DNA of 40,000 bases. It comes from Candidatus Aquicultor sp. Its GTDB lineage: Bacteria > Actinomycetota > Aquicultoria > Aquicultorales > Aquicultoraceae. The notes under the pieces were generated by a model. The model was not told the DNA's origin. It saw only the letters and a list, made by a program, of their open reading frames with translations, and made no database searches. Where the stretch lies: contig DASXVE010000010.1 of the NCBI GenBank assembly GCA_036504445.1, forward strand, positions 1 through 40,000, written 5' to 3'. The translations under genes and the position numbers were made by a program. This document shows positions 1 through 40,000 of the stretch, in pieces; the first letter of the stretch is position 1, and every line of letters begins with the position of its first letter.

Positions 1-393
1 AATACCACAGCGGATGAGGTCATCAGCTGGTACCAGGCACAGAAATATCATCCGGACGAGCCTGTTCAAGCGGCGATTGCAACCTATCGTGATATCGGCA
101 AAGTCGACCAGGCCTTGCGCCTAGCGCTTGAATATCCGCACCTACAGGTTGCAAGAAAGCTCATCCGCGAGCATCTGACGGAAGCGCTCTCATACTTTAA
201 GGATACGCATAGTCGTTTGGCACATCCAAATGCCGAATATGCGCTTGGTATTGCTTTCTTAGAGTGTGGGCGGGGTTTGGATGCCGAACCGTACCTCAAG
301 CATGCCCTGGACCAGGTAAAACCAGGTCCGCAGAGAATCGCGGTTGAAGAATGCTTGCGCAGGCTCGATCGCGAGCTCTCAAAAATGGTGTAA
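1..393 (+). CDS. C-terminal part of a TPR-like repeat protein (5' end outside window)
   Basis: The frame is open from base 1 to the TAA at 391-393, giving at least 130 residues; the true start lies upstream of the window. The visible part is almost all alpha-helical with alternating small and aromatic residues (for example YRDIGKVDQALRLALEYP and ALGIAFLECGRGLDAEPYLKHAL), a pattern typical of tetratricopeptide-like scaffolds. No catalytic motif is visible. No partner or pathway can be assigned from this fragment. A strong terminator follows about 80 bases later, so this is the last gene of its transcription unit. The TPR-like fold is an inference from the helix pattern. Confidence 0.75.
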   Translation, partial: NTTADEVISWYQAQKYHPDEPVQAAIATYRDIGKVDQALRLALEYPHLQVARKLIREHLTEALSYFKDTHSRLAHPNAEYALGIAFLECGRGLDAEPYLKHALDQVKPGPQRIAVEECLRRLDRELSKMV

Positions 394-473
394 AGTTTAC
401 TGAATTCACCCTATATAGATGGTACTGCGCTTGAAGCGCGTAATCATAGCCAACAACAGAACGGATTGACACC

Positions 474-506
474 AAGAGGGGCCCCACTGTGGGCCCTTCT
501 TCTTTT
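474..506 (+). terminator. Rho-independent terminator after the TPR-like gene
   Basis: An 11-bp stem with one G-T wobble (474-484 with 491-501) closes a 6-base loop and runs into a pyrimidine-rich TTCTTCTTTT tail. It separates the upstream gene from rnpB. Confidence 0.85.
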
Positions 507-604
507 CAGCGGTTCTATACTGCAACCGTTTTTGTTAACGGGCGTGTGAGCAGGCAAAAATACGCGCTTTGTGGTAAAATATTTCAGTATTACTGAAGAT
601 CAAA

Positions 605-933
605 GGTGGGGAAACGACCTGTCGCTGGCCGAAAGGCTAGAGGAAACATCCTACACCCACGCGGCGTGTTTTCACGGCGCGTAATAGACCGCCTCTTGAA
701 AAAGAGGGCAGCTCTGCAAGGGCTGACGACAAGTGCCACAGAGACGAGCCGTTTAACATAATTGTTGGGCGGGTGAAACGCGGTAAACTCCGGTCGGGTG
801 CAACTCAAATAGGGTGGTGCATTAATAGTGCGCCGGTCCCGGGTAGAGGCAGCCGCGTTCGCGGCCCCGCGCCTCAAGCGCGGTGAGATAGATGACAGGA
901 TAGAACAGAATGGGAGTTACGGTTTCCCCACCG
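605..933 (+). ncRNA. rnpB: RNase P RNA, bacterial type A
   Basis: This is the catalytic RNA subunit of RNase P, which removes 5' leaders from pre-tRNAs. Conserved blocks appear in the right order: GAGGAAAC near 631, GCCACAGAGACGAG near 735, GGGTGAAACGCGGTAAACTCC near 771, GCAACTCAAATAG near 801, GAGATAGATGACAGG near 885 and ACAGAATGGGAGTTAC near 905. Helix P1 is explicit: GGTGGGGAAAC at 605-615 pairs with GTTTCCCCACC at 922-932. The 3' strand of P1 is followed by a U-run (934-942) that completes a terminator. The length of about 330 nt fits the family. The last 16 bases of the gene lie inside the integration repeat of the downstream mobile element, and the RNA is left intact. Confidence 0.95.
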
Positions 934-943
934 TTTTTCTTTA
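918..943. repeat. attL: left 26-bp direct repeat overlapping the rnpB 3' end
   Basis: The 26 bases starting TACGGTTTCCCCACCG and ending TTTTTCTTTA are identical to 9847-9872. The repeat covers the 3' strand of rnpB helix P1 and its terminator U-run. An integrase gene lies about 150 bp inside this repeat. This is the expected signature of site-specific integration at the 3' end of a structured RNA gene. Confidence 0.93.
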
Positions 944-981
944 TCTACTCTTGATACTAGGCCGATGTAGTGCAGGAATAT

Positions 982-1013
982 AAAAACCACCGGGCAAATA
1001 TCCGGTGGTTTTT
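982..1013. terminator. Bidirectional terminator downstream of int
   Basis: A perfect 12-bp stem (982-993 with 1002-1013) around an 8-base loop has A5 on the left and T5 on the right, so it can work in both directions. It lies between attL and the 3' end of the leftward integrase gene. It would stop int transcription from running antisense into rnpB and stop rnpB readthrough from entering int. Confidence 0.85.
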
Positions 1014-1020
1014 GCCTATT

Positions 1021-1040
1021 TGCTAACATTTTGCTAACAA
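1021..1040. repeat. Left arm-type integrase site (two TGCTAACA repeats)
   Basis: TGCTAACA occurs at 1021-1028 and again within TTGCTAACAA at 1031-1040, spaced 11 bp, about one helical turn. The same pair recurs near the right end at 9717-9735. Tandem short repeats just inside both ends are the usual form of arm-type binding sites for tyrosine integrases. The role is inferred from position and repetition. Confidence 0.65.
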
Positions 1041-1089
1041 GACTGTTCGAGTACCCCTTAAGGGAGCTCGTTCTGCCCCGCGTCAGCTC

Positions 1090-2199
1090 TTATTGTAGAA
1101 CCGGGCTACAGACATCCAGGGCAGCAAAGATCATGCGGTGTCGCTCGTGTGCATCAGCCTCGGTCTCGGGCAGCACATGTGAGTAGACCCGAAGAGTAAT
1201 CGACGCATCAGCGTGGCCTAGAAGGCGTGAGACGTAGCGTAAAGACTCACCACTTGAGAGGAGTGCAGTTGCATAGGAATGCCTCAAATCGTGCCAGCGA
1301 ACGCGCTTGAGCCCTGCGAGTGCCAACGCCGGCCGGAATACACGGACTTCGATATTCCAGGGGTTCCAGGCATTACCTTTTGTGCCGCAGAAGACGAGAT
1401 CGTGCGGGTTTTCGTTCACCATCACTGCTTGGCGCAGTCGGTGTTGCTCTAACGCTTCGGCAAGCTCTGGGATCATCGGTACCTTGCGCACTGCAGCGGC
1501 CGATTTGACCTCACGCAGCTTATTGGGCCGCACGTGGATGTAGCCATTGGCAAAATCTATATCACCCCACTGCAGGTAGAAGGCTTCGGCTTGGCGCAAA
1601 CCAGTATAGCAAGCGAGCATCACAAGTGCCCGATATTTAGCCTTAGTATTAGCGATAAGTGATTGCATCTCAGCAGGCGAGAGGTACTGCATTTCGACCT
1701 TCGTAGTGCGTGGTGGTTTGATATACTCTGCGGGTGATTTAACGAGATAGCCGAGTTCACATGCACGCTTGAGAACCATCTTGAGGGTCATCAAGTACTT
1801 CTTGGCATTGTTAGGGCTCATACCCTCGTTCATGAGGCTCGTAAGAAATTTCTCTACATCAAGAGGTTTGATGCTCTTAAGTATTTTTCCTGTAAAGAAG
1901 GGCAGTATCTTATGGTTTAAGTGGGTTTTGTACTTGCGCAGGGTGTTTGCGCGTACTCTGGTGGCGTGTGCCTCGAGGAAGGTCACGGCAAACTCTTTCA
2001 GCGTAATGTCGGGCAGATCCTGGTAGGTGCCGTTAGTGACCTGAGGCAGAACCTCTTCCAGATAGCGCTCAGCGTCACGCTTCTTAGGGCCGATCCGCTT
2101 CCACCGTTGCTTGTATTCTATGCCTTCTTCGGTTTCCACCGGTATTCGGTAGATAACATAGTAGTTATCGCCGCGCTTTCGAATGCTGCCCCTAGCCAT
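1090..2199 (-). CDS. int: Tyrosine recombinase / site-specific integrase
   Basis: This 369-residue integrase catalyses insertion and excision of the element. An N-terminal arm-binding domain (about residues 1-60), a SAM-like core-binding domain (65-155) and a C-terminal catalytic domain (170-345) are recognisable. Catalytic residues are visible: R202 in TGLR, a Lys in the 232-239 loop, H303 and R306 in HDLRH, H329 in LGHA, and the nucleophile Y339 in RVYSHV. ATG at 2199 has an AGGAGG ribosome site 6-7 bases upstream on the minus strand. It is the outermost gene, beside attL, and reads toward rnpB with a terminator beyond it. The neighbouring direct repeat indicates that its target is the rnpB 3' end. 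Confidence 0.95.
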   Translation of the reverse strand: MARGSIRKRGDNYYVIYRIPVETEEGIEYKQRWKRIGPKKRDAERYLEEVLPQVTNGTYQDLPDITLKEFAVTFLEAHATRVRANTLRKYKTHLNHKILPFFTGKILKSIKPLDVEKFLTSLMNEGMSPNNAKKYLMTLKMVLKRACELGYLVKSPAEYIKPPRTTKVEMQYLSPAEMQSLIANTKAKYRALVMLACYTGLRQAEAFYLQWGDIDFANGYIHVRPNKLREVKSAAAVRKVPMIPELAEALEQHRLRQAVMVNENPHDLVFCGTKGNAWNPWNIEVRVFRPALALAGLKRVRWHDLRHSYATALLSSGESLRYVSRLLGHADASITLRVYSHVLPETEADAHERHRMIFAALDVCSPVLQ

Positions 2200-2222
2200 G
2201 TTTGACCTCCTGACTTCTTTAC

Positions 2223-3389
2223 TTATTTTGACTTCGTTCGCCTAAACCTGATTGGTGTAACGCCAAGGGAATCACAAGCCCTTATATAGGACCGCTGAAA
2301 CGATTCAGGCTTAACCACATCTTTGCCCTTTCTCTTTGACCATCGTTCAGCAAGAGTCGACCAAAATACTTCAGCGTTATCGGCAACAACTGCCTCTTGT
2401 CGTACAAACTCAACTAATTCATACCGCTCGTTAACCTTGCCTTTGTTGAATTTGACACCTGCAAGATCACGCAAGATTGCATGAAGCCTAATCAATTCGT
2501 CTCTTGTAAGATCAAAACCGAAGAAGTTAACCGTCAGGTACTTGTATGGACGACCGCTACTCTCTGTTAGAAATACGGTTTCGTGGACTGAAGCCGTTAC
2601 TGGTGGCAGGATCGGGACAACACCGGTAAGTATGTGCATAACTGCCTCTTCTTTTTTCCAACCGGTGATACTCGAAATGGATTCAGCCTCATCGGCTAAA
2701 ATTGCCAACATACCTTGTGGACTTATTGGCAAATAAGCTTCGTGACCATGCTTATCAAGAAAGCCTATAAGCTTTTGTTTGCAGCCTCTTAAACCCACGG
2801 CGTTAATTAGAACAGGACTGTTAAGTGTGACTGGGTCTCCTATGTGAAACTCATCGCTGGTAAATGATGGGCTGTAACCAAAGAGTGCTCTCGCTGTGTC
2901 GGAGTTTGCGATGACTTCAATGATCTTATGATCGGGCTCATTCGCTGCGGTTTCCCTTATCCATGTAATAGCTGCTTCTTGTGTGCTAAACGGCGGTTCG
3001 GAATCACCAAAAAGTCGTTTCCTCTCACATTGTACTGAATAAGATAACTGCTCGGCGACGATAAGCGAAGCAGCCTGGGCGCTTGTTGCTCTCGCGAAAT
3101 CAACGCTGAATTGTTCTTGGCCCTTATCTCCAAAGGGAGTTATGCTAAGGCCAAACTCCTCGAGCCTCTTTTCGTTCTGCGCTAGTTCATATATAGTTTT
3201 AATCTCTCTCTCGCCTAAAGAGTTCTGGAGTTTCCTCTTTATGTTGTCTGGTCTTACCGATCTAAGAGCATATTCAAAAGCACGATTAATATGGTGCGCA
3301 TCGAGACCATGATGCTTATATGTTCGATCAATCTTCTCTTTGGCCTCCACTAGCCTACTCTGCTTAAGCTTCTCTAGTAAATCAGACAT
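2223..3389 (-). CDS. Unknown 388-residue protein at the regulator position of the element
   Basis: I do not recognise the family. The protein is 388 residues from ATG 3389; a TTG at 3401 would add four residues but has no spaced ribosome site. It looks soluble, with no signal peptide or membrane segment. The first 80 residues are charged and helical. The middle contains an LFGDSEPPFSTQEAAI segment, and the region around residues 235-265 (LADEAESISSITGWKKEEAV) could form a small helical DNA-binding-like unit. The C-terminus is strongly basic (RFRRTKSK). It is transcribed leftward, 24 bp upstream of int, and diverges from the XRE/xis operon across a gap with an inverted repeat. That is where PICIs place their Stl-type master repressor, so a regulatory role is possible, but there is no clear helix-turn-helix. 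A defence cargo role is the main alternative. Confidence 0.8.
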   Translation of the reverse strand: MSDLLEKLKQSRLVEAKEKIDRTYKHHGLDAHHINRAFEYALRSVRPDNIKRKLQNSLGEREIKTIYELAQNEKRLEEFGLSITPFGDKGQEQFSVDFARATSAQAASLIVAEQLSYSVQCERKRLFGDSEPPFSTQEAAITWIRETAANEPDHKIIEVIANSDTARALFGYSPSFTSDEFHIGDPVTLNSPVLINAVGLRGCKQKLIGFLDKHGHEAYLPISPQGMLAILADEAESISSITGWKKEEAVMHILTGVVPILPPVTASVHETVFLTESSGRPYKYLTVNFFGFDLTRDELIRLHAILRDLAGVKFNKGKVNERYELVEFVRQEAVVADNAEVFWSTLAERWSKRKGKDVVKPESFQRSYIRACDSLGVTPIRFRRTKSK

Positions 3390-3415
3390 AAAATGTACCA
3401 ACCTGTCAGATATCG

Positions 3416-3440
3416 TACAATTATCTACAAGTAGATTGTA
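3416..3440. promoter_or_regulatory. Inverted-repeat operator candidate in the divergent intergenic region
   Basis: TACAA (3416-3420) and TCTA (3424-3427) pair with TAGA (3432-3435) and TTGTA (3436-3440) around a CAAG centre. It sits in the 94-bp gap between the leftward unknown gene and the rightward XRE gene. This position suits a lysis/lysogeny-type switch operator. No clear -35/-10 pair was recognised. Confidence 0.5.
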
Positions 3441-3483
3441 ACTTTATCGTAAGAATTGGTCAACAAGTGAATAGGAGGCTTGC

Positions 3484-3663
3484 ATGATAACCCAACTAAA
3501 GTTGCAGCTCGTCTTAAAAGATATCAAACAGGCAGATATAGCCAGGGCTGCAGGTGTGCATCGGGCTTATATTAACCGTGTCGTTCTTGGTCGACAGAAG
3601 CCAAGCGAGAGAGTAATTAAAGCATTTAAAGAGGTTGCGGGCATCGAAGTAGGAGGTAAATAG
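3484..3663 (+). CDS. Small XRE/Cro-like helix-turn-helix regulator (59 residues)
   Basis: ATG at 3484 follows an AGGAGG site at 3473-3478, and the frame ends at TAG 3661-3663. The protein begins MITQLKLQLVLKDIK and contains QADIARAAGVHRAYINRVVL, a canonical XRE-type helix-turn-helix (turn AAGVH, recognition helix RAYINRVVLGRQKP). At 59 residues it is close to a bare DNA-binding domain, like Cro or SaPI Str proteins. It is the first gene of the rightward operon. The ribosome site of the next gene (3651-3656) lies inside its last codons, so translation is probably coupled. It probably binds the divergent intergenic region. Confidence 0.85.
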   Translation: MITQLKLQLVLKDIKQADIARAAGVHRAYINRVVLGRQKPSERVIKAFKEVAGIEVGGK

Positions 3664-3666
3664 CAA

Positions 3667-3876
3667 ATGCTTAGTAGAGACAGTAGATTAGTCACCGTAA
3701 AGGATGCGGCACAGATCCTCTCAATGAATGAACAAGTGCTTTATCGAATGGCAGCAGATGGCAGATTACCAACATATCGCATCGGTAAGGCCGTCCGCTT
3801 CGATCTGGATGAGTTATCGGCTTTACTACGGAACGAAGGGAGCGAGGAATCATGCAACGTGAGAACGATTGGCTAG
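3667..3876 (+). CDS. xis: Excisionase-family (HTH_17) DNA-binding protein
   Basis: This 69-residue winged-helix protein has the excisionase/AlpA pattern: LVTVKDAAQILSMNEQVLYRMAADGRLPTYRIG, then a VRFDLDEL wing. Family members bend DNA near att sites to favour excision or act as small activators. ATG at 3667 follows AGGAGG (3651-3656) with a 10-base gap. It lies 3 bp after the XRE gene and overlaps the next small ORF by 25 bp, so the genes form one operon. In PICIs the equivalent gene is xis, needed with int for excision. A regulator like AlpA is the alternative. Confidence 0.88.
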   Translation: MLSRDSRLVTVKDAAQILSMNEQVLYRMAADGRLPTYRIGKAVRFDLDELSALLRNEGSEESCNVRTIG

Positions 3877-4076
3877 AAAAGGAAAGGGCCGGTAGCTCCC
3901 CAGCAAACCGGACCCAAAATGACACCCAACGATGGGCTTTCTGTTGTCCTGATTGTATATCAATGGGTAACGAGCTGCAAGCAAACCATGGAATTTTGGC
4001 TTTAGCCGAAACAGCGTATCTCCGGTGGGGTGCGCAAAAGTTTGGCTTACGACCGCTACCGACACTCTCGAGATAG
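3852..4076 (+). CDS. Small hypothetical protein with CPxC motif, upstream of primase
   Basis: A 74-residue ORF starts at ATG 3852 behind a GGAGCGAGG site and overlaps xis by 25 bp. It contains WAFCCPDCISMG, a possible half zinc-binding knuckle, then an amphipathic segment (GILALAETAYLRWGAQKFGL) and a short proline-rich tail. It fills the only gap between xis and the primase gene, which starts 12 bp downstream. The context suggests an accessory replication protein, but I recognise no named family. Confidence 0.65.
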   Translation: MQRENDWLEKERAGSSPANRTQNDTQRWAFCCPDCISMGNELQANHGILALAETAYLRWGAQKFGLRPLPTLSR

Positions 4077-4088
4077 GCAGGGCTACCA

Positions 4089-5939
4089 ATGAAACCGATC
4101 GATAAAGTACTAGCTGCGGTACCAGGCCAGAAGAAGAAAAACGGCAAAGGCTATATGTGCCACTGCCCAGCCCATAATGATCGTAACCCAAGTCTTGAGG
4201 TTAAGCAAAATCAAGACGGTAAAGTTTCTATCAAATGCCATGCGGGTTGTGATTTTAACGACGTGCTATCAAGGATAGGGCTTACAGCAGCAGACTTATA
4301 CCCAGATATCCGGGTGCATGTAGGGCCGGAGATCATTGCAGAATATGACTATAAGGATGCACAGGGCAAGCTAAGATACCAGATCGTTCGTAAGGTTCCG
4401 AAATCGTTTCTTTTACGTCGGCCAGACAGTAACGGCGGATGGCTCTGGAATAAAGACGGGATCGAGCTAATTCCGTACAACCTGAGTGCAGTTGTTCAGG
4501 CAATCGAGCAAAACAAGTTCGTTTGCATTGTTGAGGGTGAGAAGGATGCTGACACCCTATCAAGACTTGGGATTACCGCAACATGCAATCCATTCGGCGC
4601 TGGCAAATGGCCCGAAAGCTTTGCGCAGTACTTTCATGGTGCACATATAGCCATAATTCCCGATCAAGACGAACCTGGTAGGTTGCATGGCCTCGATGTA
4701 GCTCGCAAACTTAGTGGTGCAACCAAGAGCATCAGAATCGTAGATGTACCAACAGGTAAGGACGTTACCGATTACATTAACGCCGGCGGCACTGATGCAA
4801 GCCTAAAGGCCATCGTGAAACATACGGTCGAATTGGATATCAATAAGGTGTCCCCAGTCCCATCCCTATATAGTAATAGGGACTCAGGGACACTTAGTAT
4901 TCGGCGTCTAAGGGATATCGATGAGCCAGCTCCAATGGAATTCATCGTGGAAGATTTCGTTCCTGAGAACTACCCCACAATGTTTTACGGTGATGGTGGC
5001 CAGGGCAAGAGCTACCTTATTCTTTGTCTTGGCAGTTGCGTTGCTGAAGGCAAGGAATTCTTAGATAAGTCAACTAAGAAAGGTAACGTGCTCTACGTGG
5101 ATTTTGAGCTTGATGAGGCTGAGCAGGCTCGGCGTGCCTTCAAAGTTGCTCGCGGTCTAGGCCTTGAGAGGCCACCGGAAGGGCTCTTCTACTTCTCACC
5201 GGTAAGCCAGGATAAAGCAGTCAAGGATATAGGCGCTATTATCGACGAATTGGTTGTGTTAATTGCTGAGCACGACATTAAGCTTACAATCATCGATTCG
5301 TTTGGCGCCGCAGTTGCTGGCGATCCAGAGAGTGCAAGAGATGTAACTGGACTCTTCCGTAACCTTAGGCGACTTGGAACGACAATTATTCTCGATCACC
5401 AGAGCAAGGCAAGTGCCGATAAGTACAAAGATAAAACAGCATTTGGCAGCGTCTACAAGCAAAACATGAGCCGTAATATCTGGCAACTGCAGCGCATGCT
5501 CGATACGGTGACCGCGGACAACGAGATGAAGCTTGCACTCCATCACAAGAAGAGCAACTTTGGGCCTCTTAGAGAGACAATCTGCCTGAAAGCCACGTTC
5601 GGGCATGCTTATAGTATTGAACGCGTTGACCCTGACATCGATTTCTCCGATGCACTCTCAACTAAGGACCAAGTATTTATGGCGTTTGCCGAGCTTGGAA
5701 GTGCAACCGCAAAGCAGGTAGCTGATGAGTATCTCGTTCCATTAAAGACCGTTAAGAATAAAATCACTGCGCTCAAGCAAGAAGGTAAGCTCAGGCCAAC
5801 GGGGGCCAAGGATGGGCAAGCTGATGTGTACGAGCCCACCGTCCCAGTGTCCCCCATATATAAGGATAAGGACGCCGGGGAACAACTGACCACTGATCCG
5901 GTGATAACCGAGGAGGGCCGCTGTGAATACGATTTCTAA
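4089..5939 (+). CDS. Primase-helicase: CHC2-type zinc, Toprim and RecA-like ATPase domains
   Basis: This 616-residue replication protein has a zinc-binding primase head (residues 24-54: CHCPAHNDRNPSL and KCHAGC), a Toprim domain (VEGEKDAD at 148-155, with E149; PDQDEPG at 191-197, with D192 and D194), and a RecA/AAA_25-type ATPase. The ATPase has Walker A GDGGQGKS at 301-308, LYVDFELD near 335, Walker B LTIIDSFG at 399-406 and ILDHQSKA near 434. A C-terminal winged-helix-like segment (about 525-570) follows. Together these parts prime and unwind DNA for autonomous replication of the element. A weak ribosome site lies upstream of ATG 4089. Two proline/aspartate linkers carry a related peptide and GTCCC-rich palindromic DNA. 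PICI pri/rep functions are often separate genes; here they are fused. Confidence 0.93.
   Translation: MKPIDKVLAAVPGQKKKNGKGYMCHCPAHNDRNPSLEVKQNQDGKVSIKCHAGCDFNDVLSRIGLTAADLYPDIRVHVGPEIIAEYDYKDAQGKLRYQIVRKVPKSFLLRRPDSNGGWLWNKDGIELIPYNLSAVVQAIEQNKFVCIVEGEKDADTLSRLGITATCNPFGAGKWPESFAQYFHGAHIAIIPDQDEPGRLHGLDVARKLSGATKSIRIVDVPTGKDVTDYINAGGTDASLKAIVKHTVELDINKVSPVPSLYSNRDSGTLSIRRLRDIDEPAPMEFIVEDFVPENYPTMFYGDGGQGKSYLILCLGSCVAEGKEFLDKSTKKGNVLYVDFELDEAEQARRAFKVARGLGLERPPEGLFYFSPVSQDKAVKDIGAIIDELVVLIAEHDIKLTIIDSFGAAVAGDPESARDVTGLFRNLRRLGTTIILDHQSKASADKYKDKTAFGSVYKQNMSRNIWQLQRMLDTVTADNEMKLALHHKKSNFGPLRETICLKATFGHAYSIERVDPDIDFSDALSTKDQVFMAFAELGSATAKQVADEYLVPLKTVKNKITALKQEGKLRPTGAKDGQADVYEPTVPVSPIYKDKDAGEQLTTDPVITEEGRCEYDF
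4848..4893. repeat. Interrupted palindrome of GTGTCCC/GGGACAC blocks inside the primase gene
   Basis: The left arm GTGTCCCCAGTCCC (4848-4861) pairs with the right arm GGGACTCAGGGACAC (4879-4893). Only a 1-2 base internal mismatch breaks the pairing. A 17-bp AT-rich centre carries a second TCCCTAT/ATAGGGA inversion. It encodes the linker between the Toprim and ATPase domains (VSPVPSLYSNRDSGTLS). Possible roles are an iteron-like origin site or a regulatory hairpin. Confidence 0.75.
5841..5862. repeat. Second GTCCC-rich half-palindrome near the primase gene 3' end
   Basis: GTCCCAGTGTCCCC followed by CATATATA repeats the left arm of the 4848-4893 palindrome with its two blocks swapped. The matching right arm is degenerate (AAGGATAAGGAC, 5862-5873). 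It encodes VPVSPIYKDKDAG, related to the peptide encoded by the first site. Confidence 0.6.
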
Positions 5940-6225
5940 TGCGCTCGATCTTTATGCTGAACTTCACGCGCTTCGACTTGATCCGTGGATTATAAACGGC
6001 AAGCTCTCGCTCTCAAACCAAGCGTCGGCGCACCTCATTGAATCGATCAAGGCGCATAGAGAGGAACTATTTGAGCTCATTCGCGCGGTCGATGATAAGG
6101 TCCCCGGTGCCTGTGAGCGCTGTAGAAAGTGGGCCGAAGATCTCTTCACAGTCAGAGCTGGTCGAGTGTGCACCGCCTGCGTAGATGAATTGCTTGTGAA
6201 AGAGGGTTATTTCGGTGAAGAGTAG
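5923..6225 (+). CDS. TubC N-terminal docking-domain-related protein with C-terminal zinc ribbon
   Basis: This is a 100-residue protein from GTG 5923, with AGGAGGG at 5911-5917; it overlaps the primase gene by 17 bp. Residues 1-53 match the small alpha/beta pattern of TubC_N docking domains (LHALRLDPWIINGKLSLS, then IKAHREELFELI). Residues 63-87 hold two cysteine pairs (CERC and CTAC), a likely zinc ribbon. TubC_N domains are known as protein-docking modules in megasynthases, but related small proteins sit next to primases in phages and mobile elements. The overlap with the primase gene suggests that the two proteins interact or are translationally coupled. Confidence 0.75.
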   Translation: MNTISNALDLYAELHALRLDPWIINGKLSLSNQASAHLIESIKAHREELFELIRAVDDKVPGACERCRKWAEDLFTVRAGRVCTACVDELLVKEGYFGEE

Positions 6226-6361
6226 CAGGTTCATCGAGGTCAAGATATCTAAAGCAACACTCTTCTTGACGCCAGAAGAGTTTAAGACAGCGCTCAAACG
6301 TGGCAAGGCAATACTAAGGGCTCGCAGTCTGAAGAAACGAATAGAAGATGCAAGACCGTAA
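6215..6361 (+). CDS. Small basic hypothetical protein (48 residues)
   Basis: GTG at 6215 overlaps the preceding gene by 11 bp, and an AGAGGG site lies about 9 bases upstream. The frame ends at TAA 6359-6361. The product starts with VKSSRFIEVKISKATLFL and continues TPEEFKTALKRGKAILRARS, so it is short, basic and helical. Small proteins with an LTPEE...LKRGKA pattern commonly follow primase genes in Gram-positive mobile elements. No function is known to me. Confidence 0.6.
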   Translation: MKSSRFIEVKISKATLFLTPEEFKTALKRGKAILRARSLKKRIEDARP

Positions 6362-6375
6362 AAAGCGGGCGAATA

Positions 6376-6504
6376 ATGCAACTTACTAAGTTCAGAAGCA
6401 CGAGCCTTATATTTTTTAGAGCCGATAAAAGCAGGGAATTTCTTGAGTCCATAAAAGGAGCAGAAATTCCAAACCCTTATATTCAAAAGGATACGAATCA
6501 GTGA
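6376..6504 (+). CDS. Possible small hypothetical protein (42 residues)
   Basis: An ATG at 6376 opens a 42-codon frame ending at TGA 6502-6504, 15 bp before terS. It starts MQLTKFRSTSLIFFRADKSR. The ribosome site is weak (GCGGGC). It is supported mainly by tight packing between its neighbours, and may be non-coding. Confidence 0.3.
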   Translation: MQLTKFRSTSLIFFRADKSREFLESIKGAEIPNPYIQKDTNQ

Positions 6505-6519
6505 GAGAGGGTAGACATC

Positions 6520-7056
6520 ATGGCCAAAATAGGCAGGCCGCGTAAGTTCGAAAATCACGAGCAGTTTGCAACCGCTGTTCAGCACTATTTTGATAGCATT
6601 AGAATCACACGGCCGGCTTTTGAAAAATATATCGATGGCATAGACGCTAACGGAAAGCCCATCTGTAAAGAACAGCCGGTAATAACCAATGCCGGCACGC
6701 AGTTTATGAGTGTGACATGGCTACAGCATCCTAGCATAGAAGGCATGTGCTGCCACCTCGGAATCTCACGAGAGACTTTACGGCGTTACAGCAAAGACGA
6801 AGAGTTTCGTGACACTTATACGCGCGCGAGGCAGATCATTGAGGAGTACATAGAAACAAAGCTACTCTATGATAGCAAAACAGTAAGGGCTGCAATGTTT
6901 GTCTTGAAGTGTTGCTTCGGTTGGCGAGAAGTAAAGAGGCAAGAACGTATTGAGCCGAACAGGCCCGCTAGCGTGTCCTTACTTACTAACAAAGAGCGTG
7001 AGGCTGAAATCAAAAGGCTTAAAAATGAGCTCGGATATATCCACAGTCAACCTTAA
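6520..7056 (+). CDS. terS: Phage terminase small subunit (TerS), gp3/Terminase_5-like
   Basis: This 178-residue protein fits the DNA-packaging small-subunit pattern: GRPRKF at residues 5-10, then HYFDS, a helix-turn-helix (MCCHLGISRETLRRYSKDEEF), the RARQIIEEYIETKL helix and a VLKCCFGWREV block resembling the family LKNNFGW motif. TerS recognises the pac or cos site and feeds DNA to the large-subunit ATPase. No large subunit is present in the element. In PICIs a satellite-encoded TerS redirects helper-phage packaging to satellite DNA. ATG 6520 has a GAGGG site about 8 bases upstream. The assignment rests on motif pattern, not on a search. Confidence 0.82.
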   Translation: MAKIGRPRKFENHEQFATAVQHYFDSIRITRPAFEKYIDGIDANGKPICKEQPVITNAGTQFMSVTWLQHPSIEGMCCHLGISRETLRRYSKDEEFRDTYTRARQIIEEYIETKLLYDSKTVRAAMFVLKCCFGWREVKRQERIEPNRPASVSLLTNKEREAEIKRLKNELGYIHSQP

Positions 7057-7328
7057 AACCTGCCCAATCACATGCCTTCCCTGTTCTGATAGCTATGCTT
7101 CGGAGACGTCGGCTTCATGAGACATAAGAATCTGTCGTAACCTTACAGCCTTGCATAAATATGGGCTATGCTGAGCGATACATTAGATTTTCTACGTGTC
7201 AACCGGTTACTAACCAGTTAACATTAATGCTGGTAAACGGCCTAGTTATTGCACAGATAGCTGTACTTACTCAACCGATTAGACTAGACTTTTACTAATC
7301 CAGCCATTCAAGACCTTGGGTTAAGGAG
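7057..7328. other. Non-coding stretch downstream of terS
   Basis: No ORF with a credible start was found. The stretch holds several short inverted repeats, including GGTTACTAACC (7204-7214 region) and GATTAG/CTAATC pairs near 7277-7300. Phage and satellite packaging sites often lie next to terS, so this is one candidate location for a pac or cos-like site, but nothing in the sequence proves it. Confidence 0.4.
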
Positions 7329-7499
7329 GTGAAGGTTATTACTCTATGGCACGTCTCGTTCGGCAACAAAGCAACGGTAAGACAGGCGGCGCAAGAAAAG
7401 CAAGAGCAGGTAGACTAGTTTTGCGGTTGGCTACCTGCTCAGTTAGCAGGAATAGGATACCTGCCTATTGCCATTATAGCAGGTATCCTCAACAAATGA
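7329..7499 (+). other. Short frame interrupted by an in-frame TAG, overlapped by another small ORF
   Basis: GTG at 7329, within a good AAGGAGGTG context, opens a 29-codon frame (MKVITLWHVSFGNKATVRQA...) ending at TAG 7416-7418. The same frame continues without another stop to TGA 7497-7499, encoding a hydrophobic peptide (LAGIGYLPIAIIAGIL) that looks like a transmembrane segment. An alternative 56-codon frame runs from ATG 7346 to TAG 7514-7516 with an Arg/Lys-rich start. Which frame, if any, is translated is unclear. Confidence 0.35.
7454..7489 (+). repeat. 11-bp perfect inverted repeat upstream of 7510 gene
   Basis: AGGATACCTGC (7454-7464) pairs with GCAGGTATCCT (7479-7489) across a 14-base loop. 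A related pair, GCAGGTA (7406-7412) and TACCTGC (7432-7438), lies just upstream. The stem ends 21 bases before an ATG, so it could be a regulatory leader hairpin. There is no U-run, so it is not a standard terminator. Confidence 0.6.
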
Positions 7500-7509
7500 G
7501 GGGGATAGG

Positions 7510-7998
7510 ATGGTAGAGGTAATAGTGGATTTTAGCAGTATCGAAGGAACTGACGGGGACCTTGAACTGGTCACGAAGAAACTGGCACTTGAGGACATAG
7601 ACTACATGTTCACCGTGAGTAAGGACGATCCACTGACGGGTGCTGTGATTGCTGATCGCTACTATGGTCAAGCGTGGACCGAGATAGCCGATGGAAGCAA
7701 GCTCTTTTTCAAGAGGGGCATAAAGCCAGAAGTAGACGACATTATTCTAGCAGAGGTAACTGACAATGTTCGTGTTGACGGATTGCAGGGCGCTGTAGTC
7801 ATTCGCCATTTTGAGCCTCACAGTGGCTGCTATATTCTTCGGTCTGCTGATGGCAATATCGAGGACATCACGATCTTGCCGGAGTGCGACTTTAAGGTCA
7901 TTGCCGTCTGCATAGCAGCGCAATATCGGCCAGGTGGCAGTATTGATGCTCGAGAGCTCATACGGCGAGAGGCTATTGATACTCTACGAGTGATTTAA
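7510..7998 (+). CDS. Hypothetical protein, possible S24 (LexA/CI C-terminal)-like fold
   Basis: This is a 162-residue acidic protein with a GAGGGGG ribosome site 6-7 bases before ATG 7510. The N-terminal 50 residues have no recognised domain. From about residue 58 the pattern (DGSKLFFKRGIKPEVDDIILAEV, then GAVVIRHFEP, YILRSADG, DFKVIAVCIAAQYR) resembles the beta-rich S24 peptidase domain of LexA/CI repressors. The catalytic Ser of GDSM and the catalytic Lys are not clearly conserved (DGSK and VIRH instead). No helix-turn-helix is visible. It may be an inactive S24-like regulator or antirepressor, or an unrelated beta protein. A terminator follows. Confidence 0.75.
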   Translation: MVEVIVDFSSIEGTDGDLELVTKKLALEDIDYMFTVSKDDPLTGAVIADRYYGQAWTEIADGSKLFFKRGIKPEVDDIILAEVTDNVRVDGLQGAVVIRHFEPHSGCYILRSADGNIEDITILPECDFKVIAVCIAAQYRPGGSIDARELIRREAIDTLRVI

Positions 7999-8029
7999 GC
8001 TACAGACAGTGCTTGTTGCTTGAACTTTG

Positions 8030-8057
8030 GGTCCGGCGTTGAGCCGGACCTTTCTAT
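8030..8057 (+). terminator. Terminator between convergent genes of the element
   Basis: An 8-bp stem GGTCCGGC/GCCGGACC (8030-8037 with 8043-8050) around GTTGA is followed by TTTCTATTT. It ends the rightward unit just before the 3' end of the leftward membrane-protein gene. Confidence 0.8.
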
Positions 8058-9268
8058 TTCGAATGAAGTTGTTGCCGCCAAAACAGGAAGCCAGTCAATA
8101 ACACAGATAGGGCTACTAGGCCGGTCCATACTCTTGTAGCTATAGTTCGCTGCCGCCGAGCGAGGCTCTTAAGTTCAGACTTTGCTTTGGTTGCAGCAAG
8201 CTCTTCTTGGTCTTGTATTTTCCATTCAGCTTCTTCACCACCACCATACAAGGCTGGAAGTGAAAGCTTTTGCTTCAGCTCAGCCATTTTCTTAGCTTCT
8301 TTTGGTCTAGCCAGTATCTGCTTTTTCCTTATTGCCATATCAGCCTCAGAAACGACGGGCTCCATCTCTCCGCTATAAAACTTTCCGTCATCGACGCCGT
8401 AGATTGCAACCCATGCCTGTCCTGACCAGCGGTCGTGCATATGTACGATCTTTAATTCTCCGTTATTGAACGTTTGTGTTGGTCCTTTATCCCATCTAAG
8501 TTGCCAAGCTGCCAGCAGTAAAAGACAAGCAATAGCGGGGATCAACCATACGTGCTTCACATTTCTACTTGTATTTCGCTGTGCCAACGTATCTTCCATA
8601 CTATCCCCTTGAGCTTCGCTGCAATCATGCAGTAACTCTGGCGCTATGATTTCAGAACCGCTGGTATTCCCTACCGAACGACCGCTTTGAGTTGTACCAT
8701 AGTTTTGCCGTCGTACTCTATTGTCTAATCGGAGTTTCACACTAATATGCTCAACAGACCAGCCTAACGCATATATACCAAGCACAATTCCCGTAATTGC
8801 AAAAACAAAATTAGGGATGTCTGAATTAGAACCGGTCCCATTCAGTACGTTATAGACAATACTCAGGATAAAACCTCCAGCGAAATAAACCAGGAATCCT
8901 CTCCATACAATTTGCCATCCGACCATTAAGTAATTGGCTCCTAAAAAGCTTACTCTTTGGTTGCATGCAAGCCGTTTAGCTATCCAGCCAATCATATGTA
9001 AGCAAGCAAAAACGTACAGCGCTATAAGTGCTATCAAGCATAAATTGGAAGATAATGAGTTTGAGCTAAGGACGCTACCAATTGTGCCATAAATAAAGCC
9101 AAGAAAAACTGCACCGGATAAAATAATCCCCCATACGAATAATCCAGCTAGAAAAGTTTTTGAAAAAGAGGGATCAGGGGACATACATTCACCATAAGGC
9201 TTGCTTGTTTCTGTATGACTTTTCTTGCTAGTCCGGTTCGGTTTGTTCACTGCACTGGGTGGCTCCAC
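8054..9268 (-). CDS. Six-TM membrane protein of unknown function (element cargo)
   Basis: This 404-residue protein starts at GTG 9268, chosen because AGGGGGAAG lies about 9 bases upstream; ATG at 9184 has no comparable site. Hydrophobic segments lie at about 38-61, 76-98, 112-140, 153-172, 240-256 and 380-397. A hydrophilic loop with a CSEAQGDSMEDTLAQR stretch (about 175-238) and a large segment at 257-379 separate them. The latter ends in a Lys/Glu-rich likely coiled coil (310-375). I do not recognise the family. It is transcribed opposite to the replication operon and on its own, as cargo genes of satellites often are. Membrane-disrupting phage defence or superinfection exclusion is conceivable but unproven. 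Confidence 0.82.
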   Translation of the reverse strand: MEPPSAVNKPNRTSKKSHTETSKPYGECMSPDPSFSKTFLAGLFVWGIILSGAVFLGFIYGTIGSVLSSNSLSSNLCLIALIALYVFACLHMIGWIAKRLACNQRVSFLGANYLMVGWQIVWRGFLVYFAGGFILSIVYNVLNGTGSNSDIPNFVFAITGIVLGIYALGWSVEHISVKLRLDNRVRRQNYGTTQSGRSVGNTSGSEIIAPELLHDCSEAQGDSMEDTLAQRNTSRNVKHVWLIPAIACLLLLAAWQLRWDKGPTQTFNNGELKIVHMHDRWSGQAWVAIYGVDDGKFYSGEMEPVVSEADMAIRKKQILARPKEAKKMAELKQKLSLPALYGGGEEAEWKIQDQEELAATKAKSELKSLARRQRTIATRVWTGLVALSVLLTGFLFWRQQLHSK

Positions 9269-9414
9269 TAGCTATCTTCCCCCTATCAAAGTGGATGCTC
9301 TGTATCCAAGCTATTTAGACAAGAGCAACGGTACTACTGACATACTACCAAAGATGGTGGCTAAAGAATATAATGTAGTATAAGCAAGTAGAAACTGGCT
9401 TAACTGGAGGAATT

Positions 9415-9663
9415 ATGAAGGTACGAGAGCTTCAGCAAGAACTGAGCAAACTAGATCCCGAGTTAGAGGTTATTTGCTATAGCGAAGATGATAACCTGCT
9501 AGAAGAAGGTATGGGGTTTCGACTTCTGGATATCGAAGCAGTAAATACTACGCAAGGCGAGAGAGTTCGCCTTGATGACAGATTTAGGACACCATATTTA
9601 AAGCTTGGGAAAAGTCCACATTCAGAGATTTTTGCAGTTATAGAAGTGACATCTGTCTTTTAA
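9415..9663 (+). CDS. Small hypothetical protein (82 residues)
   Basis: ATG 9415 follows CTGGAGGAATT, a strong ribosome site. The N-terminus MKVRELQQELSKLDPELEVI fits a widespread class of small acidic proteins in phages and mobile elements. In these, a KV.EL...L..LDP...V segment precedes a beta-rich tail; here the tail ends FAVIEVTSVF. The function is unknown to me. It is the last gene before attR and is transcribed toward it. Confidence 0.75.
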   Translation: MKVRELQQELSKLDPELEVICYSEDDNLLEEGMGFRLLDIEAVNTTQGERVRLDDRFRTPYLKLGKSPHSEIFAVIEVTSVF

Positions 9664-9674
9664 ACGTCGCCTGC

Positions 9675-9688
9675 ATGCTTGCAAGCAT
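9675..9688. repeat. 14-bp perfect palindrome
   Basis: ATGCTTGCAAGCAT is self-complementary and lies 12 bases after the last gene of the element. It may be a binding site or a weak hairpin. Confidence 0.5.
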
Positions 9689-9716
9689 ACTTCAAGGGTA
9701 ACTTTTCACTACCTTA

Positions 9717-9735
9717 TGCTAACACTTGCTAACAA
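9717..9735. repeat. Right arm-type integrase site (two TGCTAACA repeats)
   Basis: TGCTAACA at 9717-9724 and TTGCTAACAA at 9726-9735 repeat the left-end arrangement at 1021-1040 with 10-bp spacing. They lie about 110 bp inside attR; the left pair lies about 80 bp inside attL. The orientation is the same at both ends. Confidence 0.65.
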
Positions 9736-9846
9736 AACCTGAATCGAGATTGATTTGCGCCAGTGGAAGGTAGTATAAAATGCCTATTTTATACAAATAT
9801 AAGGCAAAATAGGGGAGTAAATACCAGTATAATCCCAGCTCAGGGA

Positions 9847-9872
9847 TACGGTTTCCCCACCGTTTTTCTTTA
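9847..9872. repeat. attR: right 26-bp direct repeat
   Basis: All 26 bases are identical to 918-943. No rnpB 5' partner sequence precedes it, as expected if this copy is the displaced 3' end created by integration. Sequence to the right is host chromosome. Confidence 0.93.
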
Positions 9873-10110
9873 CTATTCTAAAGCGCAATCTCGCTGGCAA
9901 TTGGCTAAAAATCTACAATCCGCAACATCTTTAGGCCTGGGTCAAAAGTATTTGGAAAATTTCATGCTTAGCTCCACACATTTTTGGGTACTCTTTAACC
10001 AAGCAATACTATCTAAATCTAGGGCAGAGCGACTTGCTCTTGTCTTTTTGCGGTTTGATATACGGTGATTTACGGTAAATGTCCAAGATTCGATATGAGT
10101 AGGTGAGCGT
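9873..10110. other. Host intergenic region right of attR
   Basis: No credible gene was found. A short hairpin (AGAGC-GACTT-GCTCT, about 10025-10039) followed by TGTCTTTTT may be a weak terminator. An open frame crossing attR (9763-10068) is judged non-coding. Before integration this stretch followed rnpB directly. Confidence 0.5.
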
Positions 10111-10446
10111 ATGAGCCAATTTTCTTTCACAGTTGAAGTAGAGGATGACCACAAGCTTGTTATCAGGCCGATCGGCGCGTTGGATTTCCATACGGTAGGG
10201 ATTTTAAAGCAAGCGATCTATCCCCTGGCAGTCAATGAGGACATCATGGACATCGTCTTCGATTACGTTGACGTTGATTACTCCGATAGCTCGGCGTTCG
10301 GCTTACTACTCAAACTGAGCCGGACGGTTGACGGGGAAGTAACGGTTATAAATGCCCGCCCATCTCTGAAGCGCCTCTTTCAAATGGCGGGGTTTGACAC
10401 GCTCTTCTTTAAAGAAGAGCACCACGACCACGGCCATACCGCATAA
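10111..10446 (+). CDS. STAS-domain protein (anti-sigma factor antagonist-like)
   Basis: This 111-residue single-domain STAS protein has an alternating beta/alpha pattern: LVIRPIGALDFHTVGILKQA, the central YSDSSAFGLLLKLSR helix start and VTVINARPSLKRLFQMAGFDTLF. In SpoIIAA/RsbV-type antagonists a serine at the start of the central helix is phosphorylated by an anti-sigma kinase; S58, S60 or S61 lies there. The C-terminus is His-rich (HHDHGH). No partner kinase gene lies nearby. RBS AGTAGGTGAG precedes ATG 10111. The STAS fold is fairly certain; the specific partner is unknown. Confidence 0.85.
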   Translation: MSQFSFTVEVEDDHKLVIRPIGALDFHTVGILKQAIYPLAVNEDIMDIVFDYVDVDYSDSSAFGLLLKLSRTVDGEVTVINARPSLKRLFQMAGFDTLFFKEEHHDHGHTA

Positions 10447-10544
10447 GTATAAGGCCGCCTCTTCCGAGTCACTTTAAGATAGCATCGTGTGCAAGACATA
10501 ATAGCCTCTTACCCAATCTAATCGGTCTCGGTGGCATCTTCACG

Positions 10545-11525
10545 CTAATTAATAAAGTCCTGTGTAATCATGTAGCCGTATGGCTCTACGTTAATGACGC
10601 CTATCCCAACTTTTCCAAAAGCCGGGCTTAAGATGTTTTCCCGGTGACCCTGGCTTCTCATGAGACTGTAGTGAGCAAGCATGATATCCTGCGAATACGC
10701 GATGTTCTCGCCGAAAGCCAGGTAGTAGACCCCCGCTCTCTCCAGGCGCTCGCTTGGTGAGCCGGTCGTCGGCGAGAAATGGTTAAAGTAGTTGTTCTTA
10801 ACCATATCCAAGCTGTGAGTCCGCGCAACCTCGCGCAACCGCATATCGGGCGCCAGCGGCAAGAGCCCCCGGTTTCCCCGCTCGTTGTTGATGAGTCTCA
10901 GCATTGTGGCTTCAGCGAGCGGATCGGATGCATCGTTAGCTTCCGCAGGAATGTTCGGCCGCGCCCTATTGCGACCGCTGCCATGCTCAGGCGCAAAAAA
11001 CGCGATCGTGTCGTTAATTGCTTGTCCCGCGATCTGCTCTATAACCGGCTCGGCTATTGCCACCTGCTCGACAATAGGGGCGCCGATACGGGATTGGTCA
11101 ATACTAAGCTTTATAGGGCCGCTTAGCGGAAACCAGCTGAGCAACCCAAGCAGCAGCGAGAGCCAAACAAAACCGCCAATCAATGCCGGCATAACGCCAA
11201 GCATCCGATCGGCGCCGATTAAGCGTCGCTGCCGCACGAAGCGATACAGCGCGGGATATACCCGAATGACAATTAGGCCGAGTACGAGGTGAAAGATGAC
11301 GAACAAAGCCAGAAACGAAACCAGGCTCGCGAACCCTCTTGAAGTTCCAACCGTATGATTAATATATAAGCTAAGCTGCGGATACGCTTTTGCTGCAAGA
11401 TATATAGATCCCAGAAACGAGAACAGATCGGTGGACGTAATAACGAATCCTCTTCTATAGCCGTAGAGCGCCCATGCTACCATGAAGCTAACAATGAATA
11501 CATCGATAATATTAAAGCCCAGCAC
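10545..11525 (-). CDS. CvpA-family membrane protein fused to a CAP/SCP domain
   Basis: This 326-residue fusion has a CvpA-like N-terminal half (about residues 1-165) with four hydrophobic segments beginning FNIIDVFIVSFMVAWALYGY and containing the YRRGF turn. An extracytoplasmic linker follows, then a CAP (SCP/PR-1, YkwD-like) domain from about 205 (MLRLINNERGNRGLLPLAPD, HFSPTTGSPSERL, GENIAYS, GHRENILSPAFGKVGIGVI). The HxxxH/GENIA/GHRxNIL signatures are the usual CAP ones. CvpA proteins affect envelope processes, and bacterial CAP domains act outside the cell. It diverges from the YggT gene across a region with a long palindrome. Confidence 0.9.
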   Translation of the reverse strand: MLGFNIIDVFIVSFMVAWALYGYRRGFVITSTDLFSFLGSIYLAAKAYPQLSLYINHTVGTSRGFASLVSFLALFVIFHLVLGLIVIRVYPALYRFVRQRRLIGADRMLGVMPALIGGFVWLSLLLGLLSWFPLSGPIKLSIDQSRIGAPIVEQVAIAEPVIEQIAGQAINDTIAFFAPEHGSGRNRARPNIPAEANDASDPLAEATMLRLINNERGNRGLLPLAPDMRLREVARTHSLDMVKNNYFNHFSPTTGSPSERLERAGVYYLAFGENIAYSQDIMLAHYSLMRSQGHRENILSPAFGKVGIGVINVEPYGYMITQDFIN

Positions 11526-11632
11526 GCGCTACACCTCTGCCCCCGTATATCTTTTATATTCCTTTTCCTTACTCGCAAATGTTTAATGTGTGAGAGATAT
11601 AAAATTGCATAAGGCCAGGGCAGACACCATTT

Positions 11633-11680
11633 AATGCATATAAAAATTTTATATGCATTCCCATTAAGCTGGCGTATAAT
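11633..11680 (+). promoter_or_regulatory. Perfect 13-bp inverted repeat plus -10 element upstream of yggT-like gene
   Basis: AATGCATATAAAA (11633-11645) and TTTTATATGCATT (11647-11659) form a perfect palindrome around one A. A TATAAT box follows at 11675-11680, 46 bases before the ATG, so the palindrome covers the -35 position. This fits an operator for a dimeric regulator of the rightward gene and perhaps of the divergent CvpA-CAP gene. Confidence 0.65.
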
Positions 11681-11725
11681 AGGGTCGGGATAGCTCGCTG
11701 TCCCCACACGGCAAAGGAGGCGCAT

Positions 11726-12127
11726 ATGGAAAGAATAGATAACCAGCCAAGTGTCGGGACCCCGGTGCCTATCAGCAATCCGGCCCTTGACCCAAGCACA
11801 CCACAAGCCCAAGCAACCGCCCCTGCATACACGCAGCCTCTTGAAACACGAAGCAATAAAGCATTTCTTGTCGTCGACTATATCTTCTGGATTCTTGTAG
11901 CAGTAACGCTTTTACGGTTTGCATTTAAGCTGATCGGCGCGAATTCGCATAACGCTTTTGTAACGCTGATTTTTAATTTTACTGATCCGGTGGTTAACAT
12001 ATTCAAGGGTATTGTCGGGGATGTAACCTCGGGCACGATGGTAATCGAGTTTTCCTCGCTTATCTCCATCGTTATATTGTGGCTGATTTATAAGGCGGCC
12101 CTTCGCCTCATCGTCATCACAAAATAG
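11726..12127 (+). CDS. YggT family membrane protein
   Basis: This 133-residue protein has a Pro/Ala/Thr-rich cytoplasmic N-terminus (1-40) followed by a YggT domain with two membrane helices (about 47-68 and 105-130) and the family signature between them (FNFTDPVVNIFKGI). YggT proteins are small membrane proteins linked to envelope and division-related functions and osmotic tolerance; the exact role is unsettled. RBS AAAGGAGG lies 7 bases before ATG 11726. Two tandem hairpins after the stop end the transcript. Confidence 0.88.
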   Translation: MERIDNQPSVGTPVPISNPALDPSTPQAQATAPAYTQPLETRSNKAFLVVDYIFWILVAVTLLRFAFKLIGANSHNAFVTLIFNFTDPVVNIFKGIVGDVTSGTMVIEFSSLISIVILWLIYKAALRLIVITK

Positions 12128-12170
12128 CCCGTTTTGCGTGTGTTTAAGCAAATACAGCCTGTAGCAAATA

Positions 12171-12200
12171 AAAGCCTGGCTTTTCAGTAAGCTAGGCTTT
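12171..12200 (+). terminator. First hairpin after the YggT gene
   Basis: A 12-bp stem with one G-T pair (12171-12182 with 12189-12200) encloses a 6-base loop. The run of T after it is short. Confidence 0.6.
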
Positions 12201-12217
12201 GGCTTTAGAACGCGACC

Positions 12218-12250
12218 CTAGCTTCCGGCAAGCTAGACTTTAGTTTTTGT
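12218..12250 (+). terminator. Second hairpin with T-rich tail after the YggT gene
   Basis: CTAGCTT (12218-12224) pairs with AAGCTAG (12230-12236) and is followed by ACTTTAGTTTTTGTTCTT. It is the likely functional terminator of the tandem pair. Confidence 0.65.
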
Positions 12251-12320
12251 TCTTGACGCTCGTTATAAAACCCGACTTTATGTAAAAATTTAGCTTGTGC
12301 TGTTACATTCGACGTTTGCT

Positions 12321-12591
12321 TTAAAACTCAAGTTGCGGTTGGCTGATAAGCTCAACGCGGTGATTTTCTTGCAGGGCGCCTAACGTATCTGCAATGTCAC
12401 GCGCGTTTTGTACCGGGTACGTATTCATGCAGTTATTAAACATAAGGTAAATGCGATCGGTCGCATCTACCAGGCGTATTATTTTTGGCACCCATTCATT
12501 GAGTTCATCTCGGCTGTATTCCGGCCGGGTAGAAGGTCCCGTCAAACCCCTTATCGGTAAAGCTGCACGTTCCAATATAGTAATCAGCCAT
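12321..12591 (-). pseudogene. DUF72 (YecE-like) gene with a large internal deletion
   Basis: ATG at 12591 (minus strand, GGAGG just upstream) starts MADYYIGTCSFTDKGFDGTF then YPAGIQPR, the typical N-terminus of a DUF72 protein, and then hits a TGA. In another frame, directly adjoining, PEYSRDELNEWVPKI and IYLMFNNCMNTYPVQNARDI reproduce the DUF72 C-terminus (YS.EEL..W, FNN, NA). Intact members are about 230-250 residues, so roughly 150 middle residues are gone and the join is out of frame. A frame starting at TTG 12575 is an artefact of this join. Confidence 0.85.
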
Positions 12592-12701
12592 GATGCCTCC
12601 TATCTGCTTTTATTATATTACCCGATTTAGCTATGCTCCAGGACTAGCCGGTTCATGCGGTAATGCGATAGAATTGTTATGTTTTCACCCAAAGGAGTGT
12701 C

Positions 12702-13226
12702 ATGAGAGCTTACCTTGATATAGAAACCTCGTTCTCGAACAAATTAACGGTCATAGGCCTCTACATTGCCGATACCGGGGAGCTTATACAGATGGTAGGC
12801 GGCGCCATTGCGCCCGATGAGCTGATGCATCACCTGCGGCACGTCGAGCGAATCTACACCTACAACGGCAATCGCTTTGATTTGCCCGTCATCCACCAGC
12901 ATTTGGGTGTTAACTTGCGCAAATCCCACGAATCGCGCGATCTCATGTACGATTGCTGGCACAACAATCTCAAAGGCGGCCTCAAAGCCGTTGAAAAAGC
13001 GCTCGGTATCTCACGCGATATTTTCGGCAAAGGGGAAGACGACCCGCGTATTCTATGGCGAAGGTATCGTAGGCACCGCGACACCGATGCGCTAGAGCGC
13101 CTGCTCTGGTATAATCGCGAAGACACGCTCAACCTAGTTCTTCTGGAAGAACGCCTTAATAACAGTCATTCAAGTACACCTGCAACCGAAGTTCCCGTGA
13201 TATCGTATAAGCGGCTAATCCTCTAA
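12702..13226 (+). CDS. Ribonuclease H-like / DnaQ-fold exonuclease-like protein (YprB-type)
   Basis: This 174-residue RNase H-fold protein has the exonuclease acidic motifs: DIE at residues 6-8, YNGNRFDLP with N55 and D60, SRDLMYD around D80, and YNREDTLNL with D141. This resembles the RNase_H_2/YprB family, thought to cut or trim nucleic acid with two metal ions. The substrate is unknown. RBS AAAGGAG lies 6 bases before ATG 12702. It stands alone between the DUF72 pseudogene and the tRNA pair. The C-terminal 20 residues look unstructured. Confidence 0.85.
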   Translation: MRAYLDIETSFSNKLTVIGLYIADTGELIQMVGGAIAPDELMHHLRHVERIYTYNGNRFDLPVIHQHLGVNLRKSHESRDLMYDCWHNNLKGGLKAVEKALGISRDIFGKGEDDPRILWRRYRRHRDTDALERLLWYNREDTLNLVLLEERLNNSHSSTPATEVPVISYKRLIL

Positions 13227-13256
13227 TCATCCTGGCCATAACCTGTATTTTACATA

Positions 13257-13285
13257 TAGTCATTTGCAGAATCGTATGTTATAAT
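13257..13285 (+). promoter_or_regulatory. Probable sigma-70-type promoter for the tRNA pair
   Basis: TAGTCA (13257-13262), a 17-base spacer and TATAAT (13280-13285) lie about 60 bases upstream of tRNA-Tyr. The -10 box is a perfect consensus; the -35 matches 4 of 6. Confidence 0.6.
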
Positions 13286-13346
13286 TCTTTTTGCTGTGCG
13301 GGATGCTAAGCTGTGCCGGTAACCATGACACAGCTTTCTTTTATGA

Positions 13347-13428
13347 GGAGGGGTTCCCGAGCGGCCAAAGGGGACGGACTGTAAATCCGTTGGCGGAGCC
13401 TTCGAAGGTTCGAATCCTTCCCCCTCCA
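13347..13428 (+). tRNA. tRNA-Tyr (anticodon GTA)
   Basis: Acceptor GGAGGGG (13347-13353) pairs with CCCCTCC (13421-13427), with discriminator A at 13428. The anticodon stem-loop ACGGA-CTGTAAA-TCCGT gives GTA. The long variable arm makes it class II, as expected for bacterial tRNA-Tyr. GGTTCGAATCC marks the T arm. CCA is not encoded. Confidence 0.96.
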
Positions 13429-13460
13429 CAGCACCTTGAATTGGTATGAATTAGAGATTT

Positions 13461-13534
13461 GCCTCCGTGGCTCAACCTGGCAGAGCACTCGACTTGTAAT
13501 CGAGAGGTTACCGGTTCGATTCCGGTCGGAGGCT
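13461..13534 (+). tRNA. tRNA-Thr (anticodon TGT)
   Basis: Acceptor GCCTCCG (13461-13467) pairs with CGGAGGC (13527-13533), with discriminator T. The anticodon stem-loop CTCGA-CTTGTAA-TCGAG gives TGT. The T arm contains GGTTCGATTCC. CCA is not encoded. It lies 32 bases after tRNA-Tyr and is probably cotranscribed. Confidence 0.96.
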
Positions 13535-13535
13535 C

Positions 13536-13570
13536 AGAAAGTTTAGCTTTTTAGCTAAACTTTCTCTTTT
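13536..13570 (+). terminator. Terminator of the tRNA transcript
   Basis: A perfect 12-bp stem (13536-13547 with 13554-13565) with a 6-base loop is followed by CTTTT, immediately after tRNA-Thr. Confidence 0.88.
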
Positions 13571-13691
13571 ATAGAAGGAAAACAGCGATACACCCCGAAT
13601 ATATCTTATTGGTAAACCGGGAGCCTATAGCTAGGAAGCTCTATATCTAGTCGTCGCAGTATTAGTTGAAGCACAAAACGTACAAGGAATT

Positions 13692-13871
13692 ATGGTCAGA
13701 ATCGAAGCAAACCTAAAGAGCCTAATGAAATACCTCTTTGGTATGTATTTTGCTATGCCGGACCCTATGGCAGGCGGGATACACATTGTCGACTACGCGA
13801 AGAAATTCCACGATAGCAAGCTAGCGCAGCGCATCAAGGTATACAACAGGTCTCATAAAACCGTTGCATGA
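13692..13871 (+). CDS. Possible small hypothetical protein (59 residues)
   Basis: ATG 13692 follows an AAGGA site by 5 bases and the frame ends at TGA 13869-13871. The product begins MVRIEANLKSLMKYLFGMYF and is basic, with a hydrophobic start and a charged C-terminal half (DYAKKFHDSKLAQRIKVYN). It is the only candidate in the 570-base gap between the tRNAs and the beta-propeller gene. No family was recognised. Confidence 0.4.
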   Translation: MVRIEANLKSLMKYLFGMYFAMPDPMAGGIHIVDYAKKFHDSKLAQRIKVYNRSHKTVA

Positions 13872-14140
13872 TATCTACTCATACGGCGCAACCGAATAAT
13901 CCGCTTTGCCAGCTCCCCAAGCTGCTATCAGATCGTCTGCTATTTTCATAATACTCAACACCAATTATCGCCTACCTAAAGAACCGGTGGTGCAAACCGG
14001 GTACGCAGCGAAAACGTAGACAACTTAGTGATAGCATGTGGGGGAATATATGTTATTATTATCTGGTAGTTAGTTACAATCTTATGTATATGCTGCTCAA
14101 AGGCAGCATTACTACGCATTAAGGGGTTGGTTGTAGAAAT

Positions 14141-15772
14141 ATGTTCTTAGCTAATCAAGACTCGAAGCTAGTCAGATGGACGACACTCATTCCTATCCTT
14201 CTTATAACCCTGGCTCTTACAATGCCTGCAATAGCGATGGCAAAGGGAGAAGCCACAGCCACAGCAGAAACCAAAGCAGCGAAAACAAAGACGAAGGCGC
14301 CCGCAGCCAAGGCAGCAAAATCCGAGACGGAGGCTGCCACAACTAAGGCTGCTAAGGATGCAAAAACAAAGAGTGCCAAAGATGCAAAACCTAAACCTAA
14401 ACCTAAACCGATTCATGATACATGGCTTGTCTACCAGCACGATCCACAGCATACAGGTCGCACTGCATTTATGGGGCCTGAGAACCCGGATGTTTCATGG
14501 TTTGTTCCATTCGGACAAACTGGAAAACCGACCACACCGCTTGCGGTAGGAGAAGATAAGAACGTATACGTTGGCGTTAATGTAACCCCTGCGCAGAACT
14601 CATCTACAACGACCTCGTCGCAAGCACAAACCGGCATGGGCCATTCTGGCGTCTTCGCGTTTAGTAGCGAAGGCAACAAGGTTATCTGGGTATCTAAGGT
14701 AAATGGCAAGGTCACAGGGCCTATTGCTATAGGTAAAGACGGCACCGTCTATGCGGTCATCGGCACCGTCCTTGTCGCATTGAACAAAGCCGATGGCTCG
14801 GCAAAATGGCAGGTTAACCTAAATGGAGAATCATCGGGCGGAGTCATGCTCGGTAAAGACGGCACCGTCTATGCGGGAACGCTTAAAGGCATGACGCTGT
14901 ATGCGGTTGGTAGCGATGGTAAACCGAAGTGGCGATTTGCTGCGGGAGGCCAAATTAGCAGCTCGCCGGCAATCGCAAACGATGGGACGGTTTACTTTAC
15001 CGCTAAAGATTTGAATCTATATGCGGTTGATCCTAGCGGTAAGCTGAAGTGGAAATTTGCGATACCGGAAAAGGGCAACGTTGTACCTACATCACCGATT
15101 GTCGGGAACGAGAAAAACATAATCTTTGCCATGAATCGCGACGGCGGCTACATGACCATAGCTGACAACGGGCATGTTCAGAACGAATATGTGTATGCTA
15201 TTGCGCCGGACGGCAAACAAAAATGGCGTTATCTAACCCAGTCAAAGAAACTATGCATGCCTGCGGTTGAATCCAATGGCATGGTTGTCGTAGCCGGAAC
15301 TACTATAAATTATACCGATGACCGGAGCCTGACGATGGGCGACGGATTTGTGTACGGCGTTGGCAAAGATGATAAAGCTAGTTGGAAAGCCGTTATCGAT
15401 GATGACGACTTTCAGGGCGCACCTATTATAGACGGTTCCGATGATATCTATATAAGCTCAACTGACGGCCATCTTACTTGCATATCTGGAACAGGCGTTT
15501 TGAGGTGGCGCATCAAAACCGGCGGCTTGACATCGGTGGGCCCCAAAGGCGCCATTTATATTGCCGCGAATTCGTCGGTTGCTGCAATCATGGACCGGGA
15601 TACCAGCAAAGACGCAAAGCAGAGCCAGAAAATTGAAAAAGAAGGATCCGGCGGTAGCTCGATGTCAATTCTGATTTATGCCATTCCGGTTATTGTAGCA
15701 ATAGCGATAATCGTTTTTCTAAGAACAAAAGTCGCTATTAAGCCGGAAGGCGATGATAGCACCGAAAGCTAA
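14141..15772 (+). CDS. Membrane-anchored PQQ-like (YWTD/WD-like) beta-propeller protein
   Basis: This 543-residue exported protein has a signal peptide at 1-34 (LIPILLITLALTMPAIAMA), then an Ala/Lys/Thr-rich linker with Pro-Lys repeats (35-90). Propeller blades of about 40 residues follow, with repeating GKDGTVYA...LYAVDPSGKLKWKF motifs (95-490). A C-terminal membrane helix (about 508-528) and a short basic tail end it. The repeats match PQQ-binding-like outer-surface propellers such as BamB-type proteins. No PQQ-dehydrogenase active-site motif is visible, so it is likely a binding or scaffold protein on the cell surface. It begins the envelope block that includes two multiheme cytochromes. 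A hairpin (14091-14108) lies in its leader. Confidence 0.85.
   Translation: MFLANQDSKLVRWTTLIPILLITLALTMPAIAMAKGEATATAETKAAKTKTKAPAAKAAKSETEAATTKAAKDAKTKSAKDAKPKPKPKPIHDTWLVYQHDPQHTGRTAFMGPENPDVSWFVPFGQTGKPTTPLAVGEDKNVYVGVNVTPAQNSSTTTSSQAQTGMGHSGVFAFSSEGNKVIWVSKVNGKVTGPIAIGKDGTVYAVIGTVLVALNKADGSAKWQVNLNGESSGGVMLGKDGTVYAGTLKGMTLYAVGSDGKPKWRFAAGGQISSSPAIANDGTVYFTAKDLNLYAVDPSGKLKWKFAIPEKGNVVPTSPIVGNEKNIIFAMNRDGGYMTIADNGHVQNEYVYAIAPDGKQKWRYLTQSKKLCMPAVESNGMVVVAGTTINYTDDRSLTMGDGFVYGVGKDDKASWKAVIDDDDFQGAPIIDGSDDIYISSTDGHLTCISGTGVLRWRIKTGGLTSVGPKGAIYIAANSSVAAIMDRDTSKDAKQSQKIEKEGSGGSSMSILIYAIPVIVAIAIIVFLRTKVAIKPEGDDSTES
14387..14409 (+). repeat. Hexanucleotide (AAACCT)n microsatellite in the propeller gene
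   Basis: Nearly four consecutive copies of the telomere-like hexamer encode alternating Pro-Lys in the linker after the signal peptide. Because the unit is 6 bp, slippage would change linker length without shifting frame. Confidence 0.8.
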
Positions 15773-15841
15773 GGCATGCTTAAACCAATGGTGTAAACGG
15801 CAGCAAGAACAGGACATAAGAACACAAGGACTAAAATAATA

Positions 15842-16543
15842 ATGACCTATCGGATTAGGCTTCACAGGGATGCTAACTTCGGTCTTGACGTTATTATTGC
15901 GTTCATCCTCATAATAGCGTTGGGGGTGACCTCCAAGTTGTTTGCCGCAAGCCAGCCTGAGAATAGTTTGCCGCGACAGCAAACGAAGCAAATACAACTT
16001 GCAGTCCTCAATACGAGCACGACGATACGGTCAACAAGTAAAACCCCGGTTGCTACCGGGGTTTTGGCGCTTGAAACACCGGATGGCAGTAAGAAAATTC
16101 CTGCTCGCACAGCTCTTGAGCAAATCGAAGTTGTTAACCCCGCCACGGTGCCGAATAGCCAGGCTCACGGTTCTTACTCAAACAGCGCGGGAGGGATCGG
16201 CAAGGGAATTCTGAAAAACGGTGGTAAGGCGTATAAAATGACGTTTTCGTATACGAACGTAGGCGCCAAGGATGCCGTTTACGACTCCGGATGGTTGCTT
16301 TATGGCCAGCCGCTCGAGGATCTGATTGCCAAACAAGAAGGAAACCATTTAACCTACTCCTACGGACAGGTTCCAATCTGGGCAAAAAACAGCACTGACT
16401 TTGCATATGCCCACGATCATATTCTCCACGCAGGACAAACAGTAACTGAAACAGTGTGGTTTTTTCCATGTCCACAGGTCAAAGAGTGCATGCTCGGTGA
16501 CTTTGAGCTTACTGAGCCCATAAAGATCAGCTTGCCTCAGTAG
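15842..16543 (+). CDS. Exported or membrane-anchored hypothetical protein
   Basis: This 233-residue protein has an N-terminal hydrophobic helix (about 15-35: DVIIAFILIIALGVTSKLFAA), a Ser/Thr-rich linker and a C-terminal beta-rich domain (125-233). That domain is similar in style to Ig-like DUF4352 modules (MTFSYTNVGAKDAVYDSGW, HAGQTVTETVWFFPC). Two cysteines near the C-terminus (CPQVKEC) could form a disulfide. Start ATG 15842 has only a weak AAGGA site 11 bases away. It lies 70 bp after the propeller gene and before the cytochromes, so it may belong to the same envelope unit. No specific family was recognised. Confidence 0.7.
   Translation: MTYRIRLHRDANFGLDVIIAFILIIALGVTSKLFAASQPENSLPRQQTKQIQLAVLNTSTTIRSTSKTPVATGVLALETPDGSKKIPARTALEQIEVVNPATVPNSQAHGSYSNSAGGIGKGILKNGGKAYKMTFSYTNVGAKDAVYDSGWLLYGQPLEDLIAKQEGNHLTYSYGQVPIWAKNSTDFAYAHDHILHAGQTVTETVWFFPCPQVKECMLGDFELTEPIKISLPQ
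16040..16065 (+). repeat. Terminator-like hairpin inside a coding sequence
   Basis: AAAACCCCGGT (16040-16050) and ACCGGGGTTTT (16055-16065) form a perfect 11-bp stem with loop TGCT. It sits in the linker-coding part of the exported protein gene and has a short T run. It may reduce transcription of downstream sequence. Confidence 0.7.
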
Positions 16544-16743
16544 CCCCCCAATATGTCCGTGAAAGACCCCGAAAACATCCGCAAATAAGCAATAACGCCC
16601 CAATATTTGCCTCAAGAAGGCTCCTTAAGCATGCCTTTAGTACTAAATACCTAAATATTTCCAGCTAGCTGCCGATATATGAATACGTGGAAAGAAATGT
16701 AACATTTGACAGTGTTAGTAATTGAAGAGGTGCGTAATATCGA

Positions 16744-18297
16744 ATGATTGCGCGACTACTCGTACTAGTCGCCCTTATCAGTTCATGTTTTATCTCAACC
16801 GCGTATGCAGCAAGTAACAATACAAACACCCTTTTTACCGCACAGCAATTTGAATCACCTAAACTCGAATCATCTAGTTTAACCAGTAGCTTTAAATCAT
16901 CTAGTTTAAACAGCAATTTTGAAGAATCAGATACTATTGTACGTAACTCGTTGACCGGCTTGCACGGAAGGTATGTAACAACGCCTTCTCGATGCAGGGT
17001 CTGTCATGGATTTGATAAACGGGCGCAAGGCATACAAATAACTGCTATCGCCGGCATATACGCGTGCGATTGGTGCCATGATTTTGGTGCCGCATCATCG
17101 TATTACGTCACGTTGGAAGGCGACGAATTCGGTAAGCCGGAACTTGGCGTGGGCCATAGCCGTGGCTATGGGCTTTCAACCGGTAAGTGGTCGGCTCCAG
17201 ATGATACATATCCTGCGTTTATCCCGCGCTTCTGGTATGGCGGCCTCAGCTGTTTCGATTGTCATTCGCCACACGCAAATCCATCTCGAATTCTTGGATT
17301 TAATAAGTCAGGCCAGCCTCGTTTTGGTGTCTTAGACCCGGGTTTTACCGATCTTAAGACATCTTCTCAACCAGGTTCATCATCTATGTATAAATCTGGT
17401 CGCTGGATCCTTAAGAAAAACCCGGATCCAGAGATAGATCCTGAATCCGGCTATGAGATTGCCGATACCTATGATGGCGATTTGTCTTCTCTGGTACGGT
17501 ATCCGGTTAATAAGGTTGCCATTAACTGGGATAATCCATATGCCAAGAATGTGGCAGAGGCATCCGATGCCAATATCCGTCTAGAGAAGACGAGTTCGGT
17601 TAGCGAACTCTGTATTGATTGCCATGACGGAGATGGCGGGCTTCACAGCACTTCTGCGCTAGCATACTCACCCGAGAACGGTGCGGACGGTAAGACGGGC
17701 CTCAACAGTTACGAGCGCGCTTTCGGTCATGATTCACAACCGGGTAAGTGTAGCGGCAAACTATTTATTAATACCGAAGATGGTAAGAATAACGGTCCTC
17801 CGTGTCGCAGCTGCCATAGGGCAGGAGGCGATTGTGATTTGTGCCATACATCCGGCAGGGTAGCGGCAGAGACCAACTGGCCGCGCGATGCCTATGCGCC
17901 AAATCCAAGCCTCGCTTCTAATAAAGGCTTTGAAGGCGTGCAAGCCGATAAGGTACAACATGTGCTAGATAGAGATAGCCTCCAGCTTAAGTCTGTGGCC
18001 AGATGGGATCCTCAGCGTAAAAATTCTAGCGTGGAATGTTCCTCTGAGTGTGTCAACTTGGGATATAGTTGGCCTCACCGCACATTTGCCTGGAAGATGT
18101 TAAAGAACGAGCTCTATGGTGTTTACCTGGATGACCAAAATGTTGAGGTGACTCAGGTTAAGCAGCTGCTTGTTAAATATTCAGCCATATCGGCACAGCC
18201 GGCCCAAGACCCAATTGGCGCCGTTTGTCTTGATTGCCATAATCCGTTTGTCTGGAAGCCCGGCACAAAAGAGGCGCTTAAAAAAGGGCTACCTTAG
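16744..18297 (+). CDS. Seven-heme multiheme cytochrome c (exported)
   Basis: This 517-residue protein has a signal peptide (1-22, ending AYA) and seven CxxCH heme sites at residues 84, 108, 170, 290, 354, 364 and 495. Possible distal ligands include the HGRY, GVGHSRGYG and GHDS histidines. A Ser-rich repeat (41-60) separates the signal from the heme region. C432 and C436 are not heme motifs and may form a disulfide. It is a clear paralog of the cytochrome 365 bp downstream, sharing APDDTYPA, SCFDCHSPHANP, WPHRT and CLDCHNP blocks. It is probably an electron carrier outside the cytoplasmic membrane. No heme-attachment or quinol-oxidase genes lie in the window. Confidence 0.92.
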   Translation: MIARLLVLVALISSCFISTAYAASNNTNTLFTAQQFESPKLESSSLTSSFKSSSLNSNFEESDTIVRNSLTGLHGRYVTTPSRCRVCHGFDKRAQGIQITAIAGIYACDWCHDFGAASSYYVTLEGDEFGKPELGVGHSRGYGLSTGKWSAPDDTYPAFIPRFWYGGLSCFDCHSPHANPSRILGFNKSGQPRFGVLDPGFTDLKTSSQPGSSSMYKSGRWILKKNPDPEIDPESGYEIADTYDGDLSSLVRYPVNKVAINWDNPYAKNVAEASDANIRLEKTSSVSELCIDCHDGDGGLHSTSALAYSPENGADGKTGLNSYERAFGHDSQPGKCSGKLFINTEDGKNNGPPCRSCHRAGGDCDLCHTSGRVAAETNWPRDAYAPNPSLASNKGFEGVQADKVQHVLDRDSLQLKSVARWDPQRKNSSVECSSECVNLGYSWPHRTFAWKMLKNELYGVYLDDQNVEVTQVKQLLVKYSAISAQPAQDPIGAVCLDCHNPFVWKPGTKEALKKGLP

Positions 18298-18662
18298 TGT
18301 TTAGTTTCATGCGTTAGAATGAAGAATCCACACGCTTGTTATTGGTCACCCCTTAGATCCACTGGTTTTAACCCTGGAATATCCTAGCCTGCGTAGCTGG
18401 TAACCTTGTAAAATATACATGCTTCTACCAGCACTCATCCCGCTCGTTTTATACAGTGTCTGTTTATACTGATGTGTGCGCCGCTGCCCACACCTACTAC
18501 AATGTTAGTTATTGTGTGAGTAGTTTCCTGCAAAAACAGCCATTCGCGTTTCACCCCAAAATACCCCGGTATTAATTAGCAGAAAGCTGGAATACAGCAT
18601 TTTTTGAGGTTGTTACCAGCCCGAATAATGCGTTACCGGGATTATAAAGCGGGGGTGGTCCG
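18298..18662. other. Intergenic region between the two cytochrome genes
   Basis: There is no credible ORF. No conserved GEMM (cyclic-di-GMP) riboswitch core was seen, although such switches precede cytochrome genes in some metal reducers. A weak hairpin around GTGTGCGCCGCTGCCCACAC (18473-18492) is the only structure noted. The cytochromes may therefore be transcribed separately. Confidence 0.45.
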
Positions 18663-20384
18663 GTGAAACGAGCATCGGTGTTTACGCTAGCGATGGTGCT
18701 TCTTGTGTGGTTGGCCTGTGGCTGTACGTCTGCCAGCACACAAAAGACTGAGGCTAGTTCAAGCAAAGGTAACCATAAGTGGGACAGGGCAGTCGAGCGG
18801 ATAGTGAACTACTATCCAGGTTTTGAAAGTACCGCTCACCCGCGAGGCACATGGTATAGTCCATATACCTTTGGAGCCGATGCGTACAACTATAATGACC
18901 CGCAGGAATACACGGGGGTCAGCACGGTACGTGACAGTAACGGCAAGCTCATAGTGCAGGCTGCAGGAGCGCATGGCAACTACCTCACAAGTACAAATCG
19001 ATGCAGGGAATGCCACGCGACGCATGCCTCGTCAGGCATTTTTAAATTGACCAGGTCTGATACCAGGTTTGAGGCATGTGATTGGTGCCACGGTAGTGGG
19101 GCTGGGGCTGGATTCGACATCAAGACCGATAATAACAGCGAACACACAGTTGAATACGGTGTTGGGCATTCAATGGGCTACGGAATCTCAAAGGGTAATT
19201 GGCGGGCTCCGGATGATACGTACCCAGCTTATACGCCAAGCTACTGGCTTGGCGGTTTTTCATGCTTTGACTGTCATTCGCCCCACGCTAACCCTAAAAG
19301 GCTTCTCGGCTTTTCCAATAATGGAACTATGACATTTCCGATATATAATCCAGGGTATAATGCTATAACAGCTCTTAGCATGTCGCATAAAAATTTGCAG
19401 TATCCGGCCGGGTCATGGCTTTTGCTTAAAAACCCTGATCGTGAGACTAACCCGACAACCGGCAAAGAAATCTCCGATAGTGATGTAAAAACTTCGCTCG
19501 CAATATCCTTTAATGGTAGGCAACATAGATTTCCCGTACATAAACAAGCCATTGATTGGGATCATCCTTCACGCTCGGGTGGGGCAATGTCGGATGGGTT
19601 TCAGATTAGTCAATTCTGTGCTGATTGTCATGATGGCAACGCCGGTCTTGCTACCGAGCAAGTTGCCATGTTTTCTGAGGATCTTGCGCTCATGGGTAAA
19701 ACCGACATACAGGCATATGTGATTGGTTCCGGACATGATTCGAGCGAGCAAGAACACGGTGCTCGCTACTTTGATCCGGAAGACAATATTAACAATGGTC
19801 CGAGTTGCCGCGGATGCCATCGTGGCTCTAGTACGTGTAAGATTTGCCATAGTAATTCGGAAATGCTGCAAGCTTCCGGCCAATACCCGCGACCATCATT
19901 TCCCGGCAATATACAAACCGCTCTATCACCGGTTCCAGCGGGCATGGCAGGTGTTAAATCGAAAGTGCTCATAAACGTAACCGATGCTACCGTTCGGGTT
20001 GCGCCGAGTTCAGGCACCACGATCGTTTATCCTACTGATTGGAACTCGAGTAACAGCGCACACGCAGAACCAGCATGCTGTGATAATGGGTTTAGCTGGC
20101 CTCACCGAACACTTGGTTGGAAAATGCTCAAAGACGACCTGTTCGGTGTCGACTTTGACGGGCAAACAGCAATTCGTCCTGGTGATCGTCGGAAGTTACC
20201 ACAAGCGATGGTCCGTGCGCGACAGAGAACGACAAATAGCACTATGACCAATCTATTGAACGCAGGTATGGCAGGAGCGACCGCTCCTGCACAGAACCTC
20301 GATTCAGTATGCCTTGATTGCCATAATCCGAATATTTGGAATCCGCAGCTGAAGGGAAATCTTTTATTGCGAGGATTACCGTAA
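18663..20384 (+). CDS. Seven-heme multiheme cytochrome c, lipoprotein-like
   Basis: This 573-residue paralog of the upstream cytochrome starts at GTG 18663 with GGGGG about 8 bases before it. Its signal ends in a lipobox-like VWLACGC (cysteines 19 and 21), so it is probably lipid-anchored on the outer face of the membrane. CxxCH sites lie at residues 114, 139, 201, 319, 382, 392 and 550. Spacing and flanking residues match the paralog, including GVGHS.GYG, CFDCHSPHANP, DCHDG and WPHRT.GWKMLK. A longer segment (400-475) between hemes 6 and 7 differs. The pair may form a relay from the membrane to extracellular acceptors. Confidence 0.92.
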   Translation: MKRASVFTLAMVLLVWLACGCTSASTQKTEASSSKGNHKWDRAVERIVNYYPGFESTAHPRGTWYSPYTFGADAYNYNDPQEYTGVSTVRDSNGKLIVQAAGAHGNYLTSTNRCRECHATHASSGIFKLTRSDTRFEACDWCHGSGAGAGFDIKTDNNSEHTVEYGVGHSMGYGISKGNWRAPDDTYPAYTPSYWLGGFSCFDCHSPHANPKRLLGFSNNGTMTFPIYNPGYNAITALSMSHKNLQYPAGSWLLLKNPDRETNPTTGKEISDSDVKTSLAISFNGRQHRFPVHKQAIDWDHPSRSGGAMSDGFQISQFCADCHDGNAGLATEQVAMFSEDLALMGKTDIQAYVIGSGHDSSEQEHGARYFDPEDNINNGPSCRGCHRGSSTCKICHSNSEMLQASGQYPRPSFPGNIQTALSPVPAGMAGVKSKVLINVTDATVRVAPSSGTTIVYPTDWNSSNSAHAEPACCDNGFSWPHRTLGWKMLKDDLFGVDFDGQTAIRPGDRRKLPQAMVRARQRTTNSTMTNLLNAGMAGATAPAQNLDSVCLDCHNPNIWNPQLKGNLLLRGLP

Positions 20385-20695
20385 TCAGGTGTCGTTCATT
20401 ATTAATGGACAACGAAAGCCCATCGTTACGTAGTTGTGAACATACGTCCACATATTCTTAACAATTGCTTTTTTGGAATAGGGTTTGCGTAGTCCTTTGA
20501 CTATGACGAGCAGGATATTCTTCACTCCACATCATCGACGCCTACTATCTGTGTACAGGCGAAATCGTTTACTGTCAGCTCGATTCGGGAAAAAAGCAAG
20601 TTGGCAGCCGACCTTTACAAAGTGAATATGAGGCGTGAAATCCAAACGCTTGAAAGCATCCACATACAACCCTTAAGAGTACACGAGGAGGCACT
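20385..20695. other. Intergenic region before the sugar kinase gene
   Basis: No gene was recognised. Short inverted repeats (ACGTAGTTGTGAACATACGT, 20429-20448) are present without a T-run. No riboswitch was recognised. Confidence 0.4.
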
Positions 20696-21643
20696 ATGCC
20701 TGAGTTTGATATCGTATCAATTGGCGAATGCATGGTTGAGCTCTATAGCAACCGGCCGCTTTTTGATGCGGAAACGTTTAGCAAATCCTGTGGCGGCGAT
20801 ACACTAAATGTATTGGTAGCGGCGGCTCGGCTCGGCTCCGTCACGGGGTTCATAACTCGAGTAGGTGAAGATCAATTCGCGCCGTTTCTGCTGCAAGAAT
20901 GGCTCAACGAGCGTATTGATCTATCACTGGTAAAAGTAATTCCTGAGCGAAAAAACGGCGTCTACTTTATTTCCGAGTTTGAGGGTGGTGGGTTCAATTA
21001 TGCTGAATATCGGGAGGATAGCGCCGCGTCGACGCTCTCTGTTGATGATCTCGCCACTGAGTATTTAGTTGCAGGTCGTTACATGCATGTTTCCGGTGTC
21101 GGCCAGGCGATATCGGAAAGCTGCGGTGGAGCTGTTTTCGAGGCTTGCCGGCTTGTTAAGGCAAATAAATCGGGACAAGTATCATACGACCCTCAGTTGC
21201 GGTCGGGCATATGGTCGGCCGAGGCGGCTCGACAAGGGTTTGAAGAGTTACTACCGTATATAGATGTTCTGTTTTTGAAACACCCGCTTGAATCGACCGC
21301 CCTTACCGGCATCTCAGATCCGGAGATGCTCATCCGGGCATTATGGCAGCAGGGCATCCGTGTTGTCGTTCTTAAACTAGGAAAGCAGGGATGTATCGTC
21401 GGGGAACGCCATTCGCGGGATATCGCTGAGGTTAGACCGCTTAAAGCAGGTAAGGTCTACGATACATTTGGTTCGGGTGATACGTTTTGCGGAGCGTTCT
21501 TACACGGTCTAGCTAGGGGCTATGATGTGCATAAAGCCGCGTGGCTCGGCAATATAGCCGCCGGTCTTAAGACCCCGGGCTTGGGAGCAATTTCGTCTTT
21601 GCCCGAGCACAATGATGTTTACCAGGTGTTTGAGGCCGCTTAG
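20696..21643 (+). CDS. PfkB-family carbohydrate kinase (possibly 2-keto-3-deoxygluconate kinase)
   Basis: This 315-residue ribokinase-fold protein opens with FDIVSIGECMVELY, has the N-terminal GGDTLNVLVAAARLG signature and carries the C-terminal ATP-site motif DTFGSGDTFCGAF (residues 256-268), with catalytic D262. Most family members have DT-T/F-GAGD; here the third glycine-flanking residue is Ser. The N-terminal pattern and length are nearest to KDG kinases, but sugar specificity cannot be fixed from sequence. No other Entner-Doudoroff gene is adjacent. RBS GAGGAGG lies 6-7 bases before ATG 20696. Confidence 0.88.
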   Translation: MPEFDIVSIGECMVELYSNRPLFDAETFSKSCGGDTLNVLVAAARLGSVTGFITRVGEDQFAPFLLQEWLNERIDLSLVKVIPERKNGVYFISEFEGGGFNYAEYREDSAASTLSVDDLATEYLVAGRYMHVSGVGQAISESCGGAVFEACRLVKANKSGQVSYDPQLRSGIWSAEAARQGFEELLPYIDVLFLKHPLESTALTGISDPEMLIRALWQQGIRVVVLKLGKQGCIVGERHSRDIAEVRPLKAGKVYDTFGSGDTFCGAFLHGLARGYDVHKAAWLGNIAAGLKTPGLGAISSLPEHNDVYQVFEAA

Positions 21644-21802
21644 CACACAGTATGTTGTCTGGGCCGCTCTAACGCATGCTTGATCTCGAATAATTAATTG
21701 CCCAACCTTCGCGATTAATATTGAATAACTAATTGATAGAATTAATCTTTAATCCTGAACATTTAGCTGGTAAACATTCATATTTAACCCCAAGACAACT
21801 AG

Positions 21803-21831
21803 TTGACAGACTAATGCTTGTCATTTAACAT
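21803..21831 (+). promoter_or_regulatory. Promoter of the ArsR-family gene
   Basis: TTGACA (21803-21808), a 17-bp spacer and TAACAT (21826-21831) lie 43 bases before ATG 21874 in an AT-rich region. The -35 is a perfect consensus. AT-rich near-repeats (TAATTAATT, AATTAATC) upstream may bind the autoregulator. Confidence 0.6.
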
Positions 21832-21873
21832 ATTCTATTATCGGCATATGATGATATCTTCGAGGAGTCATGC

Positions 21874-22227
21874 ATGAGGGTGCCACGAACGATGCTTACA
21901 TTCTTCCAAGCGATGTCTGATCCAACGCGGCAAAAAATCTTGTCATTGCTCGAGAAAAGAGAGAAGATGTGTGTAAGCGATCTTGTTCGCGGACTCAAGG
22001 TGCCCCAACCTACGGTTTCAAAACACCTTGCGATCCTAAAAAATGCCGGGATAGTGTGCTCTAAGCGTGAAGGACAACAGGTATTTTACTCGCTTAACGG
22101 CAAAAAAATTCGTTCGTACTGTATACGATATTTTAGCACGTTTTCATGTTGTTCCGATTTGTTCTGTGGCCACCATGGTCGATCAGATGAAGAACGACTC
22201 GAGGCAAGGAGGTGTTTTCTTGACTAG
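21874..22227 (+). CDS. ArsR-family transcriptional regulator, probably frameshifted near the C-terminus
   Basis: The 117-residue frame has a clear ArsR winged helix: FFQAMSDPTRQKILSLL, MCVSDLVRGLKVPQPTVSKHLAIL and AGIVCSKREGQQVFYSLNG. After an A7 run at 22101-22107 the product becomes Cys-rich (SCCSDLFCGHH) and loses the usual final dimerisation helix. The +1 frame instead reads FVRTVYDILARFHVVP, a good ArsR C-terminal helix. Either the gene carries a slippage-type frameshift or the Cys-rich tail is a genuine metal site. KMCVSDLV resembles but does not match the ELCVCDL metal motif. The regulated gene is unknown. Confidence 0.8.
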   Translation: MRVPRTMLTFFQAMSDPTRQKILSLLEKREKMCVSDLVRGLKVPQPTVSKHLAILKNAGIVCSKREGQQVFYSLNGKKIRSYCIRYFSTFSCCSDLFCGHHGRSDEERLEARRCFLD

Positions 22228-22281
22228 AAGGCGGTGGATGCTTCGCGCGGTCGCTCATTGCTGCGAGGGCAAACGAGTTTA

Positions 22282-22323
22282 GTCCTGAGCATGACATAAA
22301 AAAGCTTTGTCCTGAGCATGACA
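22282..22323. repeat. Two 15-bp direct repeats upstream of lemA
   Basis: GTCCTGAGCATGACA occurs at 22282-22296 and 22309-22323, spaced 27 bp start to start, with A-rich sequence after each. The second copy lies about 40 bases before the lemA start. They could be binding sites or remnants of a dispersed repeat. Confidence 0.7.
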
Positions 22324-22364
22324 GAAAAAGGCTCATTCTTTAATCTATTGGAGGATAATATACG

Positions 22365-22934
22365 ATGAAAAAAGGCCTTATCGCTATTGGCGCGATAGTA
22401 GTCATACTAGTTGTTATCGCGGGGATTTTCACCAGCTATTATAATTCTTTTGTAAGCAAGAGTAAGGCTGTTGACAACCAATGGGCGCAGGTAGAAACGC
22501 AGTACCAGCGCCGTTTTGACCTTATACCGAATCTTGTTTCAGCGACCAAAGGCACGTTGAAGCAAGAGCAAAAGGTTTTCGGCCAGATTGCCGAAGCGCG
22601 TACACGCTACTCAGGGGCACAGACGCCGGCTGATAAAGTAAAAGCGGCTAACGATGTCGAAAGCGCTCTCAGTAGGCTTCTCGTGATCGTCGAAAACTAT
22701 CCACAGCTCAAATCAAATGAAACCGTCCAGCAGCTTATGGCGCAAATTGAAGGGACGGAAAACCGCATTTCAGTCGAGCGTCGGCGCTATAACGATGTCG
22801 CGACCGAATACAACACCAGCGTTGCGCGTTTTCCTGGCGTCATGTTCGCGGGTATCTTCGGATTTTCCGAAAAGCAGCTCTTTGAGAGCGCGGCCGGGGC
22901 TGAGAATGCACCAAAAGTTGATTTAGGGAATTAA
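22365..22934 (+). CDS. lemA: LemA family protein
   Basis: This 189-residue protein has an N-terminal membrane helix (about 4-24) followed by a long helical LemA domain: KAVDNQWAQVETQYQRRFDLIPNLV, EARTRY, LSRLLVIVENYPQLKSNE and ENRISVERRRYNDVATEYN. These are all signature segments. Most of the protein faces outside the cytoplasm. LemA proteins have no firmly established activity and are commonly encoded beside TPM-domain proteins, as here, 4 bp upstream. RBS GGAGG lies about 10 bases before ATG 22365. Confidence 0.93.
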   Translation: MKKGLIAIGAIVVILVVIAGIFTSYYNSFVSKSKAVDNQWAQVETQYQRRFDLIPNLVSATKGTLKQEQKVFGQIAEARTRYSGAQTPADKVKAANDVESALSRLLVIVENYPQLKSNETVQQLMAQIEGTENRISVERRRYNDVATEYNTSVARFPGVMFAGIFGFSEKQLFESAAGAENAPKVDLGN

Positions 22935-22938
22935 GAGA

Positions 22939-23889
22939 ATGAAGCACTATGTTCGCGCTTTATTATGCGCATTACTGATTACTGTTTTACTGGCTACTAT
23001 GTTTGGGGTTGCCTATGCCGCCCTAAAACTGCCGCAGCCGGAGGGGCATGTTAACGATTTCGCTGGCATGCTCTCGCAACAGACAAACGATACGCTTGAA
23101 AAGAACCTGCGCGACTATACGCAGAAATCAGGTAATGAGATAGCGGTGGTTACCGTTCGCGATTTACAGGGGACCACGGTTGAGGATTTCGCGGTTCGTC
23201 TATTTGAGAAATGGCAGATCGGTAAGAAAGATAAAGATAACGGCGTGTTGCTCCTCATTGCGGAGAAGGAGCACAAAGTGAGAATTGAGGTCGGCTATGG
23301 CCTTGAACCGAATCTTACCGATGGCCGGTCATTCGCAATAATTCGCAACACTATCACACCCGCTTTTAAAGCAGGGGATTATGACGGCGGCGTTACGGCA
23401 AGTGTTGACGCGATTATTAAAACGATTTCCGGCGACTACACACCGGCAACAAGCCCAATCTCGGGTATCAACCCGGGGCACAACTTTAGCGTGCGGGATT
23501 TAACCTGGCTCATCTACCCGGCCTTGTTTTTAGGTCTGGGATTGTTCCAGTGGCTTGTTTCAGTTCTTGGGCGTACAAAGAGTTGGTGGCTTGGTGGCGC
23601 ACTTGGTGCAATCGTCGGTCTCATTGTCATGTTGTTTTCGGTAATCGTCGGCGTTATCCTGCTCTCGATGCTTGTTCCGCTCGGCCTACTCTTAGATTAT
23701 GTGGTGTCCCGTGCCTACAACGATCATGACAAGAAAAAGCACAACGAACACAAAGACGCCTCGATGATCCCATGGTGGGCCGGAGGAGGCTGGGGTCCCG
23801 GAGGCTTCGGTGGCGGCGGTGACAGCGGCGGTTTCGGAGGATTTGGCGGCGGAGGGTCCGGTGGCGGCGGCGCCAGCGGAGATTGGTAA
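22939..23889 (+). CDS. TPM-domain (YgcG-like) membrane protein with Gly-rich tail
   Basis: This 316-residue protein has a signal helix (1-28) and an extracytoplasmic TPM domain (about 33-165: GHVNDFAGMLS, VVTVRDLQGTTVEDFAVRLFEKWQIG, DNGVLLLIA, RIEVGYGLEPNLTDG). Two to three membrane segments (about 193-260) and a Gly/Phe/Trp tail (280-316) typical of this family follow. TPM domains are linked to phosphatase activity or photosystem repair in some relatives; in bacteria the lemA-TPM pair is common but poorly understood. It follows lemA by 4 bp, so they form an operon ended by a strong hairpin. Confidence 0.92.
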   Translation: MKHYVRALLCALLITVLLATMFGVAYAALKLPQPEGHVNDFAGMLSQQTNDTLEKNLRDYTQKSGNEIAVVTVRDLQGTTVEDFAVRLFEKWQIGKKDKDNGVLLLIAEKEHKVRIEVGYGLEPNLTDGRSFAIIRNTITPAFKAGDYDGGVTASVDAIIKTISGDYTPATSPISGINPGHNFSVRDLTWLIYPALFLGLGLFQWLVSVLGRTKSWWLGGALGAIVGLIVMLFSVIVGVILLSMLVPLGLLLDYVVSRAYNDHDKKKHNEHKDASMIPWWAGGGWGPGGFGGGGDSGGFGGFGGGGSGGGGASGDW

Positions 23890-23923
23890 GATAATTTAAG
23901 GAATTCAGAAATATCTGCAAATC

Positions 23924-23967
23924 AAAGGCGCCAATTCTTTGTGATATGGGAGAAATTGGCGCCTTTT
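23924..23967 (+). terminator. Terminator of the lemA-TPM operon
   Basis: AAAGGCGCCAATT (23924-23936) pairs perfectly with AATTGGCGCCTTT (23954-23966) and ends in T5. It could work in both directions. Confidence 0.88.
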
Positions 23968-24107
23968 TAATCGCTTACATACTAACATTTGAGTACTTAT
24001 ACACGAGTTTTACAGGCCATATGCGAAGTATGCTGTGATCCCTGCTAATGTACCGTAAAAAATTACAAACGTTAACATATAATGAACAGTTGTTAATAAG
24101 TAATAAA

Positions 24108-24142
24108 CATATACGTTGGACGGCCTCTGTCCAACGTATATG
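24108..24142. repeat. 14-bp perfect inverted repeat between convergent genes
   Basis: CATATACGTTGGAC (24108-24121) pairs with GTCCAACGTATATG (24129-24142) around GGCCTCT, 35 bases before the 3' end of the SIMPL gene. It has no T-run and is distinct from the terminator at 23924. Confidence 0.75.
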
Positions 24143-24176
24143 GAGACAAGTAAGCCGGCAATATCGTCAAAACCTG

Positions 24177-24935
24177 CTATTTCATCTCGAACGATACGCT
24201 GACATTGACGATAACCTGAACATCCTGCGGCATTACCGGTGTTGCCGGCGCCATTTCTTTGGCTGCGCCGGCGGCGCTGTTCATTAGGGCATAAGGGACG
24301 ACCGGGCTTGAGTCTTGCGTGCTCTCGCTTGTAATGATCGGGCCGCCTACGGCTACACCGAGCTCTTGTGCGAGCGCGTCTGCTTTCTTGCGGGCGTTTT
24401 GCACTGCAAGCTTTATTGCATCCTGTTTAGCGTTGCTGTCCTCGCTTAATTCAAATCTAAGCTCGGAAATATCGGTAGCACCCGCAGTCGTTGCCGCGTC
24501 GATTATGGCGCCGAGCTTATCAAGCTTCTTGGTTTTTACGATTACCCTATTGTCGGCCGTGTAGCTTAGAATTTTTGGTGCGTGGCCCTCTTGCCAATCT
24601 TGTTGTGGATAGAGGGATATGTTGCCTGTCTTTATCTCATCTTCGTTTAGCCCGGCTGAGCGGAGAGCGGCGACCACCTTAGTGATAGCAGTAGCGTTGT
24701 CACCCATCGCACGAGATGCGGTGCTCCGCACGGTATGTACGCCAAGTGAGATTGAAGCTTGATCGGAGGCGGTGTAGATTTTACCCTCACCGGAAACGGT
24801 GATCGTGTTGCGAAGCGTCGGTGTATCCGCCGCGATGCCGACGGTCGCCGGGCGACTTACGATCGCGACGCCCGCCAGCAGCGCTACGCCAAGCACAACG
24901 GCCATTAAGAGTAACGATGCATTTCTTGTCATCAT
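24177..24935 (-). CDS. SIMPL-domain (DUF541, YggE-like) exported protein
   Basis: This 252-residue protein starts at ATG 24935, 7 bases after GAGGAG. It has a signal helix (5-30) and a SIMPL domain: ITVSGEGKIYTASDQASISLGVHT, LRSAGLNEDEIKTGNISLYPQ, LSYTADNRVIVK, KLDKLGAIIDAATTAGATDI and AVQNARKKADALAQELGV are diagnostic. The C-terminus ends VQVIVNVSVSFEMK, the last beta strand. SIMPL/YggE proteins are envelope proteins associated with oxidative stress tolerance; the mechanism is unsettled. The gene is monocistronic, and convergent with the lemA-TPM operon. Confidence 0.93.
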   Translation of the reverse strand: MMTRNASLLLMAVVLGVALLAGVAIVSRPATVGIAADTPTLRNTITVSGEGKIYTASDQASISLGVHTVRSTASRAMGDNATAITKVVAALRSAGLNEDEIKTGNISLYPQQDWQEGHAPKILSYTADNRVIVKTKKLDKLGAIIDAATTAGATDISELRFELSEDSNAKQDAIKLAVQNARKKADALAQELGVAVGGPIITSESTQDSSPVVPYALMNSAAGAAKEMAPATPVMPQDVQVIVNVSVSFEMK

Positions 24936-25351
24936 TCATCAGCTCCTCATTCTGTGCGCTGAGTTTCCCCTAGCACTTCATAAATTGTGGTTTATCTATT
25001 AGACGGCCTTTAAGGTGTTTGTGTTCCATCATATATCCGAGCGATAGGCAACTTATATGAAATTATTGTTCAATGCTTGAGCCTTGTTTGAATAATAGGA
25101 TTCAAGCATGTGGTTTAGATTCTCTGGCATGCTGGCCAGGGTATTAACATTTGCACAAAATTGAGAACTTCTTGGAATCACTACTTCATACAAGGCCGGA
25201 GGATAGTTATGTTCTGCGACTGCTTGTTGTCCGACAACTATATAGAAGGCAAGCTCTAATTCGGTTATAGTTATTGCTGTGCAGCAACTAGTAAGTTAAG
25301 AATTCACGATAAAAAGCAGAACTATTATTACAAAGGGGGCGACCAGGCATT
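24936..25351. other. Intergenic region between divergent SIMPL and lipoprotein genes
   Basis: No gene larger than a leader peptide was seen. A 16-codon frame at ATG 25209 (MFCDCLLSDNYIEGKL), preceded by CGGAGG, could be a leader peptide but has no terminator or antiterminator structure around it. Confidence 0.4.
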
Positions 25352-26104
25352 ATGAAAAAACTATCCGCACTTTTATTAGCACTATTACTTGCTCTTAGCA
25401 TCCTTACCGTAGTCGGCTGCAAAGAGGCCGAAAAGGGCGGCAAGGCGGCGAAAGCGACAACGACGACCGGGAAATCAAAAGAAGTCAACGCTAACTGGAC
25501 GATTAATGTGAACGATAAGCATACTATTGAGTCGCAAGGTTTGCCGATTGATTATACGCTTAAGTTTACGGCCACCAAAGCCGGAGGTACCGATCCCATA
25601 GGCACCTACAGGGGCACGGCGCGCTTAACCATAAAAGCGGATTTTAGTAAGTTCAAAGGGATACCGCAGTCTGTTATTAAGGTCATGGGCGGTGTAAACG
25701 GGGAAGGGGACGCCAAGGACTTCACGTTCAAAGTCGTGAACTTCTCGGATGCTCAGAAAAGCAATAGTGGTAAATCATCCAGCGGCGATACGGTCACGTT
25801 AGCAACGCTCGTACCTCCGGGCAAGGGCAGTAAGACGACCAACACACTACCCAAGCCGACGGCTGAGGACAAAGCCGTAGCGAACCCAGATTTTTATAGC
25901 TTCGGCTATATGGACATAAAGGGCCGGGGCTCGCTCAATATTAAAGCCAAGGGCATACGCGGTGAGCAGGCCCAGTATTCGGACCAGAAAGCTGCAAGCG
26001 ATAAAATTAGCTTCAGCATGAATATAGTCGGTGCGACCGTTTATATCGATATTCCGAAAGCAGGGAGATTTAAAGGCACGGTAACGGGTGACCCTATAAA
26101 CTAG
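25352..26104 (+). CDS. Secreted lipoprotein of unknown function
   Basis: This 250-residue protein has a classic type II signal: MKKLSALLLALLLALSILTV then VGC, with lipobox TVVGC and lipidated Cys at about residue 23. A Lys/Thr/Gly-rich linker (24-45) leads to a beta-rich domain (WTINVNDKHTIESQGL, GTYRGTARLTIKADFSKF, GRGSLNIKAKGI, VGATVYIDIPKAGRFKGTV). No catalytic motif or known family was recognised. RBS AAAGGGGG lies upstream of ATG 25352. It is a single-gene unit ended by a strong shared terminator. Confidence 0.85.
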   Translation: MKKLSALLLALLLALSILTVVGCKEAEKGGKAAKATTTTGKSKEVNANWTINVNDKHTIESQGLPIDYTLKFTATKAGGTDPIGTYRGTARLTIKADFSKFKGIPQSVIKVMGGVNGEGDAKDFTFKVVNFSDAQKSNSGKSSSGDTVTLATLVPPGKGSKTTNTLPKPTAEDKAVANPDFYSFGYMDIKGRGSLNIKAKGIRGEQAQYSDQKAASDKISFSMNIVGATVYIDIPKAGRFKGTVTGDPIN

Positions 26105-26204
26105 ACGATGGTTCCGCAGAGGGATATCGCGTTTGGGTGCGGCGATTACGGGACGCCAAGGTCTTTAAAGCAAGTGCTAGCGGTTGATCTGACTGTGTAC
26201 AAAA

Positions 26205-26243
26205 AAATAAAAGGCGGGAGAATTTCTCCCGCCTTTTATTTTT
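26205..26243. terminator. Bidirectional terminator between the lipoprotein and EF-G-like genes
   Basis: A stem of about 17 bp centred on GGCGGGAGA/TCTCCCGCC (26213-26221 and 26225-26233) has a 3-base loop and is flanked by A-rich left and T-rich right arms. It serves both converging transcripts. Confidence 0.92.
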
Positions 26244-26292
26244 ATTCAAGATGCCCGAAAATCTGGTCCAAGTGTGTCGGCTTTGCTGATGA

Positions 26293-28374
26293 TTACGAAC
26301 CGGTTGCGCGCTCTTTCTCGTATGCTTCGATGATCTTCTTAGCGGTATCAGCAGGGACTTCCTCATAGTGATCGAACTCCATATGATACGCACCGCGGCC
26401 CGATGTAATCGAGCGAAGCGTGCTCGCGTACGTGGCCATCTCGGCAACCGGAACAAGTGCGTTTACGATAACGTTACGTCCACGTGGCTCAGAGCCCAGC
26501 GGTTTACCCCTACGGCTCGAAAGGTCGCCGATGACGTCACCCATATACTGATCGGGCACCGTAACTTCAACTTTCATAATCGGCTCGAGCAGAACCGGCT
26601 TCGCATCCATGAAGCCTTTCTTAATGGCGAGCGAACCCGCGATCTTAAAGGCCATTTCTGATGAGTCAACCGCGTGATATGAGCCATCGTAAAGCGTGAC
26701 CTTGATATCGACAACCGGGTAACCGGCAAGGATGCCCTGGTCCATGACCTCCCGGATGCCTTTTTCTACTGCGGGGCGATACTGCTGCGGTACGACACCG
26801 CCGACGATCTTATCGACAAACTCGAAGCCTACACCGCGTGGCTGCGGTTCGACTTTAACCCAGACATCGCCGAACTGGCCGCGGCCACCCGATTGTTTTT
26901 TATGACGGCCCTGAACCGAGGAAGAGCCCTTAATTGTCTCCTTAAACGGAATGCGAGGCGCTGAAAGCGCCGCCTCAACGCCGAACTTCCTTTTCAATCG
27001 CTCGGTAATAACGTCGAGGTGCATGTCGCCCATGCCAGACAAAACCGTCTGATGGGTTTCGGCATCCCGCTTAACGGTGAGGGTTGGATCTTCTTCGGCG
27101 AGCCTGTTAAGTGAGATTCCGAGTTTCTCCTCGTCACCCTTGGTCTTAGCTGAGGCTGCTACCGAGATAACCGGTTCCGGGAATTTTACTGCCGGTAAAA
27201 TTGCGGCTTTACCCTCCTCGCAGAGCGTATCACTGGTCATAGTATCGGCGAGTTTTGCAACGGCACCGATATCACCAGCGGGAATATCGGTTGCATCCTC
27301 GGTGGTTTTACCCCGCGCAACAAAGACATGCCCAACGCGCTCTTTCTTGCCGCGACTCGCGTTGGCAACTGTCGAGTTGGCTTTGAAGTCGCCCGAGAAT
27401 ACCCTAAAATAGCTGAGCTTACCGACATATGGGTCGGCTACGGTTTTAAATACGAATGCGGCGAGCGGTGCCGCCTCTTTTGGCTGGCACTCTATAGCAG
27501 CCTCTGTTTTTGGATCGATTGCGGTAACCGGGCCGCGATCAACCGGTGAGGGCAGGTAGTCGATGATTGCATTGAGCAGCCCATTGACACCGACTGCGCT
27601 AAATGCCGCCGTGCAGGTAACCGGGATTACCTGACCCGAGACAACCGCTTTTTTCAGACCCGCCATAACCTCAGCATCAGAAAGCACGCCTTCATCGAGG
27701 TATTTTTCCATTAAAGCATCGTCGCTTTCAGCTACACGCTCAATCAGAGCGTCGCGCGCGGATGCCGCCTCATCGGCGAGGTCGCCCGGAATGTCTTCAA
27801 CCGAGTGCATGCCGTTGGCGGTTATGTATGCTTTTTGCTTAAGCACGTCGACGACGCCTTTGAAATTTGCTTCGCTTCCGATTGGGAGTTGTAGCGGGGT
27901 GACCTTATCGGTGTAGACTTCCTGAAGAACACTGAGGACTTCGTTAAAATTGGCATGCTCTTTGTCCATTCTGTTGATAATGACAAACTTAGCAAGCCCG
28001 TACTCGTCTGCGATCCCCCACACCCGTTCGGTCTGGACCTCAAGGCCGGAGACCGCATCAACCACAATGCCGGCTATATCGACGGCACGCAAGGCGCCGT
28101 ATACCTCACCGACAAAATCGGTGTATCCGGGGGTATCGATAATATTGACCTTATGGTTGTTGAATTCACAGGGGGCGAGGGAGGCATTAATCGAAAACTT
28201 ACGTCGGACCTCTTCAGGATCGAAATCGGTCGTCGTGTTGCCCTCGTCGACTTTGCCAAACCTGCTGATCGCTCCCGTAGCGAACAGCATTGCTTCGGCA
28301 AGTGTGGTTTTACCGCTACCACCATGGCCGACGAGCGCCACATTTCGAATATTTGCCGGTGCATATTTTTTCAA
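26293..28374 (-). CDS. Elongation factor G-like GTPase (EF-G paralog)
   Basis: This 693-residue translational GTPase has EF-G domain order: G domain, domain II (about 300-390), III, IV (GGRGQFGDVWVKVEP near 500) and V. The P-loop is GHGGSGKT (16-23) rather than the GH.D.GKTT of canonical EF-G. DTPG lies at 80-83 and NRMD (normally NKMD) at 134-137. These variants mark the EF-G-like subfamily, which is separate from the str-operon fusA and may act in ribosome recycling or specialised translocation. No rpsL, rpsG or tuf lies nearby, which supports a paralog. Start ATG 28374 follows GGAGGAGA on the minus strand. Confidence 0.92.
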   Translation of the reverse strand: MKKYAPANIRNVALVGHGGSGKTTLAEAMLFATGAISRFGKVDEGNTTTDFDPEEVRRKFSINASLAPCEFNNHKVNIIDTPGYTDFVGEVYGALRAVDIAGIVVDAVSGLEVQTERVWGIADEYGLAKFVIINRMDKEHANFNEVLSVLQEVYTDKVTPLQLPIGSEANFKGVVDVLKQKAYITANGMHSVEDIPGDLADEAASARDALIERVAESDDALMEKYLDEGVLSDAEVMAGLKKAVVSGQVIPVTCTAAFSAVGVNGLLNAIIDYLPSPVDRGPVTAIDPKTEAAIECQPKEAAPLAAFVFKTVADPYVGKLSYFRVFSGDFKANSTVANASRGKKERVGHVFVARGKTTEDATDIPAGDIGAVAKLADTMTSDTLCEEGKAAILPAVKFPEPVISVAASAKTKGDEEKLGISLNRLAEEDPTLTVKRDAETHQTVLSGMGDMHLDVITERLKRKFGVEAALSAPRIPFKETIKGSSSVQGRHKKQSGGRGQFGDVWVKVEPQPRGVGFEFVDKIVGGVVPQQYRPAVEKGIREVMDQGILAGYPVVDIKVTLYDGSYHAVDSSEMAFKIAGSLAIKKGFMDAKPVLLEPIMKVEVTVPDQYMGDVIGDLSSRRGKPLGSEPRGRNVIVNALVPVAEMATYASTLRSITSGRGAYHMEFDHYEEVPADTAKKIIEAYEKERATGS

Positions 28375-28490
28375 AAATATCTCCTCCCTTTCGCTCTCGT
28401 TACGAGAGCCCTATACGGTTTGTATTTTGAAACTTACACGTAGCAGGTTAAAGGCACTTCTACATGTAAGTAATTGTACCGGTTTTCGTT

Positions 28491-28537
28491 ATTCTATATG
28501 CTAATGCGCAGTGGTTGTGCGCATTAGCATATAGAAT
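28491..28537. repeat. 20-bp perfect inverted repeat upstream of the EF-G-like gene
   Basis: The left arm 28491-28510 (ATTCTATATGCTAATGCGCA) is exactly complementary to 28518-28537, with loop GTGGTTG. ATAGAATACTT is then repeated directly at 28531-28541 and 28544-28554. There is no T-run. It may be a processed hairpin, a strong operator or a remnant of a small inverted-repeat element. Confidence 0.8.
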
Positions 28538-28771
28538 ACTTTATAGAATACTTAAATGTTGTTATCAAATCAAAGTTTTAGCGTTCGAAGTACACCTTGA
28601 GAGAAGGCCGTAGGCTTTAAAATTCTAGCTCAAGCTGCGAGGGTTCAAAAATTGCTATCAAGAGTACAGTGACTGCTATTGCTATAAATGTAATTCTAAC
28701 GCATATTCTGTATTATGTAACCAACAATCAAAAGTATATCTGCTACGTGCGCACAAGCAGACGCCGCACGG

Positions 28772-29461
28772 TTAAAACGCAGCCCGGTGGGGCCGTCGTC
28801 GTGTTAATAATACCGTCATGACCAAGCCCGCAATAAACCCGCCGATATGGGCAAAGTACGCGACGCCCCCGCCTGCGACACCGCTGAATAGTCCTGAAAA
28901 TACCTGCAACAGAAACCAGAATCCGATAATAATAAACGCCGGTAGGCGGGCTATCTCAATAAAGAAAAGGACAACAAAGACGGTAAGCACCCGCGCGTTG
29001 GGGAAGAGTATGAGGTAGCTCCCAAGAACACCCGATATCGCGCCGCTCGCGCCGAGATTGGGAATATCCGAGTTGAAGTTGAGCGACATTTGCAGTAACG
29101 ACCCGGTGATACCGCAGAGTAAATAAAATACCAAGTATTTAAAGCGCCCGAGCACATCTTCGACGTTGTTGCCGAAAATCCACAGGAACAACATATTGGA
29201 AGCAATGTGCAAGAAACCGCCGTGCAAGAACATGGCTGTTATAAGCGTAAGATAAGCAGGCTGGATTGACGGTGTTGTAGGCGGTAGCCCAATAAACTGC
29301 TGTTTTATGGCCAAGGGGATCAGCGAATACTTGAGGATAATCGGGTCGGGGCTGGGCAAGATAAGGTACATATAAATGTAGATTGCAAAGTTAATGATTA
29401 CGAGCGATATGGTTACAACCGGAAACCGCCTAGTTGGGTTATCGTCTCTAATAGGTATCAA
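28772..29461 (-). CDS. Rhomboid-family intramembrane serine protease
   Basis: This 229-residue protein has six or so membrane helices. The catalytic Ser is S139 in GASGAISG, and the catalytic His is H205 in AHIGGFIAG; the oxyanion-site H85 and N89 lie in HGGFLHIASNMLFLW. The N-terminal MIPIRDDNPTRRFP is typical of the bacterial YdcA-like or GlpG-related rhomboid group with a cytoplasmic lead. It cleaves transmembrane substrates within the membrane; the substrate is unknown. It is divergent from mutM across a gap with a long imperfect inverted repeat. Confidence 0.94.
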   Translation of the reverse strand: MIPIRDDNPTRRFPVVTISLVIINFAIYIYMYLILPSPDPIILKYSLIPLAIKQQFIGLPPTTPSIQPAYLTLITAMFLHGGFLHIASNMLFLWIFGNNVEDVLGRFKYLVFYLLCGITGSLLQMSLNFNSDIPNLGASGAISGVLGSYLILFPNARVLTVFVVLFFIEIARLPAFIIIGFWFLLQVFSGLFSGVAGGGVAYFAHIGGFIAGLVMTVLLTRRRPHRAAF

Positions 29462-29480
29462 TCTATGCCCCCGGTATAAT

Positions 29481-29520
29481 GTGTTTTATATGTTATTCCC
29501 TTTGGAAAAACATATAACAC
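29481..29520. promoter_or_regulatory. Long imperfect inverted repeat between divergent rhomboid and mutM genes
   Basis: GTGTT-TT-ATATGTT-A-TTCC pairs with GGAA-A-AACATAT-AACAC (29481-29520), with loop CTTT, a 2-base bulge and one mismatch. A TATAAT hexamer (29475-29480) lies just to its left. It could be an operator or a leader hairpin of mutM. Confidence 0.5.
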
Positions 29521-29614
29521 CCATGTTATGCAGTAAACTATGTATTCGTTATGTGGGTTTAGCTTACTTGGATAGCGTTTAGCATGCAAGTACTCGAGAC
29601 GTAAGGATAGAAAA

Positions 29615-30442
29615 ATGCCTGAATTGCCTGAAGTGGAAACAATACGCCGGGGATTAGAAGACACGGTTTTAGGGTTAAAGATAGTCGATGTCGAGGTGCC
29701 TGTGCCGAAGGTGCTTCGTGCGCCGCCCGAAGAGTTTATTGAGCAAGTTAAAGGAACATTCATCAAGGGAACCGGCAGAAGGGCTAAAATTTTGATAGTC
29801 TACCTTTCCTCCGATAAAGCACTTCTCTTTCACTTTATGATGGCGGGAACGCTTACATATGCACCCGCTGACGCACCGGGTAGAGATCTTGCACAGGTTA
29901 TCTTGACGCTATCGAATGGCTACGAACTGCGTTACCGTGATTTTAGGAAATTCGGCTACGTAATGAGCGTGCCGCAGGCAGGTATTATGGAGTCGCCGCA
30001 ATTTGCACATCTTGGGCCCGAGCCGCTCTCTGATGAATTCACGCTTGCACGGTTTCATGAGATGCTCGAGCGGCGCCCCCAGCATAAGATTAAGCCTTTA
30101 CTGATGAACCAGACGTTTATTGCGGGAATAGGTAACATCTACGCCGATGAGACCCTGTTTTGTGCGCGAGTACACCCTGAACGGCCCGCGGGCACGCTTA
30201 CGGACGAAGAGATAGAGCGAATGTACGGCTGCATTCGCTCACTTTTATCGAAAGCGATCGAGCAGCGAGGAAGTTCAATAGCTAACTACACGGATGCTTT
30301 CGGCGAGAGGGGCAACTTTACCAACTTTTTTAAGGTCTACAATAGGACAGGTGAGCCCTGCGAAGAACGTTGCGGCGGGACCGTTGTGAAAATCAAGGTC
30401 GCCGGGCGGGGGACCCATTTTTGCCCGCGGTGTCAGAAGTAG
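29615..30442 (+). CDS. mutM: Formamidopyrimidine-DNA glycosylase (Fpg/MutM)
   Basis: This 275-residue base-excision repair glycosylase/AP lyase removes 8-oxoguanine and FapyG. Mature N-terminus PELPEVE gives catalytic P2 and E3. RFHEM...HKIKPLLMNQTFIAGIGNIYADE carries the helix-two-turn-helix, and the C-terminal zinc finger cysteines are C249, C253, C270 and C273. The usual MRMTG loop reads FMMAGTL here. RBS AAGGA lies 7 bases before ATG 29615. It is the first housekeeping gene of this block and appears to have its own promoter. Confidence 0.96.
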   Translation: MPELPEVETIRRGLEDTVLGLKIVDVEVPVPKVLRAPPEEFIEQVKGTFIKGTGRRAKILIVYLSSDKALLFHFMMAGTLTYAPADAPGRDLAQVILTLSNGYELRYRDFRKFGYVMSVPQAGIMESPQFAHLGPEPLSDEFTLARFHEMLERRPQHKIKPLLMNQTFIAGIGNIYADETLFCARVHPERPAGTLTDEEIERMYGCIRSLLSKAIEQRGSSIANYTDAFGERGNFTNFFKVYNRTGEPCEERCGGTVVKIKVAGRGTHFCPRCQK

Positions 30443-30499
30443 CAGTAATATTACAGCTACGCATAATCCAGTTGGCGGTTAATCCGGCTATTTGAGCAG

Positions 30500-30528
30500 T
30501 TGCGGCAAGGTTTTTGTTTTTGTATGAT
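30500..30528 (+). promoter_or_regulatory. Promoter of pdxS
   Basis: TTGCGG (30500-30505), a 17-bp spacer and TATGAT (30523-30528) lie about 40 bases before ATG 30569. A small palindrome TTGTAT-GATATG-ATACAA (30520-30537) overlaps the -10 box and may be an operator. Confidence 0.65.
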
Positions 30529-30568
30529 ATGATACAAGCTTAAGGATTGTGAAAAGGAGAAAACATAC

Positions 30569-31453
30569 ATGGTTGAAACTGGAACGCTAAGAGTAAAGAC
30601 CGGCCTGGCCGAAATGCTAAAGGGTGGTGTTATTATGGATGTAACCACGCCCGAGCAGGCCAAAATCGCAGAAGATGCCGGTGCTGTCGCTGTTATGGCG
30701 CTCGAGCGTGTTCCTGCAGATATTAGGGCGGCCGGCGGCGTTGCGCGTATGGCAGACCCGACGATTGTCGAGCGTATCGTCAACTGCGTTACCATCCCGG
30801 TTATGGCAAAAGCCCGGATAGGGCACTTTGTTGAGGCGCAGATATTGGAAGCGCTCGGCGTCGACTACATCGATGAGAGCGAAGTACTCACCCCGGCCGA
30901 CGAGTCGCATCACATTAACAAGTGGGATTTTAAGGTTCCGTTTGTGTGCGGATGTCGTAATCTGGGGGAAGCGCTTCGTCGCATCACGGAAGGCGCGGCA
31001 ATGATTCGCACCAAAGGTGAGCCGGGTACCGGCAATATTGTCGAAGCGGTGCGCCATATGCGCGCGGTTAACGAAGGTATCGCATGGCTTAAGGGCTTGC
31101 GCGAAGATGAGCTCTTTGCGGCCGCAAAAGACCTGCAATCGCCGTATGAGCTCGTAAAGTGGATTCACGATAACGGAAAGCTTCCCGTTGTAAACTTCTC
31201 AGCCGGCGGTGTCGCAACACCGGCTGATGCCGCGCTGATGATGCAGCTTGGTGCTGACGGTGTCTTTGTCGGCTCCGGTATCTTCAAGAGCGGCGATCCG
31301 GCGAAGCGCGCAAAAGCGATCGTTCGGGCGACCACGCATTACACAGATGCGGCCTTGCTTGCGAAGGTCTCACAAGACCTGGGTGAGCCGATGGTCGGTA
31401 TCGAGATCAGCCAGATTCCGGCAGCAGAGATGATGCAGGAGCGCGGCTGGTAG
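30569..31453 (+). CDS. pdxS: Pyridoxal 5'-phosphate synthase lyase subunit PdxS
   Basis: This 294-residue (beta/alpha)8 enzyme makes PLP from ribose 5-phosphate, glyceraldehyde 3-phosphate and PdxT-derived ammonia. D24 ([11 protein letters not shown]), Schiff-base K81 (VMAKARIGH) and K149 ([11 protein letters not shown]) are present, as is the phosphate-binding [14 protein letters not shown]. Length and sequence are typical of the family. RBS AAAGGAG is 9 bases from ATG 30569. pdxT follows 109 bp downstream, and the pair probably forms the usual 12+12 complex. Confidence 0.98.
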
Positions 31454-31562
31454 CATACCAATCAATCTTCGGTGCAGCACAGTATAGACACAATTGACAC
31501 AATTTGAAGACAATTTGGGCGGATGCACTTCCGCCCATAATATCGTTTAAGGATAGATAGAA

Positions 31563-32138
31563 GTGAGCAGTTTGAGCGTTGGCGTTCTGGCTCTTCAAGG
31601 AGCGGTTCGCGAGCATTTACAGCACATAGAACAATTGGGAGCAACCGGTGCTGCCATTAAGTGGCCCCACGAGCTTGACCGGGTTGGCGGGCTTATCATT
31701 CCGGGCGGTGAGAGCACGACCATCGGTAAGCTGATGCTCGAGTACGGCTTTATCGACGCAATTCGCGATTTTCACGCACAGGGCAAGCCGATTTACGGCA
31801 CCTGCGCCGGTATGATCCTGCTGGCGAAGAAAATTTCCGAGGGCGACCAGCCGCTTCTTTCGCTGATGGACATCGAAGCGCGGCGTAATGCGTTCGGTAG
31901 GCAACGCGAGAGTTTTGAAGCCGACCTCGAGATAAAAGACGTCGGTTCGTTCAAAGCTGTCTTTATCCGGGCGCCCTGGATTGAAAAAATAGATAATAGT
32001 GTCGAATTAATGAGCGAATTTGGTAATATTAAGGTAATGGCTCGACAAGGAAGCATCCTTGTGTCGGCGTTTCACCCCGAGCTTACCGGGGATACAAGAA
32101 TACATAAATATTTCATCGATATGATAAAGGAGGCCTGA
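31563..32138 (+). CDS. pdxT: Pyridoxal 5'-phosphate synthase glutaminase subunit PdxT
   Basis: This 191-residue class I glutamine amidotransferase has nucleophile C81 in YGTCAGM and H171/E173 in FHPEL. It also has the oxyanion-hole GGES (48-51) and the R and F residues around 111-117 that contact PdxS. It supplies ammonia to PdxS. The start is GTG 31563, with AAGGA about 10 bases upstream. The stop TGA shares its A with the ATG of yebC, and the AAAGGAGG for yebC lies inside pdxT, so translation is coupled. Confidence 0.97.
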   Translation: MSSLSVGVLALQGAVREHLQHIEQLGATGAAIKWPHELDRVGGLIIPGGESTTIGKLMLEYGFIDAIRDFHAQGKPIYGTCAGMILLAKKISEGDQPLLSLMDIEARRNAFGRQRESFEADLEIKDVGSFKAVFIRAPWIEKIDNSVELMSEFGNIKVMARQGSILVSAFHPELTGDTRIHKYFIDMIKEA

Positions 32139-32884
32139 TGTCAGGGCATTCTAAATGGGCAACAATTAAGCACAAGAAAGGGAAAGAGGATGCTAAGCGC
32201 GGAAAGCTCTTCGGCAAACTCAGCCGTGCCATTATGGTCGCCGCCCGAAACGGCAGCAACCCGGACATGAACGCAGCGCTCGCTAATGCAATAGAAAAAG
32301 CGAAAAGCTACAGCATGCCGACGGACAACATCGAGCGGGCTATCAAGAAGGGCGCGGGCGAGCTTGGGGCCGCTGTGTACGAGGAGTTGACCTACGAAGG
32401 GTTTGGCCCGGTCGGCGTCGCAATCCTGGTTGATGTCATGACGGATAACCGCAACCGTACCGCAGCCGATGTACGCCATATCTTTACTAAATACGGTGGC
32501 AACATGGGCTCATCCGGCTCGGTCGCGTGGATGTTTGACCGTAAAGGAATTATCGCAATCGACAAAAGTCATCCAATCGAAGAGGACGCGCTTTTCTCGC
32601 TGGCAATAGAAGCCGGTGCTGAGGATATGACGAGCGAAGACGATCAGTGGCAGATCACCACGGACCCCACGGAACTTAATTATGTGAGGAACGTGATTGA
32701 GAAGCACGGTATCGGCATTGCGCTCGCCGAAATAGCACTCATCCCTAAAAATCCGGTCGAGCTTACCAAAGAAGAGGCAGAGAAAGTACTGCGCTTTATC
32801 GACGCACTGGAGGATAATGACGACGTGCAAGACGTGTACTCAAACTTCGATATACCCGCCGAGATTTTGGAGGCGCTGTCGTAG
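32138..32884 (+). CDS. yebC: YebC/PmpR family protein
   Basis: This 248-residue protein begins MSGHSKWATIKHKKGKEDAK, the invariant family start, followed by RGKLFGKLSRAIMVAAR and ADVRHIFTKYGGNMG. YebC-type proteins were first described as transcriptional regulators; recent work links members to ribosome function at polyproline stretches. In many bacteria yebC sits just upstream of ruvC-ruvA-ruvB, as here. It overlaps pdxT by one base. A strong terminator separates it from ruvC. Confidence 0.97.
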   Translation: MSGHSKWATIKHKKGKEDAKRGKLFGKLSRAIMVAARNGSNPDMNAALANAIEKAKSYSMPTDNIERAIKKGAGELGAAVYEELTYEGFGPVGVAILVDVMTDNRNRTAADVRHIFTKYGGNMGSSGSVAWMFDRKGIIAIDKSHPIEEDALFSLAIEAGAEDMTSEDDQWQITTDPTELNYVRNVIEKHGIGIALAEIALIPKNPVELTKEEAEKVLRFIDALEDNDDVQDVYSNFDIPAEILEALS

Positions 32885-32952
32885 ACCTTAGAGTGTAGCG
32901 TTGCCGCTAACAGATCATAGCTAAAGATCGCGGATTTGAGCCGCTATAAATG

Positions 32953-32987
32953 AAAACAGCTAATCATTGGCGATTAGCTGTTTTTTT
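32953..32987 (+). terminator. Terminator after yebC
   Basis: AAAACAGCTAATC (32953-32965) pairs with GATTAGCTGTTTT around ATTGGC and ends in T7. It ends the pdxS-pdxT-yebC transcript. Confidence 0.92.
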
Positions 32988-33181
32988 GCTATAATCAAAC
33001 ACACGTTCGATGAGAGAATAAACCGCTGGGCCCGGACTCTTACCCGTAGTGTTTGTAGGATTCTGCAGTCAACTATGAGTGCTCGGCTGATTCCGTTAAA
33101 ATAGAAGAATCACAGCAAGAAATCTTTGCAAGAACAACCAAGAGCCATAAAGAGGCAAGGGATAAAGGACAAAAGGACTAT

Positions 33182-33805
33182 ATGATTATTCTGGCGATTG
33201 ATCCGGGTACGGCTACAACCGGCTTCGGCGTTCTTGAATACGAGGGTAATCGCTTTAAGGTCAAAGACTATGGGATTATCTCGACTGAAGCCAAGGTCGC
33301 GACCGAGCTTAGGCTTCAGCAGATTTACGATAGCATTAAGAACTTGATCGCACGGCACCGGCCGAATCATTTCGTGGTGGAGGAGCTTTTTTTCAACACC
33401 AACGTGCGCACGGCGATAGCCGTCGGTCAGGCGCGCGGCGTATGTCTACTGGTAGCGGCGGATGGCGGTATTCCTGTCGCCGAGTACACGCCGCTTCAGG
33501 TAAAACAATCGGTGGTCGGCTACGGGCGCGCCGAGAAAGCCCAGGTGCAGCAGATGGTGAAGGCAATTCTAAATCTACACGAAATACCAAAACCGGACGA
33601 TGCCGCCGATGCTCTGGCGCTTGCTATCTGCCATGCTCACTCGTATCATGCGAACCTTGCAGCCGAACAGGCAAATAATGCAGCGCAACAACTGGAGAGG
33701 GCAGCGAACGGGCAACCTCAGGCTTCATCGTTAAATAAGGCAATCGCACAGCAGCTTGAGCGTGAAAATAAGCGCGAAAAAGAGCGTCAGAAGGGTATGC
33801 AATGA
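33182..33805 (+). CDS. ruvC: Crossover junction endodeoxyribonuclease RuvC
   Basis: This 207-residue Holliday-junction resolvase has catalytic acids D7 (AIDPGT), E67/E68 (VVEELFF) and the C-terminal D139-D143 cluster ([16 protein letters not shown]). The length is somewhat above the usual 160-180 because of a Gln/Ala/Glu/Lys-rich coiled tail (160-207) that is not part of the nuclease fold. RBS AAAGGAC lies upstream of ATG 33182. The stop overlaps the ruvA start (ATGA), so the two are coupled. Confidence 0.97.
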
Positions 33806-34398
33806 TCGCATTTTTACGGGGGAAACTTGAGGACAAAAACATAACATGTGTCGATATCGATGTAGCCGGGGTCGGCTACCGCGTGCATATGTCGAATAAC
33901 GCCCTTGCGGCCATGCCGCCGCGCGGTGAACCGGTTTTTGTCTACACATACATGCATGTTCGCGAGGATAGCATGCAGCTATTCGGTTTTAACTCAGTGG
34001 CCGAGCGCGAGGTTTTCGAAAAACTGATCTCCGTGAGCGGCATCGGCCCGAAGGTCGCGCTGGCCATACTGTCGGCTTTTGAGGTCAACGCGCTAAAAGC
34101 AGCTATTGCAAGTGAGGACATCGCGCTCATAAGCTCGGTTCCGGGTATCGGCAAGAAGAGCGCGCAACGGCTTGTTCTCGAGCTGAAAGAAAAGCTTGCG
34201 CTCCCCGACGTCGATTTTATTCCGGCAGCATTAGCGCTTGATGCCTCGATATACGAGGAAGCGCGAAGCGCGCTCCTAAACCTAGGTTATTCGGCTGCCG
34301 AGGCCAAGAAGGCCCTGGAGAACTTTACGCCCGACGGATCTGAGCTCACTGTTGAGACGTTGGTAAAGCATGGTCTAAAAAACCTGGTCAGAAGCTAG
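33802..34398 (+). CDS. ruvA: Holliday junction branch migration protein RuvA
   Basis: This 198-residue DNA-junction-binding subunit has an N-terminal OB fold ([23 protein letters not shown]), two helix-hairpin-helix motifs ([16 protein letters not shown] and [20 protein letters not shown]) and a C-terminal RuvB-binding domain ([20 protein letters not shown]). It forms a tetramer on four-way junctions and recruits RuvB. It overlaps ruvC by 4 bp. An inorganic pyrophosphatase gene intervenes before ruvB, which is unusual. Confidence 0.97.
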
Positions 34399-34463
34399 TT
34401 CGTTTACGCCTGTGCCGGTTTTGGTTACATTAAGAGAAACCTCGAGAAAGGTCCTTTTAAAAT

Positions 34464-34979
34464 ATGCGAAGTGATAGATGCTACGAAACCATCATGGTGG
34501 TGGTCGAAATACCAAAGGGGAGCCGCAATAAGTACGAATACGATGAGAAGCTAGGTTGTTTTAAGTTCGACCGCCTGCTGTTTTCATCGGTGCATTACCC
34601 TGCGGATTATGGTTTTGTCCCGGATACTTTGGCCGAAGACGGTGATCCCCTGGATGCGCTGGTAGTGCTTGAAGAGCCGACGTTTACCGGGTGTCTTATC
34701 GAAGCAAAACCCGTCGGCCTCTTTAAAATGTGGGACGAGAAGGGCCCCGACCATAAAATATTATGCGTACCGGTTGCCGACCCGCGTTGGAACTATATCA
34801 ATTCGCTCGAAGAAGTACCGCAGCATCTCTTACACGAGATCAGTCACTTCTTCGAAGTATATAAAGATCTTGAGGCCAAGAAGACCGGTGTTGAGGGCTG
34901 GGAATCCAAAGAGGACGCATATCGGATTATCGAAGCGGCCGTTGCAGCGTATGGCGCGAAACAGGCCGGAACCGATTAG
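34464..34979 (+). CDS. ppa: Inorganic pyrophosphatase (family I)
   Basis: This 171-residue soluble pyrophosphatase hydrolyses PPi to phosphate. The motifs VVVEIPKGSRNKYEYD, SVHYPADYGFVP and the metal-binding DGDPLDALVV (residues 52-61) are all intact. The N-terminus is short: an in-frame TAA two codons upstream excludes a longer start, so the usual W-D-P lead is replaced by MRSDRCYETIM. It lies 65 bp after ruvA and 47 bp before ruvB in the same direction, so it may be cotranscribed with the ruv genes. Confidence 0.95.
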   Translation: MRSDRCYETIMVVVEIPKGSRNKYEYDEKLGCFKFDRLLFSSVHYPADYGFVPDTLAEDGDPLDALVVLEEPTFTGCLIEAKPVGLFKMWDEKGPDHKILCVPVADPRWNYINSLEEVPQHLLHEISHFFEVYKDLEAKKTGVEGWESKEDAYRIIEAAVAAYGAKQAGTD

Positions 34980-35026
34980 CACCGTATAAAGTATAGTAAG
35001 TACAAGCATTAGGATAGGTTGGAACA

Positions 35027-36016
35027 ATGGATGATCGTGTAATAACCACTTCATTTATAGAAGAAGATGTAGATTTCGATCGGACCTTGCGGCCGAAACG
35101 GCTCGAAGAGTTTATCGGGCAGACATGGGTTAAAGACGCTCTCGATCTTTTTATCTCTGCTACCAGAGAGCGCGGCGAGCCGCTTGACCACGTGCTCTTA
35201 AGCGGTCCTCCCGGTCTCGGTAAAACTACGCTCGCAGGCATAATTGCGAATGAACTTGGCGTCGGCATCAAAATTACATCCGGTCCGGCGATCGAGCGTG
35301 CCGGCGATCTCGCGGCAATCCTTACCAACCTGCAGCCAAACGATGTGCTTTTCATTGATGAGATTCACAGATTAAGTCGCCAGGTAGAGGAGATTCTGTA
35401 CCCGGCAATGGAAGACTTTGAGCTCGATATCATCATCGGGAAAGGCCCGTCTGCCCGCACGCTTCGCCTCGAGCTACCGCATTTCACGCTTGTCGGCGCA
35501 ACGACCAGGCAGGGCCTTATAACATCACCGCTTCGCGACCGCTTTGGGGTCAACTGCCGTTTTGATTACTATGACACCAAAGAGCTCGATAGCATCATTA
35601 CGCGCTCGGCAACAATTCTCGGTGTTGAGGTTGATGGGAAGGGCTCACAAGAGATAGCCCGCCGATCACGCGGAACTCCGCGTATTGCCAACAGGCTGCT
35701 CAAACGTGTACGCGATTATGCCCAGGTCAAAGGCGATGGCCGGATAACAAAAGAGCTAGCCGATATGGCGCTGGCATTTCTGGAAGTGGATGCGCTTGGG
35801 CTCGATAGGCTTGACCTGCAAATATTGGGTGCGCTTATTGAAAAATTCAGCGGCGCTCCGGTTGGCCTGAACACGCTTGCGACGACAATCGGGGAAGAGC
35901 CTGAAACGCTCGAGGACGTTTATGAGCCGTATCTCTTACAGCTCGGTTTCATCCAGCGCACACCACGCGGCCGTATTGCCACCGAGCGCGCATATCAGCA
36001 CTTAGGGTTTGAGTAA
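35027..36016 (+). CDS. ruvB: Holliday junction branch migration helicase RuvB
   Basis: This 329-residue AAA+ motor has Walker A GPPGLGKT at 60-67, Walker B DEIH at 111-114, the sensor 1 region GATTRQGLI, arginine-finger segment PLRDRFG, sensor 2 [11 protein letters not shown] and a C-terminal winged helix ([24 protein letters not shown]). It drives branch migration with RuvA. ATG 35027 follows TTGGAACA with a weak GGATAGG site. The stop is only 15 bp from the stop of the convergent penicillin-binding protein gene, with no clear terminator between. Confidence 0.97.
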
Positions 36017-36031
36017 CCCAGTAACGGATAG

Positions 36032-38284
36032 TTATTGTTGCGTCGTCGGGCTGCTGAGATTTATACTCTTGCCCGTGCTGAGAATAAGCTGGATGACGGC
36101 GTTTTGCCGTGCCCGCTGCCCGGCACCGGGAATCTGAGATATAACGACACCTTTTGATGCCTCATTGTCCACCTGTTTCACAATACTGTAACCGAAATGA
36201 GCGTCAGTCAGTGCTTTGATCGCGTCTGGCTGACGCATCCCCACAACATTTGGTATCTCGGTAATCCCTGGCGCGACATGTACCTTGCACTTCTCGCGCG
36301 GAGCTTTGGAGCGTAAGAACGGCCGGTATTCGACATCAGGACAAAATGTGTTCGCCAGCAATCCCGTTTGTGTGCAGACGCGAACTTCTTTTATGCCGTT
36401 TTTCGGATGAGGAAAATCAGTATACGGCGTACCGCGCGTAGCGTTACCCATAAACTGGCCCCAAATCTGTGCCGGGAAGGTACCGCCGGCTACGCGTATC
36501 CCATGAACGTTCATCATCGGAATCTGGCCCTGCGGGTAGCCAACCCAGACCGCGGCGGCCAGATCGGGTGTAAAGCCGCAGAACCAGGCATCACGGTATT
36601 CGGTTGCGGTTCCGGTCTTGCCGGCGCACGCATGGCTTATCCCGGCTCGCGTACCCGTACCGTAGCGGACAACATCTTGTAGAACATTGGTGACGAGGTA
36701 AGCGGTAGTTTCGCTAATAACCTGCTCGGGCTTCGGTTGGTATTGTTCGATCAGCTTTGCCTGTGAGTCGGTTACTTTTGTAATGGCGACCGGGGGAAGG
36801 TGCTTACCACCGTTTGCCAGCGTCGCGTACGCGTTTGCCATCTCAAGAACACTCGGGCCGTGAGCGAATCCCCCAAGTGCGATCGCGGGGTTGGCGTTGA
36901 TATTACTCGTTATACCCATCTTCTTTGCTAGATCGACAACCTTTTGCGGCCCCACATCCATAATCAAGTGTGCGAACACAACGTTTACTGATTTGACGAG
37001 CGCCTCACGAAGCGTCATTGGCCCGTAGCCACTACCCTCGGTATAGTTATTGACTTCCCACGGTACGCTTCCTGGCACATCGATTTTACAGGGCGACGAG
37101 TCATATGTATCGGATGGTGATATCCCGTTTTCTATAGCTGCCGCAAAGACGAACGTCTTAAAGGATGATCCCGGCTGGCGGTTATTACTAAGCGCCAGGT
37201 TATATTTGCTCTTGTTGAAGTCGCGTCCACCCACCATAGCGCGGATAAAACCGATCTTTGGATCGATTGCGACAATCGCCGCCGATGGGTCACCCGTGCG
37301 ATTGAGCGCCGACCATGCAGCATCCTCGGCCATTTTTTGTGTCTTCAAATCAATTGTTGTGTAAACTCGAAGCCCACCTTTGAACACAACATTCTCATCA
37401 TATTTCTTAAGCAGCTCTTGCTTGACGTACTCAACAAAATACGGCGCAATGGAAACCGCTTTCATGATTGGACGTACTTTAATCGGTGTTCCAACCGCCT
37501 GGGCCGCTTCCACTGCAGAAATATACTTTTGCTGAAGCATATGCGCGACGACGAGGTCGCGGCGCTCCTTAGCCAGATCGGGATGCGTATACGGAGAGAA
37601 GTTATTCGGCGACTTAATCATTGCCGCAAGCAGCGCGGCCTCGGGCAGCGTTAAGTCGCTTGCCCTCTTGCCGAAAAAGTTCCACGAAGCAGTTTCCACT
37701 CCATACCAGCTGTGACCAAAATAGATGGTATTGAGGTACTTATCCAGGATTTCGTTCTTTGAAAACTTCTGTTCAAGCTGCGCGGCCAGCGCCGCCTCTT
37801 TTAATTTGCGGTCAAATGTTTTCTCGCGGGTAACGATGGTGTTCTTGATGTATTGCTGGGTAATCGTGCTGGCACCTTCAACATACCGGCCTTGTTCGAT
37901 ATCGGTCATGAGTGCGCGGCCGATTGCCTGCGGGTCGTATCCCTTGTGTTTATAGAAACGCTCGTCTTCAATCGCGATGACTGCATGTTGCAGGTGAGGA
38001 GATATTTTAGCAAGCGGAACGACTACGCGGTCTTGCTCGTAGTAAAGACTGGTGAGGAGCGTACCATCGGCCGCATAAATTTTTGTCGTCTGCCAGTTCT
38101 GGTGAACTTCTTGATCGTCGAGTTTGGGCAAATTGCTCAGGACGGTGCCGACCGCCATAAGCCCGCTAAACGACAGCGCCAGCACTGTTAGTATGCTAAA
38201 CACAAGTAGCGAAGCGGCGATCTGGAGTTTTATTCTATTTCGCGCTTTACGCTTTGATCGTTTTTTCTGCGTGTATCTCGACAT
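36032..38284 (-). CDS. Class A penicillin-binding protein (PBP1A type) with C-terminal PASTA domain
   Basis: ATG 38284 was chosen: GGTGG lies a few bases upstream and MSRYTQKKRSKRKARNR gives the usual short basic cytoplasmic tail; a start at 38395 adds an atypical 37 residues. The 750-residue protein has one membrane helix (about 22-45) and a GT51 transglycosylase domain with EDERFYKH at 106-113. A transpeptidase domain follows with S373-S-F-K376, SVN at 432-434 and KTGT at 556-559. One PASTA domain (about 673-738: IPNVVGMRQPDAIKAL...) ends it. It polymerises and crosslinks peptidoglycan. The PASTA domain suggests binding to muropeptides or uncrosslinked wall. Confidence 0.95.
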   Translation of the reverse strand: MSRYTQKKRSKRKARNRIKLQIAASLLVFSILTVLALSFSGLMAVGTVLSNLPKLDDQEVHQNWQTTKIYAADGTLLTSLYYEQDRVVVPLAKISPHLQHAVIAIEDERFYKHKGYDPQAIGRALMTDIEQGRYVEGASTITQQYIKNTIVTREKTFDRKLKEAALAAQLEQKFSKNEILDKYLNTIYFGHSWYGVETASWNFFGKRASDLTLPEAALLAAMIKSPNNFSPYTHPDLAKERRDLVVAHMLQQKYISAVEAAQAVGTPIKVRPIMKAVSIAPYFVEYVKQELLKKYDENVVFKGGLRVYTTIDLKTQKMAEDAAWSALNRTGDPSAAIVAIDPKIGFIRAMVGGRDFNKSKYNLALSNNRQPGSSFKTFVFAAAIENGISPSDTYDSSPCKIDVPGSVPWEVNNYTEGSGYGPMTLREALVKSVNVVFAHLIMDVGPQKVVDLAKKMGITSNINANPAIALGGFAHGPSVLEMANAYATLANGGKHLPPVAITKVTDSQAKLIEQYQPKPEQVISETTAYLVTNVLQDVVRYGTGTRAGISHACAGKTGTATEYRDAWFCGFTPDLAAAVWVGYPQGQIPMMNVHGIRVAGGTFPAQIWGQFMGNATRGTPYTDFPHPKNGIKEVRVCTQTGLLANTFCPDVEYRPFLRSKAPREKCKVHVAPGITEIPNVVGMRQPDAIKALTDAHFGYSIVKQVDNEASKGVVISQIPGAGQRARQNAVIQLILSTGKSINLSSPTTQQ

Positions 38285-38506
38285 CAATCCACCGGTGAAA
38301 ATGCACGTCTGTATATTAACTACAGGATGAATTATAGCATAAGCGGATTCTCGGTTGTTGCCTTTCGCCTGGTATCTTTGCAGGTCGATCCGCACTGCCG
38401 TGAGCTGGACAAATTATGAGACCGGTGGTACGATTTTGTATGTTTTGTCAGCGAAATTATGCATAAATAGCAATAATTAGGTGTTATACCGTATGCGGGG
38501 GTAATA

Positions 38507-39772
38507 ATGAGATCGCCTGAGGAGCAATTATTTATATTACAAGACGGGACCGAGGAGATAATTCCTCTCGAAGAGTTCAAACAAAAGCTTGAACGATCGG
38601 TCAAGGAGGGCAAGCCGCTGCTTATTAAATACGGCGTTGACCCAACGGCGCCCGATCTTCATCTCGGGCATGCCGTGCCGCTGAGGAAGCTCCGCCAGTT
38701 CCAGGATTTAGGCCACACCGTGCAGCTTCTAATAGGCGACTATACCGCGCGTGTCGGCGACCCGACCGAGCGCTCCACAACACGCCCCCAGCTGCCCGGT
38801 GAGGTCATCGAGGCAAACGCGAAAACCTATACAGAGCAAGCGTTTAAAATTCTCGAGCGCGACCGCACTATAATCGATTACAATGGCCGCTGGTTTTCAA
38901 AAATGCCGTTTGAGACGGTTCTGAAAATAACCGCGCAGTTTACTGTCGCGCGTATGCTCGAGCGCGACGATTTTGCCAAGCGTTTTGCGGCCCAGGTGCC
39001 GATTAGCTTGCACGAGTTTCTCTATCCGGTTATGCAGGGCTATGACTCAGTTGAGCTTAAATGCGATGTCGAGATGGGCGGAACCGACCAGAAATTCAAC
39101 ATGCTGGCCGGCCGAGACCTACAGCGTTGGGCGGGCCAGGAACCGCAGGTCGTCTTCACAATGCCGATTCTTGAAGGAACTGACGGAGTTATCCGCATGA
39201 GCAAATCGAAAGGCAACTATATCGGCCTTACCGAGCCACCCGAAGAGCAATTCGGCAAGATCATGTCGATCCCCGACACTATAATGATCAGGTACTACCG
39301 CCTCGCGACAAACGTTCCGAAAGAGGAAATCGACGAGATTGAAGCCGGTCTAGAAAACGGCGCATTTCACCCGAATCAGGTAAAACGCCGGCTGGCAAAA
39401 GAAATCATCTCTATATATCATTCACCCGAGGTCGCCGAAGAAGCCGAGAAAGTCTTCGACGCCAAATTCAAAAAGATAGAGGGCGCATCAGCCGCCGAGC
39501 GGCTCGAGGCAATCGGCGCCGAGATTCCCGAGATCGAAATTACGCCGGATATACTGACCAACGACGAGCGCATCTGGATCGTTAAGCTCATCACCCTCGC
39601 CGAATTTGCCAAGACCAACGGCGAAGCCCGTCGCCTTATCGAGGGCGGTGCGGTCAAATATAACGATAAGCCGATCACGGATGCGGGCCTGGAAGTTGTG
39701 CCAAAAACTGGTGATATCATGCAGGTAGGCAAACGCCGTATCGGGCGCATAAAAGTGTACAGCGCCGGCTAG
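38507..39772 (+). CDS. tyrS: Tyrosyl-tRNA synthetase
   Basis: This 421-residue class I synthetase has HLGH at 52-55 (the HIGH motif), RMSKS at 230-234 (KMSKS motif), the YxxxQ-type pocket region around VMQGYDSVELKCDVEMGGTDQ, and a C-terminal S4 RNA-binding domain (LAEFAKTNGEARRLIEGGAVKYND...). It charges tRNA-Tyr. RBS GGGGG is 5 bases from ATG 38507. The length and the EEQFGKIMSIPDTIM loop resemble the TyrZ-like subgroup. Only about 110 bases separate it from the divergent PBP region, and no T-box leader was found. Confidence 0.96.
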   Translation: MRSPEEQLFILQDGTEEIIPLEEFKQKLERSVKEGKPLLIKYGVDPTAPDLHLGHAVPLRKLRQFQDLGHTVQLLIGDYTARVGDPTERSTTRPQLPGEVIEANAKTYTEQAFKILERDRTIIDYNGRWFSKMPFETVLKITAQFTVARMLERDDFAKRFAAQVPISLHEFLYPVMQGYDSVELKCDVEMGGTDQKFNMLAGRDLQRWAGQEPQVVFTMPILEGTDGVIRMSKSKGNYIGLTEPPEEQFGKIMSIPDTIMIRYYRLATNVPKEEIDEIEAGLENGAFHPNQVKRRLAKEIISIYHSPEVAEEAEKVFDAKFKKIEGASAAERLEAIGAEIPEIEITPDILTNDERIWIVKLITLAEFAKTNGEARRLIEGGAVKYNDKPITDAGLEVVPKTGDIMQVGKRRIGRIKVYSAG

Positions 39773-40000
39773 CTGTGTTTCTCATCTAATAATCAAACTC
39801 ACTATTATATACACTCGAATTCGTAATTGTCGGTGCCTTTTCGGTTTGTTCGCAGGAAACGCCGCCAAAGTAACGAGTTCGATAGTAAGATATATTAATG
39901 TCGCTCGGGATGCTTTTAGTTATAAATAAGGTCTAAAGTTGGTACTGACGCGGCCGATACATATAGTCTGTGTGAATTATAGTTCCTCTGAGTTTGTATC
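39773..40000. other. Non-coding region downstream of tyrS to window end
   Basis: No gene, strong hairpin or RNA motif was recognised in these 228 bases. Confidence 0.4.

Follow-up and report, generated by a model that had tools for sequence, protein, structure and literature searches.

A probable PICI-like phage satellite of unusually small size, encoding a terminase small subunit, at the rnpB gene of an uncultured actinobacterium

The window analysed here, a 40,000-nucleotide stretch from an assembly of Candidatus Aquicultor sp. (2.57 Mb, 34 contigs, 100% complete), carries an exact 26-bp direct repeat, the two copies of which lie 8929 bp apart, start to start, and enclose a compact block of genes (Table 1). 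As had been proposed in the original prediction, the host is a member of the phylum Actinomycetota and the repeat bounds an 8.9-kb element, of which both attachment ends and all main reading frames are intact. The pair is the sole perfect long repeat within the first 12 kb of the window, and a perfect match of 26 bp across 8.9 kb would not be expected by chance. The repeat overlaps the 3′ end of rnpB, the gene of RNase P RNA (Rfam model RNaseP_bact_b), and its core, GTTTCCCCACC, corresponds to the 3′ strand of the P1 stem, whose partner strand is found at 605-615 (inverted repeat I3); the RNA gene is therefore complete after insertion. In this actinomycetotal host, the class-B match of 101 bits is barely above the cut-off of 97 bits. 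Class B RNase P RNA is typical of Bacillota. In a limited literature search, no description of rnpB as an attachment gene was found. The sequence TGCTAACA occurs four times in the 40 kb, with two copies located just inside each end of the element and no others, and these copies look like putative arm-type sites of the integrase.

Table 1. Features of the element and its borders (positions in the window).
Feature	Position	Strand	Evidence
rnpB, class-B RNase P RNA, attachment gene	610..924	+	Rfam RF00011, 101.4 bits
attL, left 26-bp copy: 3′ strand of rnpB P1 stem and T-rich tail	918..943	+	exact repeat
Terminator-like hairpin between rnpB and convergent integrase gene	981..1014	.	same place in five sister genomes, compensatory changes
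Two TTGCTAACA repeats, left; putative integrase arm-type sites	1020..1039	+	CTAACA-type equivalents in relatives
Tyrosine integrase	1090..2199	-	Pfam PF00589 (Phage_integrase) 1.1e-29; PHROG 1 2.8e-79
392-aa protein in Stl/Rpr position	2223..3401	-	position only; no significant match in libraries used
Small XRE-type regulator	3484..3663	+	HTH_3 1.3e-7
Excisionase-like HTH_17 protein (xis)	3667..3876	+	PF12728 6.1e-12; PHROG 66 4.8e-10
Primase-helicase: Zn ribbon, Toprim, RecA-like AAA_25	4089..5939	+	AAA_25 8e-27
TubC_N-like small protein, overlapping the primase stop	5923..6225	+	hhalign 88%, E 3e-6
Terminase small subunit (TerS), GP3_package family	6520..7056	+	PF16677 3.7e-17; PHROG 606 2.6e-20
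162-aa protein, putative cargo or regulator	7510..7998	+	non-significant C-terminal S24/LexA-like similarity, E 0.07
Terminator-like hairpin, 3′ of the 162-aa gene	8029..8051	+	hairpin search
404-aa protein with hydrophobic stretches, putative cargo	8054..9268	-	no Pfam, PHROG or PADLOC match
82-aa protein, putative cargo	9415..9663	+	weak PHROG 24370 match, 1.7e-4
Two TGCTAACA repeats, right; putative integrase arm-type sites	9717..9734	+	repeat search of 40 kb
attR, right 26-bp copy	9847..9872	+	exact repeat
Host STAS-domain-like gene, outside the element	10111..10446	+	next gene after rnpB at the unoccupied site of G001

The integrase, XRE-type regulator, excisionase and primase-helicase named in the original prediction are all matched by the corresponding profiles. 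The catalytic residues of the integrase are present (R199, H303xxR306, H329 and Y339), as are the motifs EGEKD, DQD and Walker A GDGGQGKS of the primase-helicase, for which the Zn ribbon, Toprim and AAA_25 domains were recovered. The gene oriented against the XRE gene had been proposed to occupy the regulator position; its divergent placement stands, but its product of 392 amino acids matched neither an HTH domain nor a known family, with nothing significant in any of the profile libraries used, and the AlphaFold2 model was unusable (mean pLDDT 41). Distant homologues of the 392-aa protein are encoded in the genomes G045 (25% identity over 273 amino acids, E 6e-18; L182, 5073-12451) and G282 (L187, 80-1373), and each of them is divergent from an HTH gene that adjoins replication genes. 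This placement supports a regulatory role of the 392-aa protein, although it falls short of proof.

The small gene that overlaps the end of the primase gene had been called TubC_N. Its match to the Pfam TubC_N family is below significance; however, profile-profile alignment with hhalign links it to a profile of the TubC_N-like genes that come after related primases, and TubC_N genes take the equivalent post-primase place in the genomes G026 and G097. No ori site was identified in the element, and a search for iterons after the primase gene (5900-7520) yielded weak and short repeats only. The helicase half of a primase encoded in the sister genome G005 (L062, 4328-6367) is around 60% identical to that of the window, whose N-terminus is of the Toprim type as opposed to the Prim-Pol N-terminus in G005, a case of domain swapping.

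The prediction that the element encodes a terminase small subunit is borne out by profile searches: the protein matches GP3_package with 62.8 bits (curated cut-off 29.4) over model positions 1-102 of 105, and PHROG 606 with 74 bits. Furthermore, a profile built from this TerS and its phage relatives matches the solved structures of the TerS protein Sf6 gp1 (E 7e-4), and in the three phages checked the TerS homologue is encoded directly or one gene before TerL. The AlphaFold2 model of TerS was unusable (mean pLDDT 44). Searches of Pfam and PHROG returned no structural or lysis family for any of the ten proteins predicted in the element, and, as had been claimed, the element lacks terL, portal, capsid and lysis genes. 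Nor did profile searches of the whole assembly reveal a TerL above the cut-off (weak ATPase-like matches only) or an HK97-type capsid; such genes, had they belonged to the element, would have spoken against the original prediction. No pac site and no capsid-remodelling or interference gene were recognised in the element, and TerS on its own is no proof of packaging. With genes for integration, excision and replication, one packaging gene and none for a particle, the element most probably relies on a hijacked helper virus for its spread. The expected helper prophage with a matching terminase did not turn up in the relatives, and a GP3_package TerS is absent from all other genomes searched (0 of 147 other relatives and 0 of 395 other Actinomycetota genomes), which therefore point to no helper phage. 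Viral contigs scanned with the TerS, primase, integrase and regulator of the window contained no close relative. Three faecal phage records matched by TerS or primase (MT836267, MT837250 and MT839005) were considered as packaged satellites and rejected, as TerL-like genes are present; these small records are phages or phage fragments.

The gene content also bears on the possibility that the locus is an integrative element that is moved by other means, such as plasmid-like transfer, transformation or passive transduction, and that its TerS has a different DNA-binding role. Many primase-integrase elements in the collections, for instance L090, lack a TerS by the profile used, and a 6-kb element in G005 is likewise devoid of a recognised TerS. 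However, no relaxase, FtsK/Tra protein or conjugative replication initiator is found among the element proteins, and the TerS is not truncated, its similarity to packaging families extending over most of the protein, and we therefore regard such a mode of transfer as quite unlikely. A conjugative element was rejected on gene content.

The last three genes of the element lie between terS and the 3′ end, which is the place of accessory genes in phage-inducible chromosomal islands (PICIs) (PMC13376191), and are probably cargo.

The history of the integration site can be followed in the sister genomes. An empty site, as sought by the original prediction, is present in G001, where rnpB is followed by around 140 bp and then by the STAS-like gene, a label that stems from reading of the sequence; this flank matches the sequence downstream of the window element. 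Among ten genomes of the family, the rnpB site is occupied by the window element, by decayed forms or by islands, or else shows no left end of an element. Six of the ten (G000, G003, G004, G005, G008 and G009) share a common left end after rnpB, which consists of a hairpin, whose stem is kept by paired changes, and subsequent CTAACA-type repeats. No prophage was recognised at rnpB in the ten genomes, some of whose downstream regions are partly covered. These comparisons leave very little room for the view that the repeat and the gene block are an artefact of assembly or annotation. The genome is indeed a draft of 34 contigs; however, the left end is independently present in five other genomes, and the host gene downstream of the element recurs at the empty site of G001.

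Several of the sister loci carry other genes. In G003 (L176, G003:C47, 11155-18720), a copy of the rnpB 3′ end stands on either side of an island with a type III restriction-methylation system and a Bro-N gene, assigned to PADLOC PDC-S13, in which no integrase was recognised. The same island is represented at rnpB in G005 (L063, G005:C183, 2941-6342) by its initial two genes, after which the contig ends. Downstream of the rnpB left end in G009 (L175, G009:C73) are genes for a DarT homologue and its macro-domain partner as well as for a ParE toxin (2958-4685 and 396-704). The varied occupants across the family mark the 3′ end of rnpB as a docking site at which mobile and defence genes have settled repeatedly, and we infer that the satellite integrase may have helped the defence islands to move. 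A truncated integrase, 73% identical to that of the window and in which HxxI replaces the catalytic HxxR, is located at rnpB in G004. Near the end of another contig of G003 (L061, G003:C35, 18699-19146), a frameshifted relative of TerS is found, which is 64% identical over 39 amino acids and 44% over 71 amino acids. Together, the truncated integrase and the frameshifted TerS gene show that such elements have moved through the family.

Elements with the same general plan but without a GP3 TerS are found elsewhere in Actinomycetota: a 6.0-kb element at tRNA-Arg in G026 (repeat 86% identical), a 6.0-kb element at tRNA-Thr in G005 (exact 46-bp repeat) and a 7.3-kb element at tRNA-Val in G045 (48-bp repeat, 98% identical). 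G026 belongs to the same class as the host of the window element, G062 to the same phylum. In G045, the integrase is encoded at the far end on the strand of the primase, and the homologue of the 392-aa protein alone is divergent. In G026 and G045, a zinc protein termed HGG-like is encoded near the primase; that of G026 is a member of PHROG 3678, the match of that of G045 to this family being weak. In the phage contig L194 (14902-16484), an HGG zinc protein gene of PHROG 3678 directly abuts TerL; because of this neighbourhood, the HGG protein of G026, which is encoded in the slot that TerS has in the window element, may take the role of TerS. On a Nitrospirae contig (L139), genes for a primase, HTH proteins, an integrase and a TerS-like protein lie beside tRNA genes, and no att repeat was found when it was looked for there. 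A locus in G082 (L079) was dropped as a relative, as an insertion sequence lies in it and no TerS was recognised.

The main rival explanation is that of a reduced prophage, that is, a temperate phage from which everything past terS has been deleted and which is now stuck in the chromosome. Phage contigs L197, L211, L217 and L226 encode the same primase family a few kb upstream of TerS and TerL, which makes the element look like the early half of a phage, and its TerS family is shared with temperate phages that have a GP3_package or P22-like TerS, in whose related contigs the primase also lies upstream of TerS; the window element differs from these phages by the lack of TerL, morphogenesis and lysis genes. 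However, the element is undamaged at both att ends and in all main frames, cargo-like genes stand where the late region would be, and the same reduced layout is also seen in G026, in G045 and, probably, in the Nitrospirae contig, for which repeated chance deletion is an unlikely source. Intact ends and a recurrent stripped plan favour a satellite, and a reduced prophage is considered unlikely. We conclude that the locus probably represents an intact, unusually small, PICI-like and TerS-encoding phage satellite of an uncultured actinobacterium.

PICIs have been defined by a conserved gene organisation, a master repressor (Stl/Rpr), a specific att site free of prophages and the absence of structural and lytic genes, and the definition further covers phage-dependent induction, interference and packaging (PMC6092414). 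Their size is around 12-15 kb, and an iteron-bearing replication origin follows pri/rep (PMC6092414). The window element resembles Gram-positive PICIs and SaPIs (PMC6092414) in that int on the left is followed by a divergent pair in the regulator position and then by xis, primase or replication genes, terS and accessory genes, the regulator of the window element being assigned by position. The absence of structural and lytic genes (0 of 10 proteins match) is a further shared trait, and no prophage was recognised at the att site in those parts of the ten family genomes that were covered. In contrast, the element measures only 8.9 kb between its att sites, and its regulator-position gene of unknown family, its GP3_package TerS, the rnpB attB and the actinomycetotal host set it apart from PICIs (PMC6092414). 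The original prediction held that this layout defines PICIs; the layout is indeed that of Gram-positive PICIs, but "defines" is too strong, since phage-dependent induction and packaging are also part of the definition (PMC6092414). Judged by the evidence to date, the element would function as a PICI does, and it is filed as PICI-like rather than as a proven PICI.

Other small satellites differ in further respects. PICMIs are minimalist satellites of Vibrionaceae of around 6 kb, which encode an integrase, an HTH protein (AlpA) and a DUF3987/DUF5906 primase, integrate at fis and lack terS (PMC10803314). The window element is similarly very small, and its relatives in G005 and G026 are comparable to PICMIs in size and content; however, it carries TerS, a Toprim/AAA_25 primase and the rnpB site, and identity with PICMIs was rejected on account of primase and site. 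A capsid-forming PICI was likewise rejected, as own capsid, portal and TerL genes are absent. PICIs have been predicted in Actinomycetota (PMC10690885), and the Streptomyces satellites MulchRoom and MiniFlayer bring their own terminases, portal and capsid but no obvious replicase (PMC10690885). The window element, from the same phylum, shows the reverse arrangement, with a replicase and without portal and capsid.

Based on position and domains, a life cycle of the proposed satellite can be outlined. As the sequence shows, the integrase inserts the element where rnpB ends and restores the RNA gene, so that the host keeps its RNase P. The 392-aa protein and the XRE-type regulator would probably keep the element silent until a helper phage arrives, upon which it would be cut out at the 26-bp repeats by xis and integrase and copied from its own origin by the primase-helicase. 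TerS would then bind to a pac-like site on the element DNA and pair with the TerL of the helper, and helper capsids would thereby be loaded with element DNA.

The validation of satellites in actinobacteria has been described as lagging (PMC10023795). In the literature found, the experimentally described satellites of Actinomycetota carry capsid genes of their own and no obvious replicase (PMC10690885), and the window element represents the opposite plan, that of putative TerS hijacking, now seen in a deep, uncultured actinobacterial branch. Moreover, it adds rnpB as a candidate satellite attachment gene, one linked to the turnover of defence genes, and supplies testable candidates in the regulator family of the 392-aa protein and the primase-TubC-TerS/HGG module. 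It is tempting to speculate, and at present no more than tentatively, that these elements form a separate ultra-compact (6-9 kb) satellite lineage that is widespread in uncultured Actinomycetota and beyond, with the 392-aa proteins as a new master-regulator family and a primase-TubC_N-packaging module in which either a GP3-type TerS or an HGG zinc protein fills one slot; rnpB would be a dock held in common, where defence islands that lack an integrase (type III restriction, DarT/macro) may be swapped in trans. At 16744-20384 of the window, two nearby proteins rich in CxxCH motifs are encoded, which are probably multihaem c-type cytochromes.
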